A model generated the notes under the pieces. The model searched no databases. It saw only the letters and a program-made list of their open reading frames with translations, and was not told the origin of the DNA. From contig PGXT01000011.1 of assembly GCA_002839285.1 (NCBI GenBank), positions 6,059 to 58,536 of the forward strand: 52,478 nt of DNA, read 5' to 3'. Positions 1-52,478 of this stretch are shown here, one piece after another (position 1 is the stretch's first letter; every line of letters begins with the position of its first letter). This stretch comes from Spirochaetae bacterium HGW-Spirochaetae-5 (GTDB lineage Bacteria; Spirochaetota; UBA4802; UBA5550). A program made the translations under genes and the position numbers.

Positions 1-48
1 GAATATTTCGGGAAAGATCTGGCTGGTGAAATAACAGTAAAGATGTAG
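1..48 (+). CDS. Possible 3' end of a gene cut by the window edge
   Basis: Frame 1 is open from the first base to a TAG at 46-48 and reads as 15 residues ending in GEITVKM. No RBS or start is visible because the left edge cuts it. So short a stretch cannot be assigned to a family, and chance openness is quite possible. Confidence 0.3.
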   Translation, partial: EYFGKDLAGEITVKM

Positions 49-101
49 ACTTTGACTGTGATTTTAATCAGTAATTAAAAATGATATATAGCACCACAAA
101 C

Positions 102-260
102 TTTCCGAACTCACCCCCGGCCCCTCTCTTTGGAAAGAAAAAGAGGGGAGTTTAATACAAAGAATTTATTGTGTTTTTCAGAAGAATGTTTTGTTTTACG
201 AAGCCCCTCTTTTTTTTATCAAAGAGAGGGGCGCGGCAGTAGCCGGGGGTGAGTGTGAAA
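102..260. repeat. Paired-hairpin inverted-repeat element between genes
   Basis: Left arm 110-132 (starts CTCACCCCCGGCCCCTCTC) is mirrored by right arm about 219-253 (ends GCCGGGGGTGAG), with a 10-base insertion in the right arm. Nested inside are two smaller hairpins: cccctct at 121-127 pairs with agagggg at 142-148, and cccctct at 204-210 pairs with agagggg at 224-231. The whole is a non-coding MITE- or REP-like palindromic unit filling the gap between the left edge and the NUDIX gene. Nothing coding is seen here. Confidence 0.6.
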
Positions 261-310
261 AGTTTTAATAAGAAATCATCCGGTCACAGCACTAGACTTT
301 GTGTAGCAAC

Positions 311-1006
311 TCAGGATTTATTCTTCAAATGAGTTATAACATCTTCGGCCTTATGGAAACGGCTTAAAAATTCAAGTGTTTTTATCGTAGGCATTACAAG
401 CTTAATTCTGTTATCACGGTATCTGTTCAGCGCTTCATCCGGTTCTATCCAGTCAAAATCCACAAGCTCATTACCGTCATGTGACGTCTCCTGATTCTCC
501 GGCATAACTGCGGCAAAAAATCTTGTATCATATCGTATATGAAATAGAGGAGGGGTGATCCAGCGGCTGATATAAAAAAAATTATCTGCAGCAGGGGAAA
601 GTCTCTCTTTTGCGAGCATATCCTTAAACAAAAGTTTCTGTGTAAACACTCTCTCTCTGTAATGATTAAATTTCTCTACAGATTCATTATTATTTATAAA
701 AGGGTAATTGCCGGTTTCATCCGATGCAAAGAGTATCCCCGACTCTTCGAATGTCTCTCTGATTCCGCACATTATATACGCATAATACTCTTTTGAATTA
801 TTTTTAAAATCTTTCAGGTTATGATTATTGATCAATTCCGGAAATACGATTTCATAATCCTGCTCATCCAGGGCGCCGCCGGGGAAAACATAATAATCGG
901 GAAGGAATCTGTCCTTGCCGTGTCTTTTCATAAGGAGAACCTCAATATTATTGCCGGTATTCCTTAGTATTGCAACGGTTGCCGCTCTGCGGGGAGATGT
1001 AAACAC
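311..1006 (-). CDS. NUDIX hydrolase (NUDT19-like layout)
   Basis: A 231-residue cytoplasmic NUDIX-fold pyrophosphohydrolase, probably acting on a nucleoside-diphosphate-linked or CoA-like substrate; the substrate cannot be told from sequence. FPGGALDE at about 41-48 and RETFEESG at 83-90 give the split Nudix box, with an insertion of about 30 residues between GG and RE. That insertion is typical of the NUDT19/RP2p-like branch. The start is GTG at 1006-1004, one base after the TGA (1010-1008) of the upstream TPR gene (TGAGGTG), so the two are translationally coupled. The catalytic Glu residues are present. The family call is firm; the function is open. Confidence 0.85.
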   Translation of the reverse strand: MFTSPRRAATVAILRNTGNNIEVLLMKRHGKDRFLPDYYVFPGGALDEQDYEIVFPELINNHNLKDFKNNSKEYYAYIMCGIRETFEESGILFASDETGNYPFINNNESVEKFNHYRERVFTQKLLFKDMLAKERLSPAADNFFYISRWITPPLFHIRYDTRFFAAVMPENQETSHDGNELVDFDWIEPDEALNRYRDNRIKLVMPTIKTLEFLSRFHKAEDVITHLKNKS

Positions 1007-1007
1007 C

Positions 1008-1895
1008 TCAGCTTATTCTCAGTTCTTCAAGAATAGAATCAAAATCGTAACCGAAGTTTTTCTTCACATGCTTTTTTAATGCGGGAAGATTATCCAGCTT
1101 TATCGAAGAGGTATAGGCATTGGCGATTATTTTTTTTATAGCATGAATTGAGCAGATATCTCCATAAGCCATAACTATTTTAAAGGCGTGATCGAAGACA
1201 GATATTGCTTTTTTATACTGGTCATTAAACATGTAGATCCCGCTTATTTCAGTACATGCTTCAAGTATGGTTTTTACATTTGTAGATTCAGATTCGATAT
1301 TATCTTCATATGGCTGGATCTTTATAATCTTCAGATATAGACTCAATGCCGAATTTCTGTCATTCATATTATACTGGTACACATAAGCCAGTCTGTAAAG
1401 TGCAGAGATATATTTATCATTGAGTTCAATGGCGTTATTTAATGCATTGATAACAAAAAGCGGATCTTTTCTGACGGAGAAATTAGCTCCAAGCATAAAC
1501 CATGCTTTCGGTGACATGTTTCTCGCCTTTTTCAGCTCTTCAGCCTTTGACTGCGCCTTGAATTCCTCTTCATTAAGAGCGGATATACGCTTCATGAAAT
1601 TATTCTGAAGTTTGACTGCTTTTTTGATATATTTTTTGTTATCTGAATATCTGATTATTTCGTCAAAAGTCTCAATAGCCAGTTCTTCATATTCCGCTTC
1701 AGATGTGAGAAATGTAAGTCTGTCATATACCTGCGCGGTAAGTAGAATCAGTTCCGGTTCATCATATCCGTGATGTCTCAGCCTGTTTATTATGGCGAGC
1801 GATTCATGAAGCCGGTTCTTTTTGAAAAAATTTACAGCCTCTTTCATGCTCCGTTTGTAGTCTAATCCGATCTTATTGTTATTAATTATATTCAT
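1008..1895 (-). CDS. TPR-like helical repeat protein
   Basis: A 295-residue soluble protein built of repeated amphipathic helix pairs. Recognisable TPR-type units include the stretches around residues 130-195 (AWFMLGANF..., ALYRLAYVYQ) and 205-245 (SGIYMFNDQYKKAISVFDHAF). No signal peptide or membrane segment is seen. It probably serves as a protein-protein scaffold. It is the first gene of a two-gene minus-strand unit with the NUDIX gene, separated by one base. The start is an ATG with a weak GCGGAA upstream. No specific partner can be inferred. Confidence 0.7.
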   Translation of the reverse strand: MNIINNNKIGLDYKRSMKEAVNFFKKNRLHESLAIINRLRHHGYDEPELILLTAQVYDRLTFLTSEAEYEELAIETFDEIIRYSDNKKYIKKAVKLQNNFMKRISALNEEEFKAQSKAEELKKARNMSPKAWFMLGANFSVRKDPLFVINALNNAIELNDKYISALYRLAYVYQYNMNDRNSALSLYLKIIKIQPYEDNIESESTNVKTILEACTEISGIYMFNDQYKKAISVFDHAFKIVMAYGDICSIHAIKKIIANAYTSSIKLDNLPALKKHVKKNFGYDFDSILEELRIS

Positions 1896-2044
1896 TTCCG
1901 CAATTATTTCATTAAACAGTTTTTATTATTACTATTAGAATCGGAAAAAAATGTCTATTACTTGAAATTATCATTGATTAAAAGATAAAAAGTAGGTAAA
2001 ACATTATCAGATCTTCCGTCGAATACGGCGGAGTAATACTGTTT

Positions 2045-2145
2045 TCGCAGGTGCGTATGCTTCGCATACGCTGGACCGGGTGATTACGGGGGCACCGTCC
2101 CCGTAATCACCCGGTCTGACACAGCGCGTAGTGCTGTGTCCTCAA
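2045..2145. repeat. Three-armed palindromic repeat, copy A
   Basis: Three consecutive stem-loops: GCGTATGC 2053-2060 with GCATACGC 2064-2071; an arm of about 18 bp at 2073-2091 with 2099-2116; and GACACAGCGC 2118-2127 with GTGCTGTGTC 2131-2140. The same order of arms recurs at 34561-34690 and, eroded, at 25804-25867, about 39921-40017 and about 48100-48190. No ORF is present. It lies just upstream of the CULT gene. Confidence 0.7.
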
Positions 2146-2179
2146 TATTGAATTTTACAGTTGAAATAGCGATGGGGCT

Positions 2180-2596
2180 ATGGAGTCAATAGAGATTTTA
2201 AAATCAAAACCGCCCCCGGCCGGATATAAAATAGAGGAATTACCGGCTGGAGAGATTTCTGATCAGGAGGAGACTCAGGATCAGATTTGGGTACATTGCC
2301 GGAGCTGCCTGCACAAAATAGCTCTGCAGTCGGATAAAATCAGTATTCTTGACGCTCATAGTCATATCTTCGAAAATCCGGCAGGCATTTTTTATCGTGT
2401 GGTATGCTACCGCAGTGCCCCCGGCACTATTAATATAACGGATTACACCATGGAAAACACATGGTTCCCCGGATGTCTATGGAGTATAACTCTCTGCCGT
2501 TCATGCAGTAATCATCTTGGATGGCATTATATTTCAGGATCGGGAGATTTTTTCGGTTTAATTGCCGACAGACTCACATTGGTATTTATTCATTAA
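2180..2596 (+). CDS. CULT-domain protein (cereblon thalidomide-binding-domain-like)
   Basis: A 138-residue single-domain protein without signal peptide. It shows the CULT (beta-tent) pattern: zinc cysteines C40-x2-C43 and C106-x2-C109, ENPAG at 65-69, and the cage motif TWFPG with W95, W101 and W115. The cage spacings (6 and 14) and the 6-residue gap from the last Cys to W115 equal those of human cereblon W380, W386, W400 and C394 as I remember them. The cereblon F402 position is Tyr117 and the H378 position is Asn93. In known family members the three-Trp pocket binds cyclic imides (thalidomide-type, and C-terminal cyclic imides on proteins); the bacterial role is not established. The gene stands alone between repeats. 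The start ATG follows GGGG closely and is the only good candidate. Confidence 0.9.
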   Translation: MESIEILKSKPPPAGYKIEELPAGEISDQEETQDQIWVHCRSCLHKIALQSDKISILDAHSHIFENPAGIFYRVVCYRSAPGTINITDYTMENTWFPGCLWSITLCRSCSNHLGWHYISGSGDFFGLIADRLTLVFIH

Positions 2597-2949
2597 CTTT
2601 TATGAAGTAAGAAAACTCTATTATCCTCGCCGCTTTCTGTGATGGGGATATGTAATTTCTGTTCTTTACTTTAAAAACTTTAGCAGTTTACGAAATGATT
2701 AGAACAGTGTCATTGCGAACGAAGTGAAGCAATCTGTTTTTGGAACATTTTTAATCATATAAAACAGATAATTTATAAACAGGCTGCCGAGGCATTTCAT
2801 GTCTCACAGTGACTATTTACTAATTCAATCGTAAAATGATATAGATTAATGAACAATTATTATAAAAATAGCAGGTATATTTTTTACACTGCTGACCGGG
2901 CGGGTATGTTAATATTCACCCTGAGAACTAAAGGGGTTCAGACATAATA
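2597..2949. other. Intergenic region with eroded dispersed repeats
   Basis: No credible ORF. It holds a degenerate GC hairpin (cctcgccgc...gatgggga, about 2624-2651) related to the copies at 23557-23590 and 34727-34755. It also holds a short repeat remnant at 2708-2736 (CATTGCGAACGAAGTGAAG), a sequence type I know as a dispersed repeat in many environmental genomes. The 3' end carries the likely promoter of the glycosyltransferase gene. Confidence 0.5.
2883..2910 (+). promoter_or_regulatory. Candidate sigma70-type promoter for the GT4 gene
   Basis: TTTACA at 2883-2888, 16-bp spacer, TATGTT at 2905-2910, about 40 bp upstream of the ATG. Found by eye only. Confidence 0.35.
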
Positions 2950-4116
2950 ATGATTAAAGATGAGAAAAAACTAAAAATTCTTATTATAAATTACGAGTTC
3001 CCGCCGCTTGGCGGCGGCGGCGGTGTTGCATCTTATGACCTTGCTCTTGAATGGGGAAAAAAAGGACAGGTCGATGTTTTGACTTCTGGGTATTCAGGTC
3101 TGGATTCCATTGAAAAAGTAAGCGGAATTAATATTTACAGATCGAGAATTTTTTTCAGAAAATCGAGAGATGCAGCAACTTTCCTGTCAATGCTCTCCTT
3201 TCTTGTAACGGGATTTATAACCGGATTCAGTCTCTGCCGTAAAAACAGATATGATGTGATAAATACTCACTTTGCAGTCCCTTCCGGGCCGCTTGGTTAT
3301 ATACTGGGGAGGCTCTTCCGCATACCCAATGTACTCTCTCTTCACGGTGGTGATATTTATGATCCGAGCAAAAAGATGTCCCCTCACGATAGCGCTATAT
3401 TCAGCAGAGTAGTAAAATTCATCTTAAACAGAGCGGATAGAATAGTAGCTCAATCGACAAATACAAGAGATAATACAATTAAATACTACAGCCCTGTTAA
3501 GGATGTGGAGATAATTCCGCTGGCCTTCCATCCCCCTGTTATACCCCGTGTTACAAGGGAGAGACTGGGACTTGATAAGGATAGTTTTTACTTCATAGCA
3601 ATAGGGCGCCTGGTAAAGCGTAAAGCATTTGACACAATACTTCATGCTTTGTCCGGGATTAAAAATAAAAAAATCAAACTTCTTATTTTGGGAGATGGTC
3701 CCGAGATGGAATATCTCAGGGATTTAACATCTACACTTAATATTACCGACAGAGTGCAGTTTCCCGGTTATGTTACTGATGATGAGAAGTACAGCTATCT
3801 TAATAATGCAGATGCATTTATACTTACATCTCTCCATGAAGGATTTGGAATTGTTTTCATGGAGGCGATGTTTACCGGGCTCCCCATAGTATGCACAAAT
3901 CATGGAGGGCAGACCGATTTTCTCACTCATAACGAAAATGCACTTCTGCTCAATGTAGGTGATGTTGAAACATGCAGAAAATACATGATGAAGGTTAACA
4001 CCGACACTGCATTATATAAACTCATGGCAAAGAATAACAGGAAAAAAGTGAAGGATTTTTACGCAGAGAATATAGCGGCTGAATATTTAAAAATTTTTAA
4101 TGAGATCAAGAAATAA
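2950..4116 (+). CDS. Glycosyltransferase family 4 (GT-B fold)
   Basis: A 388-residue cytoplasmic or membrane-associated glycosyltransferase that would move a sugar from a nucleotide-sugar donor to an envelope glycan or lipid. The N-terminal half has the glycine-rich acceptor-side loop (FPPLGGGGGVASY, about 17-29). The C-terminal half has the donor site: AIGRLVKRKAFD at about 217-228 and HEGFGIVFMEAM at about 297-308, which is the E-x7-E signature of GT4 enzymes. The length is normal. It ends 3 bp before the OmpR-like regulator, so the two are probably co-transcribed. Acceptor and donor cannot be told. Confidence 0.88.
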   Translation: MIKDEKKLKILIINYEFPPLGGGGGVASYDLALEWGKKGQVDVLTSGYSGLDSIEKVSGINIYRSRIFFRKSRDAATFLSMLSFLVTGFITGFSLCRKNRYDVINTHFAVPSGPLGYILGRLFRIPNVLSLHGGDIYDPSKKMSPHDSAIFSRVVKFILNRADRIVAQSTNTRDNTIKYYSPVKDVEIIPLAFHPPVIPRVTRERLGLDKDSFYFIAIGRLVKRKAFDTILHALSGIKNKKIKLLILGDGPEMEYLRDLTSTLNITDRVQFPGYVTDDEKYSYLNNADAFILTSLHEGFGIVFMEAMFTGLPIVCTNHGGQTDFLTHNENALLLNVGDVETCRKYMMKVNTDTALYKLMAKNNRKKVKDFYAENIAAEYLKIFNEIKK

Positions 4117-4119
4117 ATT

Positions 4120-4770
4120 ATGAAAATTAATATCGGTCTTGTAACAAGAAACAGCGAGATTGCAGATGATCTGAAGAGCAATATCCCTGAATTTGAACTC
4201 TCTATTTATAAAAATATTGAATCACTTTCCAGAGACAGCTGTTCACTCTTTATAATTGATTATGAGGAGATGGGATCGTCTGACTCGACGCAGTTTTATC
4301 TCTCACGCCTGCGGAAAAAAATTCTTGATATACCGGTTCTTCTTGTACTCCGGGTTAACACTGTTCCTGAACTCGATTCGACCTGGTTTTTCAATGATTT
4401 TATTCTTTATCCATTCCGGAAAGGTGAGGTTAAAGCCAGGCTGAGCAGAATCCTTACTGGAGTCCCCGAGGATAATGAAGAGATCTCTATAGGAAATCTT
4501 AAAATAAACACTAAAGAATATGTAGTTTATATGAATGAAGAAAAACTGGATCTTACATATAAGGAGTTTGAGCTTCTGAGACTGTTTCTCGAAAACCGCG
4601 GCGTGGTTTTTTCCCGGAAGGATGTTTTAAGCAGAATATGGGGCATGGAGTATATAGGGGGTACACGGACGGTGGATGTTCATATCAGGAGACTCCGGAG
4701 TAAAATCGGAGACGATTTTAACTCTATAATAGAAACAGTCCGGAATGTCGGATATAAGTGCAGAGAGTAG
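4120..4770 (+). CDS. OmpR/PhoB-type DNA-binding regulator with degenerate receiver
   Basis: 216 residues: receiver-like fold at about 1-112 and winged helix-turn-helix at about 122-215 (LTYKEFELLRLFLENRG, then TVDVHIRRLRSKIG and the wing NVGYKCRE). The receiver keeps one candidate phosphorylation residue (D47 in LFIIDYEE). It lacks the N-terminal acidic pair (VTRN at 8-11), and the conserved Lys of KPF is Tyr97 (LYPF). It may therefore work without phosphorylation, like known atypical OmpR-family regulators. No histidine kinase gene is adjacent. It follows the glycosyltransferase by 3 bp; targets are unknown. Confidence 0.82.
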   Translation: MKINIGLVTRNSEIADDLKSNIPEFELSIYKNIESLSRDSCSLFIIDYEEMGSSDSTQFYLSRLRKKILDIPVLLVLRVNTVPELDSTWFFNDFILYPFRKGEVKARLSRILTGVPEDNEEISIGNLKINTKEYVVYMNEEKLDLTYKEFELLRLFLENRGVVFSRKDVLSRIWGMEYIGGTRTVDVHIRRLRSKIGDDFNSIIETVRNVGYKCRE

Positions 4771-4827
4771 GTCTGCGTATCACAAATCGTCATCGGATAA
4801 AAATCTTTACTCCATATATGTTTGTAT

Positions 4828-4856
4828 TTGACAAAGTTCCCGACTTTGTATTATGT
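4828..4856 (+). promoter_or_regulatory. Candidate promoter of the Yej-type importer operon
   Basis: A perfect -35 TTGACA (4828-4833) is followed by TATTAT (15-bp spacer) or TTATGT (17-bp spacer, 4851-4856). A short hairpin, ACAAAGT (4831-4837) with ACTTTGT (4843-4849), overlaps the spacer and could mark the end of the upstream unit or an operator. Confidence 0.4.
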
Positions 4857-4888
4857 CGTATTATAAATTATGAAAAACAGAATAGTAT

Positions 4889-5902
4889 ATGTCGACCTAT
4901 ATAATTAGAAGATTACTTTTAATAATACCAACATTCATCGGTATAACTCTTATGGTATTTGCCATAACGAGAATGGTCCCCGGCGGCCCCATTGAGCGAA
5001 TGATTGCCGAGGCTCAGCAGTCATCGGCATCGCGAGGCTTTAACAGAATGAACTCAAATCCCCTGTCAGCTGTTCAGCTTGAAGAGCTGAAAAAGTACTA
5101 CGGATTTGATAAACCTGTGATAATCAGTTACGGAGAATGGCTGGGGAGTGTTCTGGTTCTCGATCTCGGTAATTCGACCAGGTATTATGAACCGGTATGG
5201 GATCTTATAAGGAGCAAGCTCCCTGTCTCTCTTTTCTACGGTATTATGGCAATGATTCTTACATATTCAATATGTATCCCCCTTGGAGTGCTCAAAGCTC
5301 TCCGTCATAAAACAACTCTCGACAACCTTACTTCTGTAATTGTTTTTATAGGATATGCCATTCCCAACTATGTTGTCGCTATTATTTTATTAATTACTTT
5401 CTCATCCTGGCTCGATATTTTTCCTCTCGGAGGATTTACCGGCAGCAATTTTCATGAGCTGACCTTCGGCGGTAAGATCATAGATGTACTCTATCATGCG
5501 GTGCTGCCACTTACGGCATATATGGCGGGGAGTTTTGCCGTTATGACTTTTATGATGAAGAACTCACTCCTTGATTATCTTGCATCAGATTTCATGAGGA
5601 CTGCAATAGCAAAAGGGGCGAGTTATAAACAGGCCGTATTCAGGCACGCATTCCGCAACAGTCTTATTCCGCTTGCTACACACTTCGGCAACAATATTTC
5701 AATTATTCTCACCGGTTCATATCTCATAGAAAAGATATTCAATATTGACGGGATTGGCCTTCTGGGCCTTGAATCGGTAGTTGAGAGAGATTATCCCACT
5801 GTTCTTGGAATACTGGTGATCTCATCGCTTCTGTTTATGATTGGTAATATCCTCTCGGACATATGTGTTGCCCTGGTCGATCCCAGAGTGAAATTTGAGT
5901 AG
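4889..5902 (+). CDS. yejB: Peptide ABC transporter permease, YejB-like
   Basis: A 337-residue inner-membrane permease of the DppB/OppB class. The N-terminus RRLLLIIPTFIG followed by MVPGGPIERM fits the YejB branch. About six hydrophobic segments follow, with the cytoplasmic coupling (EAA-like) loop AKGASYKQAVFRHAFRNS at about 246-263. It pairs with the next gene to form the channel of a peptide (microcin C-like or cell-wall peptide) importer. It is the first gene of the operon, 7 bp before yejE. Confidence 0.88.
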   Translation: MSTYIIRRLLLIIPTFIGITLMVFAITRMVPGGPIERMIAEAQQSSASRGFNRMNSNPLSAVQLEELKKYYGFDKPVIISYGEWLGSVLVLDLGNSTRYYEPVWDLIRSKLPVSLFYGIMAMILTYSICIPLGVLKALRHKTTLDNLTSVIVFIGYAIPNYVVAIILLITFSSWLDIFPLGGFTGSNFHELTFGGKIIDVLYHAVLPLTAYMAGSFAVMTFMMKNSLLDYLASDFMRTAIAKGASYKQAVFRHAFRNSLIPLATHFGNNISIILTGSYLIEKIFNIDGIGLLGLESVVERDYPTVLGILVISSLLFMIGNILSDICVALVDPRVKFE

Positions 5903-5909
5903 ATGAAAA

Positions 5910-6959
5910 ATGATAAAAATAAATCCGCTTACAATTAATAAATTCAGAAGATTCAGGAGCATCAAACGGGGTTATTACTCCTGCATCATTCTTGCAGTGT
6001 TTATTCTGATCTCACTTGCGGGTGAACTCCTGGTTAACAGCAGAGCACTGGTTGTAAGATATAACGGGGAGTACTATTTCCCCACATACGGTTCAATTAT
6101 TCCCGGGAAAAGTTTCGGTCTGGATTATCACTATGAAACGAATTACCGTGAGCTTAAAAAAGTATTCGAAAACAGCGGTACCGGTAATTTTGTAATTCTC
6201 CCTCCGGTTCCCTATAACCCCTATGAAACTGAAATTAAAAAAGATTCATATCCCCCACTGCCGCCGTCAATTAAAGACAGGCATTATCTAGGAACAGATA
6301 AAACCGGCAGGGATGTTGCCGCAAGACTTTTGTACGGCTTCAGAATTGCAATATTCTTTTCCCTCATACTTCTGGTGTTCCAGTACGCGATCGGTGTAAC
6401 CATCGGATGTTTTATGGGTTACCTGGGTGGACGTTTTGACCTGGTCTTTCAGCGGATTATTGAGATATGGAATAATATACCCTTTCTTTATGCGATAATC
6501 ATTGTCTCTTCAATTATTATCCCGAGCTTTTTATCTCTTCTGGGGATAATGATTTTCTTCGGCTGGATTGGAATTACATGGTATGTAAGAACTGCTACAT
6601 ATCGGGAGAGAGAACGTGAGTATGTCCTTGCAGCAAGAGCTCTCGGCGCATCAACATCAAGAATAATAATGATCCATATAATTCCTAATATTATATCTAT
6701 AATAATAACTTTTATCCCCTTTTCGGTTGCCGGGGGGATTACTGCTCTTACAGCTCTCGATTTTCTCGGATTCGGTCTTGCTCCCCCTACGCCAAGCTGG
6801 GGCCAGCTTCTTTCTGAAGCTTCAGAGTTTAATATAAAAGCTCCATGGATCGGAGCCTCGGTTATCACTTCAATGATTGCTGTTCTTACAATGGTCACGT
6901 TTATTGGTGAGGCTGTCAGAGAATCATTTGATCCGAAAATGTTTACAACATATGAATAA
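5910..6959 (+). CDS. yejE: Peptide ABC transporter permease, YejE-like
   Basis: 349 residues. After one N-terminal membrane segment there is a long periplasmic insert (about 48-125) with VRYNGEYYFP and PYNPYET, a hallmark of YejE compared with ordinary OppC. Then LGTDKTGRDVAARLLYG precedes the five-helix permease domain and the coupling loop ARALGASTSRIIMIHIIPN at about 242-260. It is the partner of YejB. Confidence 0.88.
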   Translation: MIKINPLTINKFRRFRSIKRGYYSCIILAVFILISLAGELLVNSRALVVRYNGEYYFPTYGSIIPGKSFGLDYHYETNYRELKKVFENSGTGNFVILPPVPYNPYETEIKKDSYPPLPPSIKDRHYLGTDKTGRDVAARLLYGFRIAIFFSLILLVFQYAIGVTIGCFMGYLGGRFDLVFQRIIEIWNNIPFLYAIIIVSSIIIPSFLSLLGIMIFFGWIGITWYVRTATYREREREYVLAARALGASTSRIIMIHIIPNIISIIITFIPFSVAGGITALTALDFLGFGLAPPTPSWGQLLSEASEFNIKAPWIGASVITSMIAVLTMVTFIGEAVRESFDPKMFTTYE

Positions 6960-6970
6960 CGGGGGATAAA

Positions 6971-8845
6971 ATGTCCGGAATAAAATTATACTCATTCAAG
7001 ATGTTTCTATTGATCAGCATTATGCTGATTCTTTCTATATTTTCAGCCTGCGGTAAAAATGCCGATGAAGCTCTGTCTGACGGGCCTGATGAATCTGTCA
7101 GTCTCGATTATACAGTCCATCCGGTTACCGAAAATCTCAAGTGGATCACAAATAATGATGAGCCTCTCATCGCCTCTCCAAAAGCTAAAAAAGGGGGGAC
7201 TATAAATAAGTATATACTCTCCTTTCCTCTTACTTTCAGAACCGTGGGGCCCGATTCAAATTCATCAACAAGATCGTATTTTCTTGACAATCACCTTGGT
7301 CTATTGAGCTACCACAACAATACAGAAAAGATTCTACCCGAGCTTGCCACTCACTGGGCCTATGGAAAAGATGGAAAAACCATGTATTTTAAAATCCATC
7401 CCGATGCAGTCTGGTCAGATGGTGCACCGGTTACTGCCGATGATTTTATTTTTGCTTTTGAATTCATGTTGTCAAAACATATACAATCGCCGTTTCACAA
7501 TGAGATGTACGCCAAGGAATATGAAAAGATAACCAAGCATGGGGATAAACTCATATCTATAACCGCATCAAAGAAGGTTCCCGATCTATGGTATTATCTG
7601 AATATGCAGCCTAAACCGAAACACTTCTACGGAAAAATAAACAAGAATTACGTAACAGAATATAACTGGAAAGTTGAGCCTAACACCGGTCCTTATGTTT
7701 TAAAAGATTTTTCAAAGGGTAAATATCTTCTCTTCGAGCGGAATAAAAACTGGTGGGCAAAAGATCTCAGATACAACGTAAACAGGTTCAATGTCGATTT
7801 TATCAGAATCTCGGTTATAAGAGATGAGAACGTTGCATTTGAACATTTCAAAAAGGGACTTATAGATTCAATTGATGCAACCCGCCCGGAAATCTGGTAT
7901 GAAAAGGGTAATGAAGATGTTTTCAAATCCGGTTACGCGAATAAAATAGTCTTTTATAATCAGGCGAAGAGGCCTACACCGGGACTATACCTTAATCTTG
8001 ACAAGGAGATCTTCAAGGATAAAAATCTCAGACTGGCTCTTGCACACGCAATCAATTTTGATAAAGTTAACTCCCAGATTATGAGGAATGATGCAACGCG
8101 TCTGAATACATGTTTTGAAGGGTATGGCGAATATACCAATAAAGAGATCAGAGCAAGAGAGTTTGATATTAAAAAATCTGAATCATATATGAAAGCTTCA
8201 GGATGGAAAAGGGGCGCCGACGGCATATGGGAGAAGGGGGACAGCAGATTTTCTGTAACACTCACATACGGAAGAGAACTCTTTACTCCCCGTGTAATAA
8301 TCTATCAGGAGGAGGCGAAGAAGGCCGGAATAGATCTGAAGCTTGAACTTCTTGATCCCAGCACATGGTATAAAAAAGTATCCGAGAAGAAACATGATAT
8401 AACCTATCTTACTTTTTCAACAGGATTCAGACCGGAACCGTGGCAGCACTTCCATTCCGAGAATGCCCATAAGGCACAGACTAACAATATAACAAATATA
8501 GACGACCCGGAAATGGACCGGATGATAGATAAATACCGTAATTCAATAAACGAGAAGGAACGGATGGAGCTCTCAAGAAAGATTCAGAAAAAGGTCCACG
8601 ATTCAGCTTCATGGATCCCGCTGGATGTCATCCCTTTCTTCAGGGAGTTCCACTGGAGATGGCTGCAGTTTCCGGAAATTCCCGGAGATAAGGATACCGG
8701 AGATATATTTGATAATCCGGCCGGAGCGGGTCTTTTCTGGATAGATGAAGATATAAAGAAAGAGACACTTGATGCAGTAAAATCGAATAAAACTTTTGAA
8801 CCTGTAACAAAGATTATAACAAAGTATAAGCAGGGCAGCAGATAA
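6971..8845 (+). CDS. yejA: Solute-binding lipoprotein of the Yej/Opp importer (SBP_bac_5)
   Basis: 624 residues. The signal sequence ends in the lipobox FSAC (Cys26 by eye), so it is a lipid-anchored periplasmic receptor. The family-5 solute-binding fold is shown by LATHWAYGKDGKTMYFKIHPDAVWSDG in two pieces (about 119-131 and 132-151), TADDFIFAFEFM, and the central AHAINFDKVN segment. The length and the C-terminal RWLQFPE region fit YejA-like proteins rather than short OppA variants. GGGGG just before the ATG is a good RBS. It would deliver short peptides to YejBE. Confidence 0.85.
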   Translation: MSGIKLYSFKMFLLISIMLILSIFSACGKNADEALSDGPDESVSLDYTVHPVTENLKWITNNDEPLIASPKAKKGGTINKYILSFPLTFRTVGPDSNSSTRSYFLDNHLGLLSYHNNTEKILPELATHWAYGKDGKTMYFKIHPDAVWSDGAPVTADDFIFAFEFMLSKHIQSPFHNEMYAKEYEKITKHGDKLISITASKKVPDLWYYLNMQPKPKHFYGKINKNYVTEYNWKVEPNTGPYVLKDFSKGKYLLFERNKNWWAKDLRYNVNRFNVDFIRISVIRDENVAFEHFKKGLIDSIDATRPEIWYEKGNEDVFKSGYANKIVFYNQAKRPTPGLYLNLDKEIFKDKNLRLALAHAINFDKVNSQIMRNDATRLNTCFEGYGEYTNKEIRAREFDIKKSESYMKASGWKRGADGIWEKGDSRFSVTLTYGRELFTPRVIIYQEEAKKAGIDLKLELLDPSTWYKKVSEKKHDITYLTFSTGFRPEPWQHFHSENAHKAQTNNITNIDDPEMDRMIDKYRNSINEKERMELSRKIQKKVHDSASWIPLDVIPFFREFHWRWLQFPEIPGDKDTGDIFDNPAGAGLFWIDEDIKKETLDAVKSNKTFEPVTKIITKYKQGSR

Positions 8846-8848
8846 TAG

Positions 8849-9835
8849 ATGGATTCGGGAAAAGATATTATTTTAAAAGTTAAAAATTTTTCAGCCGGTT
8901 TTATGAAAGATGGTGAGGTCTATTCCGCCGTTGACAGAATTAGTTTTAATCTGAAAAAAGGTGAAACCCTGGGGATAGTGGGCGAGTCGGGCTGCGGCAA
9001 GAGTGTAACAGCTCTGTCGATTATGCGGCTCCTCCCTGTTCCTTCCGGGAAATATATGAGCGGTGAGATTATATACAATGACAGAAATCTTCTCGATCTC
9101 TCCCCCGAAGAGATGCGCCTGATCAGAGGTGATTCAATTGCAATGATATTCCAGGAACCGATGACAGCTCTGAATCCGGTTAAAAAGATAGGGAAGCAGA
9201 TAAGTGAAGTCTTTGAAATCCACAGGAGCAGCTTAAGCAGAAGGGAGATGGAGAGAGAGACCCTATCCCTTCTTGAGAAAGTAGGGATTTCCGATCCTGA
9301 ACAGAGAATGAATGAATACCCTCACCAGCTCTCCGGCGGAATGAGGCAGCGGGTTATGATAGCAATTGCCCTTGCTTGCAAACCGTCTATTCTGATAGCT
9401 GACGAGCCTACTACGGCGCTTGATGTTACAATTCAGGCACAGATACTCGATCTTATAAAGGAGCTGCAGCGTGAATCGGGAATGTCCGTTATATTTATAA
9501 CACATGATCTTGGTGTCATTTCGCAGCTCTGTGATAACGTAATTGTAATGTATGCAGGAAGAATGGCGGAAAAAGCGCCTGTCGATGAACTTTTCAAAAA
9601 TCCGCTTCATCCCTATACAGCGGGTCTTCTCGATTCTATTCCAAAATTTGAGTATAAAAGAAAAACAAGATTGAAATCGATCGAAGGGATGGTCCCTTCA
9701 ATAACAGATTACCCGGAAGGATGCAGATTCCGAAACCGCTGCACATTTGCCTTTGAACCGTGCGCGCTGAATCATCCTGAGGAAACCGAAGTCTCTGAAA
9801 ATCATAGAGTTAATTGTTATAAGTATGGCGGATAA
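8849..9835 (+). CDS. Oligopeptide importer ATPase, OppD type
   Basis: A 328-residue ABC ATPase with Walker A GESGCGKS (45-52), signature LSGGMRQR, Walker B ILIADEPT, and the oligopeptide C-terminal domain with its Cys cluster ([14 protein letters not shown]) near 292-305. It energises YejBE together with the next gene. E. coli YejF is one fused polypeptide with both ATPases; here they are separate genes. Confidence 0.9.
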
Positions 9836-9836
9836 A

Positions 9837-10814
9837 ATGGAGACTATACTTAAAGTCGAAAATCTGAAGAAGTTCTTCCCTATAAAAAAGGGTGTGTTCC
9901 GCACAACGGCAGGGAGAGTCCATGCTGTAGATGATGTGAGCTTTACAGTTAAGAAGGGTGAAACTCTCGGGATTGTGGGCGAAACCGGCTGCGGGAAAAC
10001 CACATTGGGGCGGACAATTCTTCAGCTTTATAAGCCGACTCACGGAACTGTGCGCTTCGAAGACCGTATTATCTCGGATATGAAGCGGCGGGAACTCCTC
10101 CCTTACAGACGTAATTTCCAGATGATTTTCCAGGATCCTTTTGAATCGCTGAATTCAATGCATACCGTCGGATATATTCTTGAAGAACCCTTTATAATTC
10201 ATAAAATTGATAATAAACAGCAGCGTATTAAAAATGTAAAGAGCCTGCTCGATAGAGTGGGGCTGCAGAAGAATGCCATGGAGAAATATCCCCATGAATT
10301 TTCCGGCGGCCAGAGACAGCGTATAGGGATTGCACGTTCTATTGCTCTCAATCCGAAAATGATTGTGTGCGATGAACCTGTTTCGGCACTTGATGTATCT
10401 ATTCAGTCTCAGATACTGAATCTTCTGATGGATCTGCAGAACGATCTTGACCTTACATATATATTTATATCTCATGATCTTACAGTTGTACGGCATGTTT
10501 CCGACCGCGTGGCTGTAATGTATCTGGGTAGAATAGTTGAAATGGCCGGTGCGGATGAAATCTACACAAAACCGCTTCATCCCTACACAAAGGCTCTAAT
10601 CTCGGCTATTCCACGTCATTCAACCGCTTCTAACATAGAAAGGATAATTTTAAAAGGTAATGTACCCTCACCGGTAAATCCCCCTTCGGGATGCTATTTC
10701 CACCCGCGATGCCCCATCGCTCAGGAAATATGCAGAGAAAAATATCCGGAATTTAAAAATTATAGTTTAAATCAATCGGAACATATGACATCATGTCACA
10801 TGGCAGGGAAATAG
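9837..10814 (+). CDS. Oligopeptide importer ATPase, OppF type
   Basis: About 325 residues: Walker A GETGCGKT, signature FSGGQRQR, Walker B MIVCDEPVSALD, and C-terminal YFHPRCPIAQEIC. I start it at ATG 9837, just after the previous stop (9833-9835), because GGCGG lies at a good distance. An in-frame ATG at 9825 inside the previous gene has no RBS. It is the heterodimer partner of the OppD-type ATPase. Confidence 0.9.
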   Translation: METILKVENLKKFFPIKKGVFRTTAGRVHAVDDVSFTVKKGETLGIVGETGCGKTTLGRTILQLYKPTHGTVRFEDRIISDMKRRELLPYRRNFQMIFQDPFESLNSMHTVGYILEEPFIIHKIDNKQQRIKNVKSLLDRVGLQKNAMEKYPHEFSGGQRQRIGIARSIALNPKMIVCDEPVSALDVSIQSQILNLLMDLQNDLDLTYIFISHDLTVVRHVSDRVAVMYLGRIVEMAGADEIYTKPLHPYTKALISAIPRHSTASNIERIILKGNVPSPVNPPSGCYFHPRCPIAQEICREKYPEFKNYSLNQSEHMTSCHMAGK

Positions 10815-10815
10815 A

Positions 10816-11706
10816 ATGAAAAAACATTTTATACTATATTTATATATAATTTTCTTATTTTCAGCATCTTGCACTCTTTTCCAGAGTGAAACCGACAGTG
10901 TTGTAGATATGCTTCCCCGGGATTCAGATGTCCCGGGGTGGATAAGGGTCGATTCTCCGGCATACTATAAAAGCAAAGATATTAAAAACTATAATCGGGA
11001 ATATAACGGTCTGGGAATTGAAAAACTAGGAGCATTGCTTTATCAGTCCATTGACGACCCCGATATTATAATAAAACTTGAAGTGCTGAAGTTTACTTCT
11101 GTTTTAAATGCTTATGGATTCTTCTCCATAAAAAGGGGGCCGGGTATATTTGAAGCAGGGCGGATAAACGAGTATTATACCAACTCCATGTCTATTATTC
11201 AGACCGGGGAATATGCAATTTATTCTGAAACAGGTAAAACCGACATGCTGCTTCGGAAAGATCTGAAAACATTTGTTAATATACCACTCCTTTACATCGG
11301 TCAGGATTATAAAAATGACAAACTCCCTGATAATCTGAATATGCTTAAAGGGTCAGACGGTTATGGAGTATTATATATCAGGAAGTCCTATCATAAATTT
11401 CCCTATGTAAACAAAATCTATTTTACTCAGTGGTCATGGGACAAGGATATGGTTGACGTATTTGTTTCCGAAAACAGTTCTTTTCATGATGCTTACGAAA
11501 TCTACAGTAAAAGTACAGAGAATAATTATATCATGATATCATCTGACAATGTCTACACAGCATTCAAAAAAGAGCCCGATGATAAATACAGCTTTATATC
11601 AGTCAGTGATAAATGGATATTCGGCTGCTGGTCTGTGAGTGATTTTAATGAAGGGAAAAAAGTGCTGGATGAAATAAGGTCAAGAATCGAAAAATCTAAA
11701 AAATAA
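10816..11706 (+). CDS. Lipoprotein, DUF6599-like
   Basis: 296 residues with signal peptide and lipobox SASC (Cys19). The body holds PRDSDVPGWIR, then YNGLGIEKLGALLYQS and ILNAYGFFSIKRG-type segments that I recall from the DUF6599 family; no catalytic motif is evident. The ATG lies one base after the stop of the ATPase gene, so it belongs to the importer operon. It may be an envelope accessory protein, but that rests on position only. Confidence 0.65.
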   Translation: MKKHFILYLYIIFLFSASCTLFQSETDSVVDMLPRDSDVPGWIRVDSPAYYKSKDIKNYNREYNGLGIEKLGALLYQSIDDPDIIIKLEVLKFTSVLNAYGFFSIKRGPGIFEAGRINEYYTNSMSIIQTGEYAIYSETGKTDMLLRKDLKTFVNIPLLYIGQDYKNDKLPDNLNMLKGSDGYGVLYIRKSYHKFPYVNKIYFTQWSWDKDMVDVFVSENSSFHDAYEIYSKSTENNYIMISSDNVYTAFKKEPDDKYSFISVSDKWIFGCWSVSDFNEGKKVLDEIRSRIEKSKK

Positions 11707-11758
11707 ATTAGCCGTGTTTAATGTCAGGCACTAATCCGGAACTACGGGGATCTTTAAA

Positions 11759-12424
11759 ATGAGTGACAGATATTTTCTTGTCGGAGATATTCACGGGCAT
11801 CTTTCTAAATTGATAAAAATAATTACTCTTGTCAAAAAGGATTTTAAAAGCGGGGATTCATTTATTTTTCTTGGTGATTACATAGATAGAGGCCCTTCCT
11901 CATTTGAAGTTATAGAATTTCTAATTGAATTATCCGGGAAATATGACATTATATTTCTTACCGGTAATCATGAGGATATGTTTTTAAGGTATTTGATCAG
12001 AGGTGAAAATTACAGTACTTATATACGGAACGGCGGAGCTTATACCATTAAGAGTTACACGGAAAATCTTAATGATTTTATAATCCCGGAATCACATAAG
12101 ATTTTTTTTAATAATCTGAAGTTATATTACGAGAGTGACGATTTCATAGCTGTTCACGCCGGACTTAATCCCGGGATTAAGAATATCTGTGATCAGAAAA
12201 AAAATGATATGATATGGATTCGTGAAGAGTTTTATAAATATCCTAAAAAATGGGATAAAACCGTAATATTCGGTCATACTCCGACTCCATATATTCATAA
12301 TTCTGATTCAGTATATTTTGATGAAAGCCGCAATATTATAGGTTTGGATACTAATGCAATGTCCGATGGTTACCCGCTCTCCTGTATAAGGTGGCCCGAC
12401 AGAAAAGTTTATCAGGCATATTAA
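11759..12424 (+). CDS. Calcineurin-like Ser/Thr protein phosphatase
   Basis: A 221-residue metallophosphoesterase with all signature blocks: GDIHGH (9-14), GDYIDRG (39-45), GNHED (69-73), and later VHAGL and GHTPTP. The length matches the bacterial PrpA/PrpE-like phosphoprotein or dinucleotide phosphatases. It is cytoplasmic, with GGGG upstream of the ATG as RBS. It starts the long plus-strand series that also holds a PP2C-type phosphatase, which suggests phospho-signalling, although the substrate is unknown. Confidence 0.88.
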   Translation: MSDRYFLVGDIHGHLSKLIKIITLVKKDFKSGDSFIFLGDYIDRGPSSFEVIEFLIELSGKYDIIFLTGNHEDMFLRYLIRGENYSTYIRNGGAYTIKSYTENLNDFIIPESHKIFFNNLKLYYESDDFIAVHAGLNPGIKNICDQKKNDMIWIREEFYKYPKKWDKTVIFGHTPTPYIHNSDSVYFDESRNIIGLDTNAMSDGYPLSCIRWPDRKVYQAY

Positions 12425-12445
12425 TAATGCACTATGCGAGGTCGA

Positions 12446-13636
12446 ATGTTTAATAAACTCAATCTTATGATTCTATTGCTGATTCTATTTACATCATCGG
12501 CATATTCCGGTTATACTAAATCCGGTACAATAGAAACATTACGGGAGGACGGGTATGTCACGGTTCTTTTTTATGAAATACCTGATAAAAAGCAGTACTA
12601 CATCCTGTCAAATGATGTTGTTATAGGTACGCTCATATCTATTCAGCAGATTCCCGATGTCAGCGGAAAGACGAGATTTATATGCGGTTATTCTCTTTTA
12701 AATACAAAATACAAAGAAAACCTGAGAACCGGTCTTGATATTGTTTATAAAGACACAGATAAAGAAATTGACAAAAGACTGCAGAAAAATCCATATATAG
12801 AATCAATTTTGTATAAACCTGAGATAATGACCCCCGTTGACGGCAGGAATATGGTTCTTATTCCTGAGGGGAAATTTTTCATGGGCTGCTCTGACTGCGA
12901 CAGCGACGAGTTCCCTGAACGGCTGGAATTTACCGGTGATTACTATATTGATAAACAGGAAGTGTCAAACAACGATTTCAGGAAATATGCCGATGTTAAA
13001 GGTTTAACATACCCGGATTACTGGAAGGACCACATGGATAAAGGGGGGAATTTTACAAACCTCTATTTCGGATCCCTCCCTGTAATAGCAACATATCATG
13101 AAGCAGCCGGTTATGCTCTCTGGGCGGGTAAAAGACTCCCTACGGAAATTGAATGGGAAAAGGCGGCAAGGGTACCCGCATCTTTGGAGATGCCTGGTAA
13201 AAAAGGGGCTTTATACAGCTGGGGGAGCGGATTCAAAGATGGGCTTGCCAATACTGAAGAGTTGTGGCAGTCAGAAAAAACCGGTGAAAATTTAAAATTA
13301 ATGATTTCAGAAAAATATCTGCCCATGGTCACCGTAAAGGGATATATACCGGTTGACATGTATGAAAAGGATTCACTCTCATATTATGGCGTGGCACACC
13401 TTGACGGAAATGCAATGGAGTGGACCGACAGCTGGTATCTCCCTTACAAAGGGAACAGCGTGGTGAATAAAAAATTCGGCACTCAGTATAAAGTAATAAG
13501 AGGTGGAGCATACTTCCTTTCAAAAAATGATGCCAGAATAACTGACAGAAAAACCGGCGGAATGCCAGATTTATATAAAGATAGAATCGCAGGTTTCAGG
13601 TGTGTTAAGAATATATCTGAAAGTGATAAAAAATAA
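12446..13636 (+). CDS. Exported protein with FGE/sulfatase-modifying-factor-like domain
   Basis: About 396 residues. I prefer ATG 12446 because GAGGT sits in front of it; an ATG at 12434 lacks an RBS. The signal peptide ends near SAYSG. An uncharacterised region of about 110 residues is followed by the FGE-like fold: VLIPEGKFFMG, RLPTEIEWEKAARVP, GNAMEWTDSWY and YKVIRGGAYF, ending GFRCVK. The two redox cysteines that make true formylglycine-generating enzymes active are not visible near the RGGAYF/R-rich region. A binding or structural role is more likely than sulfatase activation. Confidence 0.78.
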   Translation: MFNKLNLMILLLILFTSSAYSGYTKSGTIETLREDGYVTVLFYEIPDKKQYYILSNDVVIGTLISIQQIPDVSGKTRFICGYSLLNTKYKENLRTGLDIVYKDTDKEIDKRLQKNPYIESILYKPEIMTPVDGRNMVLIPEGKFFMGCSDCDSDEFPERLEFTGDYYIDKQEVSNNDFRKYADVKGLTYPDYWKDHMDKGGNFTNLYFGSLPVIATYHEAAGYALWAGKRLPTEIEWEKAARVPASLEMPGKKGALYSWGSGFKDGLANTEELWQSEKTGENLKLMISEKYLPMVTVKGYIPVDMYEKDSLSYYGVAHLDGNAMEWTDSWYLPYKGNSVVNKKFGTQYKVIRGGAYFLSKNDARITDRKTGGMPDLYKDRIAGFRCVKNISESDKK

Positions 13637-13657
13637 TGGTAATACCAGGGTGTTAAT

Positions 13658-15880
13658 ATGAGGATTTTTTATTTTCTGGCAAGGAATATCAGTTACACAT
13701 TTGCTGTTACTTTTTTTCTCAGCATTTTCGGTCTTTTCGAAGGTTTATTTTCATATGTCATTGCCAGTTCATTTGTACTGACTTCATATGCAAAAATAAC
13801 AAAATTATTCATCCAATGGCTTCCTCCTGTTTTTTTTGTCGTTATGTTTCTGTTTTATATAGCATCGGGATTCCTTACACCTGTTAAAATTCCAGCCTTT
13901 TTGAGAAGACATAGAAGAATTAATAATGCATTTAAAAACAACTTAAAACCGGGAAATGAATCATTACGGGAAACATACGGTGATTTTTCCGACCTTGTAA
14001 TGAATAATACAACCGCATCTGTTTTTTTTACACTTTTTGCCGGGGTATCAATGACAGCTGTATTCGGATGGAAGTTTTACTTCACAGGTGAGATTAATCT
14101 CTCTGAGCTGGAACTTGCGCTGAAAATGATTCTACTTGCTACCGTTATTTCCATCATTCTTTTCGGTATGACAACTCATCTTCTTTCCGAATATTTAACT
14201 AACAATGAAAGAGCTGAACTGTACAACGAAATTCTGAAAAAAGGTGAGATGATCAAACCTCACGTTCTGTTCAGTGTCAGGATTAATTTTAATTTTTTCG
14301 TTTTCATTATGATTATCATTCTTTTTACATACGCCGCGCTTTTTGAAAGAATTAAGGCGTACGGCAGCAACAACCTGATTATTGTTGTTTTTATGTTCAT
14401 AGCGGTTCTTGCCGCATCATTCCTGGCCCGTGTAAATGCTAATTCAATTCTTAAGATTCTAAATGATATGGCAAGGGTTACAAGGGAAATTGCTTCAGGG
14501 AAGAGATCAGGTTTTAAAGTTCTATCCCTTGGAAAGGAGTTCTCATCAATAGAGTACGCCCTTATGGAGATGGCCTGGGAAATCGATGAACACCGGAAAA
14601 ATCTTGAATTAAAAGTTCAGGAGAGAACAGAAGAGCTTGAAAAAGCACTGAACGATTTGAAAAGCAAAGACGATCAGATTCAGAAACAGCTGGACATGGC
14701 ATCTGTAATTCAGAGGAGTATTCTCCTTACAAAAATCGATGACTGGAATGAACTTAAATTTTCGGTTAAATATCATGCTATGGAAAAAATCGGAGGGGAC
14801 TTTTACGATGTTTTTCAGCTGAAGGATAATAAAATAGGTGTTCTTATCGCCGACGTTTCCGGGCACGGTATTCCTGCTGCGCTTGTTACTGCCATGGCAA
14901 AGATATCATTCGGAAATGCCGGATATAAGTCCGATTCTCCGAAAAGGATTTTCCAGGATGTAAATAAAAACATCATTGATCATATGAAAACCCAGGACTA
15001 TATGACATGCTTTATGGTTGTTATCGATGATGACTATAATATAACATATTCCAATGCCAGTCATCAGAAGGGGATTATTTTCAGGAAAGAGACCGGTGAA
15101 CTGGAATTTCTTGATACAAACGGACTTTTCATCGGAGCTCTTGAGGAAGCCCGGGATACATACGAGGAAAAAACAACAAAACTTAATTACGGAGACCGTC
15201 TGATTCTTTATACTGATGGTATACCGGAAGCGCAGAATATTGAGCGGCAGGAATATTCAAATGAAAGATTTGAAAAATCAATACTCGCCCATAAAGATCT
15301 CAATCTTACTGAATTCACTGAGGTAATTCTTCGCGATGTTCAGAATCATATAGGTGAGATGGGTGCTATTGATGATATATCTCTTCTCATTGTTGAGCTC
15401 GTATCTGATGAAGCTATAGACCTGATTAAAAACTCCAAGAAACTTGTGAACAACCATAAGTATCTCGATGCGATAGAACTTCTTGAGAATGGTCTGGAAA
15501 AATACCCGGACAATCAGAAGATTTTATATAACCTCGGAAAGAATTATTTTAGAGTAAATAATTACAACAAAGCGGTTCAAATTCTTGACAGGTATCTTAA
15601 AAAGGATAAAAAGAACAAGTTTGCTTTTTATGTAAACGGAGCGTCTCACTATCAGATGATGGATTTCAAAAACGCAATTGAAAATTTTATTGCAGCAATA
15701 CAGATTGATCCGAATATGTCTAATGCTCTCTTTGCTCTAGGCATGTCATACAAAAATCTTGGAGATTACGATACTGCAATTCAGACATTCGAACGGGTAA
15801 TCAATATCGATGCTGATAATAAGATGGCACTTTTTGAAATTAAACAGATTGAAAAACTTAAAAGCGGAACAACAGCTTGA
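13658..15880 (+). CDS. Membrane-bound SpoIIE/PP2C phosphatase with TPR tail (RsbU-like)
   Basis: 740 residues. The N-terminal half has about six hydrophobic segments (to about 265). A HAMP-like linker and a coiled coil (about 305-345) follow. The PP2C catalytic domain has GGDFYD at about 380-385, ADVSGHGIPAAL at about 398-409, and a closing Asp in AIDDISLL. The C-terminus (about 600-735) carries three to four TPRs (KILYNLGKNYFRVNNY, NALFALGMSYKNLGDY). The domain order fits RsbU/SpoIIE phosphatases that dephosphorylate STAS antagonists in partner-switching; the only STAS gene in the window lies at 26054. Confidence 0.88.
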   Translation: MRIFYFLARNISYTFAVTFFLSIFGLFEGLFSYVIASSFVLTSYAKITKLFIQWLPPVFFVVMFLFYIASGFLTPVKIPAFLRRHRRINNAFKNNLKPGNESLRETYGDFSDLVMNNTTASVFFTLFAGVSMTAVFGWKFYFTGEINLSELELALKMILLATVISIILFGMTTHLLSEYLTNNERAELYNEILKKGEMIKPHVLFSVRINFNFFVFIMIIILFTYAALFERIKAYGSNNLIIVVFMFIAVLAASFLARVNANSILKILNDMARVTREIASGKRSGFKVLSLGKEFSSIEYALMEMAWEIDEHRKNLELKVQERTEELEKALNDLKSKDDQIQKQLDMASVIQRSILLTKIDDWNELKFSVKYHAMEKIGGDFYDVFQLKDNKIGVLIADVSGHGIPAALVTAMAKISFGNAGYKSDSPKRIFQDVNKNIIDHMKTQDYMTCFMVVIDDDYNITYSNASHQKGIIFRKETGELEFLDTNGLFIGALEEARDTYEEKTTKLNYGDRLILYTDGIPEAQNIERQEYSNERFEKSILAHKDLNLTEFTEVILRDVQNHIGEMGAIDDISLLIVELVSDEAIDLIKNSKKLVNNHKYLDAIELLENGLEKYPDNQKILYNLGKNYFRVNNYNKAVQILDRYLKKDKKNKFAFYVNGASHYQMMDFKNAIENFIAAIQIDPNMSNALFALGMSYKNLGDYDTAIQTFERVINIDADNKMALFEIKQIEKLKSGTTA

Positions 15881-15925
15881 GACACAAAATTATAAGTATT
15901 TACACATCACATAACTGCAGAGAAT

Positions 15926-16990
15926 ATGAAAAAGAATATTAAAGACCTGGATTATAAAGAAGTAACAGCATTAATAAATGAACTGGGTGAAAAAGAGTAT
16001 AGAGCCAAACAGCTTTTCATCTGGCTTTACGAGAAAAAAATTACCTGTTTTTCAGAGATGACAAATTTCTCAAAGGAGCTGAGAAGCAGATTTGACGAAA
16101 TGTTTGTTGTTTCTCCGCTGGTACTTGAGGATAGACAGATATCCGGAATTGACGGCACTGAAAAATTTCTTTTCAGAACACTTGACAATCACTTTATTGA
16201 AAGCGTACTTATCAGAAGTGACGGCAACGATGAAGGAAGACTCACGATATGCATATCGTCCCAGGTCGGCTGCCCCATGGGGTGTAAATTCTGCGAAACA
16301 GCAAAGATAGGTTTCAAAAGAAATCTCTCTACGGGAGAGATTCTTGACCAGATATGCCATGTGAGACGTATTACCGGTTTAAGTAATAACAATATCGTTT
16401 TTATGGGGATGGGGGAACCTTTCATGAATTACGATAATGTTTTAAAGGCGGCAGATATAATGAACTATACCTTCGGGTTTCATCTGTCGGTAAGAAAAAT
16501 TACTATCTCCACCTGCGGTATTATGCCGGCGATAGAGCGTTTCATCGATGAGAAAAGACCTTATAATATGGCCCTTTCTCTTAACGATACAGAACCGGAA
16601 AAGCGCCTGATTTTTATGCCTGTTGAAAAAAAATATCCTTTTAAAAGTATTGCATCGATGCTGAATAATAAATTTCCTGTATCGAGAAACAGGCTTACAA
16701 TTGAATACATAATGAGAAAAGATAACATCTCAACTGAAGACGCGCGTAGATTAAAAAAAATGTTCAAGTATGCCAGAATTAAATTGAATCTGATCCCTCT
16801 TAATTCCGGTAACCATGAACTACCTATACCTGATAAATCAGAAATTGAAGCATTTGTTAATGAACTTGAGATAATGAACGTCCCGGTAACAATCAGAAAG
16901 AGCATGGGTAGTGATATTTCCGGAGCATGCGGGCAGCTTTCCGGAAAAAAATATAAACTGAATAATTCATCGAGAGAACAGCAATGTTAG
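15926..16990 (+). CDS. rlmN: Dual-specificity RNA (adenine-C2)-methyltransferase RlmN
   Basis: A 354-residue radical SAM methylase acting on A2503 of 23S rRNA and A37 of some tRNAs. The radical SAM cysteines are C116, C120 and C123 (CPMGCKFC), followed by KRNLSTGEI and VFMGMGEPFMNY. The methyl-carrying cysteine is in SGACGQL near residue 335. The length is normal. The GEPFMNY context and the C-terminus favour RlmN over Cfr. Its end overlaps the PBP start by 7 bp. Confidence 0.92.
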   Translation: MKKNIKDLDYKEVTALINELGEKEYRAKQLFIWLYEKKITCFSEMTNFSKELRSRFDEMFVVSPLVLEDRQISGIDGTEKFLFRTLDNHFIESVLIRSDGNDEGRLTICISSQVGCPMGCKFCETAKIGFKRNLSTGEILDQICHVRRITGLSNNNIVFMGMGEPFMNYDNVLKAADIMNYTFGFHLSVRKITISTCGIMPAIERFIDEKRPYNMALSLNDTEPEKRLIFMPVEKKYPFKSIASMLNNKFPVSRNRLTIEYIMRKDNISTEDARRLKKMFKYARIKLNLIPLNSGNHELPIPDKSEIEAFVNELEIMNVPVTIRKSMGSDISGACGQLSGKKYKLNNSSREQQC

Positions 16991-19239
16991 AAATATTAAA
17001 ATCGGTTCTAAACTGGATTCTAAGCCATAAGAAGTTTTTGTTTATATATATTCCTCTGGCTGTGTTTTTTCTCATGGTTTTCTATTCTGTATATATATAT
17101 ATCGGGTGGCTTGACGACAGAAGTAATGCTCTTGATAAACTTTCAAAATATAAGTCTCTTATAGATAGAACTGAAGAGATTAAAACGGGTTATCCCTATA
17201 CAAAGAACGAAATTGAAACCGGCGCAAAAGTTGTCGATATCCCCACACGTATTTATGATAGAAATGGCGAGGTTATCGGAGAGTTCTTCGAAGAGAAACG
17301 TGAGATCGTTCCTTACGATTTTATCCCTGAATCACTGGTAAACGGAGTCATAGCCAGTGAAGACCGTGATTTTTACGATCATAAAGGTATAAGCTATACC
17401 GGAATAATCAGAGCTTTTGTTAAAAATATTATCAATTTCCAGGTGGTACAGGGCGGGAGTACTCTGACACAGCAGCTTGCTAAAGTTCTTTTTACAGATA
17501 TGGAGAGAAATTTAAAACGGAAAATATATGAAGCCTACTGTGCCTTCGAAATTGAAAGACTATATGATAAAGAAGATATATTATCGATGTATCTTAATCT
17601 TATCTATTTCGGAAACGGATCATATGGAGTTGAATCGACTTCGAAGATGTACTTCGGTAAATCCGTAAAAGATCTGGATATAGTTGAGTCTATGATGATA
17701 GTTGCAACTATTTCAAATCCCGGAATTTACTCCCCATTAACCAGACTGAATAACTCTCTCAATAAAACCAGAAGAATTCTGGAATCTTATAGTGACGCAG
17801 GATACCTGAAGTCTGATCAGATTGACCTGCTCTTCAATGAATTCAGAAAAAAATGGGGAGTAGTTTATGAGAACAATATTGCTGTTCAATCCAAAATAGG
17901 AAGTTTTATATATAGTTCATACAGAATCAACCGCGCTCCTTTCTTTAATGAAAAAATCCGCAGGGAACTTGTTGAAAGATTTGGAGAAGAGGGTGTTAAG
18001 AGCGGAGGATTTTCCGTATACACAACAATCGATCTTCAGAAACAGGACGTTGCATTGCGGTCTTTAAAAAAAGGTATTCTTTCGCAGAGAGAGTATCATG
18101 TGAGAGTATCTAAATCTCTGAAAAACCCGGCATTATCTCAAAAAGAATTTGAAAAATCATTAAATATTGAAGGGGCATTGGTGTCGCTCGATCCATTTAC
18201 CGGTGAAATTTTATCCTATGTCGGCGGATATGAATTTACCACGGAAAACCAGAACGATCACGTATCCCAGATAAGAAGACAGCCAGGTTCGTCGATCAAA
18301 CCGGTTGTATATGCAGCAGCGATTGAGAATAAAAAAATTACACCTTCAACAGTACTTACAGATAAACAGATAACTTATAAAGGTAATTATACACCACAGA
18401 ATTACAGTAATACTTTTACAGGTGATATAATTGTACGTCAGGCTCTGGTCAAATCATTGAATACAATCGCAGTTATGATTCTCGATAGAACCGGTTACGA
18501 AACACCTTTTTCTTATATTCAGAAATCCCTGTCGATACCTGATGGTGAAATGAATAAGCGGTTTATGAAAACACTCTCTTTTGCACTTGGAGCGTATGAG
18601 TTATCCCCTCTTGAAAATGCCGCACTTCAGGCTCTTCTCATAAATGGCGGAGATATTATTATACCCTACGGCATAAAAACAGTAAAAGATTATAATGGCA
18701 ATATTATCTGGAATAATGAAAGTGAAGTTCTTGAAAAACTCGCATCAGAAAGAGACAGCATTGGTAAGATAATGGATCCGGCCGCAGCAAGGATTACCAT
18801 CTCCATGCTGGAGGGTATAAAAGAACCTGATTCTTCGGTGTACTGGCTTGTAAAAAAATTCGGTATAAATTTTCCCTGTGCCGGGAAAACCGGAACAAGT
18901 TCCGGTTATAATGATGCATGGTTTGTCGGTTATAATTCTAATCTTGTTACGGCGGTCTGGATAGGAAATAAAACCGGATCAATTTCACTCGGGTCAGGCA
19001 GATCTGCAAGCGGTGTAGCTGCTCCGGTATGGGCTGAATATATTTCAGAAATTTACAGAGAGAACAAGCCGGCTGATTTCAGATCCGACATTGAAAACTT
19101 AACATCCGAAACAATATGTACCGAAAGTGGTGATGTTGCCGGCCGTAACGGGGAATGTTCAAAAACGGCCCTGCAATTATTTTATTCAGGATCTGAACCG
19201 GGTAAATTCTGCAGAATACATGTTAAACAGAACCAGTAA
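16984..19239 (+). CDS. Bifunctional penicillin-binding protein 1A-type (GT51 + transpeptidase)
   Basis: 751 residues with one membrane anchor (about 18-40). The glycosyltransferase domain has catalytic EDRDFYDHKG (E126), GGSTLTQQLAK (158-167) and RKIYEAYCAFEIE. The transpeptidase domain has SSIK (436-439), SLN (491-493) and KTGTS (635-639). All catalytic motifs are intact. It polymerises and cross-links peptidoglycan in the periplasm. It overlaps rlmN by 7 bp and is followed within 10 bp by an M23 endopeptidase, forming an envelope-building pair. Confidence 0.93.
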   Translation: MLEILKSVLNWILSHKKFLFIYIPLAVFFLMVFYSVYIYIGWLDDRSNALDKLSKYKSLIDRTEEIKTGYPYTKNEIETGAKVVDIPTRIYDRNGEVIGEFFEEKREIVPYDFIPESLVNGVIASEDRDFYDHKGISYTGIIRAFVKNIINFQVVQGGSTLTQQLAKVLFTDMERNLKRKIYEAYCAFEIERLYDKEDILSMYLNLIYFGNGSYGVESTSKMYFGKSVKDLDIVESMMIVATISNPGIYSPLTRLNNSLNKTRRILESYSDAGYLKSDQIDLLFNEFRKKWGVVYENNIAVQSKIGSFIYSSYRINRAPFFNEKIRRELVERFGEEGVKSGGFSVYTTIDLQKQDVALRSLKKGILSQREYHVRVSKSLKNPALSQKEFEKSLNIEGALVSLDPFTGEILSYVGGYEFTTENQNDHVSQIRRQPGSSIKPVVYAAAIENKKITPSTVLTDKQITYKGNYTPQNYSNTFTGDIIVRQALVKSLNTIAVMILDRTGYETPFSYIQKSLSIPDGEMNKRFMKTLSFALGAYELSPLENAALQALLINGGDIIIPYGIKTVKDYNGNIIWNNESEVLEKLASERDSIGKIMDPAAARITISMLEGIKEPDSSVYWLVKKFGINFPCAGKTGTSSGYNDAWFVGYNSNLVTAVWIGNKTGSISLGSGRSASGVAAPVWAEYISEIYRENKPADFRSDIENLTSETICTESGDVAGRNGECSKTALQLFYSGSEPGKFCRIHVKQNQ

Positions 19240-19249
19240 TGGAGCAAAT

Positions 19250-20107
19250 ATGAACAGTAAACTTTTATTATTCTCAATTTTAATTCTTGTTGTGTCAAAT
19301 CTCTCTTTCAGGTGGCCGCTGGATAATGGTGTTATTACATCAACCTTTGGTGAATCACGAGGGGATCATTTCCATGACGGTATAGACATGATAAGTCCCT
19401 CAGACAATGTCTACCCGGTAAAGGATGGTACACTTCTTTACGCATGGAATAAATCATTTTTTCCTCTAGAGAATTACTGGGGCGGGGGTAATTATAAAAT
19501 TATAGCGCATGATAACGGAATCATGTCTGTGTATATGCACCTTCAGGATATTGATAGCCTTAAACTGAATTACAGCAACTCAGATGTTGTAGGCCTTGTT
19601 GGTAATACCGGTCATTCTTACGGAAAGCATATACATTTTTCCATATTAGATATTGAGAAAAAAGAATCTATTAATCCCATGAAATTACTTCCGGTACATA
19701 ATGACCAGAAAGCCCCTGAAATTTATAACTTTTATATAAAGATAGATGACAGATACATAAGAATTAATGATAATTCCGATATCCGGCTGACAAAGCATTA
19801 CCCGCTTCTGGTTGAAATTAAAGATACTATAAAAGGTAATGAAAATCTCGGCATTTATAGAATTAAAGCTCTTTTCAACGGCAAAGATGCAGGTGACCAT
19901 GAATTCAGCAAAATTAATTATTCAGCAAATGGACTGGTTGTTAATAACCGGATATTCCCGGATCTGTTTGACGAGAAAGGTTATTATAAACTTTCAGGTC
20001 TTGTTTTTAACGAAGGAATAAACACTTTAGCTGTTACAGTTTCTGATTTTAATGGCAATACATCAGAAAAAGTATTTACTGTAAATGTAAACCTCGATAT
20101 TCAATAA
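19250..20107 (+). CDS. M23 family (LytM) peptidase, exported
   Basis: About 285 residues. The start is ATG 19250 with GGAG at 19241-19244; longer open frames run back into the PBP gene and are not used. After a signal peptide the LytM fold follows at once: STFGESRGDHFHDGID supplies the His and Asp zinc ligands, then YMHLQD and GKHIHFSI with the catalytic and ligand histidines. A C-terminal beta-rich region of about 120 residues is unassigned. It likely cuts peptide cross-links next to the synthase encoded upstream. Confidence 0.88.
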   Translation: MNSKLLLFSILILVVSNLSFRWPLDNGVITSTFGESRGDHFHDGIDMISPSDNVYPVKDGTLLYAWNKSFFPLENYWGGGNYKIIAHDNGIMSVYMHLQDIDSLKLNYSNSDVVGLVGNTGHSYGKHIHFSILDIEKKESINPMKLLPVHNDQKAPEIYNFYIKIDDRYIRINDNSDIRLTKHYPLLVEIKDTIKGNENLGIYRIKALFNGKDAGDHEFSKINYSANGLVVNNRIFPDLFDEKGYYKLSGLVFNEGINTLAVTVSDFNGNTSEKVFTVNVNLDIQ

Positions 20108-20109
20108 GT

Positions 20110-20146
20110 CTGCGGCAGAGAATAAAAGATCTGCAGTCTCTGTTTT
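20110..20146 (+). terminator. Weak terminator-like hairpin after the M23 gene
   Basis: GGCAGAGA near 20114-20121 can pair with TCTCTG near 20140-20145, followed by TTTTCTT. The stem is short and the loop long, so it may only attenuate readthrough into the XRE gene. Confidence 0.3.
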
Positions 20147-20236
20147 CTTCCGGGCTATTCCGGGGTGAACGTGACTATAACAGTTCCTGATTTGCTGTAG
20201 AAGTACACATTGTTCCTTTCCTGAGGAGGTCTGAAG

Positions 20237-20665
20237 TTGGGAAATAAACTGTCTCATTTAAGAAGAGCACGAGGGATTAAACAATATAATCTGGCAAGGA
20301 TACTTGATGTGTCCCCTTCTTTTTTATGTAAAATTGAAAAAGGGCTTCAGGAACCTACAGATATATTCAAAAAAAAATGCGCCGATTTTTTCAATGAACC
20401 GGAGGAATTTTTATTCCCTGTTACAGATAATAAAAAAGAGACTGTAATATCCGAAGGTGTATCAGGGGGCAACAATCTCTGGACGATACGGCTGAAAAAA
20501 AATCTTAAGCAGAATAAACTGGCTGAACTCATAGGATGCTCACCCTCATATTTATCAAAAATAGAAAAAGGACTTCAGGAGCCGAATAGTATTTTTAAAA
20601 AAAAATGTGCTAAAATTTTAAAAATTAAAGAGATGGATCTTTTTCCGGAAAGTAAGTCAGTTTAA
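20237..20665 (+). CDS. Double-HTH XRE-family regulator (internal duplication)
   Basis: 142 residues holding two similar helix-turn-helix units, about 5-61 and 84-137. Each contains SPSFLCKIEKGLQEP or SPSYLSKIEKGLQEP followed by an IFKKKCA helix. The similarity extends to the DNA, so this is an in-gene duplication. The start is TTG at 20237 with a strong SD (GAGGAGGT at 20223-20230). The stop overlaps the ATG of the CorC gene (TAATG), so the regulator and the CNNM pair are co-expressed. The target is unknown; autoregulation is plausible. Confidence 0.85.
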   Translation: MGNKLSHLRRARGIKQYNLARILDVSPSFLCKIEKGLQEPTDIFKKKCADFFNEPEEFLFPVTDNKKETVISEGVSGGNNLWTIRLKKNLKQNKLAELIGCSPSYLSKIEKGLQEPNSIFKKKCAKILKIKEMDLFPESKSV

Positions 20666-21924
20666 TGGACTATATTTTAATACATATAATAATTCTTGTA
20701 ATACTACTGGCAATGTCCGCATTTTTTTCAGGAACAGAAACAGCGCTGTTCTCTTTAAAAAAGGCAGATCTTCACCGGTTTGAAATATCAAAAAAACCTG
20801 GAGAAAATTCCATCGCAAAGACGATGAAGGAACCTGAAAAAGTTCTTATAACACTTTTAATCGGGAATCTTTTTGTAAATCTTTCACTTACCGCAATAGC
20901 AACAAATTTCATGCTGAGTTATTTCGGACATTATGGCCATCTTATAACTATAGCATTTGTAACACCATTAATACTGATTCTCTCAGAAATAACACCGAAG
21001 ATAATAGCGATCAATAACTTCCGTTCTTTAAGTAAAAGCTTTTTCCCCTATGTAAATTTATTCCATAAAATTTTATCTCCAATCAGATATTTTATTCTTT
21101 TTTATTCTAACATTATAATCAGTTTTTTGAATCTGAATCTTCAGCACAGCAATCTTACAGAGGATGAACTCGGTCATGTTATCACAAGCAGCGAAAAACA
21201 GGGTCTGATAAATAAACAGGAGAGTGAAATTCTCAAGAATGTCCTGAGGTTTACAAAAAAAGAAGCATCAAATATTATGTACCCCAGGAATCAGGCATTA
21301 TTCATTGAATATGGCTCAACGATTGCCGAGGCAATGACATTAATTCTTGAAAATGAAATTGTCAGAATTCCTGTTTATAAAAATGATCCCGATAATATTG
21401 TAGGAGTTATTGACTCCAGAGATATGATCTCCTCCTTTCTGAGCAGCAGAAAAAAAAGTATAAATAAATTTATACGCCCAATTGATTTTTTCCCATTCTC
21501 AAAAGACCTGAATGAGCTTCTCAATGATTTTCTGAAAAAGAAGATTCAGATAGCAATTGTTGTAGATGAATACGGAGGAACCGCGGGAGTTGCCACTTTA
21601 AACTCGATTCTTTCAGCTCTTCTCGGGAAAGATTTCGGGAAGTGGGAAAATTTTAAAAGAGATATGGTCAGAGATCTTGGAGAGGGTAACTATATAGTAT
21701 ATGGTGAAATGCAGCTTGATGAATTTAATACTTTTTTCAATCTGAATCTTTTAAGCAGTAATTCCGATACAATCGGAGGTTATATTATTGAGGAGCTGTC
21801 CTCAATTCCTGAAAAAGGGGATTCCATTGTTATCGAAAATCTTGATTTAAAGATAAAAAGTGTAGTTAAAAGAACAATCAAAACTGTGGAAGTTAAAAAG
21901 ATAAGCCACGAAAAGGCCAGCTGA
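20665..21924 (+). CDS. CNNM/CorC (HlyC-type) membrane protein 1
   Basis: 419 residues: DUF21/CNNM membrane domain with four hydrophobic segments (about 5-140, FSGTETALFSLKKADL typical), a CBS pair (about 200-320, with VVDEYGGTAGVAT) and a C-terminal CorC_HlyC domain (about 335-415). The family is linked to magnesium and cobalt efflux or homeostasis in the inner membrane. It overlaps the upstream regulator and the downstream paralogue by one base each (TAATG, TGATG). Confidence 0.88.
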   Translation: MDYILIHIIILVILLAMSAFFSGTETALFSLKKADLHRFEISKKPGENSIAKTMKEPEKVLITLLIGNLFVNLSLTAIATNFMLSYFGHYGHLITIAFVTPLILILSEITPKIIAINNFRSLSKSFFPYVNLFHKILSPIRYFILFYSNIIISFLNLNLQHSNLTEDELGHVITSSEKQGLINKQESEILKNVLRFTKKEASNIMYPRNQALFIEYGSTIAEAMTLILENEIVRIPVYKNDPDNIVGVIDSRDMISSFLSSRKKSINKFIRPIDFFPFSKDLNELLNDFLKKKIQIAIVVDEYGGTAGVATLNSILSALLGKDFGKWENFKRDMVRDLGEGNYIVYGEMQLDEFNTFFNLNLLSSNSDTIGGYIIEELSSIPEKGDSIVIENLDLKIKSVVKRTIKTVEVKKISHEKAS

Positions 21925-23174
21925 TGTCAGAATTTTTCATTTACCAGCTTATAATTGTTTTCTTTGTAGTCGCCTCTGCTTTTTTTTCAAGCATAGAGAC
22001 TGCTATAATTTCAACACGAAGAATTTCTATCGAAACATTGAGTAAAAGAGGTGACAAGAGGGCTATCAGAAGCTTGAAAATTCTCAATGATATCGAAGAC
22101 GCCATAGGAATGGTGTTAATCGGTAATAATATTTCAAATATCGCCGCCACTGCTTTTATTACTTATGTTGTAACTAAAGTTTATTTTTATAATGACACAC
22201 AGCTGTTGTTTGTAACAATTATTCAGACAATGATTTTTCTTTTATTTTGTGAAATAACCCCTAAACTTATATCGAAAGCAAATTCAGAATCTATCCTGAT
22301 GTTCTTCTCTATGCCGATTCTGATTTTAATGATTTTTTTTAGACCTTTAATTAAACTAGCACTTTTATTTTCTGAAACAATAACCCGTTTTTTCAATATT
22401 CAACCCGGCGAGATATCTCCTATTAAAAGCCGGGACGATATAGCCACTTTTATTTCTATCGGAAGAAAAGAGGGTATTATTGACGAAGAAAAAAATATTT
22501 ATCTCTCCGAAATTCTTTCTTTTAAAAATGCCCATGCATATGAAATTATGATTCCGGCAGTGGACATTATCTCTGTTGATATAAATGATTCATGTAAAAG
22601 TATTATAGCAGTGATTGAAAAAACCGGATTTTCAAGACTTCCAGTATACATGACAAAGGATGACAATTTTATAGGTTATATTTATTACAGAGATCTTTTG
22701 AAAAATCCAGGCAGTAAAATTGATGATATCCTCATCGAACCTGTGTTTATACCAGAGACTAAAAATGTATTTGATATTTATAATAAAATGCAGAAAGAGA
22801 GAATACCTCTTCTGTTTGTAATCGATGAATACGGCAACACTTCAGGTATGCTTACATTCGAAGATATCGCAGAAGAGATTGTAGGTGAAATTCAGACTGA
22901 TGACCATCCCACTGAAAAAATAATTACGAAGCTCACTGAAAAGAAATATATCCTCAGCGGCCGTCTTGATATTGATTACTTTCAGCGGTACTTCAATATC
23001 ACAATTAATAAAAGACACTTTGAAACTCTCGCAGGGTTTATTATGAGTTTAAGTGGAGATATCCCCGTCAAAGGGGACCATATAAAATTTAAAGAATATG
23101 AATTTATAATTGAAGAAACAGGTTTAAGAACTATCGAAAAAGTTCTTTTTATACTACCCGGAAATAAAAAGTAA
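21924..23174 (+). CDS. CNNM/CorC (HlyC-type) membrane protein 2
   Basis: A 416-residue paralogue of the previous gene with the same order: CNNM membrane domain (FFSSIETAIISTRRISIE), CBS pair (VIDEYGNTSGMLTFEDI) and CorC_HlyC tail. The back-to-back arrangement suggests a hetero-oligomer. It ends 6 bp from the convergent HIT gene. Confidence 0.88.
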   Translation: MSEFFIYQLIIVFFVVASAFFSSIETAIISTRRISIETLSKRGDKRAIRSLKILNDIEDAIGMVLIGNNISNIAATAFITYVVTKVYFYNDTQLLFVTIIQTMIFLLFCEITPKLISKANSESILMFFSMPILILMIFFRPLIKLALLFSETITRFFNIQPGEISPIKSRDDIATFISIGRKEGIIDEEKNIYLSEILSFKNAHAYEIMIPAVDIISVDINDSCKSIIAVIEKTGFSRLPVYMTKDDNFIGYIYYRDLLKNPGSKIDDILIEPVFIPETKNVFDIYNKMQKERIPLLFVIDEYGNTSGMLTFEDIAEEIVGEIQTDDHPTEKIITKLTEKKYILSGRLDIDYFQRYFNITINKRHFETLAGFIMSLSGDIPVKGDHIKFKEYEFIIEETGLRTIEKVLFILPGNKK

Positions 23175-23179
23175 AAAAC

Positions 23180-23527
23180 TTAACGCTGCAGCATCGGCCC
23201 AAGATTATCTTTACCGCCGAGTATATGCATATGCAGATGAAAGACCTCCTGACCCGCAGCTTTACCATTGTTAATAATTATACGATATCCGTAATCGGGG
23301 AGATTTTTATTTTTTGCAATCTCCTTTGCTGCTGTAAACATGGAGGCTGAAATATCGGCATCAGCCGGAGAAATATCATCAATAGACTCAATATGCTTTT
23401 TGGGAATGATTAATATATGAAGTGGTGCTGCCGGATTTATATCATTAAAAGCCACAACATTTTCATTTTCATATATTATCTGCGCCGGAATCTCTTTTGT
23501 CACTATTTTGCAGAATATACAGCTCAT
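23180..23527 (-). CDS. HIT-family nucleotide phosphoramidase (HinT-like)
   Basis: A 115-residue purine nucleotide-binding hydrolase of the HinT branch. FCKIVTKEIPA and FNDINPAAPLHILIIPKKHI are typical. The histidine triad HLHMH is at 97-101. The length is normal and the ATG is the only good start. It is cytoplasmic and shares no clear operon, lying downstream of the lipoprotein gene after a hairpin. Confidence 0.92.
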   Translation of the reverse strand: MSCIFCKIVTKEIPAQIIYENENVVAFNDINPAAPLHILIIPKKHIESIDDISPADADISASMFTAAKEIAKNKNLPDYGYRIIINNGKAAGQEVFHLHMHILGGKDNLGPMLQR

Positions 23528-23556
23528 TTAATCACACTCCATGTAAAATATTATAC

Positions 23557-23600
23557 CTCCACGCCGCCCGCCGCCTCCGGCGGCGTGGAGAATTGAGCTT
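23557..23600. terminator. GC hairpin with T-run (dispersed GC-hairpin family)
   Basis: A perfect 12-bp stem, CTCCACGCCGCC at 23557-23568 with GGCGGCGTGGAG at 23579-23590, is followed on the plus strand by GCTTTTTT. Near-identical hairpins occur at 34727-34755 and, eroded, at 39500-39526 and about 2624. On the plus strand it has intrinsic-terminator form, but the flanking genes here are both on the minus strand, so I treat it first as a dispersed palindrome. Confidence 0.5.
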
Positions 23601-23636
23601 TTTTACTTTAGAACAGTTAAAGAATAAATACTGATT

Positions 23637-24263
23637 TTAAATAATATTAGAATCATCCGCTGCTTCAGTTTTATCAGAGTCAGATTCAACTATTCCCGGG
23701 ACAGGGGAAATATTATCATAATTTTTCTCTTCATATTCCTTTAAACTCTTCTCACCTGTTTCAAGATGTTTTTTCAGATTAATCAGAATATAATCCTGAT
23801 TATTTATCTCTGTATTAAACAGTTTTAGAGTGGAATTATTACTGTACATACCCAATTTAAATTTTAAAATATCAGGGTTCATATAATCCTGATCAAATAT
23901 AATGGTAATTCTATTACTCTCTTTATCAGTTTTACTCCATGTATGCTTTGTAATCCGGAACGATCCGTCAGGCTTAAGAACTGCAGTATCTCCCGATTTG
24001 ATAAATTCATTATAATCGGTAATATCAATTATTATATTATACTCCTGGGCAAGCATAAACATAATCTTCTTAACAGGAAATTTTTTAAAGAAAATCATGG
24101 CACTCTCTTTTGTCTGTCCCGGAAGAATAAACTGGAACTCGGTAAAAAAGAATTTTTTATCGGGGAGTTTATTAATATTTTCTTTTGTATTTAAGAAACA
24201 ACCGGTAAAGAAAAATAGTAAAAAAAGAATTACTGCATGATTTCTAAGCATTTTTTTATTCAT
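23637..24263 (-). CDS. Lipoprotein of unknown function
   Basis: 208 residues with signal sequence and lipobox FTGC (Cys near 22). The middle (about 35-95) looks like an AMIN/STN-like small alpha-beta module (FPVKKIMFMLAQEYNIII), as found in secretin-linked or wall-anchored proteins, but the match is only by eye. The tail is charged (EEKNYD, then an acidic end). It follows traB by 7 bp with GGTGATA as RBS. I do not recognise the family with certainty. Confidence 0.6.
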   Translation of the reverse strand: MNKKMLRNHAVILFLLFFFTGCFLNTKENINKLPDKKFFFTEFQFILPGQTKESAMIFFKKFPVKKIMFMLAQEYNIIIDITDYNEFIKSGDTAVLKPDGSFRITKHTWSKTDKESNRITIIFDQDYMNPDILKFKLGMYSNNSTLKLFNTEINNQDYILINLKKHLETGEKSLKEYEEKNYDNISPVPGIVESDSDKTEAADDSNII

Positions 24264-24270
24264 ATAATTA

Positions 24271-25464
24271 TCACCATAAAAATTTTAATAAAGCAGGAAG
24301 CGCAACAAATGTTCCGATTGAGGATCCTATTGATGAAAAAACAAATACAAGAAATATTCTTGTAAGTCTGTTGCTCCACCAGTCTCTTATTTTTAAAGCA
24401 TTACCGTTAAGCTGTTCAAAATCTTTTATCCTCGGCTTCACAAGCATTGCCTGAACTAAAGCTGTTACCATGCCTGCACCTATGGTGGGATTCAGACTTG
24501 TAACAGGCGCCGCAATGAAAGATACAACAATTGTGACCGGATGAGCCAGCGCCAGAACAGATCCGATTACAGTTAAAACACCATTGGCCATGATCCACAC
24601 AAAAATAAATTCTTTAGCAACGCTCTCTTTACCGAAGAAAAAACCCGCTGCAAAAAAAATCATTATTATAAGAGGGATAGTCCATGGGATTATTTTACCT
24701 GCAATACTTTTGGGAGGTATAAAATCGATCTGATTTTTCACCTCATCAGATACTGATGTCTGGATGTTTTTCAGTATACCTGGAACATGACCAGCTCCAA
24801 CAACTGCGATTGTAATATCTCCCGATTTCTGCTGAATCCCATGCGTAAGATAAAGATCTCTTTCGTCTATAAGCACCTTTTTGGTTTCAGGCAGTTCCTT
24901 CGAGAATGATTGAACCAGAGCTTCAATGGCATCCTTTTTTTTAAGATCTTCAATATTTAAATTATCAAATTCTTCGTTTTCAGTAAATATCAGGCTTCCG
25001 AGGAACTTAAATTTATCTTTGAATGGTGTTAAACGCCATGCTCTTTTTAGAGTTATTCCAATATTCCTGTCTATAAGCTGCAGCTTATAACCATGATCTT
25101 CTGCAAGATTTATAGCCCTTATGAACTCTTCTCCAGGTCTGCTGCCGGTTTTTTCAGATATTTTTTTTTGAAAAGATGAGAGGACAAACTGGCCTATAAA
25201 GAAAAAAAGCTGTTTCTTCTTTATTATTTCAAAAATATCAAGTTCCTCATATCTCTTTTTTTGCGTAATACTCTGGTATCTCTGCTCATCAAGTTCAATA
25301 CATACTGTATCAGGTTTGATCTCCTTTATTTTATCTTCAACCAGTTGAGCAGAGTTTTCAGAAACATGTGCAGTACCTATGAGGTAAACGATTTTACCCG
25401 TACTGAAACTGATTTTATGGACATTATTTTCAATTTCATCTATGTCCGGTCTTATATAGTTCAT
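24271..25464 (-). CDS. TraB/PrgY family membrane protein
   Basis: About 397 residues. The N-terminal domain has the TraB signatures LIGTAHVSENS, CIELDEQRY and LIDRNIGITLKRAW; the C-terminus has three to four membrane helices (about 265-395). Family members were first known for shutting down pheromone signals and resemble TIKI-type metal proteases; the bacterial role is unsettled. I take ATG 25464 rather than GTG 25470, because AAGG overlaps the GTG and is correctly spaced for the ATG. Confidence 0.85.
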   Translation of the reverse strand: MNYIRPDIDEIENNVHKISFSTGKIVYLIGTAHVSENSAQLVEDKIKEIKPDTVCIELDEQRYQSITQKKRYEELDIFEIIKKKQLFFFIGQFVLSSFQKKISEKTGSRPGEEFIRAINLAEDHGYKLQLIDRNIGITLKRAWRLTPFKDKFKFLGSLIFTENEEFDNLNIEDLKKKDAIEALVQSFSKELPETKKVLIDERDLYLTHGIQQKSGDITIAVVGAGHVPGILKNIQTSVSDEVKNQIDFIPPKSIAGKIIPWTIPLIIMIFFAAGFFFGKESVAKEFIFVWIMANGVLTVIGSVLALAHPVTIVVSFIAAPVTSLNPTIGAGMVTALVQAMLVKPRIKDFEQLNGNALKIRDWWSNRLTRIFLVFVFSSIGSSIGTFVALPALLKFLW

Positions 25465-25803
25465 TTTCACCTTGATTTTAAAATATTTAAATTTACATAT
25501 GCTTTTATGTCAACCGGGTATAATTGTTATTTAAATCCGGTTTTTATTATAATATTTAACGAATGAAATAGTTAACAATCTGTCGTTTCGACAGGCTCAA
25601 TACACCGCATTTCGAAGAAGCGTTAGCGACTGAGAAATCTTGGATTTCTCACATACGTTCGAAATGACAGGATCTAATTCAGTTGTGAAACACCATATTT
25701 TGTAAACAAAATCGCTCACTATTTGTGGAACAATACCGATTTTATTATTATCAAAAGCAGAGTATTTATGGCAATATAAAAAATTTATTTTTAAATTTTT
25801 ACA

Positions 25804-25867
25804 GGTAGCAGATTATTTTTTTGGGTGCGTATGCGCGAAGCACTGTGCCCCAAAAATAAAACCGCTA
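25804..25867. repeat. Three-armed palindromic repeat, copy B (internally deleted)
   Basis: The outer arms GGTAGCAGATTATTTTTTTG (from 25804) and the complementary CAAAAATAAAACCGCTACC (to 25867) are kept, as are GCGTATGC and the GCGAAGCACTGTGC half of arm 3. The right half of arm 1 and all of arm 2 are missing. Confidence 0.6.
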
Positions 25868-25991
25868 CCATTTTTACATATCGTGAGTAAGAATTTGGAC
25901 CTTGATTATTGTTACAGTCAATAAGCAATAACTACTGAATATGTATAAAATAATTTTTTTCTTTCATAAATGTTTCTTGAGAATAAAAATG

Positions 25992-26020
25992 TTTACATTA
26001 ATTTTTTGTTATGATTATCT
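25992..26020 (+). promoter_or_regulatory. Candidate promoter for the STAS-HD-SPL unit
   Basis: TTTACA (25992-25997), 17-bp spacer, TTATCT (26015-26020), 33 bp before the ATG. Weak, by eye only. Confidence 0.3.
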
Positions 26021-26053
26021 AAAAATATAAATTTTACATAGCCGGAGTTAAAA

Positions 26054-26428
26054 ATGGGAAATGATAAAGCATTTACAAACAGCTACGATTCAGCAGATAA
26101 AATTCTTACTGGGAAAATTCAGTTAAAAACCATGGGGAAAGATGATGCAAAGTCGATTTATGATTTAACTGTTGAAGGATTGGAGCTTTATCCCGACTAT
26201 AGTGACTATATTCTTGATGCTTCCAGCGTAAACGAAGTGACAGCAGCATCTTTCGGATATTTAATGAAAGCACTCGGAGCAGTAAAAAAAACTGCAGGAT
26301 ATATGATTCTTATATTGACAGAAGATATATTACAGAAATTTATGATCACTAATCCGGAAATGTTCGATTATTACGCAGTTTTTTTTAATACGGAAGATGC
26401 AGTTAAATACATTAAATCAAAAAGATAA
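26054..26428 (+). CDS. STAS-domain protein (anti-sigma antagonist-like)
   Basis: 124 residues. The C-terminal 75 match the STAS fold: DYILDASSVNEVTAASFGYL corresponds to the D-x-S-G... DSSGLG region of SpoIIAA-type antagonists. By my alignment the phosphorylated Ser position is Ala, so it may not be switched by phosphorylation. It lies 3 bp before the HD-domain gene and is probably a regulatory partner of it or of the RsbU-like phosphatase. Confidence 0.7.
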   Translation: MGNDKAFTNSYDSADKILTGKIQLKTMGKDDAKSIYDLTVEGLELYPDYSDYILDASSVNEVTAASFGYLMKALGAVKKTAGYMILILTEDILQKFMITNPEMFDYYAVFFNTEDAVKYIKSKR

Positions 26429-26431
26429 CAA

Positions 26432-27820
26432 ATGATAAACCAGAATAGTTATATTACAATAAGTCTCAGCGACTTAAAACAGAATATGATGGTGATAAAA
26501 ACCGGTAATATTCCAGTATGGAGAAAAAATAAAACAGGACAATTTGTTATTGTCCCTCTGGAAAAGCTTGAGCAGTTTCTCGGAGATAATGAGAAAACTG
26601 ACATCGTTTTTTTTATTGATGAGGAGTGGAAAACCCAGATCATCACTGGTGATGAAGATGCGATAAAAAAAATGATAATAGGCCAGAACAGGGTATCAAA
26701 TACCGGTGCTGAATTCTATCAGGAGAAACGGATAGAATTCCAGAAGATGACCCCTCTGCAGAGAGATAAAAAATATCAATCTGTTCTTTTCTCTCTTCAA
26801 AGCATTGAATCTTCCAAAAAGGACTTAAGCGAAGAACTTCTGGTTAATCTCATAGAAGCTGTGTCAGATGCTTTTGTACTTAATAAAGCCACTTTTGAAG
26901 AGAATTATGAAGATAGTTCAAATGTCTCTTCCGATCATATCAAAGCGATGGCCAGGAATACCACATCTTTAGTGCAGAGTATAATGGGTATTTTTAAGAA
27001 CAGCAGTGCGACTAACAATTTTATAAATATGCTCGGAGAAAAATCCACAGGGTCAACCCTTGATCATATGAACTCGGTTTTTCTGATTTTTCTGCCGCTC
27101 TGTTATTTTTATAATTCATATTTTGCCAAAGGAAAAATTGCCCGGATCAGATCTGAATACAGATCTAAATATTATAAATATTATCAGAAACTTATTCCCG
27201 AAAATCCTCCTGAAAGTCTTGAAGATGTTTTTAACGGAGGGATGCGGGAGATCCCCATGGATAAACTCCTGCAGTTCAGTATAGGTGCTCTGCTTCATGA
27301 TATAGGGAAAATTGATAATATCGATTATTTTGAAGGACAGGGTGCATACGACAGAAAAATCATAATGAAACATGCTCCGATCAGCTACAATATGATTGTC
27401 AAAACACGTGAATTTGATTCCGAAGTTGCTCTCCTTGCAGCTCTTCATCATGAATATTATAATGATCCTGCCGGCTACGGAATTTCTAAAATACTCTTCC
27501 CCGACAGTACGAGAAAATTTAAAACACCTCAATATTGTCTTACATATGATATATCAGAAATTAAAAACGGCAGAGCTCTCGCATATGTTCCTATCAAATT
27601 ACTCGAGATTGTTGATGTTTTCGATGCACTGACAGATAAAACCCGGCGCTATAGAGAGAAAGAGTTTTCGATAGATGAAGCCCTGGAGATAATGAAAAAT
27701 GACTTCATCGAAAAAAGTCTAAAGATTGACCCCATTCTGTTTACTATATTTCTCGATTATATAAACAGCCACTCTGTACTTAAAGATAAAACATTACTTC
27801 AGAAATTAATGATTAAATAA
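26432..27820 (+). CDS. HD-GYP-like phosphodiesterase/signal protein
   Basis: 462 residues. The N-terminal 250 residues are unassigned; the C-terminal HD domain has HDIGKID (about 289-295), KHAPISYNMI and LHHEYYNDPAGYGI (about 334-347). The metal-binding HD and HHE motifs are present, but GYP reads GYG and the spacing is altered, so cyclic-di-GMP hydrolysis is likely only by analogy. It is co-transcribed with the STAS gene (3-bp gap). Confidence 0.75.
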   Translation: MINQNSYITISLSDLKQNMMVIKTGNIPVWRKNKTGQFVIVPLEKLEQFLGDNEKTDIVFFIDEEWKTQIITGDEDAIKKMIIGQNRVSNTGAEFYQEKRIEFQKMTPLQRDKKYQSVLFSLQSIESSKKDLSEELLVNLIEAVSDAFVLNKATFEENYEDSSNVSSDHIKAMARNTTSLVQSIMGIFKNSSATNNFINMLGEKSTGSTLDHMNSVFLIFLPLCYFYNSYFAKGKIARIRSEYRSKYYKYYQKLIPENPPESLEDVFNGGMREIPMDKLLQFSIGALLHDIGKIDNIDYFEGQGAYDRKIIMKHAPISYNMIVKTREFDSEVALLAALHHEYYNDPAGYGISKILFPDSTRKFKTPQYCLTYDISEIKNGRALAYVPIKLLEIVDVFDALTDKTRRYREKEFSIDEALEIMKNDFIEKSLKIDPILFTIFLDYINSHSVLKDKTLLQKLMIK

Positions 27821-27837
27821 CCCACTGGAAAAGCATT

Positions 27838-28950
27838 TTGAATAATTTTAATTCGATTAAAGTAGTTCTTTTTAAAAAGGATGATTTAAAGTATAATATG
27901 GCTGCTGATATTATCAGGCATGCAGAGAATGAAAAAAAAACAATAATAGAGTTTGCAGATGAGGATGATCTTTCTGTAAAAATAGATGAACTTAAAAAAA
28001 AATACAATTCAAAAGAGGTATTAATACTTAAGGAGTTTATGGGTAGGAAATTTCAGAAATGCCCCGGATCTCCCAATGTAATATGCTGCAATTATTATCT
28101 TTTGAATACCTGTTTCAATTGTCTATATAACTGTACATACTGCTTTTTAAATTCCTATCTTAATTCATACGGGATTGTTCAGTTTTTAAATCTTAACGAT
28201 CTTTCTGATGTCATCAGAACACATTGCGAAAGTCATGATCATGCAGTTCGTGTGGGTACCGGAGAATTTACAGACTCATTGATGTTTGATGAGGTGACAT
28301 CAATTTCAAGTGAACTGATAGAGTTAACTTCATCAATCCCGAATCTCTTTCTGGAGTTTAAGACAAAATCGTCTAACATCGACCATCTGGAAAATGTCAA
28401 AAACAAAGGGAATGCCGTTCTTGCATGGAGCGTTAATACACAACGGAATATTGATTTGTATGAAGAGGGTGCATCCAGTCTGACTCAGCGAATTAATGCG
28501 GCTGCGAAAGTCCAGTCATGGGGGTATCATACCGCTTTTCATTTTGATCCGATTATCAAATATAAGAATTTTATTGAAGAATATTTCAAGGTCATCGAAT
28601 TTATGGCGGAGAAACTTGATCCGTCAAAAATTATATGGATATCACTTGGATGCTTCAGGTATAGCCCCGGCTTTAAAGAGATAATTAAAAATTCATTTCC
28701 CGGAGAAAAACTTACCGTAGAAGAGTTGTTTCCCGGATGTGACGGCAAATACAGGTATCTTTCACCGGAAAGAACTGAAATTTTCAGACAATTCAAAGAA
28801 AAAATTGAACATCATTTCCCCGGAGTCTTTATCTATCTCTGCATGGAAGATAGTGAAATATGGCATGAAGTTTTCAATAAAAATTATTTGGAATCTGACG
28901 ATCTGGAGAGAGATTTTAATCAGTATTTACTTCAAAAATACATGAAATAA
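27838..28950 (+). CDS. SPL-family radical SAM protein (spore photoproduct lyase-like)
   Basis: 370 residues. The radical SAM cluster is C95-x3-C99-x2-C102 (CLYNCTYC), flanked by CCNYYLLNTCF and NSYLN as in SplB-type lyases. VRVGTGEFTDSLM and LEFKTKS continue the family pattern. The start is TTG 27838, preceded by GGAA; the first in-frame ATG lies 60 bp inside. True spore photoproduct lyase repairs a thymine lesion; nothing here indicates sporulation, so a related DNA-repair or unknown role is possible. Confidence 0.82.
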   Translation: MNNFNSIKVVLFKKDDLKYNMAADIIRHAENEKKTIIEFADEDDLSVKIDELKKKYNSKEVLILKEFMGRKFQKCPGSPNVICCNYYLLNTCFNCLYNCTYCFLNSYLNSYGIVQFLNLNDLSDVIRTHCESHDHAVRVGTGEFTDSLMFDEVTSISSELIELTSSIPNLFLEFKTKSSNIDHLENVKNKGNAVLAWSVNTQRNIDLYEEGASSLTQRINAAAKVQSWGYHTAFHFDPIIKYKNFIEEYFKVIEFMAEKLDPSKIIWISLGCFRYSPGFKEIIKNSFPGEKLTVEELFPGCDGKYRYLSPERTEIFRQFKEKIEHHFPGVFIYLCMEDSEIWHEVFNKNYLESDDLERDFNQYLLQKYMK

Positions 28951-29163
28951 TCTTTACTTTAGATATCAGAATCTCTATATGGATAAAGAGGTTCACATAG
29001 ATTAGTGATACAGCTTATTGAGGTAAGCTTATCATTTTTAACGGTAAAATTGTTAGCCGCTTTGCCTTCGGAAAAGCGGAGTTAGGTTGCCATCAATTTT
29101 TTAAACAATTATTTATCGGGCTGTTAAAAATTCAACAAATGTAATGACCGGGGGAGACCAAGC
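28951..29163. other. Intergenic region before prfB
   Basis: No ORF. A 7-bp hairpin CCGCTTT (29057-29063) with AAAGCGG (29073-29079) is present without a T-run. A GGGGGAGA SD lies just before the prfB start. Confidence 0.4.
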
Positions 29164-30276
29164 TTGCAGATCAGCGATGTAAAAGAAAACCAGAGAGAAT
29201 TGAACCAGTTAAAAATTAAAACTGACGAATTATTTGACTCAATTGGAATCGATAAAATAAAATTCAGACTTTCCGAACTGGAGCTTCTTGTTCAGAGTGA
29301 CGAAGCATGGAAGGATCAGGCTAAATTTACTGAATTGAATCAGGAGATAAGTAAACTCAAACGCAAGATTGACCCCTGGATCTCCATTAAAAATGATATT
29401 ATAGAATCACTTGAAATGATAGATATGGCTCTAGCCGAGGGGGATATGGAACTCCTTGCTGAAATATCTTCAAATATAAAACTGATTGATGAAAGATTTA
29501 ATGAGCTTGAAACACGTGAACTCCTTTCTGATATCGATGATACAAAAGATGCATTTATTACTATTCATCCCGGTGCAGGGGGAACCGAATCTCAGGATTG
29601 GGCCAGCATGCTTTTACGTATGTATACACGATGGGCTGAACAGAATAAATTTGCCGTTGAGTATATTGATCACACTCAAGGTGATGAAGCGGGAATTAAA
29701 AGTGCTACTATCCTCATAAAAGGAGAATATGCATACGGATTACTTAAGGGTGAAACCGGGGTCCACAGACTGGTGAGGATTTCACCTTTCGACGCAAATA
29801 AGAGACGGCATACCTCATTTGCCTCTGTTGAAATTATTCCCGATGTCGATGAAACGATCGATATTGATATAAATGAAAATGACCTTAAAATAGATACGTA
29901 TAGGGCATCCGGTGCCGGAGGGCAGCACGTAAATAAAACCGATTCAGCTGTACGGATTACCCATTTACCCACAGGAATAGTAGTACAGTGTCAGAATGAA
30001 AGATCACAGCATAAGAACAAAGCATTTGCCATGAAAGTGCTGAAAGCGCGTATATATGATAGACGTCAGGCGGAACTCAATGAAAAAAAACAAGAGTCAG
30101 CCGGAGAGAAGAAGGATATATCATGGGGCAATCAGATCCGGTCTTATGTTTTTCAGCCATACACACTTGTAAAAGATCACAGAACCGGCGAGGAGACAGG
30201 GAGCGTTGATTTTGTTTTTGATGGTGAACTGAACAGATTTCTCTATGCCTATCTTAAAAATAAGAAGAATTCATAA
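29164..30276 (+). CDS. prfB: Peptide chain release factor 2
   Basis: 370 residues. It recognises UGA/UAA stop codons and releases the nascent chain. It has the RF2 tripeptide SPF (RISPFDANKRRH) and the catalytic GGQ (ASGAGGQHVNKTDSAVR). The start is TTG 29164 with SD GGGGGAGA, giving an N-terminus about 8 residues longer than E. coli RF2. The reading frame is continuous: there is no in-frame UGA and no CTTTGAC shift site at the usual position, so the autoregulatory +1 frameshift is absent. Confidence 0.95.
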   Translation: MQISDVKENQRELNQLKIKTDELFDSIGIDKIKFRLSELELLVQSDEAWKDQAKFTELNQEISKLKRKIDPWISIKNDIIESLEMIDMALAEGDMELLAEISSNIKLIDERFNELETRELLSDIDDTKDAFITIHPGAGGTESQDWASMLLRMYTRWAEQNKFAVEYIDHTQGDEAGIKSATILIKGEYAYGLLKGETGVHRLVRISPFDANKRRHTSFASVEIIPDVDETIDIDINENDLKIDTYRASGAGGQHVNKTDSAVRITHLPTGIVVQCQNERSQHKNKAFAMKVLKARIYDRRQAELNEKKQESAGEKKDISWGNQIRSYVFQPYTLVKDHRTGEETGSVDFVFDGELNRFLYAYLKNKKNS

Positions 30277-30294
30277 TCATCCGGCGGTATGTAA

Positions 30295-31224
30295 TTGATC
30301 TGGAATTCCTCAAAAAATAAAAAAATGAAATCATTAAAACCGCAGCCTTTGAGTTTTAATGATTCATTCCATATTGACATGAGTGATATGGATTTATCCG
30401 ATTCGATTGAATCGCTTCCGGGTCTTTCTGGTACAAAAAAACTCTTCCTTGGCAGATTCAACAGCGACAACCTCTATGCTATGATGGATAAAATAGGTCT
30501 TATAAAACATCTTCAGTCTATCGGATTTGATGAATTGCTTGTGGATATTGATGTTGACCAGAACCGCATCAGCTACATGAGGCTGTACTGGAGAGAGAAA
30601 ACACCATCGAAGCAGCTGATAGATCTGAGAGTAAGCGAGTCATCATTTATTCCGGATAAAAAATTTTTTAAAAAAAATGCTGTGATAACACCTTACAGTA
30701 TGATAGTGATAGAATGGCTATCTGCAAAAAACCCGCTGAAAGACTTCAATGATGAAAAACCGCAGCTTCCGGGGCAGACCAATCCCGGCCTTGGAGTTTT
30801 GAAATACTGCTTTGAAATGCTCTATATTATGGCTAAAGAGGTTTTTAAAGACGGATTTTTAGATATACCGGATCATATGCATGGTGCGATAATGTATTCG
30901 AAAAAGTTTAAATTTTTTGATCCTGCCCATGAGGGTATAATAAGAGCTGTCGGGCGTGATCTCCGCAAATACTCTCTTTCTGATATCTCCTGGGGAGTTT
31001 TAACCGGAACCATAATTGATTTAAGCACCAATAAGCCGGCTATTTATGATCCAGGCGAGCAGATTCATTATGTTTCAAAAAGAATGAAAAAGTATTTCGA
31101 ATCAAAGATGTATAGAACTGTCTTAATGAAATACTACGAAAAGAAACGATACTTTTTTGATTATGATGAGATGGTCAGGAAGAGAGAGGAGATACTCCGT
31201 TCTAATAAGATCGAAGATCTTTAG
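30295..31224 (+). CDS. Conserved-looking protein of unknown function
   Basis: 309 residues, soluble, no signal peptide. Distinct segments are FLGRFNSDNLYAMMDKIGL, VDIDVDQNRISYMRLYW, DIPDHMHGAIMYSKKFKFF and AVGRDLRKYSLSDISWG. It is rich in charged and aromatic residues, with a His and Asp cluster (DHMH) that could bind metal. I do not recognise the family. The start is TTG 30295 with GGCGG in front; an ATG at 30325 has no RBS. Its 3' end overlaps the convergent coiled-coil gene by 23 bp. Confidence 0.65.
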   Translation: MIWNSSKNKKMKSLKPQPLSFNDSFHIDMSDMDLSDSIESLPGLSGTKKLFLGRFNSDNLYAMMDKIGLIKHLQSIGFDELLVDIDVDQNRISYMRLYWREKTPSKQLIDLRVSESSFIPDKKFFKKNAVITPYSMIVIEWLSAKNPLKDFNDEKPQLPGQTNPGLGVLKYCFEMLYIMAKEVFKDGFLDIPDHMHGAIMYSKKFKFFDPAHEGIIRAVGRDLRKYSLSDISWGVLTGTIIDLSTNKPAIYDPGEQIHYVSKRMKKYFESKMYRTVLMKYYEKKRYFFDYDEMVRKREEILRSNKIEDL

Positions 31225-31675
31225 GATAAATAATTTTAATTTTTGACATCCTTTCAAGTTCAGATATCTGCACCTGAAGATCCTGCTGATAAGCTTCCAT
31301 TTTTAAATTATTCTGCTTCTTATAACTGATTATTTCATTCATTAAATCTTCATGAAGCAGAACTGAATTTCTGTAATTTATTATCTCGGTGTTCTCCGTT
31401 TTAAAATTTTTGTTCAGGATTTTATTAAAGTCGAAGCGGTATTTGCGGATTATTTCATCTCTTATTTGTGAAATACTATAATCGGCTGCGTTAATTTCAT
31501 CAATTAACGCAGCCGCTGAATTTATAATATTTAAAATTTCATCATCTTCATCGTTACTGCTTTTAATCAGCTCAGATAAAGCTTTCTCTTTCACAAGGAG
31601 TGAGTTCAGAAGTGCTGTTTTAGATTCAAGACCGTTAAGAAGACCGCAGAAGAGATCTCTTACATCATCCCTCAA
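31202..31675 (-). CDS. Helical protein, possible flagellar chaperone (FlgN/FliT-like)
   Basis: 157 residues, almost wholly helical, with heptad-rich stretches (LLVKEKALSELIKSS, LQVQISELERMSKIK). Start TTG 31675 lies within the last codons of the ancestral fliS frame (ATTGAGGGATGA) with GGGGAG 8 bp upstream, so it was coupled to fliS. Position after fliS and the small helical form suggest an export chaperone of the FliT/FlgN kind; the sequence alone does not prove it. Confidence 0.55.
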   Translation of the reverse strand: MRDDVRDLFCGLLNGLESKTALLNSLLVKEKALSELIKSSNDEDDEILNIINSAAALIDEINAADYSISQIRDEIIRKYRFDFNKILNKNFKTENTEIINYRNSVLLHEDLMNEIISYKKQNNLKMEAYQQDLQVQISELERMSKIKIIYPKDLRSY

Positions 31676-31965
31676 TACTGAAACTCCCCTTTGAACCGAT
31701 ATTTATATTTTTGTCAGATCTTGTTTCATTGGCGGAAATCTGATCCCATGCTTCGCGTATTCAGGGAGAGTAGCAGTTCTGTAATTATATCCTGAGCCTT
31801 AATAATGTTATTATTAACCACATCATAAGATTTAGGGGACATGTTATCTAGGGCGATGGTGAGAAATTTAATAGCGCCGTCATAAAGCATGACAATAAGC
31901 TTCCCCTGGTTGGCAGTTGTTATTTGAGTCTGCTTATATTGATTATACGGGTTAGTGTTTGACAC
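31665..31965 (-). pseudogene. fliS: fliS with an internal out-of-frame deletion
   Basis: FliS is the cytoplasmic export chaperone of flagellin, normally 120-135 residues. The open frame (GTG 31965 to TGA 31726) gives 79 residues: NPYNQYKQTQITTANQGKL, MLYDGAIKFL and KAQDIITELLLSLN match the first half. After SLNT the frame runs into RSMGSDFRQ and stops. In the +1 frame directly after the same point one reads REAWDQISANETRSD..., the usual FliS C-terminus, down to a TGA at 31665. About 40-45 codons seem deleted, with loss of frame. Either a true pseudogene or an assembly gap. Confidence 0.75.
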
Positions 31966-32124
31966 TTACTTGCTCCAGTTCTCTTTTTGTTTTATAATAC
32001 TATTATCGTATCAAATTCAAGTTAACTTTACTCGATTAAATAACAGGAAAGCCGCAAAGCATAAATTTTACAACAGCCGTTTTAAATCCTGAAATTTAAT
32101 CTTTCAATACACTATATTCTATCA

Positions 32125-33009
32125 TTATTTAAAAACATTTTCAATTTTTAAAAGTATTTCATTGTATTTTTCATAGGTTTTATCAACAATCTCATCCGGA
32201 AGAGGAGGAGGTGGAGAGTTTTTATCCCATGGTGTTGTATCAATATAATCTCTTATAAACTGTTTGTCGTAACTTACCGGAGATGATCCTTTTTTATAGA
32301 GTTTTCCATCCCAGAATCGCGAACTATCTGGAGTCATAACTTCATCTATCAGAATAATCTCTCCATTGTGATAACCGAATTCAAGTTTAGTATCGGCAAG
32401 AATTATTCCGGCTGCTTCAAGTTTATCTCTTCCGAACTTATATACCTCTTTTGTTATCTCTGAAAGAAATTCCGAATCTTTCTCCCCGATATCTTTTTTC
32501 ATGAAATCGATGGAGATATTCATATCATGTCCGGTATCCTCTTTTGTAGCCGGAGTAAAAAGTGTTTCAGGGAATTTTTCAGCCATTTCCAGTCCGGCGG
32601 GGAGTTTTATTCCTGAAATCTCCCCTTTCTCCTGGTACTCTTTCCAGCCGCCGCCGATTATATAACCGCGGGCAACACATTCAAAATCGATCCGTTTTGT
32701 TTTCTTTACGATAATTGATCTGTCTTTAAATATTTCCGGATAATTTGAATATGGTGCGGGAAAATTGCTGAAGTTATCTTCAACAATATGATTTTTGATA
32801 AATCCGATCTGCTTAAACCAGATATTTGATATTTTATTAAGTATTATACCTTTACCGGCAATACCGTTAGGGAATATATAGTCAAAAGCCGAAATCCGGT
32901 CAGTTGACACTATAAGCATATGTTCGTCATCCACAGGGAACAGATCACGGACTTTCCCCTGGTATAGTTTTTTTATTTCCGGAATATCTATTGAAATAAG
33001 AGGTTTCAT
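32125..33009 (-). CDS. purC: Phosphoribosylaminoimidazole-succinocarboxamide synthase
   Basis: About 294 residues; the ATP-dependent step joining CAIR and aspartate in purine synthesis. Motifs are LYQGKVRDLF, STDRISAFDYIFPNGI, IDFECVARGYI and LIDEVMTPDSSRFW, the last being a family signature. The length is of the longer (about 300-residue) PurC type. I take ATG 33009, since AAGGAG at 33021-33016 overlaps the upstream GTG. That SD also overlaps the gatB stop, so the two genes are coupled. Confidence 0.93.
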   Translation of the reverse strand: MKPLISIDIPEIKKLYQGKVRDLFPVDDEHMLIVSTDRISAFDYIFPNGIAGKGIILNKISNIWFKQIGFIKNHIVEDNFSNFPAPYSNYPEIFKDRSIIVKKTKRIDFECVARGYIIGGGWKEYQEKGEISGIKLPAGLEMAEKFPETLFTPATKEDTGHDMNISIDFMKKDIGEKDSEFLSEITKEVYKFGRDKLEAAGIILADTKLEFGYHNGEIILIDEVMTPDSSRFWDGKLYKKGSSPVSYDKQFIRDYIDTTPWDKNSPPPPLPDEIVDKTYEKYNEILLKIENVFK

Positions 33010-33019
33010 TGTCACTCCT

Positions 33020-34459
33020 TTACTTGTTTAATTTCTTTAATAATAGTTCATTTACAACCTGAGGGTTTGCTTTCCCTTTAGATTCTTTCATAATCTGCCC
33101 CACAAGAAATCCTATTGCTTTCTCTTTTCCGTTTTTGTAATCATCTACAGACTGCTGATTTCCGGCGAGTACAGTATCGATAATCCCCTCTATGGCCGAT
33201 GAATCGCTCACCTGAACAAGCCCTTTATCATCGATTATTTTCTGCGGAGCATCACCCGATTCGATCATATCCCTGAAAACTGTTTTGGCAATTTTACCGC
33301 TGATTGTATTGTTGTCAACCAGCTTCAAGAGCTCGGCTATTCCGGAAGGTTTTACCGGGAAATCAGAAATCTTTTCCGGATCTTCAATGCGCCCGAGTAG
33401 TTCGCTTGTTATCCAGTTGGCGGCTTTCTTGGGGTTGGCACCTTTCTGAACTGTCTCTTCGAAATAATCGGCCAGCTGTTTAACAGAAGTAAGCACATCG
33501 GCATCATAATCGGATAAGCTGAATTCAGATACAAATCTGTTTTTCTTTTCATCTGGAAGCTCCGGAAGTTCACTTCTCAGTTTTTCCACATATTCTCTGG
33601 TTATAACCATCGGGGTTAAATCGGGATCGGGGAAATATCTGTAATCGTGAGCATCCTCCTTTGAGCGCATGCTGTAGGTCTCCTGACGGTCGGCATCCCA
33701 CAGACGGGTCTCCTGGACGATGAGATTTTTTTCACCAGATTCGATAAGTGACAACTGTCTCTCGTATTCGTAACTGATTGCAGCTTTTACAGCTTTAAAA
33801 GAGTTGAGATTTTTAACTTCAACTTTCTCGCCGAACTTTGGAGCACCCACTTCGCGGACAGAGATGTTAACGTCGCACCTGAGACTCCCTTCCTCCATAT
33901 TCGCATCTGAAACATTTATATACTTAATTATTGATTTGATCTTTGTAAGATAATTATAAGCCTCTTCGCCTGTTCTCATATCCGGTTCTGAAACTATTTC
34001 CGCAAGAGGGACTCCGGTCCGGTTAAGATCGACAAAGGATACATTATTTGTAAAATCATCGGAATGCACCAGTTTGCCCGCATCCTCCTCAAGATGAAGA
34101 CGGGTTATCCCTATTCTTTTCACTTTACCATCGGACATTATATCTATATAGCCCTTAGTGCAGACAGGCTTGTCGTATTGTGAAATCTGATATGCCTTAG
34201 GCAGGTCCGGGTAGAAATAATTTTTTCTGTCGAATTTACTGTATTCAGCAATTTCGCAGTTAAGAGCAAGCCCCGCAAGTATACCTTTATTCAGTACATC
34301 CTCGTTCAGAACAGGGAGTACACCGGGCATTCCCGTGCAGACAGGACATGTCTGACTATTCGGTTCTGCCCCGAATTTTGTAGAACATCCGCAGAAAATT
34401 TTTGATTCAGTATTAAGCTGAACATGCACTTCAAGTCCGATTACAGATTCATACTGCAT
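33020..34459 (-). CDS. gatB: Asp/Glu-tRNA amidotransferase subunit B
   Basis: 479 residues. The kinase-like core has IGLEVHVQLNT, KIFCGCS, CPVCTGMPG (zinc cysteines) and KNYFYPDLPKAYQISQY. The C-terminal YqeY-like domain includes ANWITSELLGR and GKANPQVVNELLLKK. It forms Gln-tRNA(Gln) or Asn-tRNA(Asn) with GatA and GatC, which are not in this window. It heads the minus-strand gatB-purC unit. Confidence 0.95.
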   Translation of the reverse strand: MQYESVIGLEVHVQLNTESKIFCGCSTKFGAEPNSQTCPVCTGMPGVLPVLNEDVLNKGILAGLALNCEIAEYSKFDRKNYFYPDLPKAYQISQYDKPVCTKGYIDIMSDGKVKRIGITRLHLEEDAGKLVHSDDFTNNVSFVDLNRTGVPLAEIVSEPDMRTGEEAYNYLTKIKSIIKYINVSDANMEEGSLRCDVNISVREVGAPKFGEKVEVKNLNSFKAVKAAISYEYERQLSLIESGEKNLIVQETRLWDADRQETYSMRSKEDAHDYRYFPDPDLTPMVITREYVEKLRSELPELPDEKKNRFVSEFSLSDYDADVLTSVKQLADYFEETVQKGANPKKAANWITSELLGRIEDPEKISDFPVKPSGIAELLKLVDNNTISGKIAKTVFRDMIESGDAPQKIIDDKGLVQVSDSSAIEGIIDTVLAGNQQSVDDYKNGKEKAIGFLVGQIMKESKGKANPQVVNELLLKKLNK

Positions 34460-34560
34460 AATTCCCTCTAATATTTTTACTTGATTTTATTTATGCTTTA
34501 GTTTGGACTGAATTTTGTCAAGTAAACCAGTATTTATTCAGTAATTATTCCTGAATATAG

Positions 34561-34690
34561 GTAGCAAAATATTTTCGGGGGTGCGTATGCTCCGCATACG
34601 CTGAAATGGGGGATTACGGGGGCGCAGCCCCCGTAATCCCCCATTTCAAGCGCAGCGCGAAGCGCTGTGCCCCCGAAAAAAAACTTCTAC
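34561..34690. repeat. Three-armed palindromic repeat, copy C (best preserved)
   Basis: Outer stem: GTAGCAAAATATTTTCGGGG against CCCCCGAAAAAAAACTTCTAC-type sequence at the right end. Inside: arm 1, GCGTATGC 34583-34590 with GCATACGC 34594-34601. Arm 2 is a perfect 22-bp stem, 34602-34623 with 34627-34648, loop GCA. Arm 3 is about 34651-34659 with 34663-34671 (GCGCAGCGC with GCGCTGTGC, one G-T). As RNA or single-stranded DNA it would fold like a cloverleaf. Confidence 0.8.
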
Positions 34691-34726
34691 CCTGAATAAT
34701 TTTCAGGTTAAATAACAAAAATTATA

Positions 34727-34768
34727 TATCCCCGCCGCCTTCGGCGGCGGGGATAATAGTGCTTTTTT
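34727..34768. terminator. GC hairpin followed by T-run
   Basis: A 13-bp perfect stem, TATCCCCGCCGCC 34727-34739 with GGCGGCGGGGATA 34743-34755, loop TTC, then GTGCTTTTTTT. Same family as 23557-23590. Of terminator form on the plus strand, but no plus-strand gene precedes it closely. Confidence 0.55.
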
Positions 34769-34798
34769 TACATTAAAATATATGTCCGGGAATTTACA

Positions 34799-35206
34799 TT
34801 GAAAAAATTCTGTATTATTTTATCAGTTCTTTTTATCACCGGAACAGCTGCGGGGAAATATTATGGAGATTACATTCTAACCGCATCTCTTAAGGGTGAA
34901 TTTTCCATATTTTCATTTATTTTTTCACCTTCTCAAAGCTTTACCGACACATATTCGCTTCTTAACAGCAGCAGCGATTACCGGAGGCTCTCGGGCTATT
35001 ACGCCTACCGGGAATCAGGTTTAATCGATCTGGATTTTTTGGTTGAAAGATACAAAAGTGAAGATTCAGATATAATAAAAAAAGTAATTATCTGGGTACC
35101 TGAAGATTATTATGACAGAGAAAAACTAGTGGACTTTTATAAGAAATTATATAACCTGAGTCCTGAAAATATTCAGAAAAATTTAGCATTAAAAATCGGG
35201 AAATAA
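34799..35206 (+). CDS. Small exported protein, unknown
   Basis: 135 residues starting at TTG 34799, with a signal-like N-terminus (FCIILSVLFITGTAAG). The body has a HEAT-like helical flavour (DYRRLSGYYAYRESGLIDLD, then ERYKSEDSDIIKKVIIW), so protein binding is possible. It lies 13 bp before the next lipoprotein, in one unit. Family not recognised; the RBS is weak, so the start is uncertain. Confidence 0.5.
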   Translation: MKKFCIILSVLFITGTAAGKYYGDYILTASLKGEFSIFSFIFSPSQSFTDTYSLLNSSSDYRRLSGYYAYRESGLIDLDFLVERYKSEDSDIIKKVIIWVPEDYYDREKLVDFYKKLYNLSPENIQKNLALKIGK

Positions 35207-35219
35207 AAGGTACTGGAAT

Positions 35220-35579
35220 ATGAAAAAAATAAATCTTGCTGCAGTAATTGTTTCAATGTTAATATTTGCAGCCTGTTCAGGAGATACTGTTAAAAGCGTA
35301 CAATCTGTTCCGAATCTTATCAGTGAGAAGTTTATCAGTGATACAGAGTATGAAATAGTATGCATTGGAATTCCCAAAGAGGGTCTGTCGGGAATTCAGA
35401 AAGAGGAATCAGCTAAACGGGCAGCTTTACTGAATGCTTATTATTATTCAAAAAACAGATTTGATGACACTGTCAGACCTGATGTGGACGGGAAGGTGAC
35501 CAAATTTACGATGCATGAAGATTATGCAGAGATAAAATATATAATATCAAAAAGTAATTTGAAAAAGAGATTAAAATAG
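35220..35579 (+). CDS. Small lipoprotein, LPP20-like
   Basis: 119 residues with lipobox FAAC (Cys19). After the linker, YEIVCIGIPKEGLSG and QKEESAKRAALLNAYYYSKN resemble the LPP20/FlgP-type module (G.G.P... RRAA..DAY). Probably outer-membrane-associated. It follows the small exported protein by 13 bp. The family call is by eye. Confidence 0.6.
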   Translation: MKKINLAAVIVSMLIFAACSGDTVKSVQSVPNLISEKFISDTEYEIVCIGIPKEGLSGIQKEESAKRAALLNAYYYSKNRFDDTVRPDVDGKVTKFTMHEDYAEIKYIISKSNLKKRLK

Positions 35580-35646
35580 AGATTAATATCATTCCTTACC
35601 GTTGTCTATGGTTTACCGATTTAACAGTATAAAAGAGGAGATCTAA

Positions 35647-35666
35647 GATGTTCAATGTTGAACATC
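35647..35666. promoter_or_regulatory. Palindrome upstream of proA (possible operator)
   Basis: GATGTTCAA (35647-35655) and TTGAACATC (35658-35666) form a perfect 9-bp palindrome with a 2-base centre, flanked by GGAGAT on the left and ATCTCC on the right. It lies 34 bp before the proA ATG, a position suited to a dimeric repressor. No regulator in the window is clearly linked to it. Confidence 0.45.
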
Positions 35667-35700
35667 ATCTCCGCAATGATTAATAATCAAGGATTGTAAT

Positions 35701-36966
35701 ATGAAAGCAATGGATAACGAAAACAGTATTTATATCGAAAAGATCTGCTCTGGTGCACAGGCAGCAACAAAAGCCGTTTCGACAATGACAACTACTCAGA
35801 AAAATCTGATTCTTCATTCTATAGCCGGCAAATTGAGAGAACAGAAGAGTATTATAATTCAGGAAAATGATAAGGATCTTGCCGACGCAAAGAAGAATGC
35901 TCTCTCAAGTGCTTTTTATGACAGGCTTCTTCTTGACGAAAAAAGAATAGAAGCAATGGCTCAATCTGTTGAAGAGATTGCAATGCTTGAAGATCCAATC
36001 GGTAAAATAGACAATATGAAAATCCGGCCTTCCGGAATACGTGTCGGACAGATGAGGGTTCCACTCGGAGTCGTTGCTGTTATTTATGAATCGCGCCCTA
36101 ATGTTACAATCGACATTGCAGCTCTTTGCATCAAGTCAGGAAATGTTGCAATTCTCCGCGGCGGAGAGGAGTCTGTAAATTCAAATATTTGTCTCAGCAA
36201 TATTGTCAGAGATGCTATTTCCGAACTTCATCATGATCCGAATATTGTTATTTTTATGGATAAATTAAACAGGTCGCTTGTACCGCTTCTCCTGAAGAGA
36301 GACGATGCCATAGATATAGTTATCCCCCGCGGAGGCGAGGGACTTATAAAAATGGTTGTTTCGGAATCATCAATTCCTGTTATAAGGCATGAAAAAGGGG
36401 TGTGTCATCTTTATATAGATGAATCCGCTGATAAGGATATGGCCGAGAGGATAGCTGTAAACGGAAAGGTTCAGAGACCAGGTGTATGCAATGCTCTTGA
36501 GACCCTTCTCATACATGAATGTTATCCATATAAAGAGAGTCTTATTAATGTACTTCTAAGCAGCAATGTTGAAATAAGAGGATGTGACAAACTTCTGGAG
36601 ATAAATCCAAGAGATATAGTTAAAGCTTCTCCGGAGGACTGGTCTACGGAATATCTTGATCTGATAATTTCAGCAAAAATTGTAGCCTCTTTCGACGATG
36701 CTGTTAAACACATATCAGACTATAGTTCCGGTCATACCGAAGCAATAATTACATCTGATTATTTTAATGCAGAGCGGTTTATGAAAGAGGTCGATTCTTC
36801 AGCAGTCTTCCTTAATGCCTCTACAAGATTTCATGACGGAGGGGAGTTTGGTCTTGGAGCTGAGGTCGGGATCTCAACGCAGAAGCTTCATGCCAGAGGT
36901 GTAATGGGCATAGAGGGACTTACAACATTAAAGTATGTAGTTTACGGCAATGGTGAAATCAGATAA
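35701..36966 (+). CDS. proA: Gamma-glutamyl phosphate reductase
   Basis: 421 residues. NADPH-dependent reduction of glutamyl-5-phosphate in proline synthesis. Typical blocks are VPLGVVAVIYESRPNVTIDIA, DDAIDIVIPRGGEGLI, and the catalytic-Cys region GKVQRPGVCNALETLL. The C-terminal FHDGGEFGLGAEVGISTQKLHARG is diagnostic. proB is not in the window. It overlaps nadD by 17 bp. Confidence 0.95.
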   Translation: MKAMDNENSIYIEKICSGAQAATKAVSTMTTTQKNLILHSIAGKLREQKSIIIQENDKDLADAKKNALSSAFYDRLLLDEKRIEAMAQSVEEIAMLEDPIGKIDNMKIRPSGIRVGQMRVPLGVVAVIYESRPNVTIDIAALCIKSGNVAILRGGEESVNSNICLSNIVRDAISELHHDPNIVIFMDKLNRSLVPLLLKRDDAIDIVIPRGGEGLIKMVVSESSIPVIRHEKGVCHLYIDESADKDMAERIAVNGKVQRPGVCNALETLLIHECYPYKESLINVLLSSNVEIRGCDKLLEINPRDIVKASPEDWSTEYLDLIISAKIVASFDDAVKHISDYSSGHTEAIITSDYFNAERFMKEVDSSAVFLNASTRFHDGGEFGLGAEVGISTQKLHARGVMGIEGLTTLKYVVYGNGEIR

Positions 36967-37561
36967 AGCTGAAAGAATCGGGATCTTCGGAGGGACCTTT
37001 AATCCAATACATCATGGACATCTGATAAATATTGAATTACTGCTCGAACATTTTAATCTCGATCATGTACTTTTTATCCCGGATAGAATACCTGTACATA
37101 AAAATGTCGCCGGGAAGGTTACCCCGGCAGACAGGCTTAAAATGGTTGAACTTGCCATTACAGGTTCAGAAAAGTTCAGTTCCTCGGGAATTGAAATCAA
37201 TAGAGAAAGCGCATCCTATACAATAACAACTCTGCATGAATTAGAAGAGATCTATCCCGGTGATGAGCTTTTTCTTATAATCGGATCAGATTCATTTAAT
37301 GAACTTGACACATGGAAAGATTACAAAAGTATACTCTCCGGATATAAAATAATAGTAATGATGCGCCCCGGTGATACAGAGTTAAGAGAAGATCTTTTAA
37401 CTCATGCATTAAAGGTTGAGCGGTACAGTGGTGCATTGATAGAGATCAGTTCATCCATGATCAGAGAAAGAGTTAAAAATAATTTACCTGTAAGATATTT
37501 AACAACTGATAATGTTATTGAATTTATCAGAATTAAGGGGTTGTATAAAATTGGACAATAA
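36950..37561 (+). CDS. nadD: Nicotinate-nucleotide adenylyltransferase
   Basis: 203 residues. It forms deamido-NAD from nicotinate mononucleotide and ATP. Nucleotidyltransferase motifs are GIFGGTFNPIHHGHL at the N-terminus and SSSMIRERVKNNLPVRYL at the C-terminus (the ISSTxIR equivalent). ATG 36950 lies inside the end of proA. The nadD, LCP, rsfS order is a common bacterial cluster. Confidence 0.94.
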   Translation: MVKSDKAERIGIFGGTFNPIHHGHLINIELLLEHFNLDHVLFIPDRIPVHKNVAGKVTPADRLKMVELAITGSEKFSSSGIEINRESASYTITTLHELEEIYPGDELFLIIGSDSFNELDTWKDYKSILSGYKIIVMMRPGDTELREDLLTHALKVERYSGALIEISSSMIRERVKNNLPVRYLTTDNVIEFIRIKGLYKIGQ

Positions 37562-38654
37562 ATATGTAAAATTAATTTTCGCAGCTGCGGCAGTTTTTAT
37601 CATTTTCCTGACAATTAATTTCTATAGAAAATATAATAGAAATGTAATAGATGAAATTATAAGCATGGATGATATGATAAATGTCCTCGTGGCAGGGAGG
37701 AATGTTTATAATGAAAATACATTCTCATTCTATGCTCTTATTACAATAAATCCTGTTAATAATAATATCGGAATTACATTTATCCCGCCCGATTACCGTA
37801 TCATGATGAATGATGATGGTACGAAAATTAAAAAAATATCTGAAATTGATCTGTATTATTTCGACAGAATCAAGTATACTCTGAAAAAAGACATTCAGAT
37901 GAATGTTCCTTTTTACATTAAAGTATATTCTCCAGATGTGGTAAGAGCTGTAAATCTTATTGAAGGCATAGATATTTTTTCCATGGACCAATCCGGTTTT
38001 GCAGATAAAAACAGTTTCGGTTTAAATTATCTTGATGGTGAGAGGACTGTAAGTTATATAAACAGTTCTGAAAAGAATTCAATATACATGAAGTATGACA
38101 GAATTCTCGATCTGCTGCTTACTCTTTATAATGACAAAGAAAACAGAAAAAAATTATTCAACATTGAATTTATCAGTGAAATGTTTAAAAATATAAAAAC
38201 TAATCTGCTGAATCAGGAACTCTATTCAATTGCAGAAATAGTATTTAAAAAAGGTAATGTCGATTCGACACTTCTTCCGGGAGGATTCAATAACGGATAT
38301 TATGTTGTTGATGAGTTGAGCTACAGAACTTATCAGCAGGAATTTCTTACCAATCTTGTCGTTGAAACTGAATCGGAACCCACTGCTAAGATTAAAATTT
38401 TAAACGGTACAAGCATTCCGGGACTGGCCAGAAAATTAAGAAATGACCTTATCCGGGATGGCATGAATGTTGTCGAATTCGGTACATCTAATTACCCGCC
38501 TATATATGATTCCATAATAATATGCAGAAAATCTGATATAAAATCTGTGAACAAAATAGCCGAGATGACAGGTATCGGTAAAATCCATTTTGTTACCGAT
38601 ACTACCCAGTTGAATAACATTATGATAATTGTCGGCGAGGATATGGCTAAGTGA
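37551..38654 (+). CDS. LytR-CpsA-Psr (LCP) protein with LytR_C domain
   Basis: About 367 residues from TTG 37551 (AAGGGG upstream); the frame runs back into nadD but that part has no RBS. One N-terminal membrane segment (about 8-26). The LCP-like domain has VLVAGRN, NIGITFIPPDYRI, VNLIEGID and YLDGERTVSYI. The LytR_C domain has AKIKILNGTSIPGLARKL. LCP proteins move glycopolymers onto the wall; in diderms the role is less clear. The LCP motif is diverged. It lies between nadD and rsfS. Confidence 0.82.
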   Translation: MDNKYVKLIFAAAAVFIIFLTINFYRKYNRNVIDEIISMDDMINVLVAGRNVYNENTFSFYALITINPVNNNIGITFIPPDYRIMMNDDGTKIKKISEIDLYYFDRIKYTLKKDIQMNVPFYIKVYSPDVVRAVNLIEGIDIFSMDQSGFADKNSFGLNYLDGERTVSYINSSEKNSIYMKYDRILDLLLTLYNDKENRKKLFNIEFISEMFKNIKTNLLNQELYSIAEIVFKKGNVDSTLLPGGFNNGYYVVDELSYRTYQQEFLTNLVVETESEPTAKIKILNGTSIPGLARKLRNDLIRDGMNVVEFGTSNYPPIYDSIIICRKSDIKSVNKIAEMTGIGKIHFVTDTTQLNNIMIIVGEDMAK

Positions 38655-39019
38655 AAGGGAAGGTTAAAACTAAACCGGATGAAAGTTCAAATGCACTCTG
38701 GCGGGATTGCCTTTTGCATCTGGACAGTAAAAAAGCATTAGAACCTGTTTTTATGGATTTGAGAAGAGTTAACTCTTATCTGGATTATTTTATAATTGCA
38801 ACTGGCAACTCACAGACACATTGCCGTGCTCTTGCCAGAGATATTTCCGAATTCCTGTACAGTAAAGGGGTAAAAGAACATGGCAGTCACGATTCCGATT
38901 CCGAGTGGATTGTTCTCGATTTCGGGGAATTGATTGTTCATATCTTTACGGAAGAGATGAGATCATATTATCAGCTTGAAAAACTTTGGGCTGACGCTGA
39001 AATAATTAGTCTGATTTAG
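38651..39019 (+). CDS. rsfS: Ribosomal silencing factor RsfS
   Basis: 122 residues. It binds ribosomal protein uL14 and blocks subunit joining in starvation. Family motifs are VFMDLRRVNSYLDYFIIATG, SQTHCRALA, and HDSDSEWIVLDFGELIVHIF. GTG 38651 overlaps the LCP stop (GTGA). The length is typical. Confidence 0.94.
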   Translation: MKGKVKTKPDESSNALWRDCLLHLDSKKALEPVFMDLRRVNSYLDYFIIATGNSQTHCRALARDISEFLYSKGVKEHGSHDSDSEWIVLDFGELIVHIFTEEMRSYYQLEKLWADAEIISLI

Positions 39020-39031
39020 GAGATAACTGCT

Positions 39032-39424
39032 ATGAGCAACAGAAGTGATAAACTGGATATTGTTGAGATTATGAAAAATGCATCTGCTGATGACAGAATT
39101 CCATGTGCTAAAGTTTTTGAGGTGATTAAAGAGTATACTTTTTTTCCGGATATAGCAGGTTTTACACTTACTCAAAATAAAATCAAACTTACATTCTGTC
39201 AGCTTGGTCTGTTCGGATATCCTGAGGGGAAAAATATTCCGGAATGCGAATCGGTATCAGAAGAACTGGAAGACAAAATTTTTGACAGAATTGAAGATGA
39301 TAAGCTCCCTTGTGCTGCAGCATGGAATATTGCTGCAGAATTAAAAATTACAAAATTAGAAGTAACATCCGCCTGCGAAAAACTTGGAATAAAAATTAAT
39401 AAATGCCAGCTTGGCGCTTTTTAA
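39032..39424 (+). CDS. Small protein with two tandem CQLG units, unknown
   Basis: 130 residues made of two related units: about 19-63 (RIPCAKVFEVIKEY, then FCQLGLFGY) and about 88-130 (KLPCAAAWNIAAEL, then KCQLGAF). Each has an early Cys and a terminal CQLG motif and looks like a small helical DNA- or metal-binding fold. I recall single-unit relatives ending KCQLGCF in several anaerobes. Good RBS AGGAG. It follows rsfS by 12 bp. No function can be given. Confidence 0.7.
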   Translation: MSNRSDKLDIVEIMKNASADDRIPCAKVFEVIKEYTFFPDIAGFTLTQNKIKLTFCQLGLFGYPEGKNIPECESVSEELEDKIFDRIEDDKLPCAAAWNIAAELKITKLEVTSACEKLGIKINKCQLGAF

Positions 39425-39499
39425 ATATAATGATTATTTAGAATTATCACTGGTTGTTTTCAGTAATTATTCATATATTTTTTAGTTAGAAAAATATAT

Positions 39500-39526
39500 A
39501 TTCCCGCCGCCTTCGGCGTCGTGAAT
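39500..39526. repeat. Eroded copy of the GC hairpin
   Basis: ATTCCCGCCGCC (39500-39511) with GGCGTCGTGAAT (39515-39526), two mismatches. No T-run follows. Confidence 0.45.
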
Positions 39527-39634
39527 AAAAGAGATTCGTCTAATTTAGAAAAAATAAAAAAAAAATAAATACCGGTTTTTTTATAAAATCTGCTATATTG
39601 AATATATTAAAATAAAATTCAGAGGAATATATTC

Positions 39635-39883
39635 ATGAAAAAACTACATCTGCTTGCTGCATCTTTTTTAATTCTGATGATTTCAGGTTTATCTGCAAAT
39701 TTTAATATCCTATCTGCTGATCAGAATGTTCTTCAGCAGAAGTGCACAAAATGTCATGCTTTAAAACTGCCGGAAAACTATACCAAAAAAGCATGGAAGC
39801 ATAACGTTGAAAGAATGGCTCAAAGAGCCGGACTTACTGAAGCTGAAATTAAAAGTATAATAGACCTGAATAAGAAAAACTAA
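39635..39883 (+). CDS. Small mono-heme c-type cytochrome, exported
   Basis: 82 residues. Signal peptide to about ANFNILSA. One CxxCH heme site (KCTKCHAL, Cys36-His40 by eye). A later Met in NVERMAQRAG is a likely axial ligand. The length is that of very small diheme-independent class I cytochromes. RBS GAGGA. Periplasmic electron carrier; partners are not in the window. Confidence 0.8.
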   Translation: MKKLHLLAASFLILMISGLSANFNILSADQNVLQQKCTKCHALKLPENYTKKAWKHNVERMAQRAGLTEAEIKSIIDLNKKN

Positions 39884-39920
39884 TATTCTTATTCCAGTAT
39901 TTTACTCTTTCTATTACCCC

Positions 39921-40017
39921 GGATAGCGGATTGTTTATGGGATGTATTTGCTTCGCATATCCATGAAATACAGTATTCCCGGGGGAGGGCGGAGCGCTGT
40001 GTTTGTAAAATAGCAAC
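39921..40017. repeat. Three-armed palindromic repeat, copy D (eroded)
   Basis: The order TAGC... ATGTATTTGCTTCGCATAT ... GGAGCGCTGTG ... ATAGC keeps remnants of arms 1 and 3; arm 2 is lost. It lies between the cytochrome gene and the convergent symporter gene. Confidence 0.45.
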
Positions 40018-40074
40018 AACATCGTACCATCACTTCCGGCAAGATATTATATTGTTCAATCTATTATCCTGAAA

Positions 40075-41433
40075 TCATTCAGAAGTAATTATGCTGGTTA
40101 TGATTATAACGGCAAAAACTGCTGGAAAGATATAAATCAGAAACTTATCGTACATAAAATACTTCATAATGATCGAAGCCGCCCCCCCTGAAATTATTCC
40201 GGCAGTTGCCCCGTAATAATTAATTTTTAATCTCTCTCTGTAAAAACCGAGTACTACGGGGAGAATAATCCCTGAAGTATAAACCGTCAGCGCCAGCAGC
40301 AGCGACTTGATTATCTGATTAACATAAAGTGCTATAACCAGAGAACCGGCCCCGAGAATTACTATCATCAATTTAGTTGCCGCCATCTTAACGGTATCAT
40401 TAAGTCTGTTTTTAAAAAAAAGCGGATTAATAATATCGTTAGTTACAATTATTCCTGAAGTGAGCAGACAAGTATCTGCCGAAGATAAAAATGCGGCCAG
40501 CAGTGCGGCAAAAACAACTCCCTGTAATCCTGAAGGGATAGTATTGACTATCAGATACTGAAAAGAGGATTCGGCCTCGATCCCCGGCGCAATCATTCTG
40601 GCATACAATCCGGCGGCAACAATCAGAATGGCAAAAACAGATATCATTACTGCAGCGGCGATAACCGATTTCTGAGCTGTTTTTTTATCCTTAGCAGATA
40701 GAATCCGCGAATACATATCCGGACCAGCCAGAAAGGATGTGCCTACAAACATAAAAAACATAAAGACTTCGGTAAAACCCAGCTGCCCGTTTACTGGAAA
40801 ATCAAGATGTCCCGCCGGGAGTTGTGACATATTCAGAGGACCGAACTTAATGAAGGCTGAAATCACTGCAGCTGTAATTCCGGTAAAAATCAGCAATGAC
40901 TGGAAAAGATCTGTTTTTATTACCGAATTCTGCCCTCCAAGAACTGTATAAGTAATAAATATTAATGCGCAGAGAATAACAAAAAGTTTATAATGCCCCG
41001 GGAGTACATTACTCATTATTTTACCGGCTGAAATCATCTGTGCAGCAATAATTCCGGTCCAGGCAATAACGATTACCAGCGATGACACTATTTTTACTGA
41101 TGAATGGCCGTATTGTTTCTCCAGAATTTCCGGAAGAGTAAAAACTTCATACTCCCGGACTTTTCCAGCCCAGAAGATACCGAGGATAACAAGCGCTATT
41201 GACCCGCTGAAAAGCCACCAGACAGAGGGGGCTCCCTTTGAATATGCAATACCTGCAAGACCTATAGTTGCAGAACCGCCGATGGCTGTTGCAACCAGCG
41301 ATCCGGTTACAGTAATAACAGATTTAGATCTGCCCCCAACATAATAATTAACTATATCCGGAGATTTACCCCTTTTAAGAATTCCTATGATCAGCATCAT
41401 TAAAAGAAAACCTGTTACAATTCCGAAGTTCAT
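40075..41433 (-). CDS. Sodium:solute symporter (SSS family), candidate biotin/vitamin carrier
   Basis: 452 residues with about 13 hydrophobic segments and SSS-type motifs: YYVGGRSKSV, ATAIGGSATIGLAGIAY, FLSSADTCLLTSGIIVTNDI near the middle. It imports a small anion or solute with Na+ at the inner membrane. It overlaps birA by 4 bp and lies behind a BirA operator, so biotin or a precursor is a reasonable substrate guess; the animal biotin carrier SMVT is also an SSS protein. Sequence alone cannot fix the substrate, and pantothenate or proline-type cargo remains possible. Confidence 0.85.
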   Translation of the reverse strand: MNFGIVTGFLLMMLIIGILKRGKSPDIVNYYVGGRSKSVITVTGSLVATAIGGSATIGLAGIAYSKGAPSVWWLFSGSIALVILGIFWAGKVREYEVFTLPEILEKQYGHSSVKIVSSLVIVIAWTGIIAAQMISAGKIMSNVLPGHYKLFVILCALIFITYTVLGGQNSVIKTDLFQSLLIFTGITAAVISAFIKFGPLNMSQLPAGHLDFPVNGQLGFTEVFMFFMFVGTSFLAGPDMYSRILSAKDKKTAQKSVIAAAVMISVFAILIVAAGLYARMIAPGIEAESSFQYLIVNTIPSGLQGVVFAALLAAFLSSADTCLLTSGIIVTNDIINPLFFKNRLNDTVKMAATKLMIVILGAGSLVIALYVNQIIKSLLLALTVYTSGIILPVVLGFYRERLKINYYGATAGIISGGAASIIMKYFMYDKFLIYIFPAVFAVIIITSIITSE

Positions 41434-42419
41434 ATTAATGTCTCCTGAAGATAATTTATATCACCGGAGTTAACCAGGCATGTTCCGTTATCAGTAGCGA
41501 CTATAAGATTACCATCACCTGTAACATCAGTTACTGTTCCGGTAATTACCTCATTATAATTCGTAACTTTTATCTTCTGGTTTATTATGGCGGATTTATT
41601 TATCCATTTTTCAAGGATAGCCGGGAAATTACCCTGAAGAAAGTCTATATAATTTCTTTCAAAATTAAGCAGTAATAAATTGAGAAAGTCGAGTCTGTTG
41701 ATCTCTCCGCCTGTTATCTCCTGAAGTGAGACAGCCGAATTTTTTATTTCTTCAGGATATTCAGCAGGTGAAGAATTTAGATTTACACCAATCCCTATAA
41801 TTATGAAATCAATATTATCGCAGTCACCCTTCATCTCGGTAAGTATACCTGAAATTTTTTTGCCATTAAAAAGTATGTCGTTGGGCCATTTAATTCTATG
41901 TCCCGGTGCTCCAGCCGAATCGAGAGTTTCGGAAAGTGCTACAGCCGTAACTAAAGTTAATCTTGGAGCTGACAGAGTCGGTATCTGAGGGCGGACAATT
42001 ATTGATAAATACAGATTCTTACCTGAAGGGGATTCCCATTTACGGCCAAGCCTCCCTTTACCCCCGGTCTGGCTTTCGGCAATTACAATGGAACCCTCTG
42101 CTGCACCAGCTGATGCTATTTTAAACGCCTGTATATTCGTGGAATCGGTTTCACTGAATATATGAATTTCCTGTGATCCGAAAAGATCACTTTTGAGAAT
42201 TCTTTTAATCTCAAATTCGGTAAAGGAATCATTATGTGATATCAGTTTGTGGCCATGCCTGCTGGAGGATTCAATGTTGTACCCTGAATCACGAAGAAGA
42301 TTAATATGTTTCCACACCGCAGTTCTGCTTATCCCGAGATTACGGCTTATCTCTTCACCTGACAGCCAGATTCCGGTGTTTTCATAAAGCAGTTCAAGTA
42401 TAATCTGTTTTTTATCCAT
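41430..42419 (-). CDS. birA: Bifunctional biotin-protein ligase / biotin repressor
   Basis: 329 residues. N-terminal helix-turn-helix (about 18-58: LSGEEISRNLGISRTAVWKHI). Catalytic domain with GGKGRLGRKW (119-128), LYLSIIVRPQ and KWPNDILFNGKK (about 174-185). C-terminal SH3-like domain (about 275-325). It makes biotinyl-AMP, charges biotin carrier proteins and, when dimeric, represses transcription. The HTH makes it a class II ligase, agreeing with the operator 25 bp upstream. It overlaps the symporter by 4 bp (ATGA-type). Confidence 0.94.
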   Translation of the reverse strand: MDKKQIILELLYENTGIWLSGEEISRNLGISRTAVWKHINLLRDSGYNIESSSRHGHKLISHNDSFTEFEIKRILKSDLFGSQEIHIFSETDSTNIQAFKIASAGAAEGSIVIAESQTGGKGRLGRKWESPSGKNLYLSIIVRPQIPTLSAPRLTLVTAVALSETLDSAGAPGHRIKWPNDILFNGKKISGILTEMKGDCDNIDFIIIGIGVNLNSSPAEYPEEIKNSAVSLQEITGGEINRLDFLNLLLLNFERNYIDFLQGNFPAILEKWINKSAIINQKIKVTNYNEVITGTVTDVTGDGNLIVATDNGTCLVNSGDINYLQETLI

Positions 42420-42443
42420 AAATACCGGTTAACTGCCGTAGAA

Positions 42444-42483
42444 TTGATTGTCAACTTATTTTTAATACATGGTTGACAATCAA
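42444..42483 (-). promoter_or_regulatory. BirA operator (biotin box) upstream of birA
   Basis: TTGATTGTCAAC (42444-42455) and GTTGACAATCAA (42472-42483) form a perfect 12-bp inverted repeat with a 16-bp spacer. The inner 9-mers TTGTCAACT and GGTTGACAA, spaced by 14, agree with the known BirA consensus TTGTAAACC...GGTTTACAA at 7/9 and 8/9. The minus strand contains TTGACA within it, so a bound BirA would cover the birA promoter. Confidence 0.85.
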
Positions 42484-42504
42484 TAGATGATGATAGTCGA
42501 TATA

Positions 42505-42672
42505 TTAAGAATTTTTTATCTTTACATCGGGCGTGAAGATTTTATCGTTGGCGTACTTCAGTATGTTTCTATCACTGAACTCTTCTTTCTTTCCATTGTT
42601 CCACTGTGAAACAGGCCTGAAATATCCTGAAACTCTTGAATATACTTCAGCAGGAATTATAAATTTTTTCAT
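42505..42672 (-). CDS. Small NrdD-like protein (anaerobic ribonucleotide reductase C-terminus-like)
   Basis: A 55-residue frame too short for most ORF callers: ATG 42672 behind a strong GGAGGT, stop TAA 42507-42505. YSRVSGYFRPVSQWNNGKKE followed by EFSDR is the pattern of the NrdD C-terminal region (Y.R..GY.RP...WN.GK..EF) and of stand-alone small proteins annotated as anaerobic ribonucleoside-triphosphate reductase. The zinc and glycyl-radical motifs are absent, so it cannot be the enzyme. It reads toward birA, with the operator between them. Confidence 0.8.
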   Translation of the reverse strand: MKKFIIPAEVYSRVSGYFRPVSQWNNGKKEEFSDRNILKYANDKIFTPDVKIKNS

Positions 42673-42788
42673 CTCATTACCTCCATGTATTTACAAAATA
42701 TTAAATTATCAATATATGTCAACAAATATATAGCAAACATGAGTATGTATTTGTTGTATTTTGCCAGAGATATAATAATCCTTTCATT

Positions 42789-43035
42789 GTCTGAATCACG
42801 GATTCGAAGGATTACACGGATTTCACGGATTAAGATTGTGCTTTGTGGTTGGTGTTTTTTTTTAGAGAAAAAATAATCCGACAATTGTCTGAATCACGGA
42901 TTAAGGGATTACACGGATTTCACGGATTAAAATTGTGGCTCGGAATTGTTTGTGGTTGGTGGAAACATTCCATAATTGTAAATCTGTGTAATCCTTTAAT
43001 CCGTATAATCCGTGATCCAATCTGTGATTCAGACG
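42789..43035. repeat. Direct and inverted repeats left of the GxxExxY gene
   Basis: Two direct copies of a unit of about 50 bp beginning GTCTGAATCACGGATT (R1 from 42789, R2 from 42886) each end TTCACGGATTAA; the spacers share TTTGTGGTTGGTG. At about 42979-43033 an inverted copy (ATCTGTGTAATCC ... GTGATTCAGAC) faces R2, so R2 and R3 can form a long hairpin. The interval 42673-43093 has no gene. Confidence 0.75.
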
Positions 43036-43093
43036 AAAAAAAAGATTGAAAACAAATTTAATCCGTGATCCGGTCTGTAAGCCGGAGGTTCAA

Positions 43094-43474
43094 ATGAAAA
43101 GTGAATTAAAACATAAAAATACAACCGAAAAGATAATCGGCGCATCTTTTGAAGTCCATAAATTTCTTGGTAATGGCTTCCAGGAGGTTATTTATCAGAG
43201 AGCGCTGGCTTATGAAATGAATAAAGCCGGTCTTGTATTTGATAGAGAAATAGAACAGGATATTTTTTATAAAGACCTGGAAAAACCAATAGGTACCCGA
43301 AGAGCCGATTTTGTTGTTGAAGGTAAAATACTCGTTGAGTTAAAAGCAATTTCTCAGCTTGAAGATGTCCATCTTGCCCAGTCATTGAATTATCTTAAAG
43401 CATACAGATTAGATACAGGATTACTTATTAATTTTGGAAGTAAAAGTTTAACATTTAAAAGAGTTGTACTGTGA
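43094..43474 (+). CDS. GxxExxY protein (PD-(D/E)xK nuclease-like)
   Basis: About 126 residues from ATG 43094 with SD CGGAGGT (43083-43089); the frame is open further upstream but without RBS. The naming motif is GFQEVIY. The likely nuclease core is RADFVVEGKILVELKAI, giving D...E-L-K as in PD-(D/E)xK folds, and AQSLNYLKAYRLDTGLLINFG follows as in the family. Members are small, sporadic and often repeat-flanked; activity is unproven as far as I know. Here it sits precisely inside inverted-repeat arrays. Confidence 0.88.
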   Translation: MKSELKHKNTTEKIIGASFEVHKFLGNGFQEVIYQRALAYEMNKAGLVFDREIEQDIFYKDLEKPIGTRRADFVVEGKILVELKAISQLEDVHLAQSLNYLKAYRLDTGLLINFGSKSLTFKRVVL

Positions 43475-43477
43475 AAA

Positions 43478-43835
43478 TTGTCTGAATCACGGATTAAGCG
43501 GATTACACGGATTTCACAGATTAAGATTGAGACTGAGAAAAGTATTAGTTTGATGAAAACATCTCTTGACTGAAAATCCGTGCAATCTGTGTAATCCGTG
43601 ACAATCCGTGATTCAGACGATTTCACAGATTAAGATTGAGGCCGGGAAAAGTATTAGTTTAATGAAAACAATCCGCAACTGAAAATCCGTGGAATCTGCG
43701 TAATCCGTGACATTCCGTGATTCAGACGACTTAACAGAATAAGATTGAGGCTGAGAAAAATTTTAGTTTAATGAAAACAATCCGCAACTGAAAATCCGTG
43801 GAATCTGCGTAATCCGGCGAATCAGTGATTCAGAC
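43478..43835. repeat. Three tandem 109-bp units right of the GxxExxY gene
   Basis: Unit 1 (43478-43619) has a full left arm GTCTGAATCACGGATTAAG and a right arm ending GTGATTCAGAC, with a spacer AGTATTAGTTTGATGAAAAC. From TTTCACAGATTAAGATTGAG at 43512 the sequence repeats at 43621 and, diverged, at 43730: period 109 bp, three copies. Copies 2 and 3 lack the left arm. Non-coding; the interval 43475-43872 holds only this and the RBS of the next gene. Confidence 0.8.
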
Positions 43836-43872
43836 AAAAAAATACAAATATAATCGCAAAGGAGTAATCTCC

Positions 43873-44959
43873 ATGATAAACGATCAGAACCTCTACAGGG
43901 AACTTCAGTTCCATCTTGATCAACTCCCCATCGGATATCCGGCTACAAACTCGGGAGTTGAACTTGAACTTTTAAAATATTTTTTTAATACTGAAGAGGC
44001 AAAGGCTGCTTTATCGCTGGGGCTTACTACATCACCATTATGGCGAATTAAGAGAAGATATAAGAAAAAATTCGGCGTTAATATCCCGCATGAGGAACTG
44101 AGGAGACTGCTTAACGGACTATATATGAAAGGAACAATCCGGAGAAGCACTAAAACTCCCCATGGTTATGCCCTTGCTTTTCTTGCTATAGGAATGTTTG
44201 AATTTCATGTGGATGATCTTACGCCGGAGCTGATGCATCTTCTTCACAGGTATTACGATGAAAGTTTTATGAATGAGTTTTTCAGAACTCTTCTCCCTCA
44301 GCTTCGAACCAGCCCGCACATGAAGGCGATTGTACCTGAACATAAAATCGATACATACGATAATATGCGTGAATATGTAAAAAAAACAAAAGAGATAATC
44401 GGCGTTGCAAACTGTGTCTGCAAACAGGGCGAGGCAATTCTTGGCGAGAAGTGTAAAGTCATGGGGGATGATATTGAGATATGTTACCAAAGATGAGTGC
44501 CTGGCATTACTGGATAAAGCTGAAGACAAAGGGCTTGTTCTGCAGCCGGGGAATTCTCAACAGGCATTCTGTATATGTTTATGCTGCGGCTGCTGCTGCG
44601 GAGTGTTAACCAGCGCTAAGAAGTTCGAAAAACCGGCAGAGCTCTTTGCAACAAATTATTACGCGGTCATCGATCATGATAAATGCAGCGGTTGCGGTAT
44701 ATGTATTAAGCGCTGTCAGATGGATGCGATTAAAAGAATTGATAAAACCAGAGTTGAGCTTAATGCAGACAGATGTATAGGCTGCGGGCTGTGTGTGACA
44801 AAGTGCAGTAAAGAGGCAGTATTATTAAAAAGAAAAAAGAAAAAAACAAAACCACCCATGAATATTGAACTTCTGTATCTGAGTATTTTAAAGAGAAGAG
44901 CCGGAAAGAAAAAAATGATAGTAAACTTATTGAAACTTATGCTTGGAAAACCTCTATAA
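43873..44959 (+). pseudogene. 4Fe-4S dicluster protein broken by a frameshifting deletion
   Basis: Frame 1 (43873-44496, RBS AAGGAG) gives a helical N-terminal region and the Cys cluster VANCVCKQ...EKCKVMGDDIEIC, then stops after YQR. Frame 2 (open to 44959) continues RYVTKDECLALLDKAEDKGL, FCICLCCGCCCG, and two ferredoxin motifs CSGCGICIKRC and CIGCGLCVTKC. Together they form one known architecture of about 350 residues. The junction at 44476-44485 lacks about 15-20 codons expected between DIEIC and the second part, and the frame is lost. Likely electron-transfer protein before disruption; two separate polypeptides or assembly error are alternatives. Confidence 0.75.
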
Positions 44960-44969
44960 AACAGCTATA

Positions 44970-45006
44970 GGGTATATTATTTAACTATTAGTTAAATAAT
45001 ATACCC
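44970..45006. promoter_or_regulatory. Perfect 16-bp AT-rich palindrome
   Basis: GGGTATATTATTTAAC (44970-44985), loop TATTA, GTTAAATAATATACCC (44991-45006). No T-run follows, so it is a poor terminator. It lies between the Fe-S gene and the acyl-CoA dehydrogenase, just upstream of a TTGACA (45035-45040). It may be an operator or mRNA-stabilising hairpin. Confidence 0.5.
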
Positions 45007-45034
45007 TCGAACCTCTCCTGTGACAACAAAAGAC

Positions 45035-45242
45035 TTGACATGGCAAATATGAGTATAAAATGTATCTATTAAGTCGCAAAATGCCGGTTTTAAGATAAAA
45101 AACAATACAATTACTCACAAAATGAACGTGCAAGTTTAAGTAATGATTGATGTGGCGGAAAGGCCTGTGATTGAGGGGGACGAGATCCTGGACCTCCGGA
45201 ATCCATTATGATTTACTAACAAAAATAAACAAGGGGGCAAGC
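45035..45242 (+). promoter_or_regulatory. Promoter region and long leader of the acyl-CoA dehydrogenase gene
   Basis: TTGACA at 45035-45040 is a perfect -35; TATAAA at 45054 is too close (13 bp), and AATGTA or TATCTA further on are weaker -10 choices. About 170 bases of leader follow, GC-richer around 45151-45205 (GGCGGAAAGGCC, GAGGGGGACG, CTCCGG) and able to pair locally. No known riboswitch class was recognised. Confidence 0.35.
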
Positions 45243-47114
45243 ATGCTTAATCCATTAGTTGATACAAGGGATGTAAAATTTGTTTTATTTGAGCTTCTCG
45301 ACGTTGACAAACTGACCAAATTCGAAGTATATGCCGATTTTGATCACGACACATTTGATGCTACAATCGATCTTGCAGAGCAGATCTCTTATGACGTAAT
45401 CTATCCGACAGCTGAAGATGGAGATAAGAATCCTGCGAAATGGGATCCCGCAACAAAAGCTGTTACATTACCGCCATCTTACAAAGGTGCAATGGACGCA
45501 TATTTTGAAGCAGGTTTCGGATCAATTTATGACAATCCTGAAATAGGCGGGATGGGGATGCCGTTCACTATTGCAATGAGTTCTCTTGAATTCGTTACAG
45601 CTGCCAACTATTCACTTTTCATGTATCCTGGTCTCTCTCACGGTGCTATGGAACTTATCGAAGAATACGGCACACACGAGCAGTGGGAGATGTACGGCGC
45701 CAAAATTCTTACAGGTGAGTGGGGCGGATCAATGTGTCTTACAGAGCCTGATGCAGGTTCAGATGTTGGAGCACTTAAAACTAAAGCTGTTAAACAGGCT
45801 GACGGTACATACAAAATTTCAGGCCAGAAGATTTTCATCTCCGGCGGAGAGAATGATTACTATGCTAATATGATACACCCTGTTCTTGCAAGAATTGAAG
45901 GTGACCCTAAAGGTACTAAAGGTATTTCAATCTTCATCGTCCCTAAATTCCTTGTAAACAAAGACGGATCAATGGGTGCATTTAATGACGTTACCTGTAC
46001 CGGTATTGAGCACAAGATGGGTATCCACGGTCAGGCTACATCACAGCTTGCATTCGGCGACAACGGAAACTGTGTCGGATATCTTCTTGGAGAAGAACGT
46101 CAGGGTATGAAAATCATGTTCAAAATGATGAACATGGCACGTATGGGTACTGCGCTTATGGGACAGGCAAATGCATCTGCCGCTTATATGCATGCTGTAA
46201 CATACGCTAAAAACAGAATACAGGGATGTGACGTTACTCAGATGCTGAATCCTGACGCACCTGGTATTCCGATTGCAAACCACCCGGATGTAAAAAGAAT
46301 GCTCCTGTATATGAAATCTCACCTTGAAGGACAGAGAGTTCTTATAAATCTCATGTACAACCAGTTTGACATCATCAAAGGCTCTGTTAACGAAGATGAT
46401 AAAAAAGAAGCTAACGCTCTCATCGAAATACTTACTCCGATACTAAAGGCGGGATGTACAGATAAGGGTCTTGACATAGCTTCTACAGCAATGCAGACAT
46501 ATGGCGGATACGGATACTGCAAAGATTACCCTATAGTACGTTACATGAGTGATGCTAAAATCCTTGCCATTTGGGAAGGAACAAACGGTATCCAGGCTAT
46601 GGACCTCATGATGAGAAAAATTCTCATGAACAAAGAGCAGAAGAATTATGCTGCACTGAGAAAGAGAATGGACGAAACTGTTGCCAAGGCCAAAGGGATT
46701 GTTGATGAAAAATACCTCAACCTTTTTGATGCCGCGACAAAACAGCTTGATGAGCTTATTGAATTCTTCAAAACCCAGATGGCTACAGGTAAATTCCTGA
46801 ACATTTTCGCACAGGCAACACCATTCCTTGATGCAATGTACATCGTTGCCATGGCATGGGCACATGTATGGACACTTACTGTTGCACAGCCCAAAATGCA
46901 GGAAATAGTTGGTGACGCTAAAGGCGCTGATAGAGATAAGTTAATTGCTGATAACGCCGAAGCTGCATTCTATACAGGAAAAGTTCTCTCTTCACAGTTC
47001 TACATCGGAACAGAACTTCCAAAATTTTCAGGAAGAGCTCAGGCTATTCTGTTTAATGAAGGTGCTGTTGTTAAAGCTAATCCTAATATCTTCACAGGCG
47101 CACTTGCTGAATAA
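45243..47114 (+). CDS. Acyl-CoA dehydrogenase, long form with C-terminal extension
   Basis: 623 residues from ATG 45243 (SD AAGGGGG). FAD enzyme oxidising acyl-CoA to enoyl-CoA. MCLTEPDAGSDVG and KIFISGGEND are flavin-binding and substrate motifs. The catalytic Glu is E445 in AIWEGTNGIQ. The C-terminal extension of about 120 residues is the acetyl-CoA-dehydrogenase-like C-terminal domain of the about 600-residue subgroup (FadE/DmdC-like). Codon choice is more biased than in the neighbours and the terminator is strong, both fitting high expression. Substrate chain length is unknown; no ETF genes are adjacent. Confidence 0.92.
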   Translation: MLNPLVDTRDVKFVLFELLDVDKLTKFEVYADFDHDTFDATIDLAEQISYDVIYPTAEDGDKNPAKWDPATKAVTLPPSYKGAMDAYFEAGFGSIYDNPEIGGMGMPFTIAMSSLEFVTAANYSLFMYPGLSHGAMELIEEYGTHEQWEMYGAKILTGEWGGSMCLTEPDAGSDVGALKTKAVKQADGTYKISGQKIFISGGENDYYANMIHPVLARIEGDPKGTKGISIFIVPKFLVNKDGSMGAFNDVTCTGIEHKMGIHGQATSQLAFGDNGNCVGYLLGEERQGMKIMFKMMNMARMGTALMGQANASAAYMHAVTYAKNRIQGCDVTQMLNPDAPGIPIANHPDVKRMLLYMKSHLEGQRVLINLMYNQFDIIKGSVNEDDKKEANALIEILTPILKAGCTDKGLDIASTAMQTYGGYGYCKDYPIVRYMSDAKILAIWEGTNGIQAMDLMMRKILMNKEQKNYAALRKRMDETVAKAKGIVDEKYLNLFDAATKQLDELIEFFKTQMATGKFLNIFAQATPFLDAMYIVAMAWAHVWTLTVAQPKMQEIVGDAKGADRDKLIADNAEAAFYTGKVLSSQFYIGTELPKFSGRAQAILFNEGAVVKANPNIFTGALAE

Positions 47115-47138
47115 AAATATTTTTTCTAATGATATATT

Positions 47139-47170
47139 AAAAGGCCGTCCATTTTGGACGGCCTTTTTTT
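47139..47170 (+). terminator. Rho-independent terminator of the acyl-CoA dehydrogenase gene
   Basis: AAAGGCCGTCC, loop ATTTT, GGACGGCCTTT followed by a T-run to 47170; a perfect GC-rich stem 25 bp after the stop. Confidence 0.92.
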
Positions 47171-47189
47171 CTGCCTGTCTAAACCTTGA

Positions 47190-47280
47190 TTTAAGGATTA
47201 AGGGATTCCCATGATTAGAGAAAGAGTTAACAACACCACATCAGGTTAATCTTTAAATCAGGCGAATCACGGTTCAGATT
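47190..47280. repeat. Degenerate copy of the GxxExxY-linked repeat
   Basis: GGATTAAGGGATTCCCATGATTAG near 47197 and AATCTTTAAATCAGGCGAATCACGG-type sequence near 47250 resemble the arms at 42789-43835 but are eroded. Non-coding. Confidence 0.4.
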
Positions 47281-47281
47281 A

Positions 47282-47980
47282 TTATTTCTTAAGCGGTGCA
47301 CCACACCCTGTGCAGTTGATTGCATCTGCAGCATTTAAAACACCGCAGTAACTGCATTTAACCGGCTGCGCAGCTTCGGTCTTCTGTTTTTCCACTGCTG
47401 CTTTCTCTGCGATTATCTGTTCAGTTTTTTTCTTCTCAAGATTTTCCCTCTCTTTAACCTTCGAGATAATTCTATCAAGATTTGAAACGGCAGTTCTCAA
47501 GTCTGAGAGAACAAGATTTGAAAGAGCATCGGCATCGGCTCTGCTGCTTACAATATTTTTTAATTTTGTGTCTGAATCATAAATAGTTCTTTCACCATCG
47601 GCAATTACCTGATTAGAACTCATCATTTCGCTATAATCGAATTTCAGTCCTCTTGCTTCAGATGATTTTGTCCTGATGCCGTATTTTAATGTTTTTATCT
47701 CTTTAAGGTTTCTCATAAATGTAATATTCAGGAGAGAATTCGCTTCAGCCATTTTCTGAATTTTCATCTTTTCGTCTGAAATAGTCTGTGTTTCGTTCAT
47801 TGTCGTTTCAGCTGTTTTTATCTGCTCATTTATTATATTTGCGAATGAAGGGTATTCATATTTCAGTTCATTAGCTTCTCTGAGATTAACATCCCAGGCT
47901 CTTTTTTCAGACTCAATTGATTTTTTACATGATGCGAATAATACCAGACTTATTACAAGCAGGAGAGAAAGTTTCTTCAT
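47282..47980 (-). CDS. Lipoprotein with coiled coil and C-terminal zinc ribbon
   Basis: 232 residues. Lipobox FASC (Cys18). Helical body (about 22-165), then a charged coiled coil (KVKERENLEKKKTEQIIAEK) and a terminal double-CxxC zinc ribbon (CSYCGVLNAADAINCTGCGAPL). Zinc ribbons of this kind are usually cytoplasmic, so their presence on a lipoprotein exported through Sec is odd; cysteines could instead form disulfides. Transcribed alone and convergent with the acyl-CoA dehydrogenase. Family not recognised. Confidence 0.75.
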   Translation of the reverse strand: MKKLSLLLVISLVLFASCKKSIESEKRAWDVNLREANELKYEYPSFANIINEQIKTAETTMNETQTISDEKMKIQKMAEANSLLNITFMRNLKEIKTLKYGIRTKSSEARGLKFDYSEMMSSNQVIADGERTIYDSDTKLKNIVSSRADADALSNLVLSDLRTAVSNLDRIISKVKERENLEKKKTEQIIAEKAAVEKQKTEAAQPVKCSYCGVLNAADAINCTGCGAPLKK

Positions 47981-48099
47981 AATTTACCTCTTTTGATGTA
48001 GTAATAATAGTTTATCAGGAATGTTCATCAATAGTACTATATCATAATAATAAATTCAAGGGAAAATTTTAATAATATTCCGGTATTTAACCGGCAGTA

Positions 48100-48190
48100 A
48101 CTTATTTTTTAAAGTAAAGCGTTACGCACATGAAATTACGGGCGTATGCTTCGCAAACACTGAAAATGAATGGCTACCCTGAAAAATAAG
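48100..48190. repeat. Three-armed palindromic repeat, copy E (eroded)
   Basis: CTTATTTTTTAAAG on the left and AAAAATAAGAAAG on the right form the outer stem; inside, GGGCGTATGCTTCGC and the GGCTACCCTGAAAA boundary match copy C. Arms 2 and 3 are lost. Confidence 0.5.
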
Positions 48191-48210
48191 AAAGTAATCA
48201 TAAATAGATA

Positions 48211-48274
48211 TTGACTTTTATAGTGAGTGAGTTATAAGTGAATAAATGAATATATTGTTCATTTATTCACTTAT
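48211..48274 (+). promoter_or_regulatory. Promoter and 17-bp palindromic operator of the TetR gene
   Basis: TTGACT (48211-48216), 16-bp spacer, TATAAG (48233-48238). A perfect palindrome runs from 48234 to 48274: ATAAGTGAATAAATGAA, spacer TATATTG, TTCATTTATTCACTTAT. It covers the -10 and the start region and ends at the base before the ATG, so bound repressor would block transcription. No SD is visible for the ATG. Confidence 0.7.
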
Positions 48275-48859
48275 ATGAAAAAAGAAGCCAAAACAGAAGA
48301 AATATATCGTGTAGCTCTGAAAACCTTTGCAGAATACGGATTCAGAAAAACTACGATTGAAGATATTGCAGCAGCGCTGGGCATTGCCAACAGCACATTG
48401 TATCTCTATGCGGAAAATAAAAAAATTCTTTATCACAAAGCGGTAGCCTGGGGATTCGGAGTATGGCAGTCCCGTGTTAAAACTGCTCTTGCCGAAGCCC
48501 ATGAGCCCATTATGAAACTTACAGTAATTTCCCGTAAAGCATATGAATATCTTGCTGAAGATAAAACTCTCCGCAAAATACTGGAAAAAGATCCGGAATT
48601 ATTTCCGTTTTTTCCCTCAAAAGATCCCTTTTCGGATATCAACAATGAATCTTTAGCAATGCTCAAAGAAATTCTGAGTGAAGGTGTCAATACAGGAGTT
48701 TTTGAGATACCCGATGTGGATGCAACAGCTGATTTTATGTTTTCGGTTTATGTATTATTTATACAACAGACTTATATTGTTTCAGAGGGTGATAGAACAG
48801 GACATATTTTTGAAAATGCGATAAAACTTATTATAAGAGGTTTGATTAAACATGAATGA
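48275..48859 (+). CDS. TetR-family transcriptional regulator
   Basis: 194 residues. N-terminal TetR DNA-binding domain (about 5-50: FAEYGFRKTTIEDIAAALGI, then STLYLYAENKKILYHKAV). The C-terminal ligand domain is helical and of the fatty-acid/acyl-CoA-responsive general type, ligand unknown. It directly abuts its own palindromic operator and is followed by SCP2 and M24 genes (gap 61 bp), so the group is probably one autoregulated operon. Confidence 0.9.
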   Translation: MKKEAKTEEIYRVALKTFAEYGFRKTTIEDIAAALGIANSTLYLYAENKKILYHKAVAWGFGVWQSRVKTALAEAHEPIMKLTVISRKAYEYLAEDKTLRKILEKDPELFPFFPSKDPFSDINNESLAMLKEILSEGVNTGVFEIPDVDATADFMFSVYVLFIQQTYIVSEGDRTGHIFENAIKLIIRGLIKHE

Positions 48860-48920
48860 AATCTATCCGGACGACACGGCAATGCCGTCCGGTAGAAAAT
48901 AAAAGAAGCAGGAGGACCAT

Positions 48921-49322
48921 ATGTCGGAAACATATGCTTATCTAAGTACCGAATGGCGTGATGAAGCACTTCGGAGACTCCAGGCTGAACTCCCGCCTGA
49001 GAAAATGAATAATATTACCACTTCCATGTCAAACATTTATAAAAACTGCCCGGGAGATGCTGAAAAATTTTTAATGATTGAGTGCATTGACGGAAAAGTC
49101 ACGCGTGTTGAAACCGGTGAGGGTGATGCACCCGATGCTGAATTCAGAATTTCGGGGGACTATGAAACTTTTGCTAAAATTTCCCGTGCCGAACTCGGTT
49201 CACAAAAAGCTCTGTTTACCGGAAAACTTAAACTGAAAGGGAACATGGCAAAAGCATTAAAACTGGCATCGCTTGCAGACAGAATCAATAAAGTTCTGTC
49301 GCAGATCCCGACGAAGTATTAG
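48921..49322 (+). CDS. SCP2 sterol-binding domain protein
   Basis: A 133-residue stand-alone SCP2 fold. Family features are FLMIECIDGKVTRVETG, AEFRISGDYETFAKI and ALFTGKLKLKGNMAKALKL. It would bind or carry lipids or acyl-CoA in the cytoplasm. SD GGAGG. It lies 10 bp before the M24 gene. Confidence 0.88.
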   Translation: MSETYAYLSTEWRDEALRRLQAELPPEKMNNITTSMSNIYKNCPGDAEKFLMIECIDGKVTRVETGEGDAPDAEFRISGDYETFAKISRAELGSQKALFTGKLKLKGNMAKALKLASLADRINKVLSQIPTKY

Positions 49323-49332
49323 GGGGAATGAT

Positions 49333-50556
49333 ATGACAAGAATATTAAATCCAAATGATCCCTATTATATTGACAATCCCGGACGTGTTAAAACTATCCA
49401 GAAAGAGATGCACGCCAGGGGAATAGATGTTTACCTCGGCTCGCGGGTGCGGACTATGAGTTTTATACTCGATGCCTTCTGCCCATGGAGAAGTTATATT
49501 ATAATACCCCCTGAAGGTGACCCCACTGTATTTACATTCGTAATTGATGCAATAAGACTTGGAGATGAAACATGGCTGGATGAAGATCATGTCCGCGCAT
49601 ATGCGCCAATGGGGGGAATGGACCAGATCTCTGCAGTGACCGATTATATAAAAGAAGATCTGGGAATCGGTAAGGGCCGTATCGCTTATGAAGACGGAAT
49701 TTCAACTTATACTGCCGAGGGTAATCTTACCCACTGGGAATTCACAAGGTTCAGTGAAGCACTCCCCGGTTTTGAATGGATTAATGCTCATGATATTATC
49801 GATTCAATTTCTATTATAAAAGATCGGGGAACGATTGAGCGGTTCAGAAAAGCCTCTCTGATTGTAGATGAAGGACATAAGGCTGCACGGGCCGCTCTTG
49901 AGAACGGCGGATATAAGGGGATGACTGAAACTGTTATTGCCGGTATCGCCGCGCTCGCCATGCGTAAAGCGGGCAGCGTCTCTGAATGGAATTTTGCCGG
50001 TCTTAATGAAATATCCAGCGGCTACAGAACCGGTCTTGGCGCATGTACCCCTCCGACAAACAGAGAGATTCAAGCCGGTGAACCTTTAATGCTCGATTTT
50101 CACTCAATGTTTCAGCTTGCACTGGGGGATCATTCCCATAATTATCTGATAGGACCTGCAACTCCACGTCAGAGATGGCACGCAGATAATTTTGTCGCCC
50201 TGGTGCAGACAGTGCTTGATAATTACCGTGCGGGTGCTTCTCCGTCATCACTGGCGGAGATAATGATGGATTGCGCCGAATCGCGGGGTTGTGCCGATTT
50301 TACAGTACCGGGCTGCGAACATGGTATTGGTCTTTTCGGTGATGAATGGAGAATAGGCGCCAAAGCTGACGGACCTATCCCGTACTGGACAGATCCGGAT
50401 CATGTTTACAGAGAAAATGAAATGGTCGTATGCGCAATGCAGTATGCAAGCCCCTCCGAGGGGATCGGATTCCGCTATGAAAACGATATCCTGATTTTAA
50501 AAGAGGGATGTGAAGTCATGTCGAAGTTTCCTCTGGCTATTGAGGAGATAAATTAA
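49333..50556 (+). CDS. M24 (creatinase/aminopeptidase-fold) protein with an incomplete metal site
   Basis: 407 residues from ATG 49333 (SD GGGGG, 6-bp spacing). The N-terminal creatinase-like domain is followed by the pita-bread domain. Metal ligands by alignment: the two Asp eleven apart in LDFHSMFQLALGDHS, the His in GCEHGIG and the last Glu in FRYENDILI are present; the fourth ligand (normally Glu in IEPG) is Met or Gln in CAMQYAS. It may thus be a non-peptidase (creatinase-like) enzyme. Operon with TetR and SCP2. Confidence 0.82.
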   Translation: MTRILNPNDPYYIDNPGRVKTIQKEMHARGIDVYLGSRVRTMSFILDAFCPWRSYIIIPPEGDPTVFTFVIDAIRLGDETWLDEDHVRAYAPMGGMDQISAVTDYIKEDLGIGKGRIAYEDGISTYTAEGNLTHWEFTRFSEALPGFEWINAHDIIDSISIIKDRGTIERFRKASLIVDEGHKAARAALENGGYKGMTETVIAGIAALAMRKAGSVSEWNFAGLNEISSGYRTGLGACTPPTNREIQAGEPLMLDFHSMFQLALGDHSHNYLIGPATPRQRWHADNFVALVQTVLDNYRAGASPSSLAEIMMDCAESRGCADFTVPGCEHGIGLFGDEWRIGAKADGPIPYWTDPDHVYRENEMVVCAMQYASPSEGIGFRYENDILILKEGCEVMSKFPLAIEEIN

Positions 50557-50567
50557 ATAAATGGTTT

Positions 50568-50602
50568 GAATCAGAGGTCCCGGCTGACGGGGCCTCTGAT
50601 CT
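50568..50602 (+). terminator. Hairpin after the M24 gene
   Basis: TCAGAGGTCCC, loop GGCTGAC, GGGGCCTCTGA with one mismatch, followed by TCTCAATAATCTTT. Strong stem, poor T-run; probable terminator of the TetR operon. Confidence 0.5.
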
Positions 50603-50814
50603 CAATAATCTTTCCCGGTATTTAATAAGTGGTTCCGACAATTAAAAATCGATTTTTTTTTAAAAACTAAACTTATAACTCTTTATTGGGTAATCACGCT
50701 CTGGAATAAACATATAAAAATGACAGATCTAAGTATAAACGGTTTTTCATTGACAGAATCGATTCTCTGTGATATTAAATTGTAATCTTTTTCACTGAAA
50801 GAGGACAATCTCAT

Positions 50815-52478
50815 ATGAAATCATTCACAACTGTAAAACAGTTTGTTAAACTTGCATCACTCGTTATACTTTCAAATATGTCCGCATATGCAATAATTTT
50901 TACAATTTCATATCCGATATTTCAGGATAAACGACTTATTGTTCTCCTTGGAATAATGCTCACTTCCGGATTTATTTTTATAATAATGTATTATCTTTAC
51001 AGAGTAACAAAGGTTCTGGGAAACGTAAAACAACTTGACCCTGCTGATACAGTTCTTATGACTAAAATACACAGACAGTTTATGGAATTCCCTCAGCACA
51101 CATTAATTGCAAATCTAATTCTTCTATGGTATATGCTCATACCGTCATTCTTAATGATGTATTTTTATTACGGTTACACAAATATCTATTACCATTTTTA
51201 TATACTCTTTATCTGTACTTTTGTTTTTCTTTTTTTCGGCTACAATGCCATGGTGGTCTGGTATGAGAGAACTTATCCTCTCGGCAGATTCGGCATACCT
51301 GTTGCCGTTCAGAGACTGGGTAATAAAATAAATTCTATTCTTACACCGCTGGTTCTTCTCGCTTCAGTTGCAATTATTGTAATCGTTTTTAATATTAATA
51401 AAAAATTCTATACAGATCTGATTGACGGTCATGTGAAAAAGAGTCTTTACGCAGCTCAGATAAATATCGATTCAGACGGCAGTGACGCGGAACTGCTGAG
51501 GATAAATGAAGGTAATACTTTTGTAACTGATTTAAATGGAACAGTATTAGTTTCGGAAAAACAGGGTGAAGCAAGAAAGAACATTAAAGATATTATTGTT
51601 AAAGGGAACAATGCTGATTATCTCTACATCAATGCTATTAATCTGACCTCCATACCGAATGATACTGAAATTCATAAGATTAAAGGGGTTTATAATTCAC
51701 GTCCGGCAATAATGTATGTCTACAAATCAGAAAAAACAAAACGAATTCTTGTGAATTTTTTCTATGAAGATGAACTCTATAAGTCGCTCTATTTAAGCAT
51801 ATTTTTACTGGCTGTTTCTCTCTATCTTATAAATTTTATTATCTGGTTTATTACAAACAGAAAGCTTAAAAAAATTTCAGATCCTATCGATAACATCATG
51901 CCTGCAATCACACTCGCTTCTAAGGGTGACCTGACACAGGAGATTAAGATCGTAAAATCCCGGGATATCCTTGAAGATTTTACCAGAATTTTTATTACAT
52001 TCACCGGCAATGTAAGAACTTTTATGCTTAAATCAAAGGAACTCACGGGAAGTCTTCTTGAACTCTCCACATCAATTGAAGAGACCGGTAATTTTATAAA
52101 AAACTCATCTTCAGAGAATGCCGGAATGCTTAAAGATTCAACTAAGATGGTTGCGGGATTTTCACATTCCTTTTCCGAAATCGCAGATGTTTCACAGATT
52201 CAGTACACAAGAGTAAAGGATTATGAAGTTACCATCAACTCGCTGAATGATTCAATGCAGAGAGTGTCAAGCAACGCCCTGAACGTTGTTGAATCTATGA
52301 AGCGTGTCGAGACTGGTGCAGAGGAGGGTGCCGCACTTGTTGAAAACACTTTTCAGGGAATGCAGAATATTGAAAACTTTTATGAGCGGATTAATAATGT
52401 TATACAGCTCATATCTGACATTGCAGATCAGGTTAATCTCCTCTCGCTCAATGCATCAATTGAAGCTGCTCGAGCCGG
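50815..52478 (+). CDS. Methyl-accepting chemotaxis protein (3' end cut by window)
   Basis: Open from ATG 50815 (GAGGA upstream) to the window end: 554 codons, incomplete. About five hydrophobic segments in the first 190 residues, a periplasmic or extracytoplasmic part (about 200-320), a further membrane helix near 325-345, a HAMP-like linker (about 350-400), and the start of the signalling domain ending ISDIADQVNLLSLNASIEAA. This last is the highly conserved MCP tip approach. The many N-terminal helices are unlike a simple two-helix MCP and suggest a membrane-embedded sensor domain. Confidence 0.9.
   Translation, partial: MKSFTTVKQFVKLASLVILSNMSAYAIIFTISYPIFQDKRLIVLLGIMLTSGFIFIIMYYLYRVTKVLGNVKQLDPADTVLMTKIHRQFMEFPQHTLIANLILLWYMLIPSFLMMYFYYGYTNIYYHFYILFICTFVFLFFGYNAMVVWYERTYPLGRFGIPVAVQRLGNKINSILTPLVLLASVAIIVIVFNINKKFYTDLIDGHVKKSLYAAQINIDSDGSDAELLRINEGNTFVTDLNGTVLVSEKQGEARKNIKDIIVKGNNADYLYINAINLTSIPNDTEIHKIKGVYNSRPAIMYVYKSEKTKRILVNFFYEDELYKSLYLSIFLLAVSLYLINFIIWFITNRKLKKISDPIDNIMPAITLASKGDLTQEIKIVKSRDILEDFTRIFITFTGNVRTFMLKSKELTGSLLELSTSIEETGNFIKNSSSENAGMLKDSTKMVAGFSHSFSEIADVSQIQYTRVKDYEVTINSLNDSMQRVSSNALNVVESMKRVETGAEEGAALVENTFQGMQNIENFYERINNVIQLISDIADQVNLLSLNASIEAARA

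Follow-up and report, generated by a model that had tools for sequence, protein, structure and literature searches.

What substrate is carried by a symporter of the SSS family whose gene follows birA, the gene for biotin protein ligase and biotin repressor, behind a BirA operator? The question is raised by a locus of Spirochaetae bacterium HGW-Spirochaetae-5, of which a stretch of 52,478 nucleotides from contig PGXT01000011.1 was analysed and is called the window below. Its nearest named relatives are Spirochaetia/Spirochaetes MAGs, which places the window in the Spirochaetota. For the uptake of biotin by bacteria, a survey of human gut genomes published in 2019 recognised no transporters other than BioY and YigM (PMC6593275).

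Gene pair, operator and carrier in the window

The two genes lie on the same strand (Table 1), and the start of the symporter gene overlaps the stop of birA by 4 bp. The encoded BirA, the sole TIGR00121 match in its genome, harbors HTH_11 at residues 7–57 (5.9e-14), BPL at 91–213 and BPL_C at 279–321. The domain criterion for class II BirA, an N-terminal winged HTH together with the ligase core, is met; class II status by domains is shown, while biotin-dependent repression via the operator is inferred, with no binding or expression data.

Table 1. Positions in the window of the birA–symporter pair, its operator and nearby genes.
Feature	Positions	Strand	Remarks
BirA operator	42443–42484	.	13-bp perfect inverted repeat, 16-bp spacer
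birA, class II biotin protein ligase / biotin repressor, 329 aa	41430–42419	-	HTH_11 + BPL_LplA_LipB + BPL_C
SSS (SSF, PF00474) symporter, 452 aa, predicted Na+/biotin importer	40075–41433	-	Profile, tree, model
Stand-alone ORF, 55 aa	42505–42672	-	Glycyl-radical end of NrdD only
GxxExxY-family (PDDEXK_3) gene adjoining repeated units	42780–43046 and 43046–43474	+	
Small secreted protein, 82 aa	39635–39883	+	CxxCH haem-type motif, no Pfam match

The 13-bp arms of the operator, ATTGATTGTCAAC and GTTGACAATCAAT, are located at 42443–42455 and 42472–42484, 23 bp upstream of the ATG of birA, and on the birA strand the site reads TTGTCAACC-N14-AGTTGACAA. It passes the test for a BirA operator, since it fits the published palindromic consensus TTGTAAACC-N14/15-GGTTTACAA and a published variant is identical: the Geobacter sulfurreducens bioB site, TTGTcAACC-N14-aGTTgACAA, has the same base at each of the 18 specified positions and the same N14 spacing (PMC545781). 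The exact box occurs only once in the whole 4.71-Mb genome, and neither a comparable repeat nor a comparable box was found in 8 shuffles of the window. When one mismatch was allowed, the genome gave 1 further place, against 1 for the reversed control pattern; this further place (G000 C251) is discounted as a real site, being at the chance level set by that control. The position of the operator is kept in the related loci L030/L062 and L031/L064. A sigma-70 scan yielded no convincing promoter of birA that overlaps the box, and an Rfam search of the window revealed no riboswitch.

The symporter matches PF00474 with 148 bits over positions 1–406 of 406, and is thus a full-length SSF protein; membership of the SSS family is met by this match over the profile length and by the fold of SSS carriers. 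Indeed, its AF2 model (pLDDT 94.6) matches the structures of SGLT2, CHT1 and SiaT. Its best equivalog-level match is panF (TIGR02119), with 120 bits against a cut-off of 328; PutP (TIGR02121) gives 94 bits against 515, so that neither equivalog criterion is met, and the score is also far below the ActP cut-off. In maximum-likelihood trees from two samplings, the symporter falls in a clade of its own (74–83 rows, 98–100 SH-aLRT), from which E. coli PutP, PanF, ActP and YidK and the PutP-like spirochaete paralogs are excluded, PutP grouping with other spirochaete paralogs. Some outgroup branches are long and the deep order is unsure, while the exclusion is the same in both trees. A proline, acetate or pantothenate carrier is rejected on these cut-offs and trees. 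The Na2 positions of vSGLT (A62, I65, A361, S364 and S365) align with A48, I51, A314, S317 and S318 of the symporter; among 44 sequences S318 is invariant, and A48, A314 and S317 are nearly so. The Na2-site residues of Na+-coupled members are therefore present, and Na+ dependence itself is inferred from them. Human SMVT (26va) ranks behind CHT1, vSGLT, SGLT1/2 and SiaT among solved SSS carriers, and an orthologous relation to this weak match is rejected.

A preliminary description, made from the sequence alone, had already claimed a 4-bp gene overlap, a class II BirA and a repeat matching the BirA box, all of which held, the last by the consensus fit and the identical published site. Its 12-bp perfect inverted repeat held in a slightly better form, with 13-bp arms, and its distance of 25 bp before birA is corrected to 23 bp. 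Clustering with proline or acetate carriers, which it had named as a refutation, is not seen in the trees, and the parallel that it drew with SMVT is refined to superfamily kinship only, the sequence being closer to CHT1 and vSGLT.

BirA boxes, birA and biotin genes in other genomes

Boxes were scored over 14 specified bases with the known spacings, within about 300 bp of a transcription unit, and regions upstream of other genes in the same loci served as controls (n = 284). Scores of at least 13/14 were obtained for 18 of the 75 symporter transcription units against 0/284 control regions, and perfect scores for 13/75 against 0/284. In archaea of the genus Methanothrix, the symporter has no adjacent birA. 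Eight of these genomes harbor a single exact BirA box each, and without exception it lies immediately upstream of the symporter. This placement is ranked here as the strongest single result linking symporter and operator. The boxes also follow the class of BirA. A box of at least 12/14 is present in 13 of the 14 compared genomes with HTH-bearing BirA, and no box in four genomes whose BirA lacks the HTH domain (G012, G023, G060 and G074; Fisher p about 0.0016). Because the genomes share ancestry, p-values of this kind overstate the independent evidence. In the hadesarchaeal locus L120, an HTH-bearing BirA is encoded nearby and there is no clear box. A second box in G062 stands at a contig end, and the oxidoreductase beside it is the one that precedes birA in L065/L070, so that the locus is probably present twice. 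The box search around the BioY genes of relatives gave no match, and BirA control of BioY there is thus not shown.

Furthermore, birA is the commonest neighbour family of the symporter (80 loci). It adjoins the symporter in Spirochaetota (G010, G014, G016 and G023) and in Desulfobacterota (L065, L068, L070, L078, L079, L082 and L083), is divergent beside it in three Gemmatimonadota, and in a distant spirochaete, G415, is followed by the symporter and then by bioB. At the sequence level, the symporter is thus shown to be linked, across the clade, both to BirA boxes and to birA. Many clade members outside the birA/box lineages, for instance most of those from Desulfobacterota among L094–L139 and those from Dehalococcoidia, have neither an adjacent birA nor a box, and their substrate is therefore less sure. 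Carboxylase genes lie next to the symporter in L033 and in the Gemmatimonadota loci; such closeness to biotin carboxylase genes is not counted as evidence, because E. coli panF also adjoins accBC.

The absence of BioY and BioB is equally shown. BioY was found in none of the 40 genomes with a symporter relative, while the same search was positive in 9/14 control genomes. Of these 40 genomes, which hold the pair or a relative, 3 have BioB; the window genome has none. Among 393 Spirochaetota, BioY is present in 208, BioB in 131 and neither in 89; all 8 of these genomes with close symporter relatives (E < 1e-60) lack both BioY and BioB (p about 5e-6, or about 1e-4 when counted by 6 genera). BioB is present with 6 of the 18 wider spirochaete symporter matches. 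The MAGs are incomplete (G000, 95%).

There are also many near-complete relatives, such as G003, G017, G019, G020, G025 and others, without BioY, BioB or the symporter. In such Spirochaetota, at least one further source or importer of biotin must therefore exist.

Proposed function and rival explanations

Very likely, the symporter is a BirA-repressed, Na+-coupled importer of biotin, a reading in which transport, Na+ dependence and repression are all inferred, without experiments. The operon layout, the operator, the DNA-binding BirA, the SSS fold and the Na2 residues are evident from the sequence, and the evidence for the importer function itself is indirect only, consisting of regulation, adjacency and the absence of BioY and BioB. 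In this view, birA and the symporter would be an operon of two genes under the control of BirA. At low biotin, BirA would be off the operator, and the expressed symporter would import biotin with Na+. At high biotin, BirA dimers loaded with biotinyl-AMP would bind the palindrome and both genes would be turned off. BirA would attach the imported biotin to the carrier domains of biotin-dependent carboxylases. These steps are deduced from what is established on how BirA and SSS carriers work. Biotin itself as substrate is likewise inferred; the simplest assumption is that free biotin is imported, because there is no BioB and uptake of a precursor would be useless.

The preliminary description had proposed an importer of biotin or a precursor under BirA control. 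This is supported as a prediction, its precursor part being unlikely here as BioB is absent. The check that it suggested, to look in relatives for similar symporters preceded by BirA boxes, gave a strongly positive result, and support beyond its checks comes from the lack of BioY and BioB, the adjacency in several phyla and the agreement of boxes with DNA-binding BirA.

Among the rivals, the nearest is a BirA-controlled importer of biotin vitamers, with desthiobiotin, another precursor or biocytin as the main substrate. BirA regulons do include precursor steps, uptake of desthiobiotin would make sense for the birA–SSS–bioB order of G415, and three of the symporter genomes keep BioB. However, BioB, which would be needed to complete a precursor, is missing from 37 of the 40 relative-bearing genomes and from the window genome, and this explanation is considered unlikely. 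Still less probable is a PanF-like symporter of pantothenate, or of another vitamin or carboxylate, whose substrate is linked to biotin enzymes without being biotin. That panF is the best equivalog-level match and neighbours accBC in E. coli, and that carboxylase genes adjoin some of the symporters, speaks for it. Against it stand the wide gap of 120 to 328 bits and the position outside the PanF, PutP and ActP branches, and it leaves unexplained both the sole exact box of a genome being placed at a stand-alone symporter and the absence of BioY and BioB.

Or the box may serve only an autoregulated birA, with the symporter carried along as a passenger. The box in the window does precede birA, the first gene; but in Methanothrix it is found at the symporter while birA is elsewhere, and birA and symporter are paired in several phyla. 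A box serving birA alone is rejected on these Methanothrix sites, and the passenger explanation is all but ruled out.

If a biotin importer, the symporter resembles several known systems in part. Like it, the ECF-type BioY takes up biotin in organisms auxotrophic for this vitamin, and its control often responds to biotin (PMC6593275, PMC4016012); but as a small S-component of the ECF type (PF02632) it differs from the SSS protein, which is found where BioY is absent. YigM of E. coli and Campylobacterales shares secondary, non-ECF uptake of biotin by bacteria (PMC6593275). It is of the EamA/DMT type, a transporter superfamily different from SSS. PanF is likewise a bacterial SSS vitamin symporter, differing in the sub-threshold score and the separate tree branch. 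SMVT (SLC5A6), the animal Na+-dependent multivitamin transporter, is a Na+-driven SSS member that carries biotin, yet it is a weak relative, with 58 bits by either profile. As it matches less well than CHT1 or vSGLT, the shared role in biotin uptake would be a convergence inside the superfamily, independently gained. The BirA regulons of delta-proteobacteria have the same type of operator, but the sites listed there precede biosynthesis genes and no symporter is mentioned (Rodionov et al., 2004; PMC545781).

A bolder reading, probable as one joint claim, is that this distinct SSS clade constitutes a third prokaryotic system of biotin uptake beside BioY and YigM, BirA-controlled in Spirochaetota, Desulfobacterota and Methanothrix, that it reached the same solution as SMVT independently, and that it explains the biotin supply of many anaerobes lacking BioY and BioB, including major aceticlastic methanogens. 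No earlier SSS biotin transporter of prokaryotes was found in the open-access literature searched; mention in a regulon database or subscription paper is not excluded. Many genomes without biotin synthesis also lack BioY, and the clade, if the reading is true, would fill part of this gap for widespread anaerobes. It would also correct annotations that otherwise read proline or pantothenate symporter, predict which methanogens and syntrophs depend on the biotin of their neighbours, and provide small bacterial and archaeal proteins in which Na+-driven transport of biotin, as performed by human SMVT, could be studied.

Other genes around the pair

Genomes of the Syntrophales type repeatedly have a FAD oxidoreductase gene, with weak similarity to geranylgeranyl reductase, ahead of birA or of the symporter (L065 about 1671–2819, L070:1570–2721, and also L066, L069 and L074). 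The gene of the small CxxCH protein (Table 1) is located just downstream of the symporter and convergent with it, in the window as well as in L030, L031 and L062–L064. On the other side of the pair, the repeated units adjoining the GxxExxY-family gene are of the type CTGAATCACGGATT...GGATTACACGGATTTCACGGATTA. The 55-aa ORF lies just upstream of the BirA box, and the same small ORF precedes birA in L062/L063. Its similarity is confined to the very C-terminus, the glycyl-radical end, of the anaerobic ribonucleotide reductase NrdD (PF13597 positions 533–560 of 562), and, by analogy with GrcA/YfiD for pyruvate formate-lyase, it may possibly be a spare radical-domain protein.
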